Positions 1 to 64,000 of a stretch of DNA of 64,000 nucleotides are shown here, piece after piece. Below the pieces are notes generated by a model. That model searched no databases. It saw nothing but the letters and a program-made list of their open reading frames with translations, and was not told the origin of the DNA. The position numbers and the translations under genes are program-made. Each line of letters begins with the position of its first letter. The stretch's first letter is position 1. This DNA is from Apophysomyces variabilis (Eukaryota > Mucoromycota > Mucoromycetes > Mucorales > Mucoraceae): positions 124,001-188,000 of the forward strand of contig MZZL01000138.1 in the NCBI GenBank assembly GCA_002749535.1. The letters are read 5' to 3'.

Positions 1-2440
1 TAGTGTCATGTTCTGCTGCNATACTCTTCTTCACCTTCTTGTCTCATCAGGGCGAAGCGCTTCATTGTCCACAACTTGGTCTTGTTGACGTGTGCTGAAT
101 AGACGATTCGCGTTCCCAAGAGGTCTCGCTATTTGGTTCCTCCGTTGATGAAAATCTTAACCATTTCTTCGCCCAGTCTTTGACGTGCTTGGTAATCTAA
201 TCCTTGCATATCTCGTTGTGCATAAAAGCAGTAACTTCTGCTAATGCATTCAAAGCTGATACAATGAACCGAATAATACGATCCATGTCAGCAGTTCTGT
301 TGGTATCTATCTATGACTCTAGTCTTCATACCAGAGGTGTTTTGATTGTGCTGATCCGTTATATAGCTTTTTTAAAGCCAGTTCTAGTGTCATGTTCTGC
401 TGCCGAAAGATATCGAATCTGGTGTGGTTCATATTCCGTATCATCATTTTCGCCTACAGATGCTCAAATAAAACATTCAGAACCGTGCTAGAGGATGAAT
501 GGCGTTTAATATTATAATTACCTTCGGCTACTTCAGGTTCAGGAAGTTCTACTATATCTTCGTATGGAATATCCTGGTCATCTTCCACTGTCAAACGCGA
601 TAAAAAAAGTTTAGTTTGGCAAATGTAAAGAAGCTATTGTAGCAACAATGTCAGTGTCGCATAAATGTACCAAGGAAATATATCTATCACTTACGTTCTA
701 GATAAGCTTCATTGCGATACACGTCATTGTTTCCATTGCTGCAAACACATATATATAGGTCACATCAGGATCAGCTCCCCAAACATCCATATATTCCATT
801 TCCCATTCTTGGAAATCTTGGTGTGTTAGATATGATAGTCGGTCTCACTGTACAATAGGCTTGTAGAATGGGACGGACACTGCAAATCCATCAGTGGCGA
901 TATACTTTGATAAGATCATGGTAATAAAAATGAAAGGTGGTAAAAGTCCGTTAATACGCCTGAGCTTATCGATTATCCTTTCATTTCAAAACTTCTTACC
1001 CAGGCTGTTGTTTATTCTTGGTAATATCAAGTAAAATAATCGATGTATCGTTGCCATGTGCGTGATTTCCGAGTCCCACAGCACGAAGTAAAGTATTCAT
1101 ATCGTTGCTAGTAAGGAGTATGTAATTTTTGGTGAAAGACGGCTTAGGAACAAGGTTAACAAGTCGTTGTTGTTTAACAAGATGATGTAAATTGGACCGA
1201 AATGCCCTGACCATACAAGTGTTGATTGGCTTGTGGGTCGCTTAAGTATATTGCTGATTGCAATATCTGTTATTTGATTTGCTTGATCATTTCGTCTAAA
1301 ATTCGTAAAGTTTCGTCACACAAACAACTAATACGATTTTGATCCAATGGTTCATCGCTCATTATTGTATCATGTAATAAATAGCTAGAGTTGGCCACCA
1401 ACGTCGTGCCATTGTTGGAAATTCTGCAAGCTCTCTAATAACTTGAAAGCACCAAGAACGTGAAGGTTCTGTTTAGACGCTGCTGACAGTACGTATTTCT
1501 TTGTCGTTATACGCTTCAAGATGGATAGCGATATTGTATGCGTACTGCACGAATAGGTCAGCGTGACGAGAAATAACTGCTGTTGTTAATGATGCTTGTG
1601 GTTGTACTACAATCGCATCACTTTCTCGACAACATTCTTATACCAAGTCCAAAAGTTGTTGATTGCCAAGTTCGTCATTCTGGTAATACCGCAACATGGC
1701 TTGATCGAGATGTTCCCGAATGGGTCGTGAGTTGTTGCTCTCGTTCTAAGTGTAGTCCGAGATGAAACCAAAGATAAGGATGGATGAGGATAACACGTCG
1801 TCTTATCAATGAAGGGACGCGTCATGGTATGCCACATTAATGTCTGGGTAGTCGCGCAAATAGGGAGATTGTTGTCGATGGATGTCATGAAATAAGCTCC
1901 CCCAAAGAATCTAAGAGGGGCTAAAAAAGCAGTATGAAAAACACAGCCATGTCCAATGCCACCTATCGATGGAATCATTATATGTCTGAACTGAAAAGCG
2001 TTACACGCATGGACTGACCATTGTTTTTGATCAGTCGATCAAATAATCGAAAGCTTATGTCTTTTTCACTCGTTATCTATTCATATTACCATAGTAAGTC
2101 ATCATCCACCAGCTTATGCATGGTCCTTAACTGATAGGAAACTTTTCCTCAGCCAGTGAAGATCGCGAAAATACAGTAACATGGGTGAATCCATCGGTTG
2201 TTCTCATTCTATTTCATTTCTCATTATTCATTTTTTGAAGCCATATTGTTGTAAAATGCTACATCATTATTATCCTTATATTAGATCTTTGCAAGATTTG
2301 GACTATGTGCAGTAAAAGCGTGGCTCGTTTGTTTTGAACCTTTGAGCACTCTGCTACAGCACTATGTCAGCGCCAAATTTATTTCCCATCAGCGTAAACG
2401 CATTTTATAAGTGGCGCAAAAAGCAGTACCTGTACGCAAC
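1..2440 (-). mobile_element. Decayed Fanzor-type (OrfB/TnpB-like) element, copy A, truncated at window edge
   Basis: Reading the minus strand from about 2420 down to 21 gives nearly the same DNA as 20480-22870 on the plus strand, with only scattered substitutions (about 99 % by eye). Coding pieces lie at 1607-1978, 996-1214 and about 700-940, in different frames and with stops, so it does not look intact. It includes the segment ending in WGADPDVT (about 730-800), which resembles the RuvC-I stretch of Fanzor proteins. The RuvC-III and zinc-ribbon part found in copy B (23075-23386) is missing here because the copy meets an N at 20. Bases 1-19 repeat 384-402, so the true left end is unknown. 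The family assignment rests on copy B. Confidence 0.6.
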
Positions 2441-2486
2441 ACGGAGATCTCAGGGCGGGAACCGATCATAAGCATTCCTCTCCACC

Positions 2487-4029
2487 ATGACAAAACTCAC
2501 ACCTTACGGTGACTATAAGAATTCTGACCGTTTTACATTTATTTACGCTGGATGCGTTGCAGAACAGCAACGGTTAGAAAACATTAAACGCAATCGTGAA
2601 CTTTTGGAACAATTCAATTTGACAGAAGCACGAAACGCGTTACACGACACACCAACTTTAGCCCCAACACCAGCACCTGTAAAGTAAGCTAATGATCATA
2701 TCTCCCACAATGCGTATTGATATATCTGTGGAAGAATCACAACAAAGACACGGAAAACCATCGGCAAGTCTTTTTACGCGCTATACCTCGTTCAATCCTT
2801 ACCGACCCATAGCTAAACCTAAAAAGAACACGATTCCACCTCCTGTACGGAAGTCATCTCGATTGCAAGGAATTGAGCCAGCGGCCATTGAGATCGACGC
2901 GGAAAATTCGCTCGAGATACCGAAACAGCAAGTAAGATATGGAAGCTTTCCGCCTTTTGTTCTCCTACTTTATGTTTTAGCAATGCAAATTCATTCCGTG
3001 TTGTCCCTGTTACACTGTAGAGCGAACAGTTAATTGAAGAACTTTGGGATGGAAAGTTGCTAAAAGCGGACGAATATTTCGATGAAACAATTCGGCAAAA
3101 GGCTATACGTACGGATGGAAAGTTTAGAGGTACAAAAAGGGAAAGAAGGATAGCTGATCGTGGCTTGCTAAATGGGCGATTCAATTAGGCTGGATCAATC
3201 CGGAGTTGATAGAAAAGCATCAATTTGCCCTTTCAGCAGCCGAAGCATGGGAACAGAATGGAGGTGGTAAATTCTCATATAAAGATCCCTCAGGCACAGG
3301 AAAGAAAAAAACCGGTGGTCGAAGTAGTGCAAAGGTAAGTTAATTGCTAGATTTAAGTGCCCGGAGCACGTTCTCACCGGTGAATACAGGTTATTTCCCA
3401 GGCCATGTTCAAAAAGAACCCTAACATGTACTTTTATCGACATAATGAGCCTGGTGTGGTAAGCTCCTTACAAAATACAATCGGATAATTCATTGTGGAG
3501 TCTTGATCAGGAACAATGGACCGGAGATTGGACAGAAGAAGAGAAAGAAATATTTTTAAAGGTTAGCGCAGGGACTTGATTTTTGCTTATCTTAGCTAAT
3601 GATGTTGCATGCATAGGTTGCAAGAGAACATGGATGCGGAGATAAGGTATGCATTTAGGAATAGATTGAATAACACATGTGATTCAAACAAAGTAACGGA
3701 TCTAGTGGGGTATATTTGCAAGTTACATTCCGCACCGGTAAGTTATTGTTGCTTTGCTAATTCATTGCAAATTCTCATTATCAAGCGAATATTAGAGTTG
3801 GTTATCAGTGCAGCAGTAAGATCTATTTTTTTTCGAACAAAGCCACTTTGCTTATTTTTGTTAAGACTTCTATCGAAGTGAGATTCTACCCGCCGGGTTG
3901 ATATTTGACACAAATTATGAGGTGTGTTAGTGGCTAATATGAGTATACACATGTCTTACGATTGCATCTCTGCAGTACACGCCATCAGGGAGACCTATCT
4001 ATGTGGGCTCCCACCGATCTCATTCTTAG
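2487..4029 (+). CDS. SANT/Myb-domain protein, 11 exons
   Basis: A 315-residue protein is obtained from exons 2487-2683, 2748-2931, 3021-3129, 3189-3334, 3390-3458, 3511-3561, 3617-3646, 3706-3737, 3796-3815, 3866-3921 and 3976-4029. All introns are GT-AG and the sum is in frame. The N-terminus holds an ERLENI-like helix (residues about 30-45), then a basic RKSSRLQ patch. The C-terminal half is a SANT domain: WTGDWTEEEKEIF, then WGIFASYIPHR, VGYQCSN and FYRSEILPAGLIFD, with the spaced tryptophans expected of the fold. The chain ends YTPSGRPIYVGSHRSHS. SANT proteins usually bind histone tails or DNA in chromatin complexes, so a nuclear role is inferred. ATG at 2487 has a CCACC context. I do not recognise a named orthologue. 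Several exons are only 20-56 bases, so automatic predictors may miss this model. Confidence 0.7.
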
Positions 4030-5602
4030 GTAAAGGGAAAAAGGGCAAAACCCCGTTTCTGGCAGGTTATCAAGTGTTGCAAAAACACACTCAAAATGAT
4101 CGATCATCAGGAGTCAGATTAACCGGGCAAGATACACCAAATTGGATAAATAGGATGAATACACGTGTATGTTGTTCAAGGATGAATCGTCTGTGCGAGG
4201 GAGATTTGGCCTCGGATCCCTTGCATTTGTTTGTATAAGAGCCATATGGCTGCCCCTTTGTCTAGCCAGACTCGTGGCCTCTCACCCACGTTTATCGGAT
4301 GGATATGAAAAATATTTTGGAAACTTATCCCCTCAGTCTTAATTTTTACCTATACTGCCAATTTCATTGTCCTGTAAAGGTGCCCTGATTGACCATGCCT
4401 CTTGTTTGTTTATTTCTAATGATGGTAGAAGGATGGCACCATTTACTATTCACGGGACAAGGATGCAGTTGATACTAGATATTCTGAGTCCGCCACGAAA
4501 ACCGAATATCCTGGTTTCTGCCATTCAGTTTGATAATAGGTTGCACATGAAATTTGAGTGTATCGTTCTTCGTTTCCTAAACTAGCAGCTTTATTCGTTG
4601 ACGTTAATGACAATGAAAATATGGATCAGGGGATAGCTTCTTTGTCATACGCTAACTCTATAGTCGAATTTTGGCAAATGCGAAATGCAATATTATTCTT
4701 GTTTATAACAAAAAACTAAAGTCTCTTTTCACTTGGAATTTTGCCATTCATGTTAAAATACTTTATTTTTGGGTCATCTTCAATTTCAAAATATTCTAGT
4801 CAATTGGAGATCTCCAAACTGTATTGCTATTTTCGAACTAGAATAACTTCTAATTTTACACTAACAAATTGGAAAGGAAGGAAAGAAGAAAGCTACAGAG
4901 AGGAAGGGAGCCGATCATGAAGGGCAGGACACAAAAATGCAGGGTTTCCGAGGAAAAAGTTTGGAGAAAGTTGTCACGATCAGTAAAAAGGATGAAAAAG
5001 AAAAGATTCTTGTCAAGTGGATTTCACGCGGATTGGCTTCATACTTGGAAATTTCGCGGTTGTCTCCTGTTCATAGATCAAGTGAGTATGTGAGCAGGAT
5101 CACGACCAACGTCTGGTTAAATGAAGTTATCTCCTACAGAATAAAAGACCTACGCATGTACACACACAAACATACACATACACACACAAAAAGAGAGAGA
5201 GAGATCGTACTTCAAACGGAGCAGAATACATAGGGGTCTTTAGTGGATTAGATAAGTCTGGAAAATGCCCGGTATGACGAAGTAAAAAAGGGAATTACAA
5301 ACAAAACGGCAGAATATCCTATTCTCTTATTGGGGACGGGGGTTTATAGAGCGATACAGACAAAAGGGGCTCGCGCGAAGATTAATGACAAGAGATTTCT
5401 GAAGGGTCCCTTTTTCGTTATTAATATTATTATTCGGACTAATAGCATCATCATTGGGTGTGGTTCCCTCCACTTCTCTCCTATTCTCTTTTGACATAGG
5501 CGCCAGAAACAGAAACCGAGAGACATGACACATACACAGAACAAGAGATGACTGTGATATACTAGAATGAGGAAGGAGAAAATAAGGGAATTGGTAAGAT
5601 AG
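4030..5602. other. Intergenic, no supported gene
   Basis: Between the SANT gene and the Myb-like gene. A lysine-rich open stretch at 4869-5233 has no recognisable domain. A CA/GA simple repeat lies at about 5158-5204. I see no RNA gene. Confidence 0.5.
5158..5204. repeat. Simple CA/GA repeat
   Basis: Runs of ACACAC and AGAGAG dinucleotides with short interruptions. Confidence 0.8.
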
Positions 5603-5610
5603 TATAAAAA
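5603..5610 (+). promoter_or_regulatory. TATA-like box of the Myb-like gene
   Basis: TATAAAAA lies 60 bases before the ATG at 5670. It is the only such motif close to this start. Assignment is inferred from position. Confidence 0.4.
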
Positions 5611-5662
5611 GAGCAGAAACGAAGATAAATCATTTCTTTACTTTTGTAATAATTCATTCAAT

Positions 5663-5670
5663 TGACGTCA
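5663..5670. promoter_or_regulatory. Palindromic CRE-like site overlapping the start codon
   Basis: TGACGTCA is the full ATF/CREB palindrome, and its last base is the A of the ATG at 5670. bZIP factors bind this site in fungi. Whether it works here is unknown. Confidence 0.35.
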
Positions 5671-6263
5671 TGGACATTAAGAACCTTCTTTGCCCTCTTT
5701 CCAACACCAATGACAACCTTGTTTTGATCCACCCCATCGTTAAAACACCAAACACCATGCATGACAATTGGTCTTTGGCTTCCTCGACTCCCTCCGGTAG
5801 TCCTTCTTCTTCATCTTTCTCGTCACCGCCTACCTCTCCTCCTCTACAACTGATCAAACCTATCGTTCAACGACCCAAAGTGCCAACTCAGACACGTACG
5901 CCTTGGACTCCAGAAGAAGATTTGTTGCTTCAACAAGGCTACTCCCAGGGCATGTCTTGGGCCATGATTTCCTCCACCTATCTGCCGCATCGTTCCAGAG
6001 GCTGTTGCTGGGGTCGTTTTAAAACCCTGCAGGCCAAAGTAACCGAACAACGCGCATGGTCGGACGACGAAGATCAACTTCTCCTGCTCGCCATCAAGAA
6101 ACATGCAAAACTGTTTAAACACGCTTGGAAATCGGTCGCTCAAGATCTTGAAAATCGAACATGGCGAGAATGCGAGATCCGATCCACAAAAGCAAGCAGC
6201 GTGATCAGGAAAAAACAGCGATTCTCTCAATATCTCGCTCAATCTCACAAAGTTGCCATGTAA
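5670..6263 (+). CDS. Two-repeat Myb-like protein, single exon
   Basis: An uninterrupted 197-residue frame beginning MDIKNLLCPL. Residues about 45-65 form a Ser/Pro-rich linker. Two Myb/SANT-like repeats follow: one begins TPWTPEEDLLLQQGY and ends near WGRFKTL (residues about 77-120); the second begins RAWSDDEDQLLLLAI and ends near WRECEIRSTKA (about 128-175). Tryptophan spacing fits the helix-turn-helix fold, so a sequence-specific nuclear DNA-binding protein is inferred. The gene is intronless, unlike most neighbours. Upstream lie a TATA-like box and a CRE palindrome touching the ATG. I cannot name an orthologue; short Myb proteins of this type are common in early-diverging fungi. Confidence 0.75.
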   Translation: MDIKNLLCPLSNTNDNLVLIHPIVKTPNTMHDNWSLASSTPSGSPSSSSFSSPPTSPPLQLIKPIVQRPKVPTQTRTPWTPEEDLLLQQGYSQGMSWAMISSTYLPHRSRGCCWGRFKTLQAKVTEQRAWSDDEDQLLLLAIKKHAKLFKHAWKSVAQDLENRTWRECEIRSTKASSVIRKKQRFSQYLAQSHKVAM

Positions 6264-9200
6264 AAAGAAAAAATTAACTGCGGGCATGCTCCCATCCTCC
6301 TTCCTTTTTTATTTTATCTGCTCCCCTCACCTACACAACATACACACGCACAATGCCAGGCACAAACAAAACGAAAAAACGAACCCATTATTTTACTATA
6401 CAACAACTTACATCTATATATATACACACAGACACACTTTAACTCTTCTATTATTCTAATATGATCTTTTTTTTCTGTGCACATTTGTTATTTCTTTTTC
6501 TTGGGGCTTTTCGTATGCTATACATGCATGTATATAATTTTCCTCTTTCCTTTTGTTTTCTTTCTGTTAAACTGCTTTATACACTATGTTCATAGTCTCT
6601 TCCTTTTGTGATAGAAAATATCTATAATCATCTATTTAGTAAGAGGTTATATCTCCTTTTTTTATATTCTTTATTAAATAAACGATGGCTTGCTTATGTC
6701 TACTTGCAACTTCATTATCCATATAAAACAAAGTTATGCCTAGCGTCAGGGCCGTCATATAACACAATGATCAGAGCAATTTAGCAATGACCTTCTTTTA
6801 TAATGATAAAGGCGTTCACATTAGGATTTCTCGCAGAAAAAGACTTTTACCACACCATGAGCGCTTTAGAACCTGCCGTACCAGAACACTGCACATACTT
6901 TCGATATCCGGGTTTCCTCTACAGTGATTCATTACTGCTAATGTCAATACATGGTATATCCGTCCTCCTCATTGTGTCTTCAAAAAAGAATTTTGCTACG
7001 ATCGAAGACCGGCTTTGTAAGGTATAATCGGTCTCAGTTGCCTTTTGTTTCAACCTTCAGTTACATTTTCCGGCAAATCAAAGGCAATAAACGTTTCAGG
7101 CGACGTGGGAATTTAGCAAATAAAATATTTCTTATGCATACGTTGCTTCGGTATGTATCGATATTGGGTCCGTTATAGTTAGTGCTTTTCAGCCTTAGAA
7201 AAAATTTTACAAAGTATGCAAAGATACCCAGAAAACTTAAACGAAATCAGCCTTATTCGTCATAACTAGGTTAGTCGTCTCTGTTCTTGTCGGTAAGATT
7301 CCAACTACGCTTAATAGAAAAAATATTAAGGTATATTGGTCCTTGCACCCTGGGAAGCACGGGTTCCTTATAGTCTCCGCCATTCTCATTGAGCTATGCA
7401 ACAGAAAATAGATCAATGTTACACTTTGTAGCGGATATCGAAATTTGAATCCCTGAAGTGCTATCTTAGTCGATCAAACTATCATCTATAGTGTTATAAG
7501 AAACCAAACGATAGTGCCACCAGTTGTGTTACAATTATGTGGTTATTGCAGCTAAATCACAGTTGGATCCAATAGATCTTCAGTTGCATCTCCGGAACCT
7601 GAACTTAAACCGGTAAAAACAGGGAAGGAATGCCCTACGTCCTGAGAAAAGAAAGCAAAGAAAAAAGACAAAGCAGAGTTCCAATGTAAGATCCCAACAA
7701 GAAAAGAAGTCCCAAGGTATGTCCATGAAACGCTGCGTACGAGTCTTACAAAAGCAAAACTTCCCCAAATCAAAAATTACAGCTTTAATTATTCCCCAAT
7801 TGCAGAGTACGATCGACGATACAGAAATCACCGCTCCAGCAAAACCTAGTCCGAAGTTTATTTCCGTTCCATTATTGGTTTCAATATTGTCTTTCAAAAT
7901 TATTACACAAACCAAAAATTACTGGGTACCTGTTCTTGGTTCAGTTTTGCCGACTAAATTCGGACTGACGCAGCTTGTCTCATGTCAATGCACATATTCG
8001 GATTTTTTTTTTCATTGCGGTATGTATGATTGCATCTCCATAAAATAACGAGAAATCCCTATGAATTACCGCTGTGACTAAATATAAACAAGAATCATTA
8101 AAATGTGCTTACACAGGCTTCTTAACTTCCCGTTTTTCAAAGGTTAAAACGGTAGATATAGATTTTCTTGTTTCGATTACCAGCACGTTGACGATGATAG
8201 GTTTTGAATGCAATGGTGGGACACGGAATTGTCCACCGTTCAACTAGTGGATAAAATGAAATGGTGTGCACCGTTCTCGAGACTAAAAGACGTAAAAAAT
8301 GACACATGACTTGTGCGCCGTGCGGGATTGTGAAAGCTTCGTAGAGACCGCAGACATCGCAGTTTAACAAACAAGTGATGCAAAGCTCCGGCAAAGCTGA
8401 GGCAAAGCTGATAGCCTGCAGGGAGAATTGAACTTCTATACTACAACTTCCCACTCAGACTTGGTTCGCCCTGCTTCTACTCTGGTTCTAACCGTCTAGG
8501 GTTAATTACTCCGGGCCATAGAACATGACTTTCTCCCTCACCCCACGCTCTCCCTTGCTCTATGCATCTACTTGATGTTGCACATTTCCATTGCACGGTT
8601 TAATACCTGCGCTAGTGCACCCTAGAGAGAAACACGTTTCAGAAGAGAAAGGACATACTTTGACGGAATAAAGCGGCAAAACGCGCATGAGAAACACACC
8701 GATTAGCCTTTTCTATCCTATAAAAAGCAATTCATAGATATTTAAAAACCAGCGTATTTCTGTATGATATAAAATGGATTGGAAACCTGTCGCTTATAGC
8801 ACCATTGCCGAGAAAATATGAAAAACGATGATGGTCGGTGATGCTTTGTGGTTTTCATCCTAGTCACATGTTGACCTGGTGGATAATCCAAGGGATAGCT
8901 GTGTTCGCGCGAAACGTTGCTATTGCAGATTGAACAGGCTTTTAGCGTCGCAACTGTGACAATCCTTGGCTTCTATTTGTACTCTATGTCCCTGACCTCC
9001 TCAAACTTTAAAGATACTTTCCAAGCGAAGGAATAAATCCAAATGTCTGCTATAATTAAACTTGAACTCATCATTTGCCAGTTTGGGAGAAATTTCTTCT
9101 TGATACCATTTCTTGTTCAAAGATAATCCAGATCTGCCAGTGGGAACTTATCCATTGACAAGTCTCCCAAACTGTAAGATACTACATATCTATTGATCTT

Positions 9201-11147
9201 GACCTATACCTCTGCATACAAAGCTCAACATGAGAACTACATGATTATTTTGTTTCTTGCTTCTACTAAACGTATCGAAGCTTGTGGCTCTAACAGTGTC
9301 TTTACTCTGTTTTGTCTTATCTCATTCCCCGATAAGCTTGTGTTAGTTCTAATATACTAGCATCTTTGATATAGACATCTACCTCTAGGCTGATTACAAT
9401 CTTATCGTTTTAAAAACAGCATTTTCATAATTTTGCTCTTTTTCAATGCATTCATGAAAAAGTTCTCACGCCGACAAACTAACATGGGATTGATTACTCA
9501 TATTTATAAACATGCAGAAATGGCCCATGACGCAAACGAGTTTTTACAAGAACTTGCATCCCATTCTTGGTTTAACACTTGGAAGGGAAACACATATGCA
9601 AACGCTTCACGTAAAATGTGCGCTTTCCCATTTTAATAAGCAAGAAACTGTTGGGGTCATCTGTGAGGGTTTCCTGTGTTTCTCTTGCCGTGTACATTCT
9701 TTCCCACAGAACGATATATCTGAGACCGTAAGAAAAAGGAGTTGATCATTGTTGTCATGGTGAAAAGGTAGCTAAGAGATGATACTTATTTAGTCACATT
9801 GCTCTTTTCGTAAAGACAATCAACTTTCTTTTGGCTGACTGTGCACGGTCCCGTATTCTGCTGTAGAGAACGAAAAGCCAAGCTAAGCGAGAGAAAAGAA
9901 TTGACTTTTTGGTTGAGTTCCCGTACTATGGGATACGGCATGATGATTTTGAACTTAAAATATGGTCATTTTTATGAGCGGCCATTCTATTACCTATGTA
10001 TCACGTAACGATAGCGTTCAGGTTACACAAGACTTTGGTGGGCACCATTTATCTTTTTGTGCCACCGATTCGAAGATTATGAAGACAAGATTTGTTCTGA
10101 AGCCGAACCATCAATTTTCGTTATCCATCGTGCTGTTTTTCTTACCTAAGGACTTGGTACGCTCCGTGTTATCCTGTAAGTGAGAAGAACTGCATGCCCT
10201 AAGCCATAAAACCGCCTAGTTGCAGAGCTTTTTCTCTTTGGCTCTCTTGTTGATAAGATGCAGTCCTTGAACCTATAAGAACGCAATAAATTAAATTTGA
10301 TCGCCGTGATACCGTTCGTTCATCGTACCATGACTTCGGCGCCAATATTGCGAGCTTATGTGTATCAATTTTTCTATTTACATAGGGATACTCCGTTGCA
10401 GAACGCGGATCACACTTCAGCTCTGAATTTGAATGCATTTACAAACATGGACTCGGGAATGCGATCTTTTTTTTTGTTTATCTACAGTTGACTGAGTACA
10501 ATAAGCCAAAATATTTAATTGGCGCTTTCTCTCTCAGTGTTTACGTCTAGTCAATGGGCTACAGATTCTACCAACAAACAAACCTAAAATTCGTCGCACG
10601 GGATATATGTAACAGATTGCTTTTTTTTTTGCAAGGGTTCCTTTCCTGGTTTCCTTTTTGTGTTTTCAGGAATGTGCCTTCTTCTGAGGTAAGGAGAGAA
10701 GGAGGGAAAAGATGAACCAAGATAAAAGCCTGGCTGGATCAATGCAGCAGTTCATCTCCGACAAATTGTGCTCCCTGATTTTCCTCTTCATGTGGGAATA
10801 GACTTTGGAACGGCACGACAAGAAGAGCATCAAGATACGTATTGGATTTTTGTATTGTTCATCTATAGTTATTGCATTCTATGGTAGCCCTAACGTAAAG
10901 TTACCGAAAATGATCAGAGTTTGCCCGATTTCATCATGCAGCCGACGGTAACACGATACATCATTTCCTGTTGACGATTCCATGCGTTTCCCGTCGTCTA
11001 GTCCAAGAGATTTTCCCCCCACACATTTTTATACCTTTTTTGACCGTAACTTATGGGTAACACAACATGCTTGTGATATGCCCAGCCTAAAAAAACCTTA
11101 TATAGCCCATCTTTCTTTTTGCTTTCTCTTTTTTTTTATGATGATTT
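6264..11147. other. Long intergenic stretch, no supported gene
   Basis: About 4.9 kb. 6264-6720 is T-rich and probably 3' untranslated sequence of the Myb-like gene. Short open frames at 7719-8048, 8137-8454 (minus), 9433-9636 and 10982-11197 show no domain and no convincing exon chain. A tiny HSP70-like motif near 10790 is discussed under rejected items. Confidence 0.5.
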
Positions 11148-12779
11148 ATGAACGATCACCCTACAGAGTCCACGTTTTGGAGGATATGCGACAGTGAACA
11201 ACGTTGCTACTGCGACTGGCGCATGACCATCACAGGTTGCGAAGGATACGAAGCAGCGAAAATCATGTATATTGTCCAGGCTGCTTTGTCAGGCTTTGTT
11301 TCCATCGTTGGTAAGAGCAACAAAAAAGAATCTAGTTTTTTTCGCGCGCTTGGCACTTCTGAAAACTTGACTTCTCTTTTTTTTTTTTTATCGAAATAGC
11401 CATTATCCTGTTATACTGGCGAATATGTTACAAACATCAAACCATGTTTGACTTTAGGGCTGGTTTCATACGGCCGAAGCCTATTGAATCCATGGGGTTA
11501 TTTGGCGTGCTTTTCAACCTCCGTATGTAAAACACTTAGGCACAACAATAAAGAAAAGGTATACTAACCTCCCGTCTTTCTTACTTACAGTTCGTATGGC
11601 CCATTCCATCATTTGTATTACAGACGTTCTTCCAAACCCAATTTTCAGATCCTGTAGGTTTGACGATAAATGTTGTATAACGTTATTTATTCAATGTTTT
11701 CTACCCAAAGTTATGTTTGAGCTTTCATGGCAATTTGGTTTTTGCGCGCTGGCGTGTTACTTGTTTGGAACAGCTCATACTCTATCTGATGTATGGCAAC
11801 TTTTCTGTGGATTTAAAAGAAAATCTGTTGTATTAACTCTCTCTTTATCATTAGACCAGTGCCACCATTTACACCGTCTGGGTCAGGTCACCCGCCATTA
11901 TCGATACCATCTGTGTGCTAGTCATCACGTTACCATTTATTACCAATACCATATGTTCTCTATTGGCCGGTATGTACGCGGAGCAAGGTGACATTGCCAG
12001 CGCAAAAACATACACAAGTGCAATATACTACCTTTGGTCTTTTTACACTGCATTTCTTGGACTATTGATTGTATTCGCTGGTGTCAGACTGATACGACTC
12101 TTACACTATCATCTGGAAATGCAGACGGACCTGCGCGTCAATGGCGCCAAAATTAAAACGGGTGTCTTGAAAGTCAAAATTGTCGTTCTTGGAGGAGCAG
12201 TCTGTTTATGGCTATATGCCATTATCGCTGCGATGTACGCTGCCTTTCGAGAGCCGATCACAAAGTCTATACTGGTTGTTGTGCCTATATCTATCGTATG
12301 GATGTACGTGGGTGCTATTACGACTTTAATGATTGAATTTGCTGTCATCCTAAGGTAAGGCGAACCCTACGACTCGTTCGTATGGGCTTGAATCTTATTG
12401 ACCTGCTTCTTTTCTTCTTTTTAATAGTCCTCAAATGGCTAAAGCACTTGTCAATCTGTCGTTTGGATCGTATACGAGTGATACGCAAACGGATCCATTG
12501 GAGAGTGTTACCCTTAGTCAGAATGAGGACATGTTTACATCGTTCGAACTTGCCAGTACATCCAAACCACACGGTACAGAGTGGAATAAAGCGCAGTACG
12601 AAAGCGAATCAAGTAAACTAGAAAAGGATCGTATACAGTACAACACAGTTACCCGAAAACAACATCATTGTTTCATGCATCACGCGGAAAGAAGTGTGGA
12701 TATAACAGAATCACAGATATCGTCCATCTTCAATGGATCCACTACATCGGGCATCCACCTAACCAACGCTACCCGGTGA
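11148..12779 (+). CDS. Seven-transmembrane protein, family member 1
   Basis: Six exons (11148-11310, 11400-11522, 11591-11653, 11711-11790, 11855-12354, 12428-12779) encode 426 residues. The short N-terminus has a cysteine cluster (WRICDSEQRCYCDWRM), probably extracytoplasmic. Seven hydrophobic segments follow: after KIMY; around ESMGLFGVLFNL; FGFCALACYLFG; IDTICVLVITLPFITNTI; YYLWSFYTAFLGLLIVFAG; KIVVLGGAVCLWLYAI; and SIVWMYVGAITTLMIEFAVI. A hydrophilic Ser/Thr-rich tail of about 110 residues ends the protein. The topology is receptor-like, but I see no signature of a named GPCR or transporter family, so function is unknown. Intron positions and phases match the paralogues at 16545 and 24154, showing common descent. 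Confidence 0.75.
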
Positions 12780-13740
12780 TATACTTAATACATCTTACGT
12801 AACATTCTATTACACTGTACACATAAAGAAACGAAGAAACGCTTAATTTTGTTTAGGGTTACTTTGTGCTTGACAGGAATTCATCTATTACTCGAGAGTC
12901 AGCTTTCCTGTTTTCATAAATGTCAAAATTTGAAGGTTGAATGTATTTGTATTACAAACATATCTAGACGATGAGGATACAACAGAGGCATGTACTGCTT
13001 TACCTTTCCGTTTTTCAAGATGAATTTGAAATAGATGAAAGTAAACTTTCTGGAGCACCGATATGCTAATATTACATCATGGTTCAATGCCATACATCGG
13101 CTGACAGACCGTCATCTTTTCATTTCTGAAATATGAGCTTGAAATAGTGACTATAGTTCGTTTCTCACCCCCTAATTCTACCTGAAGCCCCTGACCCTCA
13201 ACCCCTCTCCTTCAACAGCTTGTTATGTGCGAGTCAAAAGTTTTAGTCCAGAAATATGACAGTCCGGTCAAGTAAAAAGGAAATCGTTTTTAAGCTATTC
13301 TCACGTGGAACCTACATGCAGATGTCGTGAGACATACAGCTGTACGGCTTTCAAATCATGTTCATACGATAACACGTGATCTTGAACGTTTCCATCCTAT
13401 TCTACATGTTGTGAACTAGCTGCTAAACCAAAAAGGTCACGTACGAAGTGCCACTCATTGTGTTAAACTTCTCACTGTTGGATATTGCTAATGAAAATGG
13501 AAAGTTGAGGGGAGAGATCAAACTTGGTCTAGAATGAGTGAACTGGTCCATGCTTTGCAGGAATACACTTGCACCATCTCTACTGCAAATAATTCCTCTC
13601 ATGGTATCTGTCACTAACATTACCAATCAGCTTTATATATGATTTGGTTGGCTTTATATAAACGAATAGTGTGTATAGAAAATAGTAGGGCTATATATGT
13701 ACGTAGACAGCATCTTTACAGAATAAAGAAAGTTGGTATA
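12780..13740. other. Intergenic between convergent genes
   Basis: Holds the 3' ends of the seven-transmembrane gene (plus) and PEP7 (minus). No gene or RNA recognised. Confidence 0.5.
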
Positions 13741-15920
13741 TCAATACTTTGTCTTTGTCGTAAGCTGGCTCTGCAAGGATTCAATCTCTTTTTGCAGTTC
13801 CATTAAGCTCAATTCGAGCGTCTTGACATCGTCATATTTACGATTTCGTTTTGCTTCGTAAATATATCCTTCAACCAACGCCTGCTGCTCCTTGTATGTT
13901 TGGAGCTTTGCATATAATTCCTGCGTATAGTCCTTCGCTTTTTCTGGCGGTTGAGGCTTCTCAGGCTTCAAAATTCGTGGAAGCATCTGCAAAGGCAACA
14001 TGTTTCGCTGCAAATAAAGGTTAGCAGCAGTGCATATGTTGTTTTGCAATCGTTTCATTCCAGGTGTTCGTGCAGGTAATGACCGAATACTTTTGCTAAG
14101 CGTATCATAGAGCGCAAAATTATCGAGCAATGACTTTCGTATCTGCGCAGCCATTTTATACTTCTCATGTGTATGATGGACTAGTTTCTCTTGCCTAGCA
14201 TCTGCCGTTAGTTAACGGTGGTTGAAAAAAGGCAAAGTTGGCCACTCACTCCAGCATTAAAATCATATCATGGAAGGCAGGCAATAGCTTTTCAATGGTT
14301 TGGCGAGTAAGGAATAGTTGATGATAAAGATGAAATATGGGTAGAGGTTTTGATGCTTCTTCGTTACGAAGCTTACGTCTAGATGACACAGGTTAAATAA
14401 TTTCATGGGTCGTTAACGTTTGAGACTAACCGAAACACGGCCTGCTGGCAATCACGGCATGCACGCGTATCTCCAACAGGTTCGTCATCAAACGTATCTA
14501 ACTAATTATTAAAATATGACTCGAACAATTGCAACCGTATTCGTTTTACCTGAAGACATATCTAAAAACAAGGGTATCATTTTTGAACATCGGGTATTCC
14601 CACAAACGACACGGCCACATAAACGGCAATGATGTTTACGGTTTGTGATAGTAAAAGAATTGCTTGAAATCCGTACAGATAAGTTACTTCATCCCAACTT
14701 GTGGCACAACTTACAGGCAGATAGGGCACTTGTTCACCGCTCGGTCATCTTCCCATTTGGCTACTGTTTGTTCCCCATCTAGATCATTATGACCTGATTA
14801 GAACAGATGTTCATCTGAACAAGGAGGCCCTTACCTCGATATTTTAATTTCATGCTTAGAATGCTGTTGCTGTTTGAAACCATCAGAGGTTTCGACACTG
14901 TGCTGCTACTGTCTTTGGATGATGAGGATAGAGAGGACTCTATGGACATGCTGCTCATCGACGTACGAGGGATGTTAAGGCCGTTGGACCGTGAACTACC
15001 AACATCCACATTGTGATGGATCCGTGCCAACTATGATCATGTTAATGAAGCCCAAGATTGCTTTTCTTTCCCCTATATTTCATTCCCCAGACCTTTTCTA
15101 AGCGTTTTTCAAGTCGATTGCTTTCAAGATAAACACGATCAATTGTTTTGGCACGTCGGTTCGAGAAAATCAAGGACAAATTTCTCGTTACCCCGTGATG
15201 GTTCATGTATCCTTCCCGTGACATGTAACACTTCATACAAACTTTGCACCATACACCGTTCTCTGGATCATGCTGGGCTTGACGATTCAACTTAATTTCA
15301 TACTGTGTATGAGCCTCACAAAACAAGCGGCCACACCTAACCAATATCTTGAATATCAGCGACTAAGGCAAATGCTTTAATTATTCTAGTGGACGATAGC
15401 TTACTGCCTGCAATGCTGTTTCTTTACAAGCGTTTTCCCGCACCCAGGCAGACTGCAAGAATCACTCGCTGATTCCCGACACCAGTGTTGCTTTGTGACA
15501 AAATCGGATTGCCGCTCAACATCGGATGCGAAAAAGACCGGAATATTAGTTCCAAGGTTGAGGTTATTAAAGCTGCTCATAAATGCCGGATCCATGAGTT
15601 GCTTCAAGGATCGCTCGACAGCATTGTTTCCGCCTTGTGATGGCTTGTTTCCCGAAGCCAGAGTAGTTTGCATTCTTTTTCCAGCGTTACGAAACCATGA
15701 GATAAAGGCACCTTTGGTATCCTCCTCGCTGTGAGCAGTGTCTAAATGCTTGTTGCAGGAGAAAGGTCATCAATTGCGAAGAACTTGCTGTTTTGAGCGT
15801 ACTTACTCGATTAAGGTTTTGTAGTGACATACAGGGACTATCACATATGGGACATACTATGCCATTGTCAGGGACATAGTCTTGGTAATTGATAGGAGGT
15901 AGCTGTCGAACAGTTGTCAT
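13741..15920 (-). CDS. PEP7: Rabenosyn-5/Pep7 (Vac1)-like FYVE protein
   Basis: Nine exons (15920-15807, 15748-15405, 15336-15093, 15030-14835, 14778-14715, 14662-14550, 14497-14431, 14378-14250, 14194-13741) encode 574 residues. Order: an N-terminal C2H2-like finger (CPICDSPCMSLQNLNRHLDTAH), a linker, a first FYVE-type finger (WCRESASDSCSLPGCGKTL, then KKQHCRQCGRLFC), a Ser-rich linker, a second FYVE-type finger (CPICLNSFTITNRKHHCRLC), then a coiled-coil C-terminus resembling the Rab-binding region of rabenosyn. The finger-FYVE-FYVE layout is that of yeast Vac1/Pep7, which links PI3P and Rab5-family GTPases to the Vps45/Pep12 SNARE machinery on endosomes. Neighbouring seven-transmembrane genes on both sides are on the opposite strand. 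Confidence 0.88.
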
Positions 15921-16544
15921 TCTTTGACCATCAAAAGATGGTCTCTGACCGATTCACCCTCAGTAAGTACTTGCCCTTCAAATGCCAGTCACCTGATACT
16001 CGGTGCGTCAACCAATTTGATACAATGTATGGCTAAAATGTTAATGTTATTTTGTCTATTTTACATATATTGAAACATGTTTCATTAACTCTTTCTCGTC
16101 CTTGATCATCTTCTTTTTGGTTCCGTATTACTCGAAGCATGTACCTTGTATTGTGGATAACAGCGAGAAGTTGAATCAATGCACAGCTGCGGCGAGATTG
16201 ATGCGGAATTTCTATCTCCGCCTCTCATTATCATGCAGTGATCATCAGGGAGTGGCAAGAATCACTGCAAACAGGCTTAGGTCACATAATGTTTGCCTTG
16301 ACTGGGTTTGCATGCCATACAACCAGAAAAAGAGATATCTATCAGAATTTCATGCGATTGGTGCTTTAAGTGGAAAGCTTCCTCCTTTCATAGATAATCT
16401 CGCAGCATTGCACTTGTTCCGTTACTTTTTCTTAAACTGGGAACTAACTAACACACGTGTCAATGGCAGGCTAGACAACGAAAAAATAAAAAGGTTATGT
16501 TTTTATTGTATTTCTTTTCTTGTTTTGTCCTACATACTATTTTC
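15921..16544. other. Divergent promoter region
   Basis: Lies between the PEP7 start (minus) and member 2 of the seven-transmembrane family (plus). An open frame from 16102 has no recognisable domain and overlaps the paralogue start in another frame. Confidence 0.5.
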
Positions 16545-18197
16545 ATGGTTACTAATATTACAGAGTCTACCTTTTGGAGAATATGCGATAATGAGCACCA
16601 TTGCCATTGTGACTGGCGCCTGACTATCACTCACTGTCAGGAACAACAAGCAATGAAAATTATGTACATCGGCCAGGCGTCTCTATCGGGCGTCGTTGCG
16701 GTCATTGGTGAGGAAACAACATAATTATCTTACCCTTATCCACGCATCATTTTCTGACAACAGGCACAAATATTTCCCCTTCCTTCTAGCTATGCTACTA
16801 CTTTACTGGCGATTATTTTACAGACATCAGACCCTATTTGATTACCGAACAGGTTTCATACGACCAAAGCCTGTGGAATCCATGTTTTTATTTGGCATCA
16901 TCTTTCACCTACGTACGAAAACGTTAACTAGGAAAGAAGAAGGGAAATTTATGGTTACCTTCCCTTTTCCGTTTATTTACAGTTCGCATGGCACAATCCA
17001 TTATATATGTAACAGATGTCGTTGCTGATCCGATATTCAGATCCTGTAAGTGTGATTTGAAACGAAAGAAAGCAAGTGTAGTCGTACAACTGACTGATTA
17101 CCTGTCTCCATAGTCATCTTCGAATTCCCATGGCAATTTGGCTTTTGCGCGCTGGCGTGCTATTTATTTGGAATAGCTCACACACTATCAGATGTATGGC
17201 CAATCTTTTATTTCCTTTTAAGGATTGAGAAAGCTGGATTTAACTCCTTTACAGAGTAGTGTTGCCTTATACACCGTATGGGTCCGATCACCTTATATCA
17301 TTGATACGATCTGCGTGCTAGCGATTACGTTGCCTTTTATTTCCAACAACATTTGTTCCATCCTGGCCGGCGTATATGCAAAACGAGGGGATAACGTTCG
17401 AGCGGAGATCTACACTAGTGCCCTTTATTACCTCTGGACATTTTACTCTCTGTTTTTTGGAGCATTGATTGTGTACGCCGGTATCCGTCTGATACGGTTA
17501 TTAAAGTTCCATTTGAAATTGCAGTCAGAGCGGTGCATTGATGTCGCAAAAACCAAAACTGGCATCCTCAAGGTGAAGATCATCGTCCTAGGACAAACAG
17601 CTTCTGCACTGATATCCGCTGCCTTTCTCCTCACCTATGCTCTCATGCGAGATGTTATCATTGAAGACATCGATCGAAGCCTCATTCTTTCTATTGTATG
17701 GATGTATATTGATGCCATGACAACATTGGTCATTGAGCTTGCTGTTATCTTGAAGTAAGCTTCTTTTCTGTGTTAGTTTGGCTGTCGTTGACACGGCTTT
17801 TATTGATTTCTTTTTTCTCAGTCCTCATATTTTAAAAAAGCTTGCTAGTCTGTCATTCGGATTTAGCTTTTCTACAATTCAGGCAAACCATTTTGACACT
17901 GTTGTTCTTAGCCAAAAAGGAGATGACTTTGTGTCACTTGAACTTTCCGCTATATCCCAGAACTACGGAGCGGAGAGTAGCAGCAGCAAACGAGACGACA
18001 AGTTCTCGAATCGGCTAAAGAAAGACCAGCTGCAATACAACACCAGTCGTGCTTTCCTTGCGCGAAAACCACTATCTTATTTTGTACATCATTCAGCTAA
18101 TGAAACGGATAGAGTGAACACAAGAGCATCTGCTGTCTACAATTGCTCAACAGCATCCGATATTCATTTGATCGATTCTGTTCAAACGCACCCTTAA
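16545..18197 (+). CDS. Seven-transmembrane protein, family member 2
   Basis: Exons 16545-16707, 16790-16912, 16983-17045, 17114-17193, 17255-17754 and 17822-18197 encode 434 residues. The chain starts MVTNITESTFWRIC and keeps the cysteine cluster CDNEHHCHCDWRL. Seven hydrophobic segments occur in the same order as in member 1, with FGFCALACYLFG and IDTICVLAITLPFIS as clear landmarks; a Ser-rich hydrophilic tail follows. From 16611-16871 and 16978-17447 the DNA, introns included, is almost identical to member 3 at 24154, while between and after these tracts it is clearly diverged. Residues after the fifth membrane segment (LQSERCIDVAKTKTG) differ from both other members. Function unknown; a membrane receptor-like role is inferred from topology only. 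Confidence 0.75.
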
Positions 18198-20460
18198 AGT
18201 ATATCATACTGACGTATCTATACAATAAAAAAATGACGGGAAAAAGCATCTTCTGCGATACTAATGGAGAGGTAGAATCTAAAGTTTGTTGATCGACGTT
18301 AAAATATCTCCATCGGGACCTGAACAATGGAAAAGAGTTTTAGACCAGGTTACCAATTTGCGAGGCGGATATACCACGTACGATTCGTGACGCAGGGGTG
18401 TGTATATCACAAGGGTATTCTTGTGAGAGCTTATAGAGCTTTTTGGCTGTATTTCTTAGTTACAACACCCTTGACGTGTTTAATTCAAGACAAATCATAG
18501 CAACGGCCGAATGTGGAACTGGTTTAGAAGGCTATCGAAGCGTTCGATTCTGAAGGTATCTGATCTGAGATATACTTTGGGCAGCAATACTATAATGTCA
18601 CCAATATCCGAACGGATATAACTGGCTACGCTTTGTTTTGTCCTGAACTTAAAGGGTCGTAGTTGGGTATTTTCCTGCAAAATCTTTTGTTTTAGCCAGT
18701 TTTTCATGGAAAATGGCAGCTATTTGCATGGTGCATGGTCGTATGAACTTTCCAGACCACTAAAACTGTCAAAAATAATCGCTAAATATGCCTCTGACGT
18801 TGCGGATAGATAGGCTCGTAATTGTTAAAGTGGGGCATATGGACATGTATGCAAACATTCTTCAGAATAGCCGTTATTGCATCTATGCACTTCTCTTGGT
18901 TTGGCTTTAAGCATAAATAGTGGTGTTTGCCCATTTGCGCTGATATCGTACGTGAACTTTGTTGATTTGGTTACAGAGTCGTTGGTATCATTAAGCGGAA
19001 ACTATTATCTGCTATCTCAGGCCAAAGCCAGAATAAAATCTCTTAACAGTAAAGCTTAGAGTAAGCATTCGACGTAGGACCTTACTTGCTTTTCCTAGGT
19101 CTTAATTATCTTGTTTTGACAGAGCTGTTGACAAACTGAAGCCGCAATATGTATGCCGTCTGAACCAAACGGGGCTCTGTCATTGTTTGCTTTAAGAATA
19201 CAATAATGGAGTTAGATGCCTCATAGAATCTCCCTTAGAACAGTTGGCAGCGATGCCTTTTGTTTTGTTTTTGCCTTCTATCAGCTGCATTGATGCATAA
19301 AAGAGGACTGTGGTGAAAGACCGTGGCATCACAGGCTTCTGTTGGCCCAGTCGAGTAGGGATGAACATCGACACAAGGTGTATTTATATCCTTTCTAGCG
19401 TGAACTTGATCTTTCTTAGGACGCAAAGTTTATTGAGAGTAGCCCGAAAAACCATTCATAGGATAGTCTCTGTAAAACAATCTTTATCCATTAGGTAAAA
19501 AGCACATCCTGTCTCGTTGCGGTAATCTTTGTTAAACACAGCAGAGGCAATCAGTCATATTGTCTCCGTTTTATGATGCTCATGATTGCCCTGATTGTTG
19601 ATACATTGCATCTATAGCAACTAATACCTATTCTGTATCTACATGCGTTCAGCAAAACTCTTTAATTAGAGTCGTAAGGCCAATCATGTTCACAATATAG
19701 CATATTCGTTCAAAACAGACGAACTAGGCAGCATATGCGTTTGGGACAGACAAACTGGATAACATTATCGAGGATATTATCCTTGTTGCATGGATCTGTA
19801 AAGCGCTGACGCCCGGTGACACAACTATAAATATGTTAAGGAGACGTAGGACAATGTTTCGGCAGAAACAGAAAACATCATTCCTTAAACTTGAGCTACA
19901 AGATCAAGAAATTTGAAAGAAGCAGCAATACAACAGTGATTTAACACCGTGTCAAATGACAGCCAGCATCAAAGTCGGGTTGATTACCGTTTCATTTTTA
20001 TGTTTGTGAGCGACAACCGAAATGTTTTTAGTTAATGTTCAAATTTTTTGATATCCGAGATTTGCGCTGCAAGAAGTATTACAACCAATCAACGGCTGCT
20101 CTTGGCCAATCCATACGTTAAGCTTCACACGAAAATTCCGCGACGATGAAGAAATTTTCACATCGAAGGCTTGAAAAGGTAGTTATGGTGGCAACAAGAG
20201 CAAGTAAAGGATGATGTCAGGACAGAAACAATATCACATAGTATCGATAGTAGTAACTGAAATGGCTTGGGATCTTTTAGATCAAGACAACTCAGTGTGA
20301 ACACCGGCTGCCAATTTTCTTTCCTTTTTGCTAACGTTTGGTTTGAGACCAAAGAGATATGACATACTGTGACGAATTAAAAGGTGGAGAAGGGAACGAT
20401 GTACTGCTAGGAGAGGTTCTACGGAGGTTTTTCGGGACTTTCAAGTGAACATCAATTACA
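18198..20460. other. Intergenic, no supported gene
   Basis: About 2.3 kb between member 2 and Fanzor copy B. Only short open frames without domain features. Confidence 0.5.
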
Positions 20461-20479
20461 GCTTTTTGCATGTTAATTT

Positions 20480-23390
20480 GCGCCACTTATAAAACGTGTT
20501 TACGCTGGTGGGAAATAAATTTGGCGCTGACATAGTGCTGTAGCAGAGTGCTCAAAGGTTCAAAACAAACGAGCCACGCTTTTACTGCACATAGTCCAAA
20601 TCTTGCAAAGATCTAATATAAGGATAATAATGATGTAGCATTTTACAACAATATGGCTTCAAAAAATGAATAATGAGAAATGAAATAGAATGAGAACAAC
20701 CGATGGATTCACCCATGTTACTGTATTTTCGCGATCTTCACTGGCTGAGGAAAAGTTTCCTATCAGTTAAGGACCATGCATAAGCTGGTGGATGATGACT
20801 TACTATGGTAATATGAATAGATAACGAGTGAAAAAGACATAAGCTTTCGATTATTTGATCGACTGATCAAAAACAATGGTCAGTCCATGCGTGTAACGCT
20901 TTTCAGTTCAGACATATAATGATTCCATCGATAGGTGGCATTGGACATGGCTGTGTTTTTCATACTGCTTTTTTAGCCCCTCTTAGATTCTTTGGGGGAG
21001 CTTATTTCATGACATCCATCGACAACAATCTCCCTATTTGCGCGACTACCCAGACATTAATGTGGCATACCATGACGCGTCCCTTCATTGATAAGACGAC
21101 GTGTTATCCTCATCCATCCTTATCTTTGGTTTCATCTCGGACTGCACTTAGAACGAGAGCAACAACTCACGACCCATTCGGGAACATCTCGATCAAGCCA
21201 TGTTGCGGTATTACCAGAATGACGAACTTGGCAATCAACAACTTTTGGACTTGGTATAAGAATGTTGTCGAGAAAGTGATGCGATTGTAGTACAACCACA
21301 AGCATCATTAACAACAGCAGTTATTTCTCGTCACGCTGACCTATTCGTGCAGTACGCATACAATATCGCTATCCATCTTGAAGCGTATAACGACAAAGAA
21401 ATACGTACTGTCAGCAGCGTCTAAACAGAACCTTCACGTTCTTGGTGCTTTCAAGTTATTAGAGAGCTTGCAGAATTTCCAACAATGGCACGACGTTGGT
21501 GGCCAACTCTAGCTATTTATTACATGATACAATAATGAGCGATGAACCATTGGATCAAAATCGTATTAGTTGTTTGTGTGACGAAACTTTACGAATTTTA
21601 GACGAAATGATCAAGCAAATCAAATAACAGATATTGCAATCAGCAATATACTTAAGCGACCCACAAGCCAATCAACACTTGTATGGTCAGGGCATTTCGG
21701 TCCAATTTACATCATCTTGTTAAACAACAACGACTTGTTAACCTTGTTCCTAAGCCGTCGTTCACCAAAAATTACATACTCCTTACTAGCAACGATATGA
21801 ATACTTTACTTCGTGTTGTGGGACTCGGAAATCACGCACATGGCAACGATACATCGATTATTTTACTTGATATTACCAAGATTAAACAACAGCCTGGGTA
21901 AGAAGTTTGTTGAAATGAAAGGATAATCGATAAGCTCAGGCGTATTAACGGACTTTTACCACCTTTCATTTTTATTACCATGATCTTATCAAAGTATATC
22001 GCCACTGATGGATTTGCAGTGTCCGTCCCATTCTACAAGCCTATTGTACAGCGAGACCGACTATCATACCTAACACACCAAGATTTCCAAGAATGGGAAA
22101 TGGAATATATGGATGTTTGGGGAGCTGATCCTGATGTGACCTATATATATGTGTTTGCAGCAATGGAAACAATGACGTGTATCGCAATGAAGCTTATCTA
22201 GAACGTAAGTGATAGATATATTTCCTTGGTACATTTATGCGACACTGACATTGTTGCTACAATAGCTTCTTTACATTTGCCAAACTAAACTTTTTTTATC
22301 GCGTTTGACAGTGGAAGATGACCAGGATATTCCATACGAAGATATAGTAGAACTTCCTGAACCTGAAGTAGCCGAAGGTAATTATAATATTAAACGCCAT
22401 TCATCCTCTAGCACGATTCTGAATGTTTTATTTGAGCATCTGTAGGCGAAAATGATGATACGGAATATGAACACACCAGATTCGATATCTTTCGGCAGCA
22501 GAACATGACACTAGAACTGGCTTTAAAAAAGCTACATAACGGATCAGCACAATCAAAACACCTCTGGTATGAAGACTAGAGTCATAGATAGATACCAACA
22601 GAACTGCTGACATGGATCGTATTATTCGGTTCATTGTATCAGCTTTGAATGCATTAGCAGAAGTTACTGCTTTTATGCACAACGAGATATACAAGGATTA
22701 GATTACCAAGCGCGTCAAAGACTGAGCGAAGAAATGGTTAAGATTTTCATCAACGGAGGAACCAAATAGCGAGACCTCTTGGGAACGCAAATCGTCTATT
22801 CAGGACACGTCAACAAGAACAACGTGTGGACAATGAAACGCTTCGTCCTGATGGGACACGAAAATGGAGAAGAAGAAAAAGAATACAGCGCCAAGAAGCA
22901 GGTGAACCAACACCTCCTTCTCATCCGCCTAAAGAAGGGTAAGTCACTCTCTTATTATCGATGACAGCAAGTGAAATATGAATGCGATCCAACACTTTTT
23001 GTTCGTGATGAACAACAGCAAGTGGCGAAAATCATTTACGGAAGATGATACGGCAAAAGTTCCTGTAGTGGTGTATGGTGCTTCGAAGATTTGGACGGAA
23101 CGTTTACAAGGGCAAACCATGTGGACTGGCAGACAGATGTAGGAAGCTCCTCAAACGCGCTGATACTTCTGGGCGGTTAATTATGATTGAAATGGATGAA
23201 TACACTACATCTCAAGTTTGCTCCTGGTGCGGAACGAAATCCTTGACGAAACTAGATATTGGTGGACATCGATGCTTGCATTCAGTATCAGTTTGTAGTA
23301 ACTTTCATACTGTTCGGCAACGGGATGTTAATGCGTCAAGGAATATCCGTGTCATCTTTATGGCCATGATTCAACAGGGAGACTGACCAG
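20480..23390 (+). mobile_element. Decayed Fanzor-type (eukaryotic OrfB/TnpB-like) element, copy B
   Basis: Coding pieces in order are 20919-21290, 21683-21901, 21980-22201, about 22312-22578 and 23075-23386, in several frames. The piece from 21980 has TDGFAVSVPF then WGADPDVT, resembling the strand and RuvC-I aspartate of fungal Fanzor proteins. The last piece has EMDEYTTSQVCSWCGTKSL, a second cysteine pair, and RDVNASRNI, which is the TnpB/Fanzor zinc ribbon followed by the RuvC-III aspartate. Fanzors are RNA-guided nucleases carried by transposons. Frame breaks and internal stops suggest this copy is inactive, although unrecognised introns could rescue part of it. The left end (about 20480-20525) carries GCGCCA and TGGCGC as an inverted pair. 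Right boundary uncertain. Confidence 0.62.
23075..23386 (+). pseudogene. Fanzor C-terminal domain: zinc ribbon and RuvC-III
   Basis: A 103-codon open stretch without an obvious ATG context of its own. It reads as the C-terminus of the element above. Visible parts: a basic segment (RCRKLLKRAD), the strand RLIMIEMDEY, TSQVC-x2-C, then C and C again before RQRDVNASRNI. The upstream bases 23053-23085 give PVVVYGAS in another frame, so a frameshift seems to split the RuvC-II region from this piece. Key residues of the zinc ribbon and the last catalytic aspartate are kept. Confidence 0.6.
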
Positions 23391-23399
23391 CCATCTTTA

Positions 23400-24153
23400 C
23401 TCTGCCACGTACGACCACAACTGCTCCACGTAATAGAAACATGTGATGTTTACTGTGTGTAAGTTATAAAGGAAAAAATATCTTTGTTTAATCAGGATAC
23501 TAACAAAAAGTGACCTTTATATATATTCTCATCCATTTTCCTTGATTCGCTAACATATTGTCTTTGAACCCCCCCCCCCCGCACATGTCTGAATTTGGGA
23601 TGGATGCGCTCACCAATTTGGCTTTTACACTCCGTCGGGAAACCCTCTGTCACAGGTTTTTGCGTCGACTTTTCCAAATATACGCAAATAGGCATGGAAA
23701 AACCAATAATTTCAGCAAAGGCAACCGACTTTGAAACCAACTGATTAGATCAATCAAATAGGAAGCAAGAATGAATGAATAGGCGCTTGCTCTCTTATTT
23801 CATATGACATATTTATCATAGCAGAAAAGGAATATGTTACATGGCGAAAGTTAGTTCTTATATTCCCTTTTGCTACAAGTGTATACAGGTTATGGTTATT
23901 TACGATCTAAGATCGGAGTTTCTTTGGAGTTACAGTAACCACCCAAACGGTCGGTTACACCACCCATCGACCGTAATAAGACGCGGATTGCCCCTCTTCC
24001 TCTCCTCCTTCCCCCACACACCCATTCACCGACTCCCTTTCCTTCCTCGGTGCTTAGCGACGACGTGACACAAGGTCTAACAAAATTTGTAGACCTCAGA
24101 AAAAAAACCTTATATCGAACCTTTTCCCATTTGCTCTTCTCTTTTATGATTTC
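23400..24153. other. Intergenic before member 3
   Basis: Contains a run of 12 C at 23569-23580. No gene recognised. Confidence 0.5.
23569..23580. repeat. Poly-C run of 12
   Basis: Twelve consecutive C bases, notable in AT-rich intergenic DNA. Confidence 0.9.
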
Positions 24154-25807
24154 ATGAACCGTAATCCTACAGAGTCTACCTTTTGGAGAATATGCGACAA
24201 TGAACAACGTTGCCACTGCGACTGGCGCCTGACTATCACTCACTGTCAGGAACAACAAGCAATGAAAATTATGTACATCGGCCAGGCGTCTCTATCGGGC
24301 GTCGTTGCGGTCATTGGTGAGGAAACAACATAATTATCTTACCCTTATCCACGCATCATTTTCTGACAACAGACACAAATATTTCCCCTTCCTTCTAGCT
24401 ATGCTACTACTTTACTGGCGATTATTTTACAGACATCAGACCCTATTTGATTACCGAACAGGTTTCATACGACCAAAGCCCATCGAAACTATGGGCCTGT
24501 TTGGTATCCTTTTCAATCTACGTATGAAATTCTAACAAGCAAAAAAAATTTTAAAAAAAGGGTAAATTTATGCTTACTTTTCTTTTTCTGTCTTTTTACA
24601 GTTCGCATGGCACAATCCATTATATATGTAACAGATGTCGTTGCTGATCCGATATTCAGATCCTGTAAGTGTGATTTGAAACGAAAGAAAGCAAGTGTAG
24701 TCGTACAACTGACTGATTACCTGTCTCCATAGTCATCTTCGAATTCCCATGGCAATTTGGCTTTTGCGCGCTGGCGTGCTATTTATTTGGAATAGCTCAC
24801 ACACTATCAGATGTATGGCCAATCTTTTATTTCCTTTTAAGGATTGAGAAAGCTGGATTTAACTCCTTTGCAGAGTAGTGTTGCCTTATACACCGTATGG
24901 GTCCGATCACCTTATATCATTGATACGATCTGCGTGCTGGTGATTACGTTGCCTTTTATTTCCAACAACATTTGTTCCATCCTGGCCGGCGTATATGCAA
25001 AACGAGGGGATAACGTTCGAGCGGAGATCTACACTAGTGCCCTTTATTACCTCTGGACATTTTACTGTGTATTTCTCGGGGCACTGATCGTCTATGCTGG
25101 TATCCGTCTGGTACGGTTATTGAAATTCCATTTGGGAATGCAAACTGATCTCCGCGTCAACGTTGCAAAAATTAAAACCGGTGTGCTCAAAGTGAAAATC
25201 GTCATCCTGGTAGGAACAGCTTGCTTATGGATATTCGCCGTCATCCTTATCATTTACGCTGTTATGCGAGATGCTACCATTGAGAACACTGTTGGAAGTG
25301 TTATTCTTTCTGTCATATGGATGTATATCAGTGCCCTGACAACGTTGGTTATTGAGTTTGCTGTTATTTTAAAGTAAGCTCAGTTGTTGTGTTATTTTGA
25401 CTCTTTTTAACGCGGTTTTTCTTTCTCTCAGTCCTCGCATATCAAGAACGCTTGCTAGTTTGTCATTTGGATCTAATTCTGGAGCGACGCAAACGGATCC
25501 TTCTGACAGTGCTGTTATTAGCCAAAAAACCGACCACTTTACGTCGTTTGAACTTTCTGTAACCTCCAAGAGCTACGGTGCTGAGAGCAGCAGCAGCACA
25601 CGAGACAGCAACCAATTGAGTAAACTGGAGAAAGACAGGCTGCATTACAACGCCATTACTGCTACCCCTGCGCGAAAACAACCGTCTTATTACGTACATC
25701 ATTTGGATAGGAGAATGGATACGGAGGACTCGACCGCATCTTCTATCTGTAATGCTTCAACAGTATCCGCTCTCCATTTAACCAGCTCTGCTCAACCCCA
25801 CTTTTAA
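24154..25807 (+). CDS. Seven-transmembrane protein, family member 3 (mosaic)
   Basis: Exons 24154-24316, 24399-24521, 24602-24664, 24733-24812, 24874-25373 and 25432-25807 encode 434 residues, starting MNRNPTESTFWRIC. The membrane segments, cysteine cluster (CDNEQRCHCDWRL) and Ser-rich tail follow the family plan. The DNA at 24220-24480 and 24597-25066 is nearly identical to member 2, introns included. Exon 2's end (ETMGLFGILFNL) and the second half of exon 5 (GMQTDLRVNVAKIKTGVLKVKIV) instead resemble member 1. This patchwork is best explained by gene conversion or unequal crossing-over. Reading frame and splice sites are intact, so the gene is probably functional. No named family is recognised. 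Confidence 0.75.
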
Positions 25808-27547
25808 AATTACGTATAATCAATTTTCTGATTGCTCTATATCAGAACTATTTCCCGCCGCATTTCAGAACCCATATTGCAACAAACGTCTGAATCAACT
25901 AAACCCGTTTTGTAAGGGATCCAAGATCGAGGCACGCTAAACAAAACCTTAATTAATAATCTTGCAAGAAGTAAAAGTAAAAACAGATGGAATCCAGAAG
26001 GACCAGAAACGACATGTCCATCCTTAACCTGAGTAAGGTAGATTTAGGACTACGGGAGTCTGGCTATTTTAGCCGTAATCTTGCTTGTCTCGATGGGTGA
26101 AGTAACCAAAGCCTAATTGCTCGAGTTAAAAATGGGCAATGTGTATCTCTGTTCAATACGTAGCTATTACCATAGTGGTGGCTCACCTGCCCGCGCTTTT
26201 CTGTTGCCTGACTGCAAAACGCTTAATATTGAACGTGTATTTCACGCTGCCCCTTTCCATCCAACTTGATTACCGGGAAACCTAAACATTATCAGTGTTG
26301 GATGCAGTGTATCTACGCGTGTGAACACTAAAGTTTAATTTAACCTGACTAGATCGTTCAAGAAGAACCTTCATTTAGCGCTTACCTTAATATGGCCGAT
26401 GCCGCATATATCCCGTTTAAGCTGAGATTTTGCTTTGTTTGTTAACAAGGTAAAAGTAATGCATTACTTCTAAAAATGGCGACGAGATATTCACCCCTAT
26501 TGCAAATGACAAATCTCCTATTAACGTACTACGGGTACAGGGAGGTGATGTAACCTCCATTGAGAAGGAAAGCTTAAACGATGCCTAAAGTTCGCTTACA
26601 CGCGTGTCTCGCATACAGATCACGAGGGTATCACCCTGTGTAGAAAAAGAGCCACAGTTATGTCTGTCCCCCGTCCATTGTTGGGTGCATCAGATATAGA
26701 CTCGATGAGTTTGTGATAAAATGACGAGATGATCTTGGGTTTACCAATCAGCTGCATTTCACACAATAGTAAAAGCTTTCTAAACTGAAATGGCAATCGA
26801 GGATGAGCGCTCAGCGTGGTACAAACCCATTAAGTCCTTTTTTGGCCGTCATTTGTGTGTATGCATATTCAAAGGTTCCACAGTTGTCACAACCGTCGTT
26901 TTCGCTGGGGAACTTTTGATCAGGCAGAAACATAATACTCAAACCGTGTGAATGAAATATATTTCGGATTGACATAAAGACATTGTCCAACTTGTCTCAC
27001 CTCGTCACCTGGTCTTCTCTAGTTGTAACACTGCACATCCATTGCAGCCCATATAGAACTGTGGGGTCTTTCTATGCAGGCATCCAATCACAAGGCTGTG
27101 CCATAATAATTAAGTATCATATATGCATTAATCACTCTTCATGTTCTGCCTTCCCATTACGCAAACAATCGGACTGTGTCTCCACTACACCATTAGTATA
27201 GCAGAAACAACAGCAAGACAAAAAAGTACAGCGAGACGTATAATGGTTATCTTCTTTTTTATATATATTTTAGCCCAACACATGATGACAAAGCTAAAAG
27301 CAATGCATCTTTCTGATTGTCTTCTGACAAGCTGGGATGACAAAGTACAGAAGCTATATAGTAAGTACACTCTTTAGCAATCATGCGTCAGTTACTCGTA
27401 GAGCCAAGCGGTCACCAGTGTTGGCAACAAAGAAGATGCGGTAGAATCATAGCACAGTTCAGGGGGAGTGATTACTTGGATAAGGATAAGGGAGGAAGGG
27501 AAAAGTGTTTTCTGTTTGTTTGTTTGTTCTTTCTTCGTAAAATGTGC
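25808..27547. other. Intergenic, no supported gene
   Basis: Between member 3 and the 3' end of VAC8. Short open frames at 26983-27377 show no domain. Confidence 0.5.
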
Positions 27548-29849
27548 TTATCGCTGTCGCTTTCCTCCAGTAGTCCTCTTCACAGCTTCAGCAGTTTGAC
27601 TCTTTTCCTGATCTGACTCTTGCAATGCAGCGGCTACTCGCTGTGCAAGTTTGAAGATATCACCATCCATCTCATCCACATTATCTGCATTTAAGCCATC
27701 TGCGAACTCAGTTTTGGACTTGGATGCCTGTTCCGCATTCGCAATGCGTTCAACTGCTTGAACTATCTCGGTTGAACTCTTGATTTTCTTCAGCAATTCG
27801 TTATCTGCAATTTGAGCATGGCTGAAGTACGTAACTGATTCATAGAATAAACTGATTATTCTTACCTCCGCCTTCCAAGAATTGTTCGATCGTCCAAACT
27901 CCAATATGCTGAAACGCAATATCTTGCTTTTCATCCAGGAAACGCCTCAGAAAACTAGAGAGTCCTCCGTGAGGAGTGTCCCATACTTTCACGAACGGAG
28001 AATATTCCTTGACTGAAAGAAAAGTTAGCGGATCTCATAGTTGTCACAGCGGATACCTTTAGAGCTTAGGTTGCCAATGGCTGCTGCGGAGTTTCCTTGC
28101 ACTTCCATATTATCGCTTGCTGTCAGTGGAACTAGTACCTCCAAAACTCCCATGCCCACAAGACGCTGTTTTAACTCATCACTCAAAGCCAAGACAGCTA
28201 TTGCAGCAGTCATTTCTGTTTGTACACTCGCAGGCACTTGATTGATCAAAGCTTTAATTCGTTCGACCGCTCCTGCTTCTACGATGGCCTTCTTGTTACG
28301 TTCAGAGCTCGCTGCAAGATTCCGTAGAGTTGATATCGCATGACACTGGATCTCCTCATTGTCGTCAAATGACAGTAACTCAATAAGCGGATTAACAAAG
28401 CCTTCATCAATAATAGGGGATTCATTCGCAGGATGTATAGATATATTGCGAATACAGGCAACAGATGACAGAATAAGGGGAAGGAACGATGATTTAAGAA
28501 GGCGTAACAACGGCAATAGTCCTTTGTAACGGACAATCTCCAGTTGGTATTTCTCTGCATAACTTTTCAGCAACACGGTCGGATCCCTAGCAGATTTATA
28601 CTCACCGTCTGATGCTAAATTTCGCAGTGCAAGCGCTGCTTGACATTGCACCTTAAGGCTCTTTGTATCCATCAGTGCAATAAGATACTGCACTAACCTC
28701 GAATCAGTTTGAGCCAATTTTTTGCGGTTGTTGCCTGTGAGTATGGATGTAAGAAATGACACATCGTATTTTTACGATAAAAAAGCAAAACCTACCATCA
28801 ACAGCGATGTTACTTAACGCTGTTGTACAGTAATATTGAACATCTGCGTCTGGCGAACTTAGCAGACTTATTAGAACTGGAATGGCACCAGCATTAACTA
28901 GTTCCTCGCGGTTTTCCTCTAAAGCAGTCATTAATAGATACGTTTACCGTAGCTCTAACGTAACATACTTGTATGTGTCATGTTTAGGAGAGCGCCTGTT
29001 GCATTACGTTGTACTCTTTGATCTTTTGAGCGCGCCAAATCCACTAACAATCGTAGAGCGTCAGATCTCGCAATTTTAGTCTTGTTTTCCTCTATAACTC
29101 TGTTAGCACATGAATTACCGCCTGTCCATTTATTTACCATGGGTAGCGAGATTGGTAATACAGCCTACTGCATTGCATTGGACCTCAACATTTGGACTAC
29201 CCATCTGACGAATTAACTGTTCAAGTCCTCCAAGCTTAACGATCAATAGTTTATTCTCAGCTATAGCAGAAAGCATTAGTTACCCGGCGCTTTATACGGC
29301 TTTTTTTCTACTCACTGTTGACGGCCAGATTTCCGAGAGCTGCGCTTGCAGCTCGTTGGACTTCAACATCGTGGGATTGTAACAGAAAGAGGATAGGGTC
29401 CATCGTGTCACGGCCTACTTGTCGTACATCTAATATGATTCTTCTCCGTTCAGTAACAGCGGTTTTAGGACGAAAGCGCGTAGAGGCGAACCTTTTTCTG
29501 TGATTTCTGCAAAAGCAAGTGCTGCTGATCTTTGCAAGTCCACGTTGTCGGAGTAAGCGAGGGTTGAGAGGGCTTGGAGTGGTTCACCCTCAAAGAAGTT
29601 GGTATGACTGCGGTCTGTTGTAATGTCAACGTAGGTGGTACTATCGAAGGTTAGACCACTTACTTTCGAGATACTGGAGAAGTTCGGAGATGGCTTCTCG
29701 TTCATTTTCTTGCAGCAGAGGCTCGTATAAGCCTGTTCGATTACGTTCTGCAGCCGCTCGTTTTCTTCAGTTGGAATGAAACGCGAATGGGTGGTTCGTC
29801 ACTTACTACCAAAACAATCTTGACAGCAAGTACTAGAAAGGTTTCCCAT
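27548..29849 (-). CDS. VAC8: Vac8 armadillo-repeat vacuolar protein
   Basis: The minus-strand start reads [13 protein letters not shown]: glycine 2 for myristoylation and a cysteine cluster for palmitoylation, as in yeast Vac8. Exon 2 gives [20 protein letters not shown]; exon 3 gives [20 protein letters not shown], matching the first armadillo repeat. Further repeats are visible: [48 protein letters not shown], and [20 protein letters not shown]. The C-terminus reads [20 protein letters not shown] and then an acidic tail ending GGKRQR. Several short introns interrupt it (for example near 29835, 29660, 29500, 29320, 28790 and 27900). Vac8 acts on the vacuolar membrane in inheritance, Cvt/autophagy and nucleus-vacuole junctions. 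Exon edges in the middle of the gene are approximate. Confidence 0.9.
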
Positions 29850-31133
29850 GGGTCAGGTATGTAAGGTACGTACGGCAAATAAAGAAATAGTCAAACGGTA
29901 ATAGGGGGAAGTTCGTTAAGAAAAAGAAAAAAGGATAAAAGCAAAGCCAAGAAATAGAAGAGTAAGGGTGAAGGAAGTTGGTTGAAACGCAGAAAAGGCT
30001 GAGTCAAAGGTAAATTGGCTATAAACCAACGATGGAATAGGAACAATGGAAAGGAAGATGGAAAAGTCCCAAGCAACAAAAAGAAGTGCGCAACCGGAAA
30101 ACAGGTGTAGAGTATGTGTGAGTGTGTGAAGTATAGTGACGTGTGTCCAAACTCGAAGCTTGCCACGTGCTTTCCCTCAACAGTTCCTTGTGTGAAACAC
30201 TATCTTTGATTTCCCAGAACCAAAAATCATCAGCTAACATATGATAGTCCTTGATGCTTCATAGGAGTTGTCATCTGTTTGTCTATAGCGTACAATAAGA
30301 GAGAAACTACGATCGGTAAGGTTGGCGGAACGTTTGCTGCATCGGTCAAAACTACAGGCACTTTAGCTGCAGATATTCATAAGCTGCATGTAGAACATCG
30401 TTATTGTTATTTTCTAACGCCACAACTCCTACTAGTTCACTTTTTGTCATACCAGCGGCATGTTTTGCATCATCAGAGGAAACAAGTTAAATCCAAAACC
30501 ATCCGTTTGATTAGTGAACAATACCTTTAAGTTAAAAAACAAAAGAAAATAAATAAAAGCAAATAACGTTGATCAATGCAGTTGAAAACTCAATGTTTAT
30601 TTAATGATTCTTGAATAAGATATGCTTGAAATAGATAAAAAGGAAATTACCAATCCTCAGCCAGTGTGAATACAAAAAACTCATCAGATCTCAACTCTTT
30701 TGGTAAAGATCTTTGTTTTTTAATATATCGTTGTCATCACCGGATTGGCATTACTTCTTTCCTTTTCAAATATATGAACTCACTTACTCAAAACGTTCAA
30801 ACACTTGTGAACTTTCTCTTCTACCAAACGCAAGTTGCTACGTTTTTTATTATCGGTGTTGACTATCCCTATATCAAGAAAAAGATATGCAATTGTACCA
30901 CTTTGGAGCAGTAGCATTAGGCACGACTTGACAAGGGCTTCCCAACAAGCCCGTTTAGGCGACCATGGCGGAGGCAGTGGAAGACTCACTATAAAAAAGA
31001 ACGATGGGTCAAGGTAGACGATTACCGAGCAAAGCCACGTAGGGCTTCACTAGCGTTGTAATGTCCAATATAGGCAAAACAAATGAACACACCCTTCCCT
31101 TCACCACACCCCATCACATCACAAAAAAGGATA
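29850..31133. other. VAC8 upstream region and RPS13 3' region
   Basis: 29850-30240 is probably VAC8 leader and promoter, purine-rich on the plus strand. No gene recognised in 30241-31133. Confidence 0.45.
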
Positions 31134-31614
31134 CTATTTCCAGTTGGGAGGCAAGTGGCCAACGGTCTGGTAGTAACGAGCAAGACGGTGGATACGGGAC
31201 TCGATGAGAATCAAACGGTACTTGCTGTCCTTGTCCTTGCGGTTGCGCTCCATGTGCTTACGGATGGTGACAGCCTTCTTGATGAGGTGGTACAAATCCT
31301 CGGGAACCTCAGGAGCAAGACCGTTGGACTTGAGGATACGGAGGATCTTGTTACCAGTGACTCTGGAGACCTGAGGAATACCGTGGGAGTCACGGAGAAC
31401 AACACCAATCTGCGAGGGAGTCATACCCTTCTTGGCGCTCTTGCAGATCATGTCAACGACCTCATTGGGAGTGGTCTTCAACCAGGAAGGAGCAGAGCGG
31501 CGGTAGGGGAGGGCACTGCTAGAGATACCCTTACCAGGAGTGTGCTAATAGAAAAGAATATTAGTGATTCTGATACATGTTTCAACTTAGTTCCTGACAT
31601 ACCATGCGACCCAT
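31134..31614 (-). CDS. RPS13: 40S ribosomal protein S13 (uS15)
   Basis: Exon 1 is only 12 coding bases (31614-31603, MGRM); after a short intron exon 2 (31544-31134) reads [20 protein letters not shown] and continues through the highly conserved S13 core ([55 protein letters not shown]). A tiny first exon is common in fungal ribosomal protein genes. The protein is 140 residues and stops straight after PPNWK, whereas eukaryotic S13 usually carries about 11 more residues. Product: component of the small cytosolic ribosomal subunit. Confidence 0.95.
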
Positions 31615-33182
31615 TTTGACTAATCGAGAAGTTGAAGAGGAAAAAAGAGGAGGAAGCCACTCTAATACCTAAAAGCCGCTTTTATGGAGAGGAAAAATTT
31701 TGTTTTTTCATAAGCCAGACGAGTCACAGCGCGATCCGTTGCAAAGCCACCATTTCGAATGGAACTTTCATTCTCCTCCTCTTCCCAACCCGCAACTATG
31801 GAATGAAGGAAAAAGTAATTGATGCCTTTCGAACACAATGCCATGACTTAGAATAAAAGCAAAGTGTTTGACTCGTATTGTGTTTATTGATATGGTTGAT
31901 ATCTGCCAATTCCCGAGATGCATGTGGAGCATACTACAGCTAAACTTGGCCGAACTAGCAGTACTACAATGTGCTAGCGAACTTGCAGTATCAGGACATA
32001 AACGCTGCCACCGTGCGCGTGTCCTAGCCGGGCAGCGGGGGATATGTACTGCAAATAATCGCTAATGCTAGCCGATTTCAAATGACTTGTCAGCCAAAGA
32101 GCTGAACGGCAAAAAATAATTCGAATCGATGAATTGTTTGGATCAACTACACAGCATTTGTTCGCTAGCAGACGTCATACCCCTCTACCCCCAAGATATT
32201 GCTGGCACATCAAATGGCGAATAACAATGGCGTAGAAAGTCTGGGAAGTCATCAATCGATATGATCTCCCCATCATGGCGTCATTTCTACTCAGTATCAA
32301 CTGACCTAAAGAACGTGGAATTGGTCGCAGTCAAAAGAGTCTTTATTTTATCCTGCAGACAGCAAAGGGTGAAGGTAGGATTAACCAGTCTAGATCTAGA
32401 AGACTTTTTATAGCCACGTAATGGCAGCATAGAGGGGCAATGGAATCTTTGCTGTGGCAGGATATGTGTATAGCCACTAATGTCTCGTCCACGAATATCA
32501 GACTGCAGGAAGGGGCTTCGCTGTGCACATGTAGCATACAAAGAAGAAATTATAGTAGATGACGAAAATATATTCTCAATTCCATATGTCGATGAACATT
32601 GCCATTTCTATTACCATCTTTGACTTCCAGAAAATTAATCCGAATGATAAGCGGTTATTAATGCATTCTGCAGCGACTATGCAATAAATCTATATATCGT
32701 TCAGCTACGATTACATAAACAAACTGAATCGATCCATGTCCTTGATTTCGGGCAAGATTCACTGTGTTCGCCGGAAACAGTCGGCTAAATAATGCGAGAA
32801 CTGTTTGTTCCATTGCCGTGTGAGAAATAACTTGACATTGTACTGTTATGACGTTTGCCACGGTAAACACAGATTGCTACAGTTGAAAGGAACCGAAAAC
32901 TGCAGTAGAAAGAAAAGGTCTCGCTATCAAATAAAAAATAGTAATGTAGCACATCAATTTAGCGTCGCATTTGCGGTTTATCATCCACGCCAGAGTTGTT
33001 GTTGTGAACCAATGGTTGATGAAGATTCTGCCGGATTGAATATTATACTATCCAAGGCAAAAAAGCAAAACAAAACCAATATGTTCGCATACACATTGAA
33101 AGTGCATTAATCCATGATTAACATCCATAATACACTATCGTGCAGAAAGTTTAAAAACAATTTTTCCGTGTCGACTTGTTCT
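31615..33182. other. Intergenic, no supported gene
   Basis: RPS13 promoter side and the region downstream of SNRNP40. Small open frames only. Confidence 0.5.
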
Positions 33183-34608
33183 TTAATTTGTAGGTTTCAC
33201 TTCACCAAGGAAAAGTGTCTTGTCTGTGCTGCAACTCATAATAATAGGCTCCTTAGGATGCCAGTCCACATCGTTTACGCAACCACGATGACCAGGTAAC
33301 TTGTACAAAATCTTTCCAGAATCAACTTCCCATATCACAACCGTTCGGTCTGCCGATCCACAAGCGATCTGACTACCATCCGGTGCCCAGCAGGGTTTGA
33401 TCAAATTCTTTTCGAACCCGTGTGGTGCACCATCAAATACTTTGACACAACGATCCGCAGGCGCAAATGGTTTCACATCCCAAATACGAACTATGCATAT
33501 CTCAGTCATTCACATGAATTGCTCACTCTATGTCCGTCTCATACCTGTATTGTCCATTGCATTTGAAAGCAGGTATGATCCATCAGGGCTGAGTGACAAT
33601 CCCGCAATTGTGTCCATGTGGCCAGTCAGCGTATATGCAACTCCCTTCTTACGAAGATCCCACACCTAAACCTTCTAGTTGAGTGATATGGTTCGAAAAA
33701 GCAAGAAAAAACTCTCCCCACCTTGATTTCGTTATCCAGTCCACCAGAATAGACCATATCACCTGCATCACTAAAACAAACGCTTGTCACTTGGTATTTG
33801 TCTTCGAATATCTGCACTGCATCCTTGTCTCTACTGTCCCACAATCTTATAGATCCGTCGTCGCTTGCGGATGCCACTGTTTCTGGACCTCTGCGAGCCA
33901 CAGCGCAGCTATTCACTACGCCAGTATGACCCTTCCATCGTCGGACTCTACCACCTGTTTTCACATCCCAAATCGCCAATGTTTTGTCAGCCGAACAACT
34001 GTAAATCTGACTAAAATAATCACACACGTAAGGACATGTCTGCTTTTTGTGTTCAACTCCAGTCATCGCTTTGTGTTTACCTTGAATCACGCGACCAATG
34101 CAATTGCATAACAGCGTTACTATGGCCCTTCAATAGCCCATAGTTCTTGCACTCTCCGTATGTATCCCATAGCACTATAATCAAGAAAGTGGTCTCAGAA
34201 AATCAAAGTTAGCCGTTGGGCGGGATCAACAACTCACGAATGGTTCTATCAAATGAACCGCTTGCAATGTGTTCACCGGTACTGTTGAATTCGCATGTGA
34301 AGATCTCGCCCTGAAAGGTATGCATGAGCCACCCGTTTTGCTACATTTCACATCATCAAGCTTACCGAATGACCAGAAAGCTGCATGACTGGCGCTTCTA
34401 AAGACGATGTGCGTTTCACCTGTCCAATGGTTGGTAGGTCTTATAGGGTGATGACAGTGTTGCTTACCGTTCCAACGATGGCGTTGCTTGTGCCTGATCG
34501 CTCGGTGGACAGGGTAACTAAGGATGTCTCAGTTTCTTGCTTGGTACGTTTGACTAGAGCGGTGTCATTGGATGGTCCCGGCGAAGCTTTTCTCTTCTCT
34601 ACCGACAT
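33183..34608 (-). CDS. SNRNP40: U5 snRNP 40 kDa WD40 protein
   Basis: The start is taken at 34608, giving MSVEKRKASPGPSND with a basic N-terminus. About seven WD40 repeats follow across several exons: QLSGHS then ASGSFDRTI; GHSNAVMQLHW; IYSCSADKTLAIWDV; GHTGVVNSCAV with SASDDGSIRLWD; SVCFSDAGDMVYSGGLDNEI; GHMDTIAGLSLSPDGSYL; ACGSADRTVVIWEV; and GHRGCVNDVDWHPKEPIIMS with SCSTDKTLFLGEV at the end. This order and the C-terminus match human SNRNP40 / S. pombe Spf38, a spliceosomal U5 component. Exon boundaries near 33490, 33660-33720, 34015-34085, 34170-34250 and 34310-34440 are approximate. Two upstream in-frame ATGs exist, but conservation favours 34608 or close to it. Confidence 0.9.
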
Positions 34609-35080
34609 GCTGGGGCGGTTTGACGATGCGAAGAAACCGCTTTTTCTTTGGAACGTGCAGACCGCAATGAATTCGGTTTCGCAAGTCACGAAGCTAACGT
34701 CACACACATACACGACTGGCTTCGCTGTGTCCATTCGCACTTAGTAATGCGCATAAACAACGCTATAAGGGCTCGCCCTTTGCTAACAATATGATTGCTG
34801 CATTTTGAGCATAGGAGAAATTAGTTTCTTAGTTTTCAGCACTGTTTCTTCTATCATAGCATGTCTGGCTTAAAAGAGGTATACATCATATCTTCACAGG
34901 CACATCAATCGCTCGTTCGGGTAAGAGTAATCCGGCTCGGATGATGTGACTGAAATTTCAGTGATTTTTCGATTCAAAACTGTGACATCCAAGTCCGAAC
35001 AGAGGATCGCAAATAAGCCGTCCAAAGTTTCATTGCCCTGGTTCAGCCCGTTGACGGAAAAAGTTCGCCCTTCAAGTATA
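34609..35080. other. Divergent promoter region
   Basis: Shared upstream region of SNRNP40 (minus) and mL50 (plus). No other feature recognised. Confidence 0.5.
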
Positions 35081-35786
35081 ATGTTTCTTGCCAAACAAAT
35101 TGTCCGCGTCGATCTTTACAAGCGAACATTATACACATCCTCAACTGCACTATCTGAGGGCCAAGGCGTCTTTGGTCGTCTCAATCCTTGGGCAAAGAAA
35201 ACACCTACACAACAATCAGAGCCTGCCGTCGCAAACAGTCCAGCAGAGATCGATGCTGTCAGTTTCAATGTGAAATATGAAGGGGACGAGGATGAAGTAG
35301 TTTCGTACGTTGATAAATTGTCTTTGCAATGAACATTTCATTAAACATGCTATTTTAGCTGGAAGAACAACAACGTCATTCAAAATGCAGAAGAGATTGA
35401 ATCTATTGTTCGAAATGTCGTGCTGGAAAACGTGCAGGGCGCGAACGAGTCGAGCTGGAAAGATGTTGGATTAACTGATGCTACTGTCAAATTTAAGGTA
35501 CACATAGTCTCGCTCTCTATTTTGTTTGTATGCTGATCGGATTATGTTTCTCTTTCCTTTTTCCGAATCACATCTAAAGGTCGTGAAAGAGAGTATCAAA
35601 CTGATTGGAAGAGATTTACCCAACGCGACATTGAACAACGTAACCTCAGCAGGCGATTTGTTGACCTATTTCCAAGGAAAAGACGAACGCTTCCCAGAAT
35701 CTGTCGAACAATTTTTTGCAGATAATGCAGAATCTCTGCCGAAAAATATGACGTTCGAACCAAGGAAGAAAAAGCTTGACTTATAG
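35081..35786 (+). CDS. MRPL50: Mitochondrial large-subunit ribosomal protein mL50
   Basis: Exons 35081-35304, 35359-35497 and 35580-35786 encode 189 residues. The first 30 residues (MFLAKQIVRVDLYKRTLYTS) are basic and hydroxylated with few acids, a typical mitochondrial presequence. The body reads SIVRNVVLENVQGANESSW, KVVKESIKLIGRDLPNATLN and DLLTYFQGKDERFPESVEQF, which fits the mL50 (L50/MRPL13-like) family. It would act in the mitoribosome large subunit. Divergently oriented from SNRNP40. The family is weakly conserved, so the symbol is a best match. Confidence 0.75.
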
Positions 35787-35824
35787 GCTGTGAAAATAAA
35801 GTGTTTTCTCTTGTTTCTGTTGTT

Positions 35825-38321
35825 TTATAAAATACGTTGTTGGATATCTTGGTACAATCGGCGATGCATTGACAATAGACAATCATGAGGTACAAAGCTA
35901 AAGTAAACAGCAAGCAATTCTTCCCCTTTGTCGCCTTGGATATATAGGTAACAGAAACCTCGACTATGTGGGGTGGGTTCATGAAGCATTCGGCAGGTAG
36001 GAGATTGAGAACGACATGGAAGGCTCAAACACAACATCTCGGTACTCTTTATGAGCGGGTTAGACACGCTTCATCACGTAGTGGCCATCCTCTACTTACT
36101 AAATCCTCGAGTTTGGACACACAGGGCCATCTCCATTGCTGGATAGTCGGGTCATGCAACCCAGCAGTGGTATCTAGATCATAATTTTGGTACACATTGT
36201 GAAGCAACTCATGGTCTTTGTCGGATTCATTGAGATCCAGTAACTGAGGAGACGCCATGACTCCCTTTTCCAAGTAGATGAAATGGATCAGCCCTGGATA
36301 TGCAACGGCAAATGATAAGATCGTAAAGTGTGTTGTCTCTTTTGTTAGTAGAAATGCAGAAAAATCCTTTAAAGCTTCCTGGAGAGATAAGCGGAATGTT
36401 TTGAGCTGGCTAACAGGTGGAGCAACGCCAGAGGCAGGACTATTCATGGTACTACCAGGCTGTGATTGCACCTATGTTACTAAACCGTTTTGTAAGTTGG
36501 TTGTTTTTTACCTTTTCGTCATCCTTGTAGATCACAACGGTACAGAGTTCTTCATTAATAAGTGAAATGAAGATACTGCATCGCGACATATCATTGCCAC
36601 AATCTACCCATTTGTATGTCAGTTCGCCTTCACCGTCTCCAGATTCTTGATTATGCGGTTTATCGTCCTCCCCACATAACAATGAAATGAATCGTTGTTT
36701 AGGTGTGTCCCTGGTCGATAAATTATCGGTTAAACTGTTACGTCTTGAATGCAAGGTAGGTGATGAAGGTGCTGATAACTGTCCCAAAGCGTCCTTGTAA
36801 GTAAAAGTGCCGGTTTCGGACGGAACACTACTGGAAAGGTAATGTGACGCAGACAATGAAATATGCTTATTTGATAAAGAAGGATTGATCAGGCGAGCTT
36901 TTGCATTTGGTGGAAGCTGTGACTCTAGCGGTCTGATATCAGATGGCTTCATTGAGTCACTGGATGTTGGGATCGACGAAGATGAGGATGTTTCTCGAGG
37001 TGCCATGTCACTTCTGCTCAAACTCACCGTACTATCTGCACGGTGTCTGGGCAGATGATTTAATAAATGGTTATATACGGGCTGCGGAGGGCTGCTCCAG
37101 CTGATAGATGGTGTGGCGGAATGCGGTGATACCAGCGTGACAGATGATGTTGACTTTTCTCGTAATTTGAATGGGACAGAGGATGAAGCGTCATAAACGT
37201 ATGCAAGCAAGGATTTTTGGCTCTGCGTATCAGAAGGGCATGATGAAGTGTACGGTGTAAGTGATGATGCTGATGTAGTTGAAGGCGTCGCTCCTTCTGT
37301 TGCAGAGGATGGATCAAACGAGGTTTCCTGACTCGATCGAGTTATATCTTGAGGCATACTAGCACCAGGCTGCTCAATGTTATGATCTACAACGGCTAAT
37401 AAAAATGAGTTGTCATCGACGACTCTTTATTCAGCATTTACTTGAGCGTCGTTGTTCACTCCTTTCATTGATATGCTGTGACACCAATAGCTTAAGAAAG
37501 TATAGAAACTCTTCTGAGACATCGTGTTCCTCATGTGACAGATCCAAGTTGAAACACTTTGCCACTATCTTTTCCCTTGCAAAGAGAAAAGAATGGGTCC
37601 AATGACGTGGACTGTTCTCCGACGGATCAAAGAATAAGGCATGATGTCTATTGACTGAAGGTAGCATCCGTCGTGGTGGCGTAAAGAAAGATGTGAGTTT
37701 CATTGGCCGTCGAGGTCCAGTATAGTTAAACGCCCCGTTACAACATTCCCGTAAGACATCTGTAACTCGCGTTCGCAGTTCCTGACTAAGTTCGACCTGT
37801 TCTACATGACAAAGCGAGTCGTCGGAATGAAGTGGCAAACGACTGCTAACGAAGGGTAACTGACAGATGCACGCGGCAATACCCGAGTATGAAAGAGTAG
37901 ACTGTCCCTTACTGCGCTGCATACGGGACAACATGCTACCCTGAATACGTGTATGCCATTTCGGTCCGTAATTAAAGCACAGAAAGTAGTGAATGACCTG
38001 TAGATGGTGTTGCAGTAGCGGAATGGCATGCGTGCGACGTTTTGTGGAAGCAACATAAAGCAGGCCTTGTTTCTATAGAGGCCAAAAAAGGTTAAATGGA
38101 AGTTTAGGGTTTGGTTGCCAAGTTACCTCCCAAAAGACGACAGTTTTATTTCCGGTTTTAACATACTGAATTCGGTCATGAAGGTTTGCCTTGATCAGGT
38201 CTTTGATCAGTAGCAAGGGCAGATATCTTATTCTATTTCCATCAGTGGTCTTCTCAGTTTGTGCATGGGTTGAATGGTAGAGGATGTCCCCTGCTTGGTT
38301 GACAATGAAATAGGTGGTCAT
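35825..38321 (-). CDS. HPS1: HPS1-like BLOC-3 subunit
   Basis: Exons run from the start at 38321 (MTTYFIVNQAGDILYHSTHA, a longin-type first strand) through KQGLLYVASTKRRTHAIPLL, a second longin-like block (HALFFDPSENSPRHWTHSFL, then ARE KIVAKCFNLDLSHEEHD), a long Ser/Pro-rich linker (about 37357-36600), and a C-terminal block containing YPGLIHFIYLEKGVMASPQL. The last exon, ending at 35825, reads GEELLAVYFSFVPHDCLLSM. The GLIHFIY and ELLA-x2-xSxxP landmarks match human HPS1, one of the longin-domain Mon1-Ccz1/HPS1-HPS4/Fuz proteins. With HPS4, HPS1 forms BLOC-3, a Rab32/38 exchange factor for lysosome-related organelles. Exon junctions near 38095, 37420, 36500 and 36080 are approximate. Its partner HPS4 is not in this window. 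Confidence 0.78.
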
Positions 38322-39066
38322 CTGGAGACATTTGCCGAGAAGGTTTTCCGATATTGTAAAGTTAAAAAGAGCGAATTCGCATTCTCCCTGATCGCTTTTT
38401 GGGAGCCCACCGGCACCCATTTGGGGCCTTTCGAATGGAATCCCGCAAATTGACAATTGGATTTCCCATTCGCTTATTTCACTGACCGCTATTATTTTTC
38501 CATTTTTGGCCAGTAATCATCCAAGTTAGTGCATGAAAACGCTTTTGTTATCAATAACAACACCAGCTGATCATGGGCGAAAGCTTAACTAAAGAGTACA
38601 AAGTTACAAAGAAATTGTTACATATGCATAACATGAATGATAACTGTTACTCGACCTAGGAATCCTGCATAAGGCATACCAGCAGATACCCTTATGGAAT
38701 GGTAAAGGGCGTTCCCTTTGTCAAATGGTGGGAATAACGATGGCGTAAAGAAATCCTAGCTTCTTCTACACTGAGCTTGAAAATGGGCATCAACTGTTCT
38801 ATGAATTGCCAAACAGTATAGAGAAACCTACAATAGCAAAAAGCCATTAGAGTATACAAGAAGTTTGATACGTATCGCAAATGATGTATTGACTTTTTAG
38901 GTGCTTCATGAGCGCATAAATTCAGATTCTGTATGACCGGGGGCAAAGCATACCGCAAAAAAAAAGGAGTTGCCAGATTTGGAAAGCGTCGTTCGAAAGA
39001 TTGACAGCAGTTTCATTTGCAGCAATTCCGGCTGTCGACGAAAAATACACCGGTAGTTACAACGAT
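38322..39066. other. Divergent promoter region
   Basis: Between HPS1 (minus) and EXO70 (plus). No further gene supported; an additional upstream EXO70 exon cannot be excluded. Confidence 0.5.
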
Positions 39067-41505
39067 ATGCGTGTAAAGAACAACGGCTCGAATCACTTGG
39101 ATGATGACAATGCCGAACTGGAGTACCTGGAGAAACAGCTGGGACGCATGGATGCCTTATCTGGAAAACTTGTAATGCCCTCCGAAAATCGACCAGCTGC
39201 ATAGTATTAATCGTTGGGTCGTGGATAGGTGAACATTCTTGACGGTTTTGATGGACGCTTGATGAAGCTCGAAACATCCATTCTACCGATTCACAGAGCG
39301 ACACAGAATTTGACTAGACTTGCTAACAGTATGTTTGATAAACTAATGCTCGCTCATCATTTAACTCAATCTGCTCAAGACATCGACGCCACGTTGAAAG
39401 TCACTGAAAATATAGTCGACTGTCTGAACTTACCCAGCAAAGAAGAAACGTTTATTTTGAAAGGGTAAGTCGTTGGTCTTGTTCGCGTCGAACTTACCAA
39501 CGGGACCTAGGCCAGAGGAAAACAATGTGCTACCATATTTGCAAGCAATGGGTCGACTGAAGGATGCTGTAGACACGGTAGAGAAAAGTCAACTATCCTC
39601 TTGTGATAAAGCCGTTGGACAGATGGTAAACGATAGAGAGAGAGAGAAAAATCCGAAAGTACATGGTTTATGATGATTGACCTTAAACTCATTGTAGAAA
39701 CAACTCCTAAAAGCAGGCATGCTGCATCTTGAAACCCTCTTTCGCAAATGGTTATCAGTCGTTAGCAATCCTATAGACTCTAATGCTATGCTGAATCCAG
39801 GTATATATTGCATATTACCAAGGTTAATTATAAGTAGGTATACTGAATGATATGACACAGATCGTAACCTGGCTCCGGCTGCCTCCTTAAGACAATTATC
39901 ACAGTTATCGACGTATATTACGACTTCAGAGTCAGAAATCGGATATTCGGTCGATTTCACCAAGCCGTACATAGAAATTCGTTCTGCATATTTGTCAAAG
40001 TCACTTCATACGTTATCCCAGTCCGTCCAGCTTTCGGAAAAACATCAAGGCACATCGTACGAGAAAGGGTCTAGTGAATTCCTAAAGTACATGGAGTGCT
40101 TGTTTAAGATGATCAAGGTAAGTAGGAAAGGAAAACAATGGTTTAATAGATTAAACTTAAGGGAAACGGTCTTTGTTTTTGAGATTAGTCTGAGCATGAG
40201 TTCGCAGAACGTATCTTAAAAAATCCATCGCGGCGTTCGACAGCCCTTAAAAGCACTATTGCACCAGCTATGTCGGAATTTATCAGCGCAGGTCGTCAGC
40301 TGAATGTCGTCGCAAAACGGCTTAACTATAGTGATACAACATTTATATTCGATATTTTGGAGAAGTACGAAAAGGAATATGCGGTACTGTTAGATGGGCT
40401 AGCGCAGGAGATAGATTTGAGTGAAATTACCGAGATGATCAACGCATTCAAGCTGACAGCGCTAAAGAATTTCAATGAATTCATGGAGGATCTGAAGGGC
40501 AAACGCGAAAACAATGCCTACTTGAATTTAAGTAGTGATGGTACCGTGCACGAGATGACAAGCAATGTAGGTTCGATATGATGCGAAGGATATAGCTATT
40601 CATTTGGCCATTAGACTCTTAATTACATGAAGCGACTCTATCTCTGGCGTGATACGGTTGAACCTCTACTGATAATCGTTGGCGACGCCGGCTGGAATAA
40701 TTTGACACCCATCACGCGGATACCCGAGCAACGTTCGTCTTATTATGACCCTGCTGAAGGCGCAGCGTTGCTGCAGAGATTTTTTGGTAAACTTGGCATG
40801 ATTTTGGTATGCACTCTTATTAAGCCATTGATATAGTGGAAGCTCTAGATCAAATGACGATCTCTTTACAATCGAAATCGCGAGGCTACAGGAAACCAGT
40901 GCTGGCCACCGTGTTCTTGCTTAACAACTACAATCATACATTGCGCCAGATCAGATCACCACCATTAAATGCTATTTTCGATGAAAGCGCAGAAATGAAT
41001 TTCAGCAAGCTGGTAAAGAAACAACTGGATGCCTATCAAGAATCTTGGAAAACTTGCGTCGAAAATCTGATGGACGTAACTTATGTTCGAGGGGGGGCAA
41101 TTAAAAGTAGCATTGGAAACGGTGAGAGGCAGTTGATCAAAGACAGATTCAAGGTTTGTTCTCGATCGAAGCGGAAAGGGCGGGGACAAACTGAGTTCTC
41201 TTCCATAGAGCTTCAATGCCGAGTTTGAAGAAATCTGGCGAGCCCAAACAACCTATGCGATTCCTGATGCCGAATTGAGAAGCCAAGTTATTCGTAACGT
41301 TAAGAACGTCATAGTTCCAATGTATGGACGTTTCTTGGATAAGTAAGTGAAAGCAAAGGAAGAAGGATAATGCGGGATAGGGGATGCTTATCCAATGATT
41401 AGATACCAAGGAACAGACTTCACTAAGAACCCTGCAAAATATATCAAATATGATATTGAAAGACTGGACAAAATGATCGGCCAGCTATTCGAGCCAACTG
41501 CTTAA
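39067..41505 (+). CDS. EXO70: Exocyst subunit Exo70
   Basis: Ten exons (39067-39171, 39229-39464, 39511-39625, 39698-39800, 39861-40117, 40189-40566, 40615-40786, 40837-41153, 41209-41342, 41403-41505) give 639 residues. The N-terminal coiled coil includes AELEYLEKQLGRMDALSGK and LDGFDGRLMKLETSILPIHR. The C-terminal Exo70 domain shows STALKSTIAPAMSEF, LATVFLLNNYNHTLRQIRS, KDRFKSFNAEFEEIW and the typical end DFTKNPAKYIKYDIERLDKM. Exo70 binds PI(4,5)P2 and Rho GTPases and tethers secretory vesicles at sites of polarised growth such as hyphal tips. The start is the first ATG compatible with conservation. Confidence 0.92.
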
Positions 41506-41547
41506 TTACTTCATGGTTGTAGAGTCAATTCAGTATAAAATACACGT

Positions 41548-41876
41548 TTATTTTTGTTGTTGTTGTGCTGCAAAATCCGCTGGCGGCTCGTCGATTTCTT
41601 TCCATATTTTTTGCATTTTTGCACGCTTTTCAGCAGCTTTAGCCTTGTTTTCCGCTCGCTTGACAATGAACTGCTCATGGTGAGATTAGCTAGGCGATCG
41701 ATGCGATCGATCCTTGTAATCGTTACCTCTTCCTTCAGACAGTTATCCAACGCAAGTTTAACATCGTTACAGAGGCCAAGGAACTTATTGAAGGAATTGG
41801 CGTTATGACATTGATCGAGTGCTCGCATAGCCTCGATACATTTTTCTTGGTTATGTTCTGATAACTGTGGATGCAT
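41548..41876 (-). CDS. CMC2: Cmc2-like twin CX9C protein
   Basis: Two exons (41876-41727 and 41670-41548) encode 90 residues starting MHPQLSEHNQEKC. The cysteine pairs C-x9-C (CIEAMRALDQC) and C-x9-C (CNDVKLALDNC) are both present. The second exon gives FIVKRAENKAKAAEKRAKMQ and ends in a glutamine run. Cmc2 proteins are imported by the Mia40 pathway and act in cytochrome c oxidase assembly in the intermembrane space. Convergent with EXO70, whose stop is 43 bases away, so the 3' ends are very close or overlap. Confidence 0.88.
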
Positions 41877-42100
41877 GTTGATGTCCTAGAATTCCTTGGC
41901 TGTCAATTCCCAAGTTCAACCCCGGAAAGCGGTCATTGACCCCTCCCCCTCTTGCAAAATTTTGATCGTCACAGCGGCTATTCAAAAATTGAAAAATCAT
42001 GCCATTCCCTCCGGTTGTACTTCTACTTTTTTTTGCGGAAACATTTGCACTGCTCGAAACCCGTTGTATTCGAGTGGCGCAAATTTCTTTGCAAAATACT

Positions 42101-42112
42101 GTAATGCGAACC
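42101..42112. repeat. Left copy of 12-base target-site duplication
   Basis: GTAATGCGAACC directly precedes the 5S-like segment and is repeated exactly at 44138-44149 after the LINE 3' end. This is the expected scar of target-primed reverse transcription. Confidence 0.75.
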
Positions 42113-42196
42113 GAAGCTACGGCCATACAAGTACGAACGCACCGGATCCCGTTCGATCTCCGCAGTTAAGTGTAGTCTGGCACCGTCAGTACTAGC
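42113..42196 (+). pseudogene. 5' segment of 5S rRNA fused to a LINE
   Basis: The segment contains CTACGGCCATAC, CACCGGATCCCGTTCGATCT and CGCAGTTAAG followed by GTCAGTACTA at the spacing seen in eukaryotic 5S rRNA (about positions 1-83). The sequence then leaves the 5S pattern and becomes LINE coding sequence at about 42197. The C-box end of the internal RNA polymerase III promoter (GGATGGGTGACC type) is missing. It is therefore a truncated 5S copy, not a working gene. Box-A-like AGTTAAG is present. Confidence 0.72.
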
Positions 42197-43071
42197 GAAA
42201 AGCCCAATTCATCCGGCCCAAGTTGGAATATGGTTTAGCAATTGTCTCGTTCACCAAAACTCAGCTGAAGGAACTCGAAAGTACTCAAAACACTTGTATT
42301 CGTATGATCTATGGTGCCCATCCCCACTGCGAAACCAAAGTGATGCGACACATGGCCAAGCTACCTAGCCTGCAAGAGCGAACAGCCATCCTACAGGCGA
42401 AATTCCTACGTCGTGCCCGACATCTTCCGGAGGACGCCTTACTCACCACACTTCTGCCCTTACTTCTCTCTTCCTCGACCTCCCACTGGAACAAACTCTG
42501 CCGCACACCCGTCTGGCAAAGCATCCCGGTACCACAAGAAGAAGCCTCGACCAAGGTTTTCCGAGCGACAATCAGACAATACCTGCGCGACACACATACG
42601 ACGATAATATCGGCCCCTACTGGCGCACGGACCCTAGCAGCATGCCGACCCACGCTATGCATAGACCCGATTCTGTGGTTACCCATGACGAGACGAGATC
42701 GCAGCAGGTGTATCCGCTGGCGACTAGCATGGCTCCCCGGTGGCAAGAAAAAGGCCTGCATTACCTGTGGCTATGTGAACCTCACCAAGAAACACGCCAT
42801 TGACTGTCTCCGTATGCATAACCGCCTAGTCATTACCCGCCAACAGACTGCCGATCCAATGTCCTTCTGTCTCAACCTCCTCCCGCATTCGATCCCCAGA
42901 TCTGCCCGCCGTCGCCAACAGATCTGCAAAATATGGCCTATTGTATGCACAATTCTTGCCGAACTCGATGCTCACCAGCATCCGGGATCAAATCTGCGAC
43001 AATACCATGACCCAGATCCGAGAAAGGCCCTGCTGGAATGGCTCGATGCTCTCCCTCCTCAACCAGGCTAG
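42196..43071 (+). pseudogene. LINE ORF2 C-terminal fragment
   Basis: An open frame without its own start, entering from the 5S junction: FIRPKLEYGLAIVSF and QNTCIRMIYGAHPHCETKVM, the thumb-like region typical of LINE reverse transcriptases, then KACITCGYVNLTKKHAIDCL, a CX2CX8HX3C zinc motif found at the end of many ORF2 proteins. It ends LLEWLDALPPQPG. Finger and palm domains, endonuclease and any RNase H are absent because of 5' truncation, so the piece cannot move on its own. Confidence 0.75.
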
Positions 43072-44137
43072 GCACATCAAAGCTGACTCTCTCTTCTTCC
43101 CTCTTTTTTCCTTTTTTCGTTTCCTTTCTATTTCAATATATGTTTTTCTTTATTCCTTCATATTCCTTTTGCCTCACTCCTTCGACCTTTTCCCTGCCTC
43201 ATCCGCAGGGTTTTTATTCCACCTTTTTCTTTTTGAGCGGTCTCGAGCAAATATGTCTGTCACAGACGCTGTGTTCAAATAGAGACGTTAAATAAAACCA
43301 ACNCCTCCCACTGGAACAAACTCTGCCGCACACCCGTCTGGCAAAGCATCCCGGTACCACAAGAAGAAGCCTCGACCAAGGTTTTCCGAGCGACAATCAG
43401 ACAATACCTGCGCGACACACATACGACGATAATATCGGCCCCTACTGGCGCACGGACCCTAGCAGCATGCCGACCCACGCTATGCATAGACCCGATTCTG
43501 TGGTTACCCATGACGAGACGAGATCGCAGCAGGTGTATCCGCTGGCGACTAGCATGGCTCCCCGGTGGCAAGAAAAAGGCCTGCATTACCTGTGGCTATG
43601 TGAACCTCACCAAGAAACACGCCATTGACTGTCTCCGTATGCATAACCGCCTAGTCATTACCCGCCAACAGACTGCCGATCCAATGTCCTTCTGTCTCAA
43701 CCTCCTCCCGCATTCGATCCCCAGATCTGCCCGCCGTCGCCAACAGATCTGCAAAATATGGCCTATTGTATGCACAATTCTTGCCGAACTCGATGCTCAC
43801 CAGCATCCGGGATCAAATCTGCGACAATACCATGACCCAGATCCGAGAAAGGCCCTGCTGGAATGGCTCGATGCTCTCCCTCCTCAACCAGGCTAGGCAC
43901 ATCAAAGCTGACTCTCTCTTCTTCCCTCTTTTTTCCTTTTTTCGTTTCCTTTCTATTTCAATATATGTTTTTCTTTATTCCTTCATATTCCTTTTGCCTC
44001 ACTCCTTCGACCTTTTCCCTGCCTCATCCGCAGGGTTTTTATTCCACCTTTTTCTTTTTGAGCGGTCTCGAGCAAATATGTCTGTCACAGACGCTGTGTT
44101 CAAATAGAGACGTTAAATAAAACCAACAAATTTAAAC
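42197..44137 (+). mobile_element. 5'-truncated non-LTR retrotransposon (LINE) 3' end, with an unmerged duplicate
   Basis: 42197-43302 carries the C-terminal end of a reverse-transcriptase ORF and a pyrimidine-rich 3' UTR ending in TTAAATAAAACCAAC. After an N at 43303, bases 43304-44127 repeat 42479-43302 without any difference I can see. The real element is probably about 1.2 kb. It ends in the short A-rich tail AAATTTAAAC before the 12-base direct repeat at 44138. Together with the 5S head and the two direct repeats this looks like one retrotransposed unit. Family within LINEs not determined. Confidence 0.75.
43304..44127 (+). repeat. Exact 824-base duplicate of 42479-43302
   Basis: Starts directly after an N and shows no difference I can find from the preceding copy. 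It contains the last part of the LINE frame (stop at 43896) and the 3' UTR. Zero divergence plus an N at the joint points to two contigs with an unmerged overlap. Confidence 0.8.
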
Positions 44138-44149
44138 GTAATGCGAACC
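44138..44149. repeat. Right copy of 12-base target-site duplication
   Basis: Same 12 bases as 42101-42112, immediately after the LINE tail. Confidence 0.75.
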
Positions 44150-44521
44150 TGCTAGTACCAGCAGCTTTTTAGTAATTTGAGTGCAGCCAACCTTTATTTT
44201 AGCATGCAATGCAGATGATGCAGGTCTATATATTCACATACTAGTACAATGAATTCCAACCTTCTGCTTCAACGGTAAGGTTAGAGGCACTAATTGGCTA
44301 TACTAAAGTTGTAGAGAACGATATTATAACTACTGGAACCATGTAAGGAGTAGGCGAGTCTAGACTGAATGCGCTATATTGTACATTGCAAAGCTTTTTT
44401 GACCTTGCGTACGTGCCGAAAGTAATTACTAGCTACCGACCTTACTACAGTTTGTTTGCTTTCTTTGAACATGTCCGGATGAGGATTAACCTCGTCTTTG
44501 AGCCTATATCGTGTAAAGTAA
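44150..44521. other. Intergenic
   Basis: Between the LINE and SMN. No gene recognised. A short T5 run follows TACCAGCAGC near 44168. Confidence 0.45.
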
Positions 44522-45414
44522 CTATAGAATAGTGGGGTATAGCCGTATTACCTGATAGTAACCTGTATAATAGCCACTATAATACCAAGCCATCATTAAA
44601 TTACTTAAAGCTTCATCTTCCGCTACTCAACGGTGTGAGTTCATCGATCCCATCTTTTGGTTTTTGGTCGCCTCCTTCTTACCGTTTCGTGATAATTGAC
44701 CAGTAGATGGAGGCATGCGGAACGGTGGTGGAGGGGGTGGTTGCGAAGCGGGTGCGGTTTGGTTTGGAGCATAATATTCACCATAATTTTGCTGATACGC
44801 GTCATAAGCTGATTGAGATGTATTGTATGGTTGTTGATATTGGTAATATGCTGAATAATCCTCTGTTTGTTGTGCATATGCGTCTTCTGTTTGTTCATGG
44901 ATATCTTCAGTGGGTTCTGTGTAATCTTCTTCAACTTGTTCGGCCATCTCTTGGACTTGTTCGATCAAGGCTACCTTTGGAGTGTCGATTTTGACCTTTT
45001 TCACACTACTTTCAGAGCTTTCTGTTGTTACAGGTCTCTTTTTCCTAGCAGGTACCGATGCACGTCAAATAAAGCTCTTTTTTGGCGACTGTCAGTTTGC
45101 TCTTACAATTTCTTCGGGAGCGCTGGCTTGAATGGCGAAATTCCGATCGCCTCTGTTGTGTTATCTTTAGAATGATGTTGCTATTAAAACCATTAATATT
45201 TTAAGCGTGTGCGATTTGTTAATACCTGGTAATTAGCCACTGCTCTTTCCCAGTATGTGATCAAATCCATGTCTTGCCACATGTCTTCCTTTACCACGTA
45301 TTATGAATTAGCATACCGACAGTTGCTGTCTCTTACTATGTCATTTTCTTCTTCAAATTCCACTTGGTCTTCCTCATGTAAAAGATCAGCTGGCGGTTCT
45401 GCTTGCGATGCCAT
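44522..45414 (-). CDS. SMN1: SMN (survival motor neuron) homologue
   Basis: Exons 45414-45337, 45288-45226, 45180-45107, 45044-44683 and 44622-44522 give about 225 residues. Exon 1 is acidic (MASQAEPPADLLHEEDQVEF). Exon 2 reads DMWQDMDLITYWERAVANYQ, the Gemin2-binding motif. A basic stretch, an acidic/Tyr-rich low-complexity region and a proline run (PPPPPPF) follow. The last exon contains LMMAWYYSGYYTGYYQ, the YG-box oligomerisation motif; the tyrosine/glycine spacing matches human and S. pombe SMN. I see no Tudor domain, as in S. pombe Smn1. SMN assembles Sm cores on snRNAs. The exact 3' end is uncertain: the frame reads on after YYQ for nine residues, but a GT there could start another intron. 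Confidence 0.85.
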
Positions 45415-46349
45415 TATCAACCAATCCATATGATGCTTTCGCGAACGGATTTTTTTTGTCTCTTGCATTTTGGATCTCCGAAAAGTGGGTTTTGCCGAGT
45501 TTGTTAAAGCAAGGAACGTTCATGCAAGGTGCTTGTCCTTTTTTTTTGGACTGAAGAGGTTCTAAATACAGGTTAGTAACTTAAACCTCGCAGAACTCAC
45601 AGATTTTTGCTTATACTTTGTGTCAAAGCTATTGAGCGATACAACAGTAGGCCATCTTTGAACGATCCGTTCCTATGGGGACCTTTGCAATCTTAGGAAA
45701 CTGATAACGTTTTTCCTCACCAGATGATCAAACAGTTACCAAGGATACATTCATGATACGCGCAAAAAGCCTGCTTTTCTGTACGTGTCGTTTTCCTGGC
45801 TAATATTGGTCGAACAGAGAGTCTTACGGACAAAGAAAAGACTAAAACGACATGACCTATTCTGACATGGACAGTCAATTCAAATACTTTTGCGAGTATG
45901 TCTCTTAATGAATAAGAGACAAAAACTGACAAGCCCATTGTGCTTTCCGCCTAGGTAACTCTCATTCATTAAAGCATCGACCATAATCCTGTGTTATCAT
46001 TGGCGATGACAACAATTTTCTCTGCATAAATAAACAATTTATTATACAAGCATACGTACAGACATCAAGATCACGTATTTTAATAGACCACATAGGATAC
46101 AAGCTTTAATTACCATATTCAGGTCGAAACAACAGAAGTGATATTCGGACAAAATCAATATATCTATTCCGAAAGATAGGAACATGCAACAGCTACCACG
46201 CAATGAGAAAACTATGACAATTAAGCAATACATGTAAACATGAGAAACCCTGAATCTCTTGCCATCGATACGTATCTTCGTTATTCCCTGGAGTTACTAA
46301 TGCTGCCAGACAAGCAATGTCAAGTCCGTTGTTCTGCTTTTTCCTCCTT
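45415..46349. other. Intergenic
   Basis: SMN promoter side. No supported gene; small frames without domains at 45717-45938 and 46042-46233. Confidence 0.45.
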
Positions 46350-46690
46350 TCAATCCATAGTATGGTCTACATTGAACCTGACAGGATAAGGTCTAATGAA
46401 TGGCATCCATGGGCTGGATAGATTGCGTAGTGGAATGCCCGATTGCACTTTGTCAAACATCAACTCCTGAAGTTCAGGGAATTGAATCCTATTGATTATT
46501 GAATCATATCTTGCGCTACTGCAAAACAAATTCTGCGCCCATGAAAGCACCAAATTTACGCTAAAAGTAAACTAATTTTATGTCATTAACCATATCAATT
46601 ATGCTGGAAGTATACTTTGCTTACATGAATCTGGTACTTCAGTGGGACAAAGAACTCATTCGAGTAGCGAGAAATATAATTCATGGTTAA
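46350..46690 (-). CDS. Possible terminal exons of an unidentified gene
   Basis: Two coding-looking pieces on the minus strand: one near 46690-46625 (MNYISRYSNEFFVPLKYQ) and, after an AT-rich stretch with a possible GT-AG intron, one from about 46536 to the stop at 46350 (ARYDSIINRIQFPELQEL, then PWMPFIRPYPVRFNVDHTMD). The composition looks like real protein, but I do not recognise the family. It lies directly downstream of the decayed Fanzor on the same strand, so it may be the tail of a gene cut by the insertion or part of the element. Confidence 0.35.
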
Positions 46691-46744
46691 CAAATCGGAA
46701 GGGTACATTGCTGTCTTTTTACTTACCCCGAAGGTATCCTGCTG

Positions 46745-47194
46745 CTAAGCGCGGGCACCCACGCCGCACCCCTCCGGGATGAACATAAGCGAAGCTAACA
46801 GATTATTATCCAACAAGTATTTACTGGCTTTCTTTGGGTTGAACTCCGAGAATGGTTTGTGGTGTTTTGAGAAAAGGGCACTTGTCCCGGCGAGATCAAT
46901 GTTCAGGGCAGCATTTTGGTCCCAGCCACGTGAGCCGTACCCTTTCTTCACACTAATGCATTCGGAATTTGTACATAAGACTGTGCCAAAGTTTTTCTTG
47001 ATATCGCCATCCTTTTTTTTGTGAAGGTGGGAGAGAACTTGGTAGCCGTAAGGACACAGTTGAGAAGAACGGAATTCGTTTGTCATCCCCACCGATGTTT
47101 GTTGTAAATGTTGCCCTCTCAATTTCTTCCCACCACGCCGGTAATGTCCTCGGATAGGGGAGCACACTCCTGTTCCGGCCGAGCCAGTCATCAT
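46745..47194 (-). pseudogene. Fanzor-2 C-terminus: zinc ribbon with one cysteine lost
   Basis: Reads GGKKLRGQHLQQTSVGMTNE, then FRSSQLCPYGYQVLSHLHKK, CTNSEC and GSRGWDQNAALNIDLAG. The TnpB/Fanzor zinc ribbon normally has two CX2C pairs; here the second cysteine of the first pair is glycine (CPYG). The aspartate of the RuvC-III motif (DQNAALNI) is kept. Loss of a zinc ligand supports inactivity. Confidence 0.62.
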
Positions 47195-49960
47195 AAGTAA
47201 GATATTGGTCTTCTTTCCCGAACCATTCAGGAAATTGCGTTCATTTGAAGCAATGGTAGCGTATGCTTTCTGCGTGTATATATCTTGAGTGCGTTTTGAC
47301 TTTTTTACTGATTTCTTCTCCGAATAAAATTTCCTTAATATATCTTTGTTATCTTTCGCAATCTATAATCAGATCTAAGTTAGTTGTTTAGTTCAATAGA
47401 ACCGTAAAATACTATCTTGCGATAATTGTGCAAACTGTCGATGTCAACTGCATTTCCGACATTGTTCTTTGACAAATTTCTTTTCGATAGCTTTTACCTT
47501 CTTTCCCTCTTCGGTCGCCTGCGATGCAGAAAGAATTGTCATCGCAGCGTAGCTCCACATGAAGTACTGTTCTTACCCTTTTCCTATACTCCCTTTGTCT
47601 TCCGACGCGTCTTGTAAAGGAAAGGTCATCAATTTGTTTTGCAGTGATTTTGAAGGTCTTTGGTATCTTTTGGAAATCTGACGCGAAGTCATCTTCGGTG
47701 TCGTCATCCTGAGTCTCAAGTGCACTAAATCGGTTATGAAGCTTCAGATGGTAGGCAAAACGTTCAATTGGGAAAGAAACCGATTCCGACATGGTGATAA
47801 CACCGTAATCGGTGCCGAAAAACGTGATTCCTGCACTTGGATCTTCGGTCATTCCTCTGATATTCATTTTTGCATATTTAATATCATTCGCTGTAATTTT
47901 CGTCAGGTCTTTGTCCTTCGATTTCCTTTTCCTTTTGCGTCCTTTGCTTAATTTTTGATTGCTCTTTTCGATCTCTTCGTCAACGATGGCCTGTAAAAGG
48001 GAGACGCTTTGCTTAGCAAGGTTTGTACCAGTAGGCATTTTACCTGGACTGCGAGATACTTGTCGTGTCGGAAATTCTGCAATTTTTTCCGTTCGAGAAG
48101 CAGTTTTTTGTTTTCTTGTTTCCTTTCTTTTTTCAAACCATTCCTGAAAGCAATAGTATCAATGAGATCTTCCGCATTTGATGGTTGGATCGACCGTCTT
48201 TGATAGCGTTGATTTCTTCCGTCAATAAACATATAGTTTCCGTCCTGTCTCAGAGGCTATTTTCCAATTGCTTGACTTTTTCTGTGATTTTAACGATATC
48301 CTTGCCGATGGCTGTAACGGCTTCGCTTTCTTAAGCTTTTGCAAAATCGCTGCTGAAGGCCGTGCATGCTTCTTTTCGCGTTTCTCGTATCGGGATCTTG
48401 CAACTTTTCTGCTTTCCAACACAGTCTCTTGTATGCTCGTAGAACCATATGATGAAATGTTTAGGACATTGTCAAATTTCAGAGCGCGTTTGTGGCATAT
48501 GCGATCTATTCGCTCAAGGTCAAAAAAGGCACCGAGAATGTATTCAGAATTATGGGTGGCGTCGGGACAGGTTGTCATTGTTTTGCCGTTTGGGCCAACG
48601 ACGTCGAACCCGTCCATGTCGTCTCTGGTACAGCATAATACTTCGAAAGTGGTGGTAGGATTTAAACGAGGGAGTATATGGCCGACGGTCGAACAACGGG
48701 GCAAATAGAATGCGTAAATTTTTGTCATCAGTTATCGTACAGACTGCATTTGTGAGCAGCACCAAAGGGACATTCAGCAACGGTTGTCGATCAACAGCAA
48801 AGTCGCCAGTAGGACAAAGAAAAAATGGCTTGATGAAGCTATACACGTCTATGACTACCTCGGCTTCTTTCAGGTTCAACTCGGCAGTGCTAAATTCCTT
48901 TTGTAGCTTCCTCAATGTGAGGTTGTCTATCGAGACGTCTTCCAATGCTAATAACCGCTTTGTTATAACTTGTTAACCTTTGCAGTCTGGAGCGGCTCGT
49001 TTCTTGGGTTATTTTCCTCTTTTTTGAATTCGGCTCTGAAGATGTCGATGCTAGAATAGGGCGCTTTTCACCTGCCTGATGGCTCCGGGATGTTGGCACT
49101 TCCTCTTCCTCCTATGCTTCCTTTTCGTCATCTTTCGTACCTTTCTGATATTCTTCGTCTTTTTCTCCGTTCCTTTCCCATTCTGCATCTTCGTCGTTCA
49201 ATTGGACCTTGTCCATTTCGTCATCTTCTCTTTCCCTAGATGGGTTATTTGCTAGTTCCTTCTGATTGCTCTTTTGTGCAAGTAAGTTTGATCTGGTTGA
49301 TTTTAGGGTAGCGATAATGGCGGACAGCTTCAGTACACGTGGATCGTCCGCAGATACCCGGTTTTCGAGCTTTCTTAGGCGGCGAGTTTGATACTTTATG
49401 CGTCAGTCGAGAGTTGCAACTGACGATTTATTCTCGCACCTAGATTATTATATCCTAGTTAGATCTACATGACACGTAAGGAAAGAGTATACCTACTTTC
49501 ATGTTTGTCTTTTCTTTCCTGCTTCCGCTTCCACAAGTTGTAGTTTTGTCTTTCCCTTTCGGGAGCCAGAGCGAATCGTAATAGCAACAGTATGAGTCCT
49601 TGGGTAATGTAGGGAACCGTGGCGCCATTCCACATGTTTCGACAGGCTGTGGCATATTGCCGCAGAACTTTCTCCTGATTTCTGAATGCCTTTGTTCCAT
49701 TTATCGGCGGCTCCTTGATAGATACCGCGATATCCACGTTTAGCTTTTTCCAATTCGATAACAGTTTTACGGACATCCTCGAGCGGAAGGAGGGAAGCTT
49801 TTTCTTTTCCTTTACGAGTAGGCGATTTTATCTAATTAGCCAATATTTTAAGCAGCCTTGCTTCAAATCCACTGGTGACATATTCAAGACTTGTCGTAGC
49901 ATCCACCTTTTCTCTCGACTGGTGAGGCCGTTGGACCGATTTGTCATGAAGTTTTGCCAT
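46745..49960 (-). mobile_element. Second, divergent Fanzor-type element, decayed
   Basis: Minus-strand pieces in order: about 49776-49460 (IELEKAKRGYRGIYQGAADK), about 49400-49120 (a basic/acidic coiled region with TLKSTRSNLLAQKSNQKELA), 49099-48890, 48945-48550 (DRQPLLNVPLVLLTNAVCTI), 48728-48222, 48038-47412 (ITFFGTDYGVITMSESVSF, a RuvC-I-like site with its aspartate) and 47194-46745 (zinc ribbon and RuvC-III). An in-frame stop near 49110 and frame changes suggest decay, though some breaks may be introns. Its sequence is unrelated at the DNA level to copies A and B, so it is another Fanzor lineage. Confidence 0.62.
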
Positions 49961-51043
49961 TGGAATTTTTGGTAGCATAAAGAGAGGCAGACTGCAAAAA
50001 AAAAAGGGCGATGGGAAGGAAAGGGAAAAAGAGCCTTCTGTGTATATAAAAAAGTAAGAAACGCCAAGAAATAAGCGAAACTCTGATTAATTCTTTTATG
50101 TGATAGATAATTGTTCTACTTGGATATATATGATAGGGTGCGGATAATGCGCCGGTTGGGATGGTTACTAACATATTTTGTAAAATCTGAAGGATTGGTG
50201 ATGATAAGTGGTTCTTCTCGCTTTGCTATTCTGTGTCCACCGGTGCCTCAGTAGCACATAGATAGAATAGAATGTTAATGTGTTAACCAAATCTGAATGA
50301 TAATTACAGCCAATACATTCACTGAAGAGTCTGGAGTGATCAGCAAGACTTACCGCTACTAAAACAAAATGTTGGAGATATATTTTAAAGCATATGAGTC
50401 AGGAAAAAGTAGGTTCGGAAGTTCAAAGGAAGTAGAGAAATCCTCCAACCAAGCATACAAATTTCATACACGAGTTGGTAGACACGACCACCTTTCTGTT
50501 CTTATAGTGCCGCTCACTTGAATGCACCATAACTTAATAAGAGCATACCAGTTTATTCTCATGTTTATCTTAGAACTTGGCAAGATTTGGACTACTTACA
50601 TTGGGGATTCTTCTTTCTAGTTGGCGCAAAGGCGAAGGTTGCCGAAGAGAAGACGAAAGATGTGGTTCACACCCAACCAAGCTTCTTCCATCGTTTCTTC
50701 TGACATCTCCCCTCCCGCCCCAAAAAAAGTCGATTGTAGTGCGTCTTTCAAGATATGAGTTGAGATGGATGAAAGAGTTTTTCATTTTATATTTTTTTTC
50801 TACGAATAAAGCGCAGTTTTGGGGGATTGTACCACATCTGGAGTTGGAGCGGAGGCAACCAGACTTAGCGTAGGAACGAACGTTAAGGTATCATATCCGC
50901 TGGCGCAAAAGCACTTTTTGGCTGACGCAAATTACCTTGCAAGAACCAGTAAATTGTTTGTTTGATGTTCTAAACTCCGGTCTCAGCATGCTTTTGTTAA
51001 TAAGTGCACCGTTCCAAACGTCCTTTTTTCCATTTCGAAATCA
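49961..51043. other. Intergenic
   Basis: Upstream of the reductase-acyltransferase gene. Around 50575-50600 the bases on the minus strand share AGTCCAAATCTTGC with the Fanzor A/B left end. No gene supported. Confidence 0.4.
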
Positions 51044-54000
51044 ATGGAGCATGAGACCCCAACACATGATTCGACCTACTACAAAGGCAAAACTGTACTG
51101 TTAACAGGGGCAACGGGAATCATAGGCAGAGCTGTATTATGGAAGTTGATAAAAGCACACGGCCACGAACTGGATAAGATATACGTGCTGCTTCGAGTTG
51201 GTGGACATAGCAAAGGCACAGGCGGAGCACATTTCCGATTGATGAATGAAATACTGAATACAAAGGTTTGTCTTATTCTGCACTTCAATAAGCTTGTTTG
51301 CGGATCCAGGATGTTTACAGTAAACAAAAAAAAACAGCCATTTCAGGCGTTGGCAAGAAATCAGGGACAAGGGACAATGGATAAATTAACTGCGATTCCA
51401 GTTGATCTCTCTTCGCCCGATATTGGCCTTTCTACAGACGATCGGGCTCGTGTCAGAGATAGTCATGTCATTATTCATTGTGCAGGTGCGTCTGAGTATG
51501 AGTCGACGTTCAATTGGAGTCTAGAGGTGAGAAGCGGGAAAATTGGCCATCATTAAGTTATTTCCGGTTATTATCAATTAGATCAATGTTCTGGCAACCT
51601 TACGCGTGATGGACCTTGCTGACGAATGCCCCGAACTGCGTAGGTTATACTGATGTTGACTTAGCTACAGTTTTTGCTTTTGTATAACACTTAATTAGAT
51701 GCCTTTGTACACATGTCATCCACGCATCATCTTTTTCCCGAAGAGGATGAACCGATTCTAGAGCAAATATACGACTTGGGCATAGGCAATCCGGATGATG
51801 TGCTTAAAGAGTTGGTCACTATGGATGATCAAGGTATAACGTACTTATTCAGCGAAACGTCAATCCCTCTAATACGCAATAGAAAGAGTGACTGTTATGA
51901 AACGCATTACGCAGCGTTATCCAACAACGCAACTTTTTACGAAAGCACTTGCTGAGCATCTTATTTTGCGGCGTATTGAGTTAAGAAGAAACCAGAAGCA
52001 GCATGATACGAAAAAGCAATGGGCCATCGCTATCATTCGATCTAGCCGAATAGGGCCTAGTTTACATGAGCCATATCCAGGATGGGTAAGGAATCTTGAT
52101 GGGACCAGAAAGCGAGGTTAAAGTGAAGCTGATAAGATATAAGATGTGTGGACAAGCCGGCGTGAATGCGTGGATCGCACTTCATGGACGAGGCATACCA
52201 GTAGTTCACCCAGACCAAGGGCAGCGTCGGGTGGACGTTGTACCTGTAGATCTTCTTGCTCGCTTCGTGGTTGGTTGTATTTCGGCTTTGAAATCTCCTG
52301 GTACGGATATGATGCTTCCCTATGCAGATGCGATCAGTCGCACTATCCTCCCTCTTCCACATCAAAATAATTCATTTAATTCTGATGATGATGATACTAT
52401 CTCGGCAGACAATTCGCATCCCAATATCCAGTTCTTTCCGTACATTTTTCACGTCACTTCCACGAGGATCCCCACAATAACATGGCGACAAGCTTATGCT
52501 GTCATTCAGGAATATTGGCTCCGCACAAATCACATACAACTGTTACGCGCAGAAGATTACTTTGCATCGAGTAAGGCGCTGTCAAAAGCACGATTTTTTA
52601 TACGTTATTATTTACAATCCTCCGACAAACCAAATCAGCCGGATGAACCTCATGTCGATGCGAAGTGGATGGATCTTGCTTCCAAGATCCTCAGTTGCAA
52701 CGAACAATTAATGCGATCGGATCTCACATATGACCAGAAGATGTTCGATGCTTTGACAAATACTTGGAAGGAGAATACAGATATATCACTTGCCTCGTTC
52801 AAGGATATAGATTGGGAAAACTATTTTATGCAAAGCTGTTTTGGAGTGCACATTCATACGATGACACAGGAGATGGGACTTCGTACACTACGACTTCCAG
52901 TTGGTTGGGATTGCGCGTTGTATACGAAGATGTACCACAGTATACTCGATAAACCAATAGAAAGCGTTGTGTACACTGCTGACGATGTACATAAACGTAT
53001 AAACACTATGAGCGAATTATTGTCAACATGTTTACAGAAACCTACAAGGTTTATGGACCAACCCGTACGGAAAGATAAATGGGTGGAAAGTCTGAATGAC
53101 ACGTTGGAGGATTGGTGTATTCAAAACGCTGCAAATCCTTCGTTAAAGGACAGTCAGGTTGTAGGGCAATGGAAAGAACGAATGGACGACAACAACGAAG
53201 TGACCAAAGTTATTGTTCTTAACGACCATAGAGTAGGCAGGGCGATCCAGCTGGTTAGCATCTTTATTTCTCCTGAATATGGGATTAAACTATCAATAGG
53301 TTTCTGAACGTTCAGGCATAGATAAAGATAAGGTCGTTGGAGAAGCACTCAAGATCCTCGTACGAATGCTGGAACGCACGCAGCTGTCTTATGTTTGGTT
53401 CACAGGTTCTTTTCTCAAGACTTTTCTTCAAAGCATGTTTAGCGATATTCGTGTTCAAAAGAAAACTCTTGAAAAAGTGAGCGTTCCTAATGAATATCCC
53501 TATTACTAAACGTGACGGTAGGTACGGGACCAAATTAGAGGAAAGCGTGTTGTGTATGTTCCTTTTTCCAAAACTCTCATGGACCCTTTAATTGTTTGGT
53601 ATCTTGCTATTCGATATCAGTTGCCTGTTCCAACTATGATGCTTGATGAAGGTACCGAAATTTGTTTTGGATGAAAGGAGCGCTGAGAAAAGTTTGCTGT
53701 TGCAGCTCTGGCTATGCTTGGCCCTTTTTCTGATCTGCTTAGACTTGGGGGCACAGCCTTTGTGAAACGTGACCCAAACAAGCGATCGGCACTGGCTAGT
53801 TCCATTACAGCAGCCTATATGCAAGTCTTGCTGCGCGAACACGGTGCACTGCTACTGTTATTGGAATTAGCCAGATCACGAACGGGGATTTTTCAGAAAC
53901 TTGGGGACGATGGTTTATTAGAAATGGCCATAGAAGCTATACTAGAGAAGAACCAGAGTATGTCTCCAATCGATGCAAGCTTCAAGGACACGCCTAGACT

Positions 54001-55818
54001 ACAAGACCTTGTCTTTATCCCTATCCACATAACATACGAACATGTTCCTGATCTTCCTTTACTGGTCGATCAAGATTTGAACTATCGCCCAATCGCCACG
54101 GCAAAAAGGCATACGCATGTTGCACGAACACCGTCATTGAGTCGCCCTAGTGAAGCCAAGGCGGCACGAGGTCATAGGACGCACAAAGATGCATTATTGC
54201 GTAGCAAAAGCAACGGCCGCCTTCTGGTTGGTATAGGTGATTTGATCAGCCTGGAATCATTTGTGAACAAGAGGTAAACAAACATAATAGTTACAACGAT
54301 TGACATTGACATGATAAAGAGAGGAGACTGTGCCTGCTGTGTCCAAAGAACTCGCTCAGACTATCCGACAAAAACAGAAAGATGCGCTTCTCATGAGTCC
54401 TATATCCCTTGTCTCCAGTATCCTTCTCTATAGCCGCGTCGAGGAGGGTGGGATCGAACTGGGTAAGTTATGATGTGATGTAATGCTATTCACGCTGAAT
54501 GGGAATGCTTAGACCGTGTCTGCGAGCAATTGGCATGGCTGTTCCAAGATATTCATGCACGCGGGCTTTACGTAGACCGCGAAGGTAAGTGGTTCTATTG
54601 TACATAGTGCATGCTCTAACAAGGATTAGAATCGGAGGATAACGCAACCATTGTGGTCTATTGCATTGAACTACTGAACAAGGCGCATAAGAACGTAATT
54701 GCTGAAACGAAGGCCAATCATACGACGTTCCGGATCGGTAGCCGTGCTGAAAGCGTGCTGCAATTGGCTTATCATGCAAGCCAGGCAAGTGCTAAGCATA
54801 CGCGATAAAAAACACGAACGACCTTAACGTTTGGAACATTTGTAGATACGAGACGTGTTTCTGATGGATTCCTTGTTCAGTGTGGTCTATTTATCCTTTG
54901 AAAAGACGGTGATAACCCGAGCTGAGCTATTAGAGCGTTTTGGATTCTTGGCTGAACTATTTCAGCAGCATGGCACAGCCTCATGGGATAAGGAATCGGT
55001 AATGGTGGAGAAGAAAGCTTTTCTACTCAAGTAGACTAACAAAAACCGATTCCAATTGCAGACATTCGAAGAGCTTTGTCATAAATACAAGGAGCTTGGG
55101 TTTCTGGCTGACGATGAGGGAGGGCTGGTACGACGTGTAGTAAAGCCCTCGGAAAAACTTACACGCCTTTCGGTCTTGGCATCCTTTGTTTACCCCGTCA
55201 TTGACGTTGTTTGGGTGAATGTATGCGCATTATCAGTTCTTGGCGAAGTCAAAGGTTTGCCATGCTCGTTGCTTCCAACAGTATCACAATGGATAGGTGC
55301 TCATCTTATCAGTGGACGTCGTACGATATATTACGAGATCCTTTCAGCAGAATACAGTTATTGGGCACTTGAAAGCTTAATGCAGATCGGTTTGTTAACT
55401 AAACGAGCTGTCAAGGAAGAGCTGTCACCGGACACCCAGATGCTACTGCAGACACTTGGATTATCCACTAATGACGATTTGATCCGATTAAACAAGCTCG
55501 AGGTAAACATGTTTAGTCGTTGCCAAGCTAAACTCTTATTTATTTTTGGATGATTCGGTCGTACAAAAGGAGCGAAACACGAAGGATGATCCGATAGCGG
55601 AAGTTTGTCGCCGAATTGAAGCCGTCCGGATTAAAATGCATGGCCATGACGACCAAGTCTATGATAAGAGCCTTTGGCAAATGAAGAACCTTATCAAGAC
55701 AAATCCATCGCTTGCGATAAAGCATGGTGCCCATTTATCGAAAGAAGAGGATGGCATGATTCAGCTTGCATGGTCACTTCTTCAAACCATGTCTACCACC
55801 TTTGACTGTGTTACATGA
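51044..55818 (+). CDS. Fatty acyl-CoA reductase / glycerone-phosphate acyltransferase fusion (FARAT-like)
   Basis: Fifteen exons from 51044 to 55818 give 1337 residues with an in-frame sum. Residues 1-330 form a Rossmann reductase domain (TGATGIIG at 21-28; HCAGASEYEST; AFVHMSST). A FAR C-terminal domain follows (EYWLRTNHIQLLRAEDYFAS). From about residue 700 there is a PlsB/GNPAT-type acyltransferase: VVYVPFSKTLMDPLIVWYL, RLGGTAFVKRDP, ELARSRTG, then VFIPIHITYEHV. Such a fusion is known as FARAT in Dictyostelium ether-lipid synthesis. Two positions differ from active families: the reductase YxxxK site reads QLFTK (Gln for Tyr), and the acyltransferase HX4D site reads SKTLMD (Ser717 for His; Asp722 kept). 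The intron after 54784 is GC-AG. The intron at 52117-52156 would be only 40 bases and is the weakest junction. No C-terminal SKL-type signal. Confidence 0.85.
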
Positions 55819-55972
55819 TCGACGAAAAAGTCACAAGGGTGTTTCGCCGTCGATCACTTATGCAGTTTATATGGAAATAGGTTCACCATATCCAGCACCG
55901 CGAAAAAAGAAGAATACTTTGAAAACGATGTATAGAAAGTACTCTTTACATAGAATAACCAGATTACGAGAC

Positions 55973-56015
55973 GCACACACACACACACACACGTACATAT
56001 ACATATATATATAAG
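55973..56015. repeat. AC/TA microsatellite
   Basis: About 20 bases of CA dinucleotides followed by ATATAC/TATATA. Confidence 0.85.
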
Positions 56016-56315
56016 CGTATTGGATATTATTAGTTTTGTGCCAAGATATCTTCGATAGTTGGAAAGTCTTTGTGGTACAAGTCCTTTGTTTTGTAATAGC
56101 GTTCGTTTCAGTGACATATCTTAGCAGTGAGTTACGTTCTGGTCAACCAATGAGTCTGAGGGAGCCAAGGATGATAATGTTCTCGTGTCGGGATGACAAA
56201 CCAATGGGAGATTTTTCTCAGTTGTTTGGGAGCATCGCACTAACCATTGTTCGCCGTGGTCTTACTTTAATACTTACCCATCTCCTCTTTTTCTTGTCTC
56301 ATCCTCTCTTCCTCT

Positions 56316-56337
56316 CTTTCTCTCTCTCTCTCTCTTT
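56316..56337. repeat. CT-rich run
   Basis: Pyrimidine CT repeats ending in a T run, about 30 bases upstream of the ATG at 56365. Confidence 0.7.
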
Positions 56338-56364
56338 TTTTATAAGCTTCATAGCCTTACTAAC

Positions 56365-57914
56365 ATGGGGTCCATTCGAAGTTTTTCACATATACTGTTG
56401 GCACTACTATGCATCACGGCGGTCTGCTTTTTACTAGTAGTGACTGGACCATGGAACAAACAAACCCTTCGGTTGGCAGATGATAAAGCAAAAGAAAAAA
56501 TAGAACCATTACCATTACAACAACAACATCAGCAACAACAACAACAAGAAGCATTTTCCACAGAGATTTGTTACAATGAAATTGTTTATCGTAATACCGA
56601 TCCATATCACAACGGAGCACATCTTAAGTTCTGGCAGCATTTAAGCTCGACAGCCGCTATTGCGTATCGCCGAGAATGGCAAGCGTTTATGAAGCAACAA
56701 AGACAGCCCAAAGGACGACAGCCAAAAGGGCACGGTATTGTCCTTGTCGCAGGCAATCACGATACGTTTGCACGTGCATTAACAACCATCAAAGTTTTAC
56801 GGCATTATCAATGCAATTTACCCATTGAAATCTGGCATCTTCCCGACGAACAGCCTTCCGCAGCCTTCAAAGAAGAACTGGATAAACTGGGTGCTCTCCC
56901 TCGCGATCTCGCCAAGGGCTCCATACGACCGGTACAACAACGACGACCAGATGCTGTTAAACAGTTGGGTTTACTCTTTTGCATTCTTCATTGTTTTAAC
57001 TGACCAAAAAAAACAAATAATATCTTTTAAGGTTTCAAATCAAGGCTGCGGCTATTCTGAACGCTGGATTCAACCATGTTATATATCTTGATTCAGATAA
57101 TATTCCCACCCGAGACCCGTCATTCTTATTCGATACTCCCGAATACCAATCAACAGGTGCCATTTTCTGGCCAGACTTTTGGTAATACATAACCCCGTAT
57201 ACTGACCAAGAGAAAGAGAAAAAAGAAGAAGAAAAGATTTAATGTGCATTTCTTTTGAAATATACACAAACAGGAAAACGCACGGGGACAACAAAATATT
57301 TGAGGTATTAAACATCGAATGCCAAGATGAATGGGAACAAGAGGTTAGTGCTAAAAACGAGCAAAAATTGTAACATGATGTCTTACACAAACAAATCGCC
57401 TTTTTGTTTTAGTCTGGTCAAATGGTCATTGATAAGCAACGATCATGGGGGCCTCTTCAATTGGCCTGGTACATGCAGCGCCATAGTGAAGTTTATTTCC
57501 AATTCCTCAATGGAGACAAGGATACGTTTAAGTACGCTTGGAAGGTTTGTGGAAAAAGAAACAAAAACGGAGAAAGCTATATGAAGATTGACATGGTGAC
57601 TAAAAAAAAAAAAAAAAAAAAAAAAAAACACTGGGACAGCCCTACCCGAAAAAAANNNNNNNNNNNNNNNNNNNNNNNNNNNNNNNNNNNNNNNNNNNNN
57701 NNNNNNNNNNNNNNNNNNNNNNNNNNNNNNNNNNNNNNNNNNNNNNNNNNNNNNNNNNNNNNNNNNNNNNNNNNNNNNNNNNNNNNNNNNNNNNNNNNNN
57801 NNNNNNNNNNNNNNNNNNNNNNNNNNNNNNNNNNNNNNNNNNNNNNNNNNNNNNNNNNNNNNNNNNNNNNNNNNNNNNNNNNNNNNNNNNNNNNNNNNNN
57901 NNNNNNNNNNNNNN

Positions 57915-57946
<32 letters not shown>

Positions 57947-58334
57947 TCTGGGACAGCCTTACCATATGGTGCCAACGTTTTTAGGTATGGCCGGTGTGAT
58001 GAGAGACCGGTTTTGCGGTCACACCATGGTCCAATACTTCAACAATCAACCTTTGTTTATCCATGCCAATCTCATGAAGATTACGGATAGACTGAGTATG
58101 ATAGTGGAGGATGGCCAGGAGAAACCATGGCAATTGCTAAAACGTTATAGTATCAACCATGACACGACCTGGCTTTTACCAGAATTTCATGTGTCAGGTG
58201 GTCAACCTTGCATGGATATCCGGAGTGACAATGGCGAACCGGAAGCAGTGACGGTCCCATTCGATGATATTGTACCAGGTTTCCAACGTACCTACTTTGA
58301 ACTCGGAGGTGTTGGTGGCGAAACAAGAAACTGA
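56365..58334 (+). CDS. MNN-type alpha-mannosyltransferase, type II membrane protein
   Basis: Exons 56365-56963, 57032-57181, 57274-57343, 57413-57544 and 57945-58334 sum to 446 residues, so the N run (57656-57914) lies wholly in intron 4. The N-terminus MGSIRSFSHILLALLCITAV is a short cytosolic tail plus signal anchor, followed by a glutamine-rich stem. The catalytic part shows GIVLVAGNHDTFARALTTIK, FQIKAAAILNAGFNHVIYLD with the DSD (DXD) site, GAIFWPDFW, and FLGMAGVMRDRFCGHTMVQY. This fits the Mnn2/Mnn5/Mnn1-related family of Golgi mannosyltransferases acting on N-glycans and cell-wall mannoproteins. The exact linkage cannot be told. Confidence 0.85.
57602..57943. other. Poly-A intron with assembly gap
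   Basis: 27 A at 57602-57628 and 29 A at 57915-57943 flank 259 N. The bases left of the gap (CTGGGACAGCC) repeat the first exon bases right of it (57948 onward). The gap is probably a failed homopolymer, not 259 real bases. Confidence 0.75.
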
Positions 58335-58470
58335 AGGAAAAAACGGACTTGTACATAGAATATATAATATATAATATGGGAAATTTTATTTTTTGTGGTA
58401 TAAGGTTGATAAAGAAAAAGAAGACAAAAAAGGGGCGGGGGAATGAAAAAGTTATGACAAAGACAGATTT

Positions 58471-61119
58471 TCATCGTTTTGCTTGAAGGGTTGCTACGAC
58501 GACATCCACTTTTTGTTTCAACTTGTCGTTGTCGTACATAGAATGTGCCAGCTCATCCAATGGGACAGTGTCTAGGAGACGAATAGTGATTTTCGGTGCA
58601 TGTTTAACCCCTGTGGCCTACAATGAACTTGTGTGAATTCTTTGTGTATGCAGAAGAAAAAAAAAAAGTTTATTCGTTTGCTTTGTTACCCTGACGAGCG
58701 GGAATAATCTGTCACCGAGCTTTTGCTTTTTCTCATGCGTTGCTAATCCATCCAACGATTTCAAGAACTGATCGATCTCTTCGGATGGATTGTTTCCTTC
58801 TCTAGGCTTCTCTTTCGAGGGAGGTGCTACAATCGGAATGGCACAAGATACTCGTGGCGGAAGAGAAATATCCAACATAAAGTTTGACATTTCCGGAACA
58901 ACACGACTTTGGTTACTATTACTTGGTTGAGGCATTTGAACCGTCGGAGAACTATATCCCGCTACTGCTGCTGCTGCTGCTGCTGCTTCTTCTTGTTCTT
59001 CTTCCTCTTCTTGAAATATATCCAACGCTTCTCGTGCGTGCAGAATTTTTGATTTCAAATAATCTGGATTAAACAAGCAAAGTGAACGCTCGCGACGCTT
59101 CAAAGTCAAAAGCATGTCGGCGATGTCTTCCACACGCTGGGATTCGCCCACTTTCACAATAGCTTGCATCATCTTCTGTTTGTGTGAACTGGACGTAGCT
59201 TCCGTCATAGCACTGGACGCTGATTCGATGGAGCCCCGACGCCTCAAACTAGGTTTACCTTGAGGGGTCATCTTATATTGGGTGTTAGGAAGCGTCAAAG
59301 GAGCAGTATTGGCGTAGATGCCAGAAACCATGCTGGATAAAGAGGGTGGAGTACAAAAATTCACGGGAGAAGACGTTGTCTGAACCATGGGTGCTGTAAC
59401 CGATCCACTGGGTTTGTTTATATTGGTCTTTGGGAATTTGTTAGCCTTCTCATGCAAGCAATTGAATAAAACCAGTCGATCAGGTAGTGTACCTTATCGT
59501 TATTCGTAACTGGGAAACTCTGCGCCATTCCATTTATGCTCTGATCTGGAAAATAACTATTGCCGTATTGGCGTGGCATTTGGCTATAAGGTGATGGGGA
59601 TTGAGCCACGATGGTCGATGCTGGTGAAGATCCCATGTATTCTTGTGTCTGTGCGAGCGATGGTGGCGTGGGGTAGCTGGATTGAGCACCTGATGATGAA
59701 GCTTTTCGAACAAGATCATGTGCACGGTAGTGTTGATGATCGAAAGAACCAGACATTGGGGGTGAGAACGAGACTGGCGCAGAATGAGGAGATGGAAGAC
59801 TAACTGCATTCGGCCTATCCACTCTGGCCTTTTTAGGCTCATGGAAGGCCACAATCACAGGTTTCGTCATGATATACTTGTTGTTCATTTCTTGCAATGC
59901 GCGAAGTGCTTCCTCAGCTTTACTAAAGCTAACGAATCCAAATCCTTTGGACTGTTTGGTTTGTGCATTTTTCATTACGCGTGCCGATATGATGCGACCA
60001 AACCGTCGAAAATGGTTAAACAAATCCGAACTTTTAACGTTCAAATCGAGGTTTTTGATATAAAGATTGGTGTAATCCACCGTACCCGTGGATTCAGTAC
60101 CATTACGAGTCATCATTCCACTATCGTTCACCGAGTGACGTGCGCCATTCACCTTGGAAAAAAAAGTTTACATAAACAACGTTAACAAACACAGTCTCTT
60201 TCTTTAACGATGTTCCTTCGTGGGCAAAGAGTTGCCTTACCATACTCGGCATATCTGATGGGAGTCGTAAATGGTCATCAGGGTCAGCGGATTGAGATCG
60301 CATTTTTGTGGGTATATAAGGGAAAATCGAGCTGATTTACTAATATGAGTAAAATGAGGATAAATTAGGATGCTATTTTACATTATACTGCCTTCTATGT
60401 TTTTGTGATTCTGTGAAATGGATTAGTATGTTGCTACGACAACCATCCCTTAGTTATTGTTTACCATGGTTTGTTCTGCGATTTGCGCATCTTCGGCTCT
60501 AAAATACTGTACCAGGGCTGTGCCTTTAAATCCTGATTCTTGCTCAACGATTGTCGTGCACAATTTCATTGGCCCAAAGGGCCGAAAGAGTTCGTACAAC
60601 TTGTTAACCATATCACTTGGCAGATTCCTTATCTGAAAAATACCCGCAGTAGGTTCGGGTTCCAAACTACCAGCTGACATTTTCAATTGGAGTGGTACCC
60701 CGTTTCTAAAGGTTGCACCGTTGAACAGTGTATAGGCTCGGTCAGCTTATAGGAAAGTAAGTATCAGATAAAAGGGAAAAAAAAAAAGGTAGATAGCTGT
60801 ATCGCACCTTCAGCCTTGTTCCGAAATTGAATGTAACCAGTGCAGGTGTTGCCGTGGGTATGGTGCAGTTGGACTCTAAATCAGGGTGAATCCTTGATGT
60901 TCATTTTGAATACCCATACTCGACGGGGCTACAACTCCTCAATAAATCCATCACGTCGCTTTCGGAAATGGATGCGGGTAGTTCCAAATACAGTCTCTCG
61001 GATACAAGGGCATCGTGTAATTTGAAGCGTTCGTATTTATGATCTGGAAGGTCCGTCATTGCATCTTGACGTGCTTTCGGCAATTTTACAACCGGCTTCA
61101 TTATACACATATCCGTCAT
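58471..61119 (-). CDS. Three-RRM plus MLLE RNA-binding protein, Rrm4-like
   Basis: The start at 61119 gives MTDMCIMKPVVKLPKARQDA. RRM1 begins ERLYLELPASISESDVMDLL and continues after an intron as GYIQFRNKAEADRAYTLFNG; RRM2 reads GIFQIRNLPSDMVNKLYELF; RRM3 reads TNLYIKNLDLNVKSSDLFNH with GFGFVSFSKAEEALRALQEM and VIVAFHEPKKAR. A long Ser/Pro/Gln linker, an acidic plus poly-alanine stretch (GCT repeat at about 58963-58986) and then a C-terminal MLLE/PABC-like domain (KKQKLGDRLFPLV, LDTVPLDELAHSMYDNDKLK, VVVATLQAKR). Poly(A)-binding proteins have four RRMs; three RRMs plus MLLE is the plan of Ustilago Rrm4, which carries mRNAs on endosomes, and a related layout occurs in Pes4/Mip6. Exon junctions near 60910, 60750, 60450, 60300, 60155, 59450 and 58690 are approximate. 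Confidence 0.82.
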
Positions 61120-64000
61120 TATTTAGGACTAAAGCAGAACAAACAGTCCGTCAGCAATCACTGTCAACCTGATTGCCATGGCAAATGGAATGGCAACGTA
61201 AAGAAGCACGTACCTTTTTGCAGAGAAACAGCACAAACAGACGGTTGAGGATTTGCTTATAAACAGTTGACACCAAAACAAAATATAAGCTGTTCAACCA
61301 AAAGAGTGAAAGGCGAAGGAAAAAAAAAAAAAGAGGTTAAGAATGAAAGGTTCTGAGTGTTACAAGAGCACAAGTATGAAAAAAGCTTAAAAAAGTGGAA
61401 GGGTCAAATAAATCCAAAGCCAAAAAAAAAAGTAAAGTCAAAAGAAAAAAAAGAAAACGTATATGCTTCGAATATGGCAACTGGGCAAAACGTTTGTACA
61501 TCTGGACAAAAAAGACGGGGACATTAGGAAAAGGTATTCTCTCTTTCACGGTTCAGTGCCATCCAAGTTCTATGCAAGGATGTGTTGGTGTTTCATATTC
61601 CGCTTGTCCCTTTTCTCTCTGTCAAAGGTTCGGAAATCGGCTTTGGTATGGGGCATCGCCCTTTATTTTGTGCCGCATGTCAGTTGGGTGGTGATACATA
61701 CTTTTTTGGGTAGTCTGTCTTTCTATTTTCCTACAACAGTAAGAACGGATTAGAAGGCGATAGAAAAAAGAAAGCCCGTCATGGATAGATGATGTATCTT
61801 CTCAAAGTAAAAGGTTGAAGTACCGCCGACAGACGGCATGAGGAGTTCCTCTCCGCAAGTGCCAACAGGCAAAAAATCTGAAGTGACCACATTGTTTGTG
61901 TGAAGGTCAGTCAGGGGTCATTTTAATATCGTGTTTAAGAGATTCAATACTAGAAATGTATACAGTCAATGACAATACTTTTTGCCTCCTTCAATCTCAT
62001 ACCTTCTCTCTAGGTAGCACAAAAGCTATCCTTGTTATATTGGCTATCCTTCAATCCATTGACAGAAAAGCACAGGTTCGATGCGATTCAGAAAATGGTT
62101 CACTTTTTGGAGCGATAAGGCGCTCATGTCAGGTAGAAACAGGGGCGGAGGCTAGAAGATTGTAACCAAAAAGTTTATCGTGCTAAAGCAAACACTATGT
62201 CTTCCGAAATTCAGACAAAACCAGCGTGAACAATATGTTTGAAGATGTCATATAACCAGCCAGCATGTGAGATGGTGCAGGATCTTGAATGCAAAACGTA
62301 GGGACTTTACCTGTGCCTCGAGATCTTCCGTTGTCGCAATCTATGAAGCAGAAAAACACCAATTTATACTTTCATCCTGTATCACTAACCATTACACAAT
62401 AAGCAATATTTCCGTTTCCAAAAAGCGCTATGTTTTCTAGCTTTGCCCTGGTCCCGTGAAGAATGGTCTTAATGCGTACCTTGCATCGATCTTTGCTCTG
62501 TGTAAGGCTATCTTAACGTAACCGCATTGGAGTGATCATTCCGTACTGTAACAAAACGTTAAATTCCATCGATGTTCATATTATGAAGTAGTGCCATCAC
62601 GCTGATAGATATGCTTTGCACTTGATAGCCTTACGATTAAGGACGGCATACATAAAAGACGCAGCATTAGGATATGATTTTTTTTAAAGAACTTTATCTA
62701 GCCATCCTATTGCTTCGCCAAAATGGCTGACTAGCTCGTAAAAGCGTCACCTTACCTAAAGAACACAACGCACGGATAGAGAGATGCAGAAGAACCAATA
62801 GGAAAGTGATGCGAATTAAAGTACGCCAGTGGTACGCGCAGTTTGATCGTGTCACCGATACGTTTATCCGTACCATCCGTTTAAAAAGCGTCAGTTACTC
62901 GGATTCAAAACGGAAGCCAAAGCCAAGGCTGCTCTTTATGATTGCTTTATTACAGCTGCAGAGCTCATTCGCCTGCTTCTGTTGCAACCATTATGCCTAT
63001 AAGGGGCCATCATCAAGCTTTCAGTAAGAGTAAGCGTATGTGAGATAGTGATCTAGTCCTGATTTGCTATCCTCTTGTAAACTCAGTTTATTCACCGGTG
63101 ACATTCTGCGTTAGAAAGATGAAGTAAAATGTACCCGAGTTCTTGCTTCTGAGCTGGGTACAAATAAGACAAAGCTAAAATGGGTAGATATATTAAGCCT
63201 GTTCAACAGAAATGACCAATGTATGGCATGCACTTTGTTCATATCCGTTTAATGGCCATTCCAACACCATAGCGGTCCTATCTGAATCTCGCTGCTATAT
63301 ATGCAAAGAGTCTTGCATTATGACGATTTGTGTACATAGCAACTCAGCTTCATACCAAGAACCAATGCCTAGCAGATCTTCATAAGCTTATAATGTACAA
63401 GCGTTATTTTAAAGTTTCCACGTGCGGAACGTAATGCGATCGGTATACGTACCGAAAGCTTCTTTAGTCATTGAAAAAGATCGATCACATTCTTAAAAGT
63501 TATAAAAGTTGCTGGCCTGCGGAATAGATGTCAAACCATTGTTGATCATAAATGAATGGAAAGAATTGACTGTCTGAATTCATTCCTTATCGTTAATCAA
63601 TCCGTATCATCCAAACTACGCTTGTTGTAAGAAGAAAAGAAAATCAATATTATAACTAGCTTTAACTACTAGTGATTGCGTTTATTTGGCAACAGTTGTC
63701 GATTGCGTACAAATCTGTACCTGAGGACGTAATCGTGGATTGAATGCATAGAAGGAGATGAACATGCACCATTAAGCAAGATCATGACGATCTTAATCCA
63801 CTATTTGAAGTTATAGTTAACAGCAGGGGGTTTTAGAAAGAGTACGGATCTAAAGCTATCTGGTTCAATCTTCTTATTTGTTCCAAGTCGGGTAAGGGTC
63901 AAAAATGAGGTTCCGTCTTGCTGATTGTGATCTACTTTTATACTCCGCCAAGATGTTCTACTACCGCCTCCCCACCTTTTTCTGTGCTTGAAAGTACGAA
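61120..64000. other. No supported gene
   Basis: Promoter side of the RRM gene and 2.9 kb of AT-rich DNA. Short frames at 61395-61753, 61896-62165, 62694-62876 (minus) and 62806-63027 show no domain. No tRNA or rRNA recognised. Confidence 0.45.

Follow-up and report, generated by a model that had tools for sequence, protein, structure and literature searches.

The window analysed here is a stretch of 64,000 nucleotides of the Apophysomyces variabilis genome (C30:124001-188000; the assembly measures 38.7 Mb and comprises 126 contigs). Within it, at the right end of a short host repeat, lies an insertion composed of the first part of a 5S rRNA followed, in the same orientation, by the 3' part of a LINE (Table 1). 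A 12-bp direct repeat, GTAATGCGAACC, brackets both parts without a mismatch, an agreement expected by chance at both edges with a probability of about 6e-8 (4^-12, by arithmetic). An earlier note, made from the letters of this DNA, had described the 5S head, its length of about 83 positions and the direct repeat at the two edges, all of which have been borne out. The two halves of the duplication are situated on opposite sides of a scaffold gap, and this lends support to the join made there as well.

Table 1. Features of the chimeric insertion in the window, and related elements elsewhere in the assembly
Feature	Position	Strand	Remarks
Host repeat, ~80-bp hairpin, MITE-like	42024..42103	+	Arms 42024-42058 and 42069-42103; element at its right end
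Left target-site duplication, GTAATGCGAACC	42101..42112	+	Its first three bases also belong to the hairpin repeat, at the end of the latter
GA	42113..42114	+	Two bases ahead of the Rfam 5S start; the A also in two other 5S fragments
5S rRNA, positions 1 to ~83	42115..42197	+	RF00001 for 42115-42191; 42192-42197 by eye
AAAA at the 5S-LINE joint	42198..42201	+	LINE homology from 42202
LINE 3' part, 5'-truncated	42202..43302	+	Frame 42199-43071 continues the reverse-transcriptase ORF
Single N, assembly gap	43303	.	Between contig ends that most likely overlap
Second, identical copy of 42479-43302	43304..44127	+	824-base exact overlap, offset 0
3'-terminal 70 bp common to the tRNA-like SINE	44058..44127	+	Also at 43233-43302
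LINE tail, last bases (AAATTTAAAC)	44128..44137	+	Read from the sequence
Right target-site duplication, GTAATGCGAACC	44138..44149	+	Exact match to the left one
U6-LINE chimera, same LINE family	C95:1684872-1687411 (L016, L025, L075)		Complete U6; duplication of 17 bp; LINE interrupted by a 776-N gap
SINE family, ~340 bp	L060-L062, L064-L072, L080-L083		tRNA-like head by eye; last 70 bp common with the LINE

The 5S head is the single gathering-level match of cmscan over the whole window (RF00001, 44.2 bits, E 6.6e-6). By eye, the likeness continues past the end of the Rfam match to 42197 (GTCAGTACTAGCG), which corresponds to about position 83; the head is in sense relative to the LINE and starts at 5S position 1. 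A switch into the LINE without any gap had been claimed. The joining of 5S to the LINE 3' part stands, but homology to the other genomic copies of the LINE starts at 42202, and the four A's lying in between make the joint near-direct rather than strictly gapless. The genome search for this joint, proposed as a check in the earlier note, found it once in the assembly.

The family search of the genome for 5S rRNA, in which 47 of 1142 candidates were scored, gave two matches (the window and C91:1369117-1369224), and neither this search nor those by DNA and by motif found a complete 5S gene in the assembly. A 23-base 5S motif, with up to three mismatches allowed, also occurs twice in the genome. 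A degenerate 5S fragment of 42 bits was observed on the minus strand of L008 (1463-1571), and a fragment of about 41 bases, obtained from the DNA search with the 5S head, on the minus strand of L012 (1501-1541; C80). The latter is flanked by a 10-base near-repeat with one mismatch and may be a lone retrocopy of a 5S fragment; no LINE tail was recognised near either fragment, nor any clear duplication.

The LINE looks doubled, most likely through a failure to merge two contigs that have 824 identical bases in common, on either side of the N at 43303: the stretches 42479-43302 and 43304-44127 agree in all 824 bases, and the second begins right after the lone N. The second copy is thus most likely an unmerged contig overlap and not biology. 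A true tandem of the LINE was considered and rejected in favour of an assembly overlap. Consequently, the real insert probably measures about 1.2 kb (2,025 minus 825). A 976-base exact overlap around one N, like that of the window, doubles a SINE locus at C39:3155-4457 (L068), and a terminal overlap is likewise seen at the 776-N gap that interrupts the U6 copy of C95; none was found at the 259-N gap at window position 57656, the N at window base 20 being left out of this check as too near the edge.

With 42197-43310 as query, 40 of the 55 candidates were scored, which gave at least 45 genomic matches. No Pfam match was obtained for the frame 42199-43071; RVT_1 is carried by a longer copy of this LINE family, and a related element at C92 possesses both RVT_1 and endonuclease domains of the APE type (all by Pfam). 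The organisms named among the best 120 of the 399 protein matches of the C92 element are Rhizopus, Lichtheimia, Absidia, Umbelopsis, Circinella, Mucor and Parasitella, in keeping with a host belonging to the Mucoromycota. A hairpin in the LINE tail was not significant (z -1.33). Clear duplications at both ends, with one mismatch allowed, were counted from the flank table in 13 of the 23 LINE copies, after candidate repeats at C70, C87, C75a, C72b and C109 had been discarded as spurious; in the other 10, an end is missing, decayed or rearranged, or no tail is recognised. Thus, copies other than that of the window have duplications of their own. Two LINE copies, at C95:3077719-3077970 and C87:1333843-1334094 (L031 and L032), have the same 5' flank and truncation point but differ in their 3' flanks, as though recombination or misassembly had taken place.

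The final 70 bp of the LINE also form the 3' end of a SINE, the body of which has 20 genomic matches; as two copies are each split in two and one pair of matches stems from the assembly duplicate in C39, these amount to about 17 copies. Box A- and box B-like motifs are visible by eye in the SINE head. ARAGORN (10 loci) and Rfam (11 loci) found no tRNA in the SINE, and the head is accordingly named tRNA-like from these by-eye motifs alone. One member of the family, L062, was examined as a third chimera and rejected: it is a SINE with an internal insert of about 350 bp, and it has no Rfam match.

LINE and SINE also have in common their place of insertion. The 100-bp flanks of 39 copies (23 LINE and 16 SINE) were compared all against all; the SINE at C76:632k, the C39 duplicate's second half, fragments lacking a tail and matches without an extracted locus were left out. 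At E values up to 1e-3, 31 of the 39 5' flanks resemble the 5' flank of another copy; the 3' flanks, used as control, gave none (0 of 39). The eight 5' flanks without a partner are those of C83, C70, C94, C76a, C76b, C95b, C75a and S_C81. The 5' flanks of LINE and SINE stop just before GTA, and this recurrent insertion point is exactly where the chimera has its left edge. The repeats used as targets are of more than one kind. The type A repeat end has 26 genomic matches, seven of which carry, by coordinates, a LINE or SINE of the family, and the hairpin of the window, a 35-nt inverted repeat with 71% complementarity, has 32, many of them partial; one copy each of the type A end and of the hairpin end, with no LINE or SINE beside it, was read (L092, L093). 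Moreover, hairpin arms are found paired on one strand at spacings of 1.1, 4.0 and 4.5 kb, which suggests longer parent elements. From the TA at their ends, a Tc1/mariner-like nature of the target repeats may be guessed.

A second chimera of the same LINE family has been identified in C95, where a U6 snRNA (Rfam, 80.3 bits) adjoins a LINE copy. The order is a 17-bp repeat, a complete U6 with T8 at its end, a stretch of 6-11 unclear bases, the LINE, its tail and the same 17-bp repeat. The family search of the genome for U6, in which 48 of 3570 candidates were scored, gave three matches, two of them in addition to this chimera. From the start of the transcript to the end of the T run, the U6 of the chimera does not differ from the gene at C95:19969, and it shows two differences from the U6 of C116; TTTATAAA, located upstream of both U6 genes, is absent from the chimera, in which the upstream likeness ends. 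Identity confined to the transcript, together with the missing TTTATAAA, indicates that it was the RNA and not the gene that was copied. As for the LINE truncation sites, the breakpoints of the two chimeras, the only such events, differ, and the 5S and U6 fusions are therefore independent. The recognised small-RNA heads are thus two among the 23 LINE copies, and Rfam scans at E up to 0.1 found none in the other 21, nor in the 11 SINE copies covered of the 16 in the flank table. These scans comprised 37 loci (20 + 17), with U6 as the sole match; together with the window, all 23 LINE copies were covered.

The joint insertion of 5S and LINE, as put forward in the earlier note, is sustained by three observations: one duplication surrounds both parts, the 5S abuts the favoured site of the family, and the independent U6-LINE chimera has its own 17-bp duplication. 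The window therefore displays the features of an RNA/LINE chimeric insertion as defined in PMC13174262, made in a single event, with a 12-bp duplication at the family's usual site, and several of those listed for bipartite LINE chimeras in PMC2104539: the parts have the same orientation, are joined directly save for four extra A's and are limited by 12-bp direct repeats. The 3' part is a 5'-truncated LINE, as other copies reach further 5'. The 5' part of the listed chimeras is a cellular RNA copied in full; this holds for the U6 of the C95 copy (model 1-105), but not for the window, where 5S ends near position 83.

The chimera is probably one retrotransposition product, formed by target-primed reverse transcription passing from the LINE RNA onto 5S RNA. 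An APE-type LINE would cut the small hairpin repeat at its end, nicking the bottom strand immediately ahead of GTA, the cut being presumably the work of the LINE's own endonuclease, and reverse transcription would begin on the LINE's own RNA, at its 3' tail. About 1.1 kb further on, the cDNA would move onto a 5S rRNA at about position 83 and run to the 5' end of that RNA, and the sealing of the other side would produce the 12-bp duplication. A 5S part starting at position 1 is what would be expected had the reverse transcriptase run to the RNA's 5' end; its 3' truncation counts against the proposal, as the enzyme must then have entered internally or used a fragment. The four A's at the 5S joint and the 6-11 unclear bases at the U6 joint also speak against a clean template jump, and in both chimeras an assembly gap lies inside the LINE; the lack of the resident 5S gene in the assembly is a further weak point. 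The originally proposed jump of the reverse transcriptase is upheld in so far as a single event is concerned; that the fusion itself was made by such a jump, and not by prior RNA ligation, is what we infer.

In prior ligation, a piece of 5S severed near position 83, which may have borne a short A tail, would have been joined to a LINE RNA fragment, and the hybrid would then have served as a single template for reverse transcription. A truncated 5S followed by four A's agrees with it, the C95 joint, where U6 is complete and retains its T run, suits end-to-end joining, and RNA ligation is named beside template switching for sense-oriented chimeras in the portions of PMC13174262 dealing with their origin. 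On the other hand, there was no sign of a pool of 5S fragments, and both models accommodate the unclear bases of the U6 joint; the data are compatible with ligation and template jump alike, and ligation is regarded as a rather unlikely route. It is very improbable that the 5S-LINE joint itself is a misassembly: the region does contain a mis-resolved gap and the LINE is repetitive, but the gap is 1.1 kb away from the joint, which lies inside a single contig, and both sides agree in the duplication and in the recurrent insertion site.

The LINE could also have been inserted, in two steps, into or beside an existing 5S gene or pseudogene, and target-specific LINEs that use small-RNA genes are indeed described, such as the U2-targeting Utopia in the sections of PMC4640811 devoted to it. 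Nevertheless, this is scarcely credible here. Insertion into a 5S gene was rejected because one duplication encloses the 5S as well as the LINE; in addition, the repeat directly to the left of the 5S is the usual insertion site of the family, and no remainder of the 5S, which the earlier note had asked to be looked for, follows after 44149, the window having one Rfam match. A young 5S-headed SINE-like family, also suggested at the outset, would find a precedent in the SINE with the same LINE tail, proof that this tail can mobilise short elements, but it has not been supported in this assembly and is highly doubtful, given that the joint is single-copy and that the head of the existing SINE is tRNA-like and not 5S. 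Box C of 5S occupies about positions 80-97, so that a head stopping near 83 has lost most of it, a loss which fits the single copy. Neither multiple copies with the same joint nor, with box positions as generally given, an intact Pol III promoter (boxes A, IE and C), both of which characterise 5S-derived SINEs, are thus present.

The LINE/SINE machinery seems, on balance, to recognise approximately CAAAATACW followed by GTA (by eye, with insertion between the two) at the ends of inverted-repeat or MITE-like elements, transposon ends serving as docking sites, and to pass onto 5S and U6 often enough to yield two chimeras among 23 LINE copies. The wider context, in which a LINE/SINE pair has a recurrent docking site and has given rise to two chimeras with small RNAs, is of more interest than the single chimera. 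The trio of LINE, SINE and target repeat constitutes a compact system in which to test target choice and template jumping, and the recurrent insertion point gives the chimera events unusually clear left edges. Among the papers listed in the literature searches, which for the most part did not extend to subscription journals, neither a U6- or 5S-LINE chimera in Mucoromycota nor a LINE targeting MITE ends was found. Chimeras of this type have been catalogued mainly in mammals; their range now takes in a fungus of the Mucoromycota and a LINE that has a 3' tail of its own, which suggests that LINE reverse transcription is generally given to passing onto small nuclear RNAs.

SINEs derived from 5S rRNA (SINE3 type) have a 5S head and a LINE-like tail, as does the element of the window, which differs from them in its single copy and truncated promoter region. 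The mammalian U6/LINE-1 and 5S/LINE-1 chimeras, as presented in the relevant parts of PMC13174262, resemble those reported here in that a truncated LINE bears a small RNA at its 5' end and the two were inserted in a single event with a target duplication. In mammals, U6 is complete and in sense, as in the C95 copy, whereas the 5S part usually lies in antisense and is cut off at positions 46 and 90, as against a sense orientation and an end near 83 in the present case. Unlike LINE-1, moreover, the present LINE has its own 3' tail, common to a SINE, and a recurrent insertion site. Regarding target-specific APE-type LINEs of the Tx1 and R1 clades, to judge from the portions of PMC4640811 concerned with them, an APE-type endonuclease (here in the related element, from Pfam domains alone) and a repeated target are held in common, the target here being the ends of short inverted-repeat-like elements, with 8 of 39 copies lacking a shared 5' flank. 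In Magnaporthe grisea, the chimeras (MINE and related) likewise consist of a non-coding RNA 5' part and a truncated LINE 3' part with short direct repeats, and a SINE with the 3' end of the LINE exists there too; according to the sections of PMC2104539 that describe them, 31 of 33 are WEIRD-MGL and the contrast with mammalian U6 is stressed, so that the RNA is mainly WEIRD there and 5S and U6 here. The RNA-LINE chimera is therefore a known kind of accident, in mammals as in Magnaporthe, found here beside an unusually choosy family of elements.
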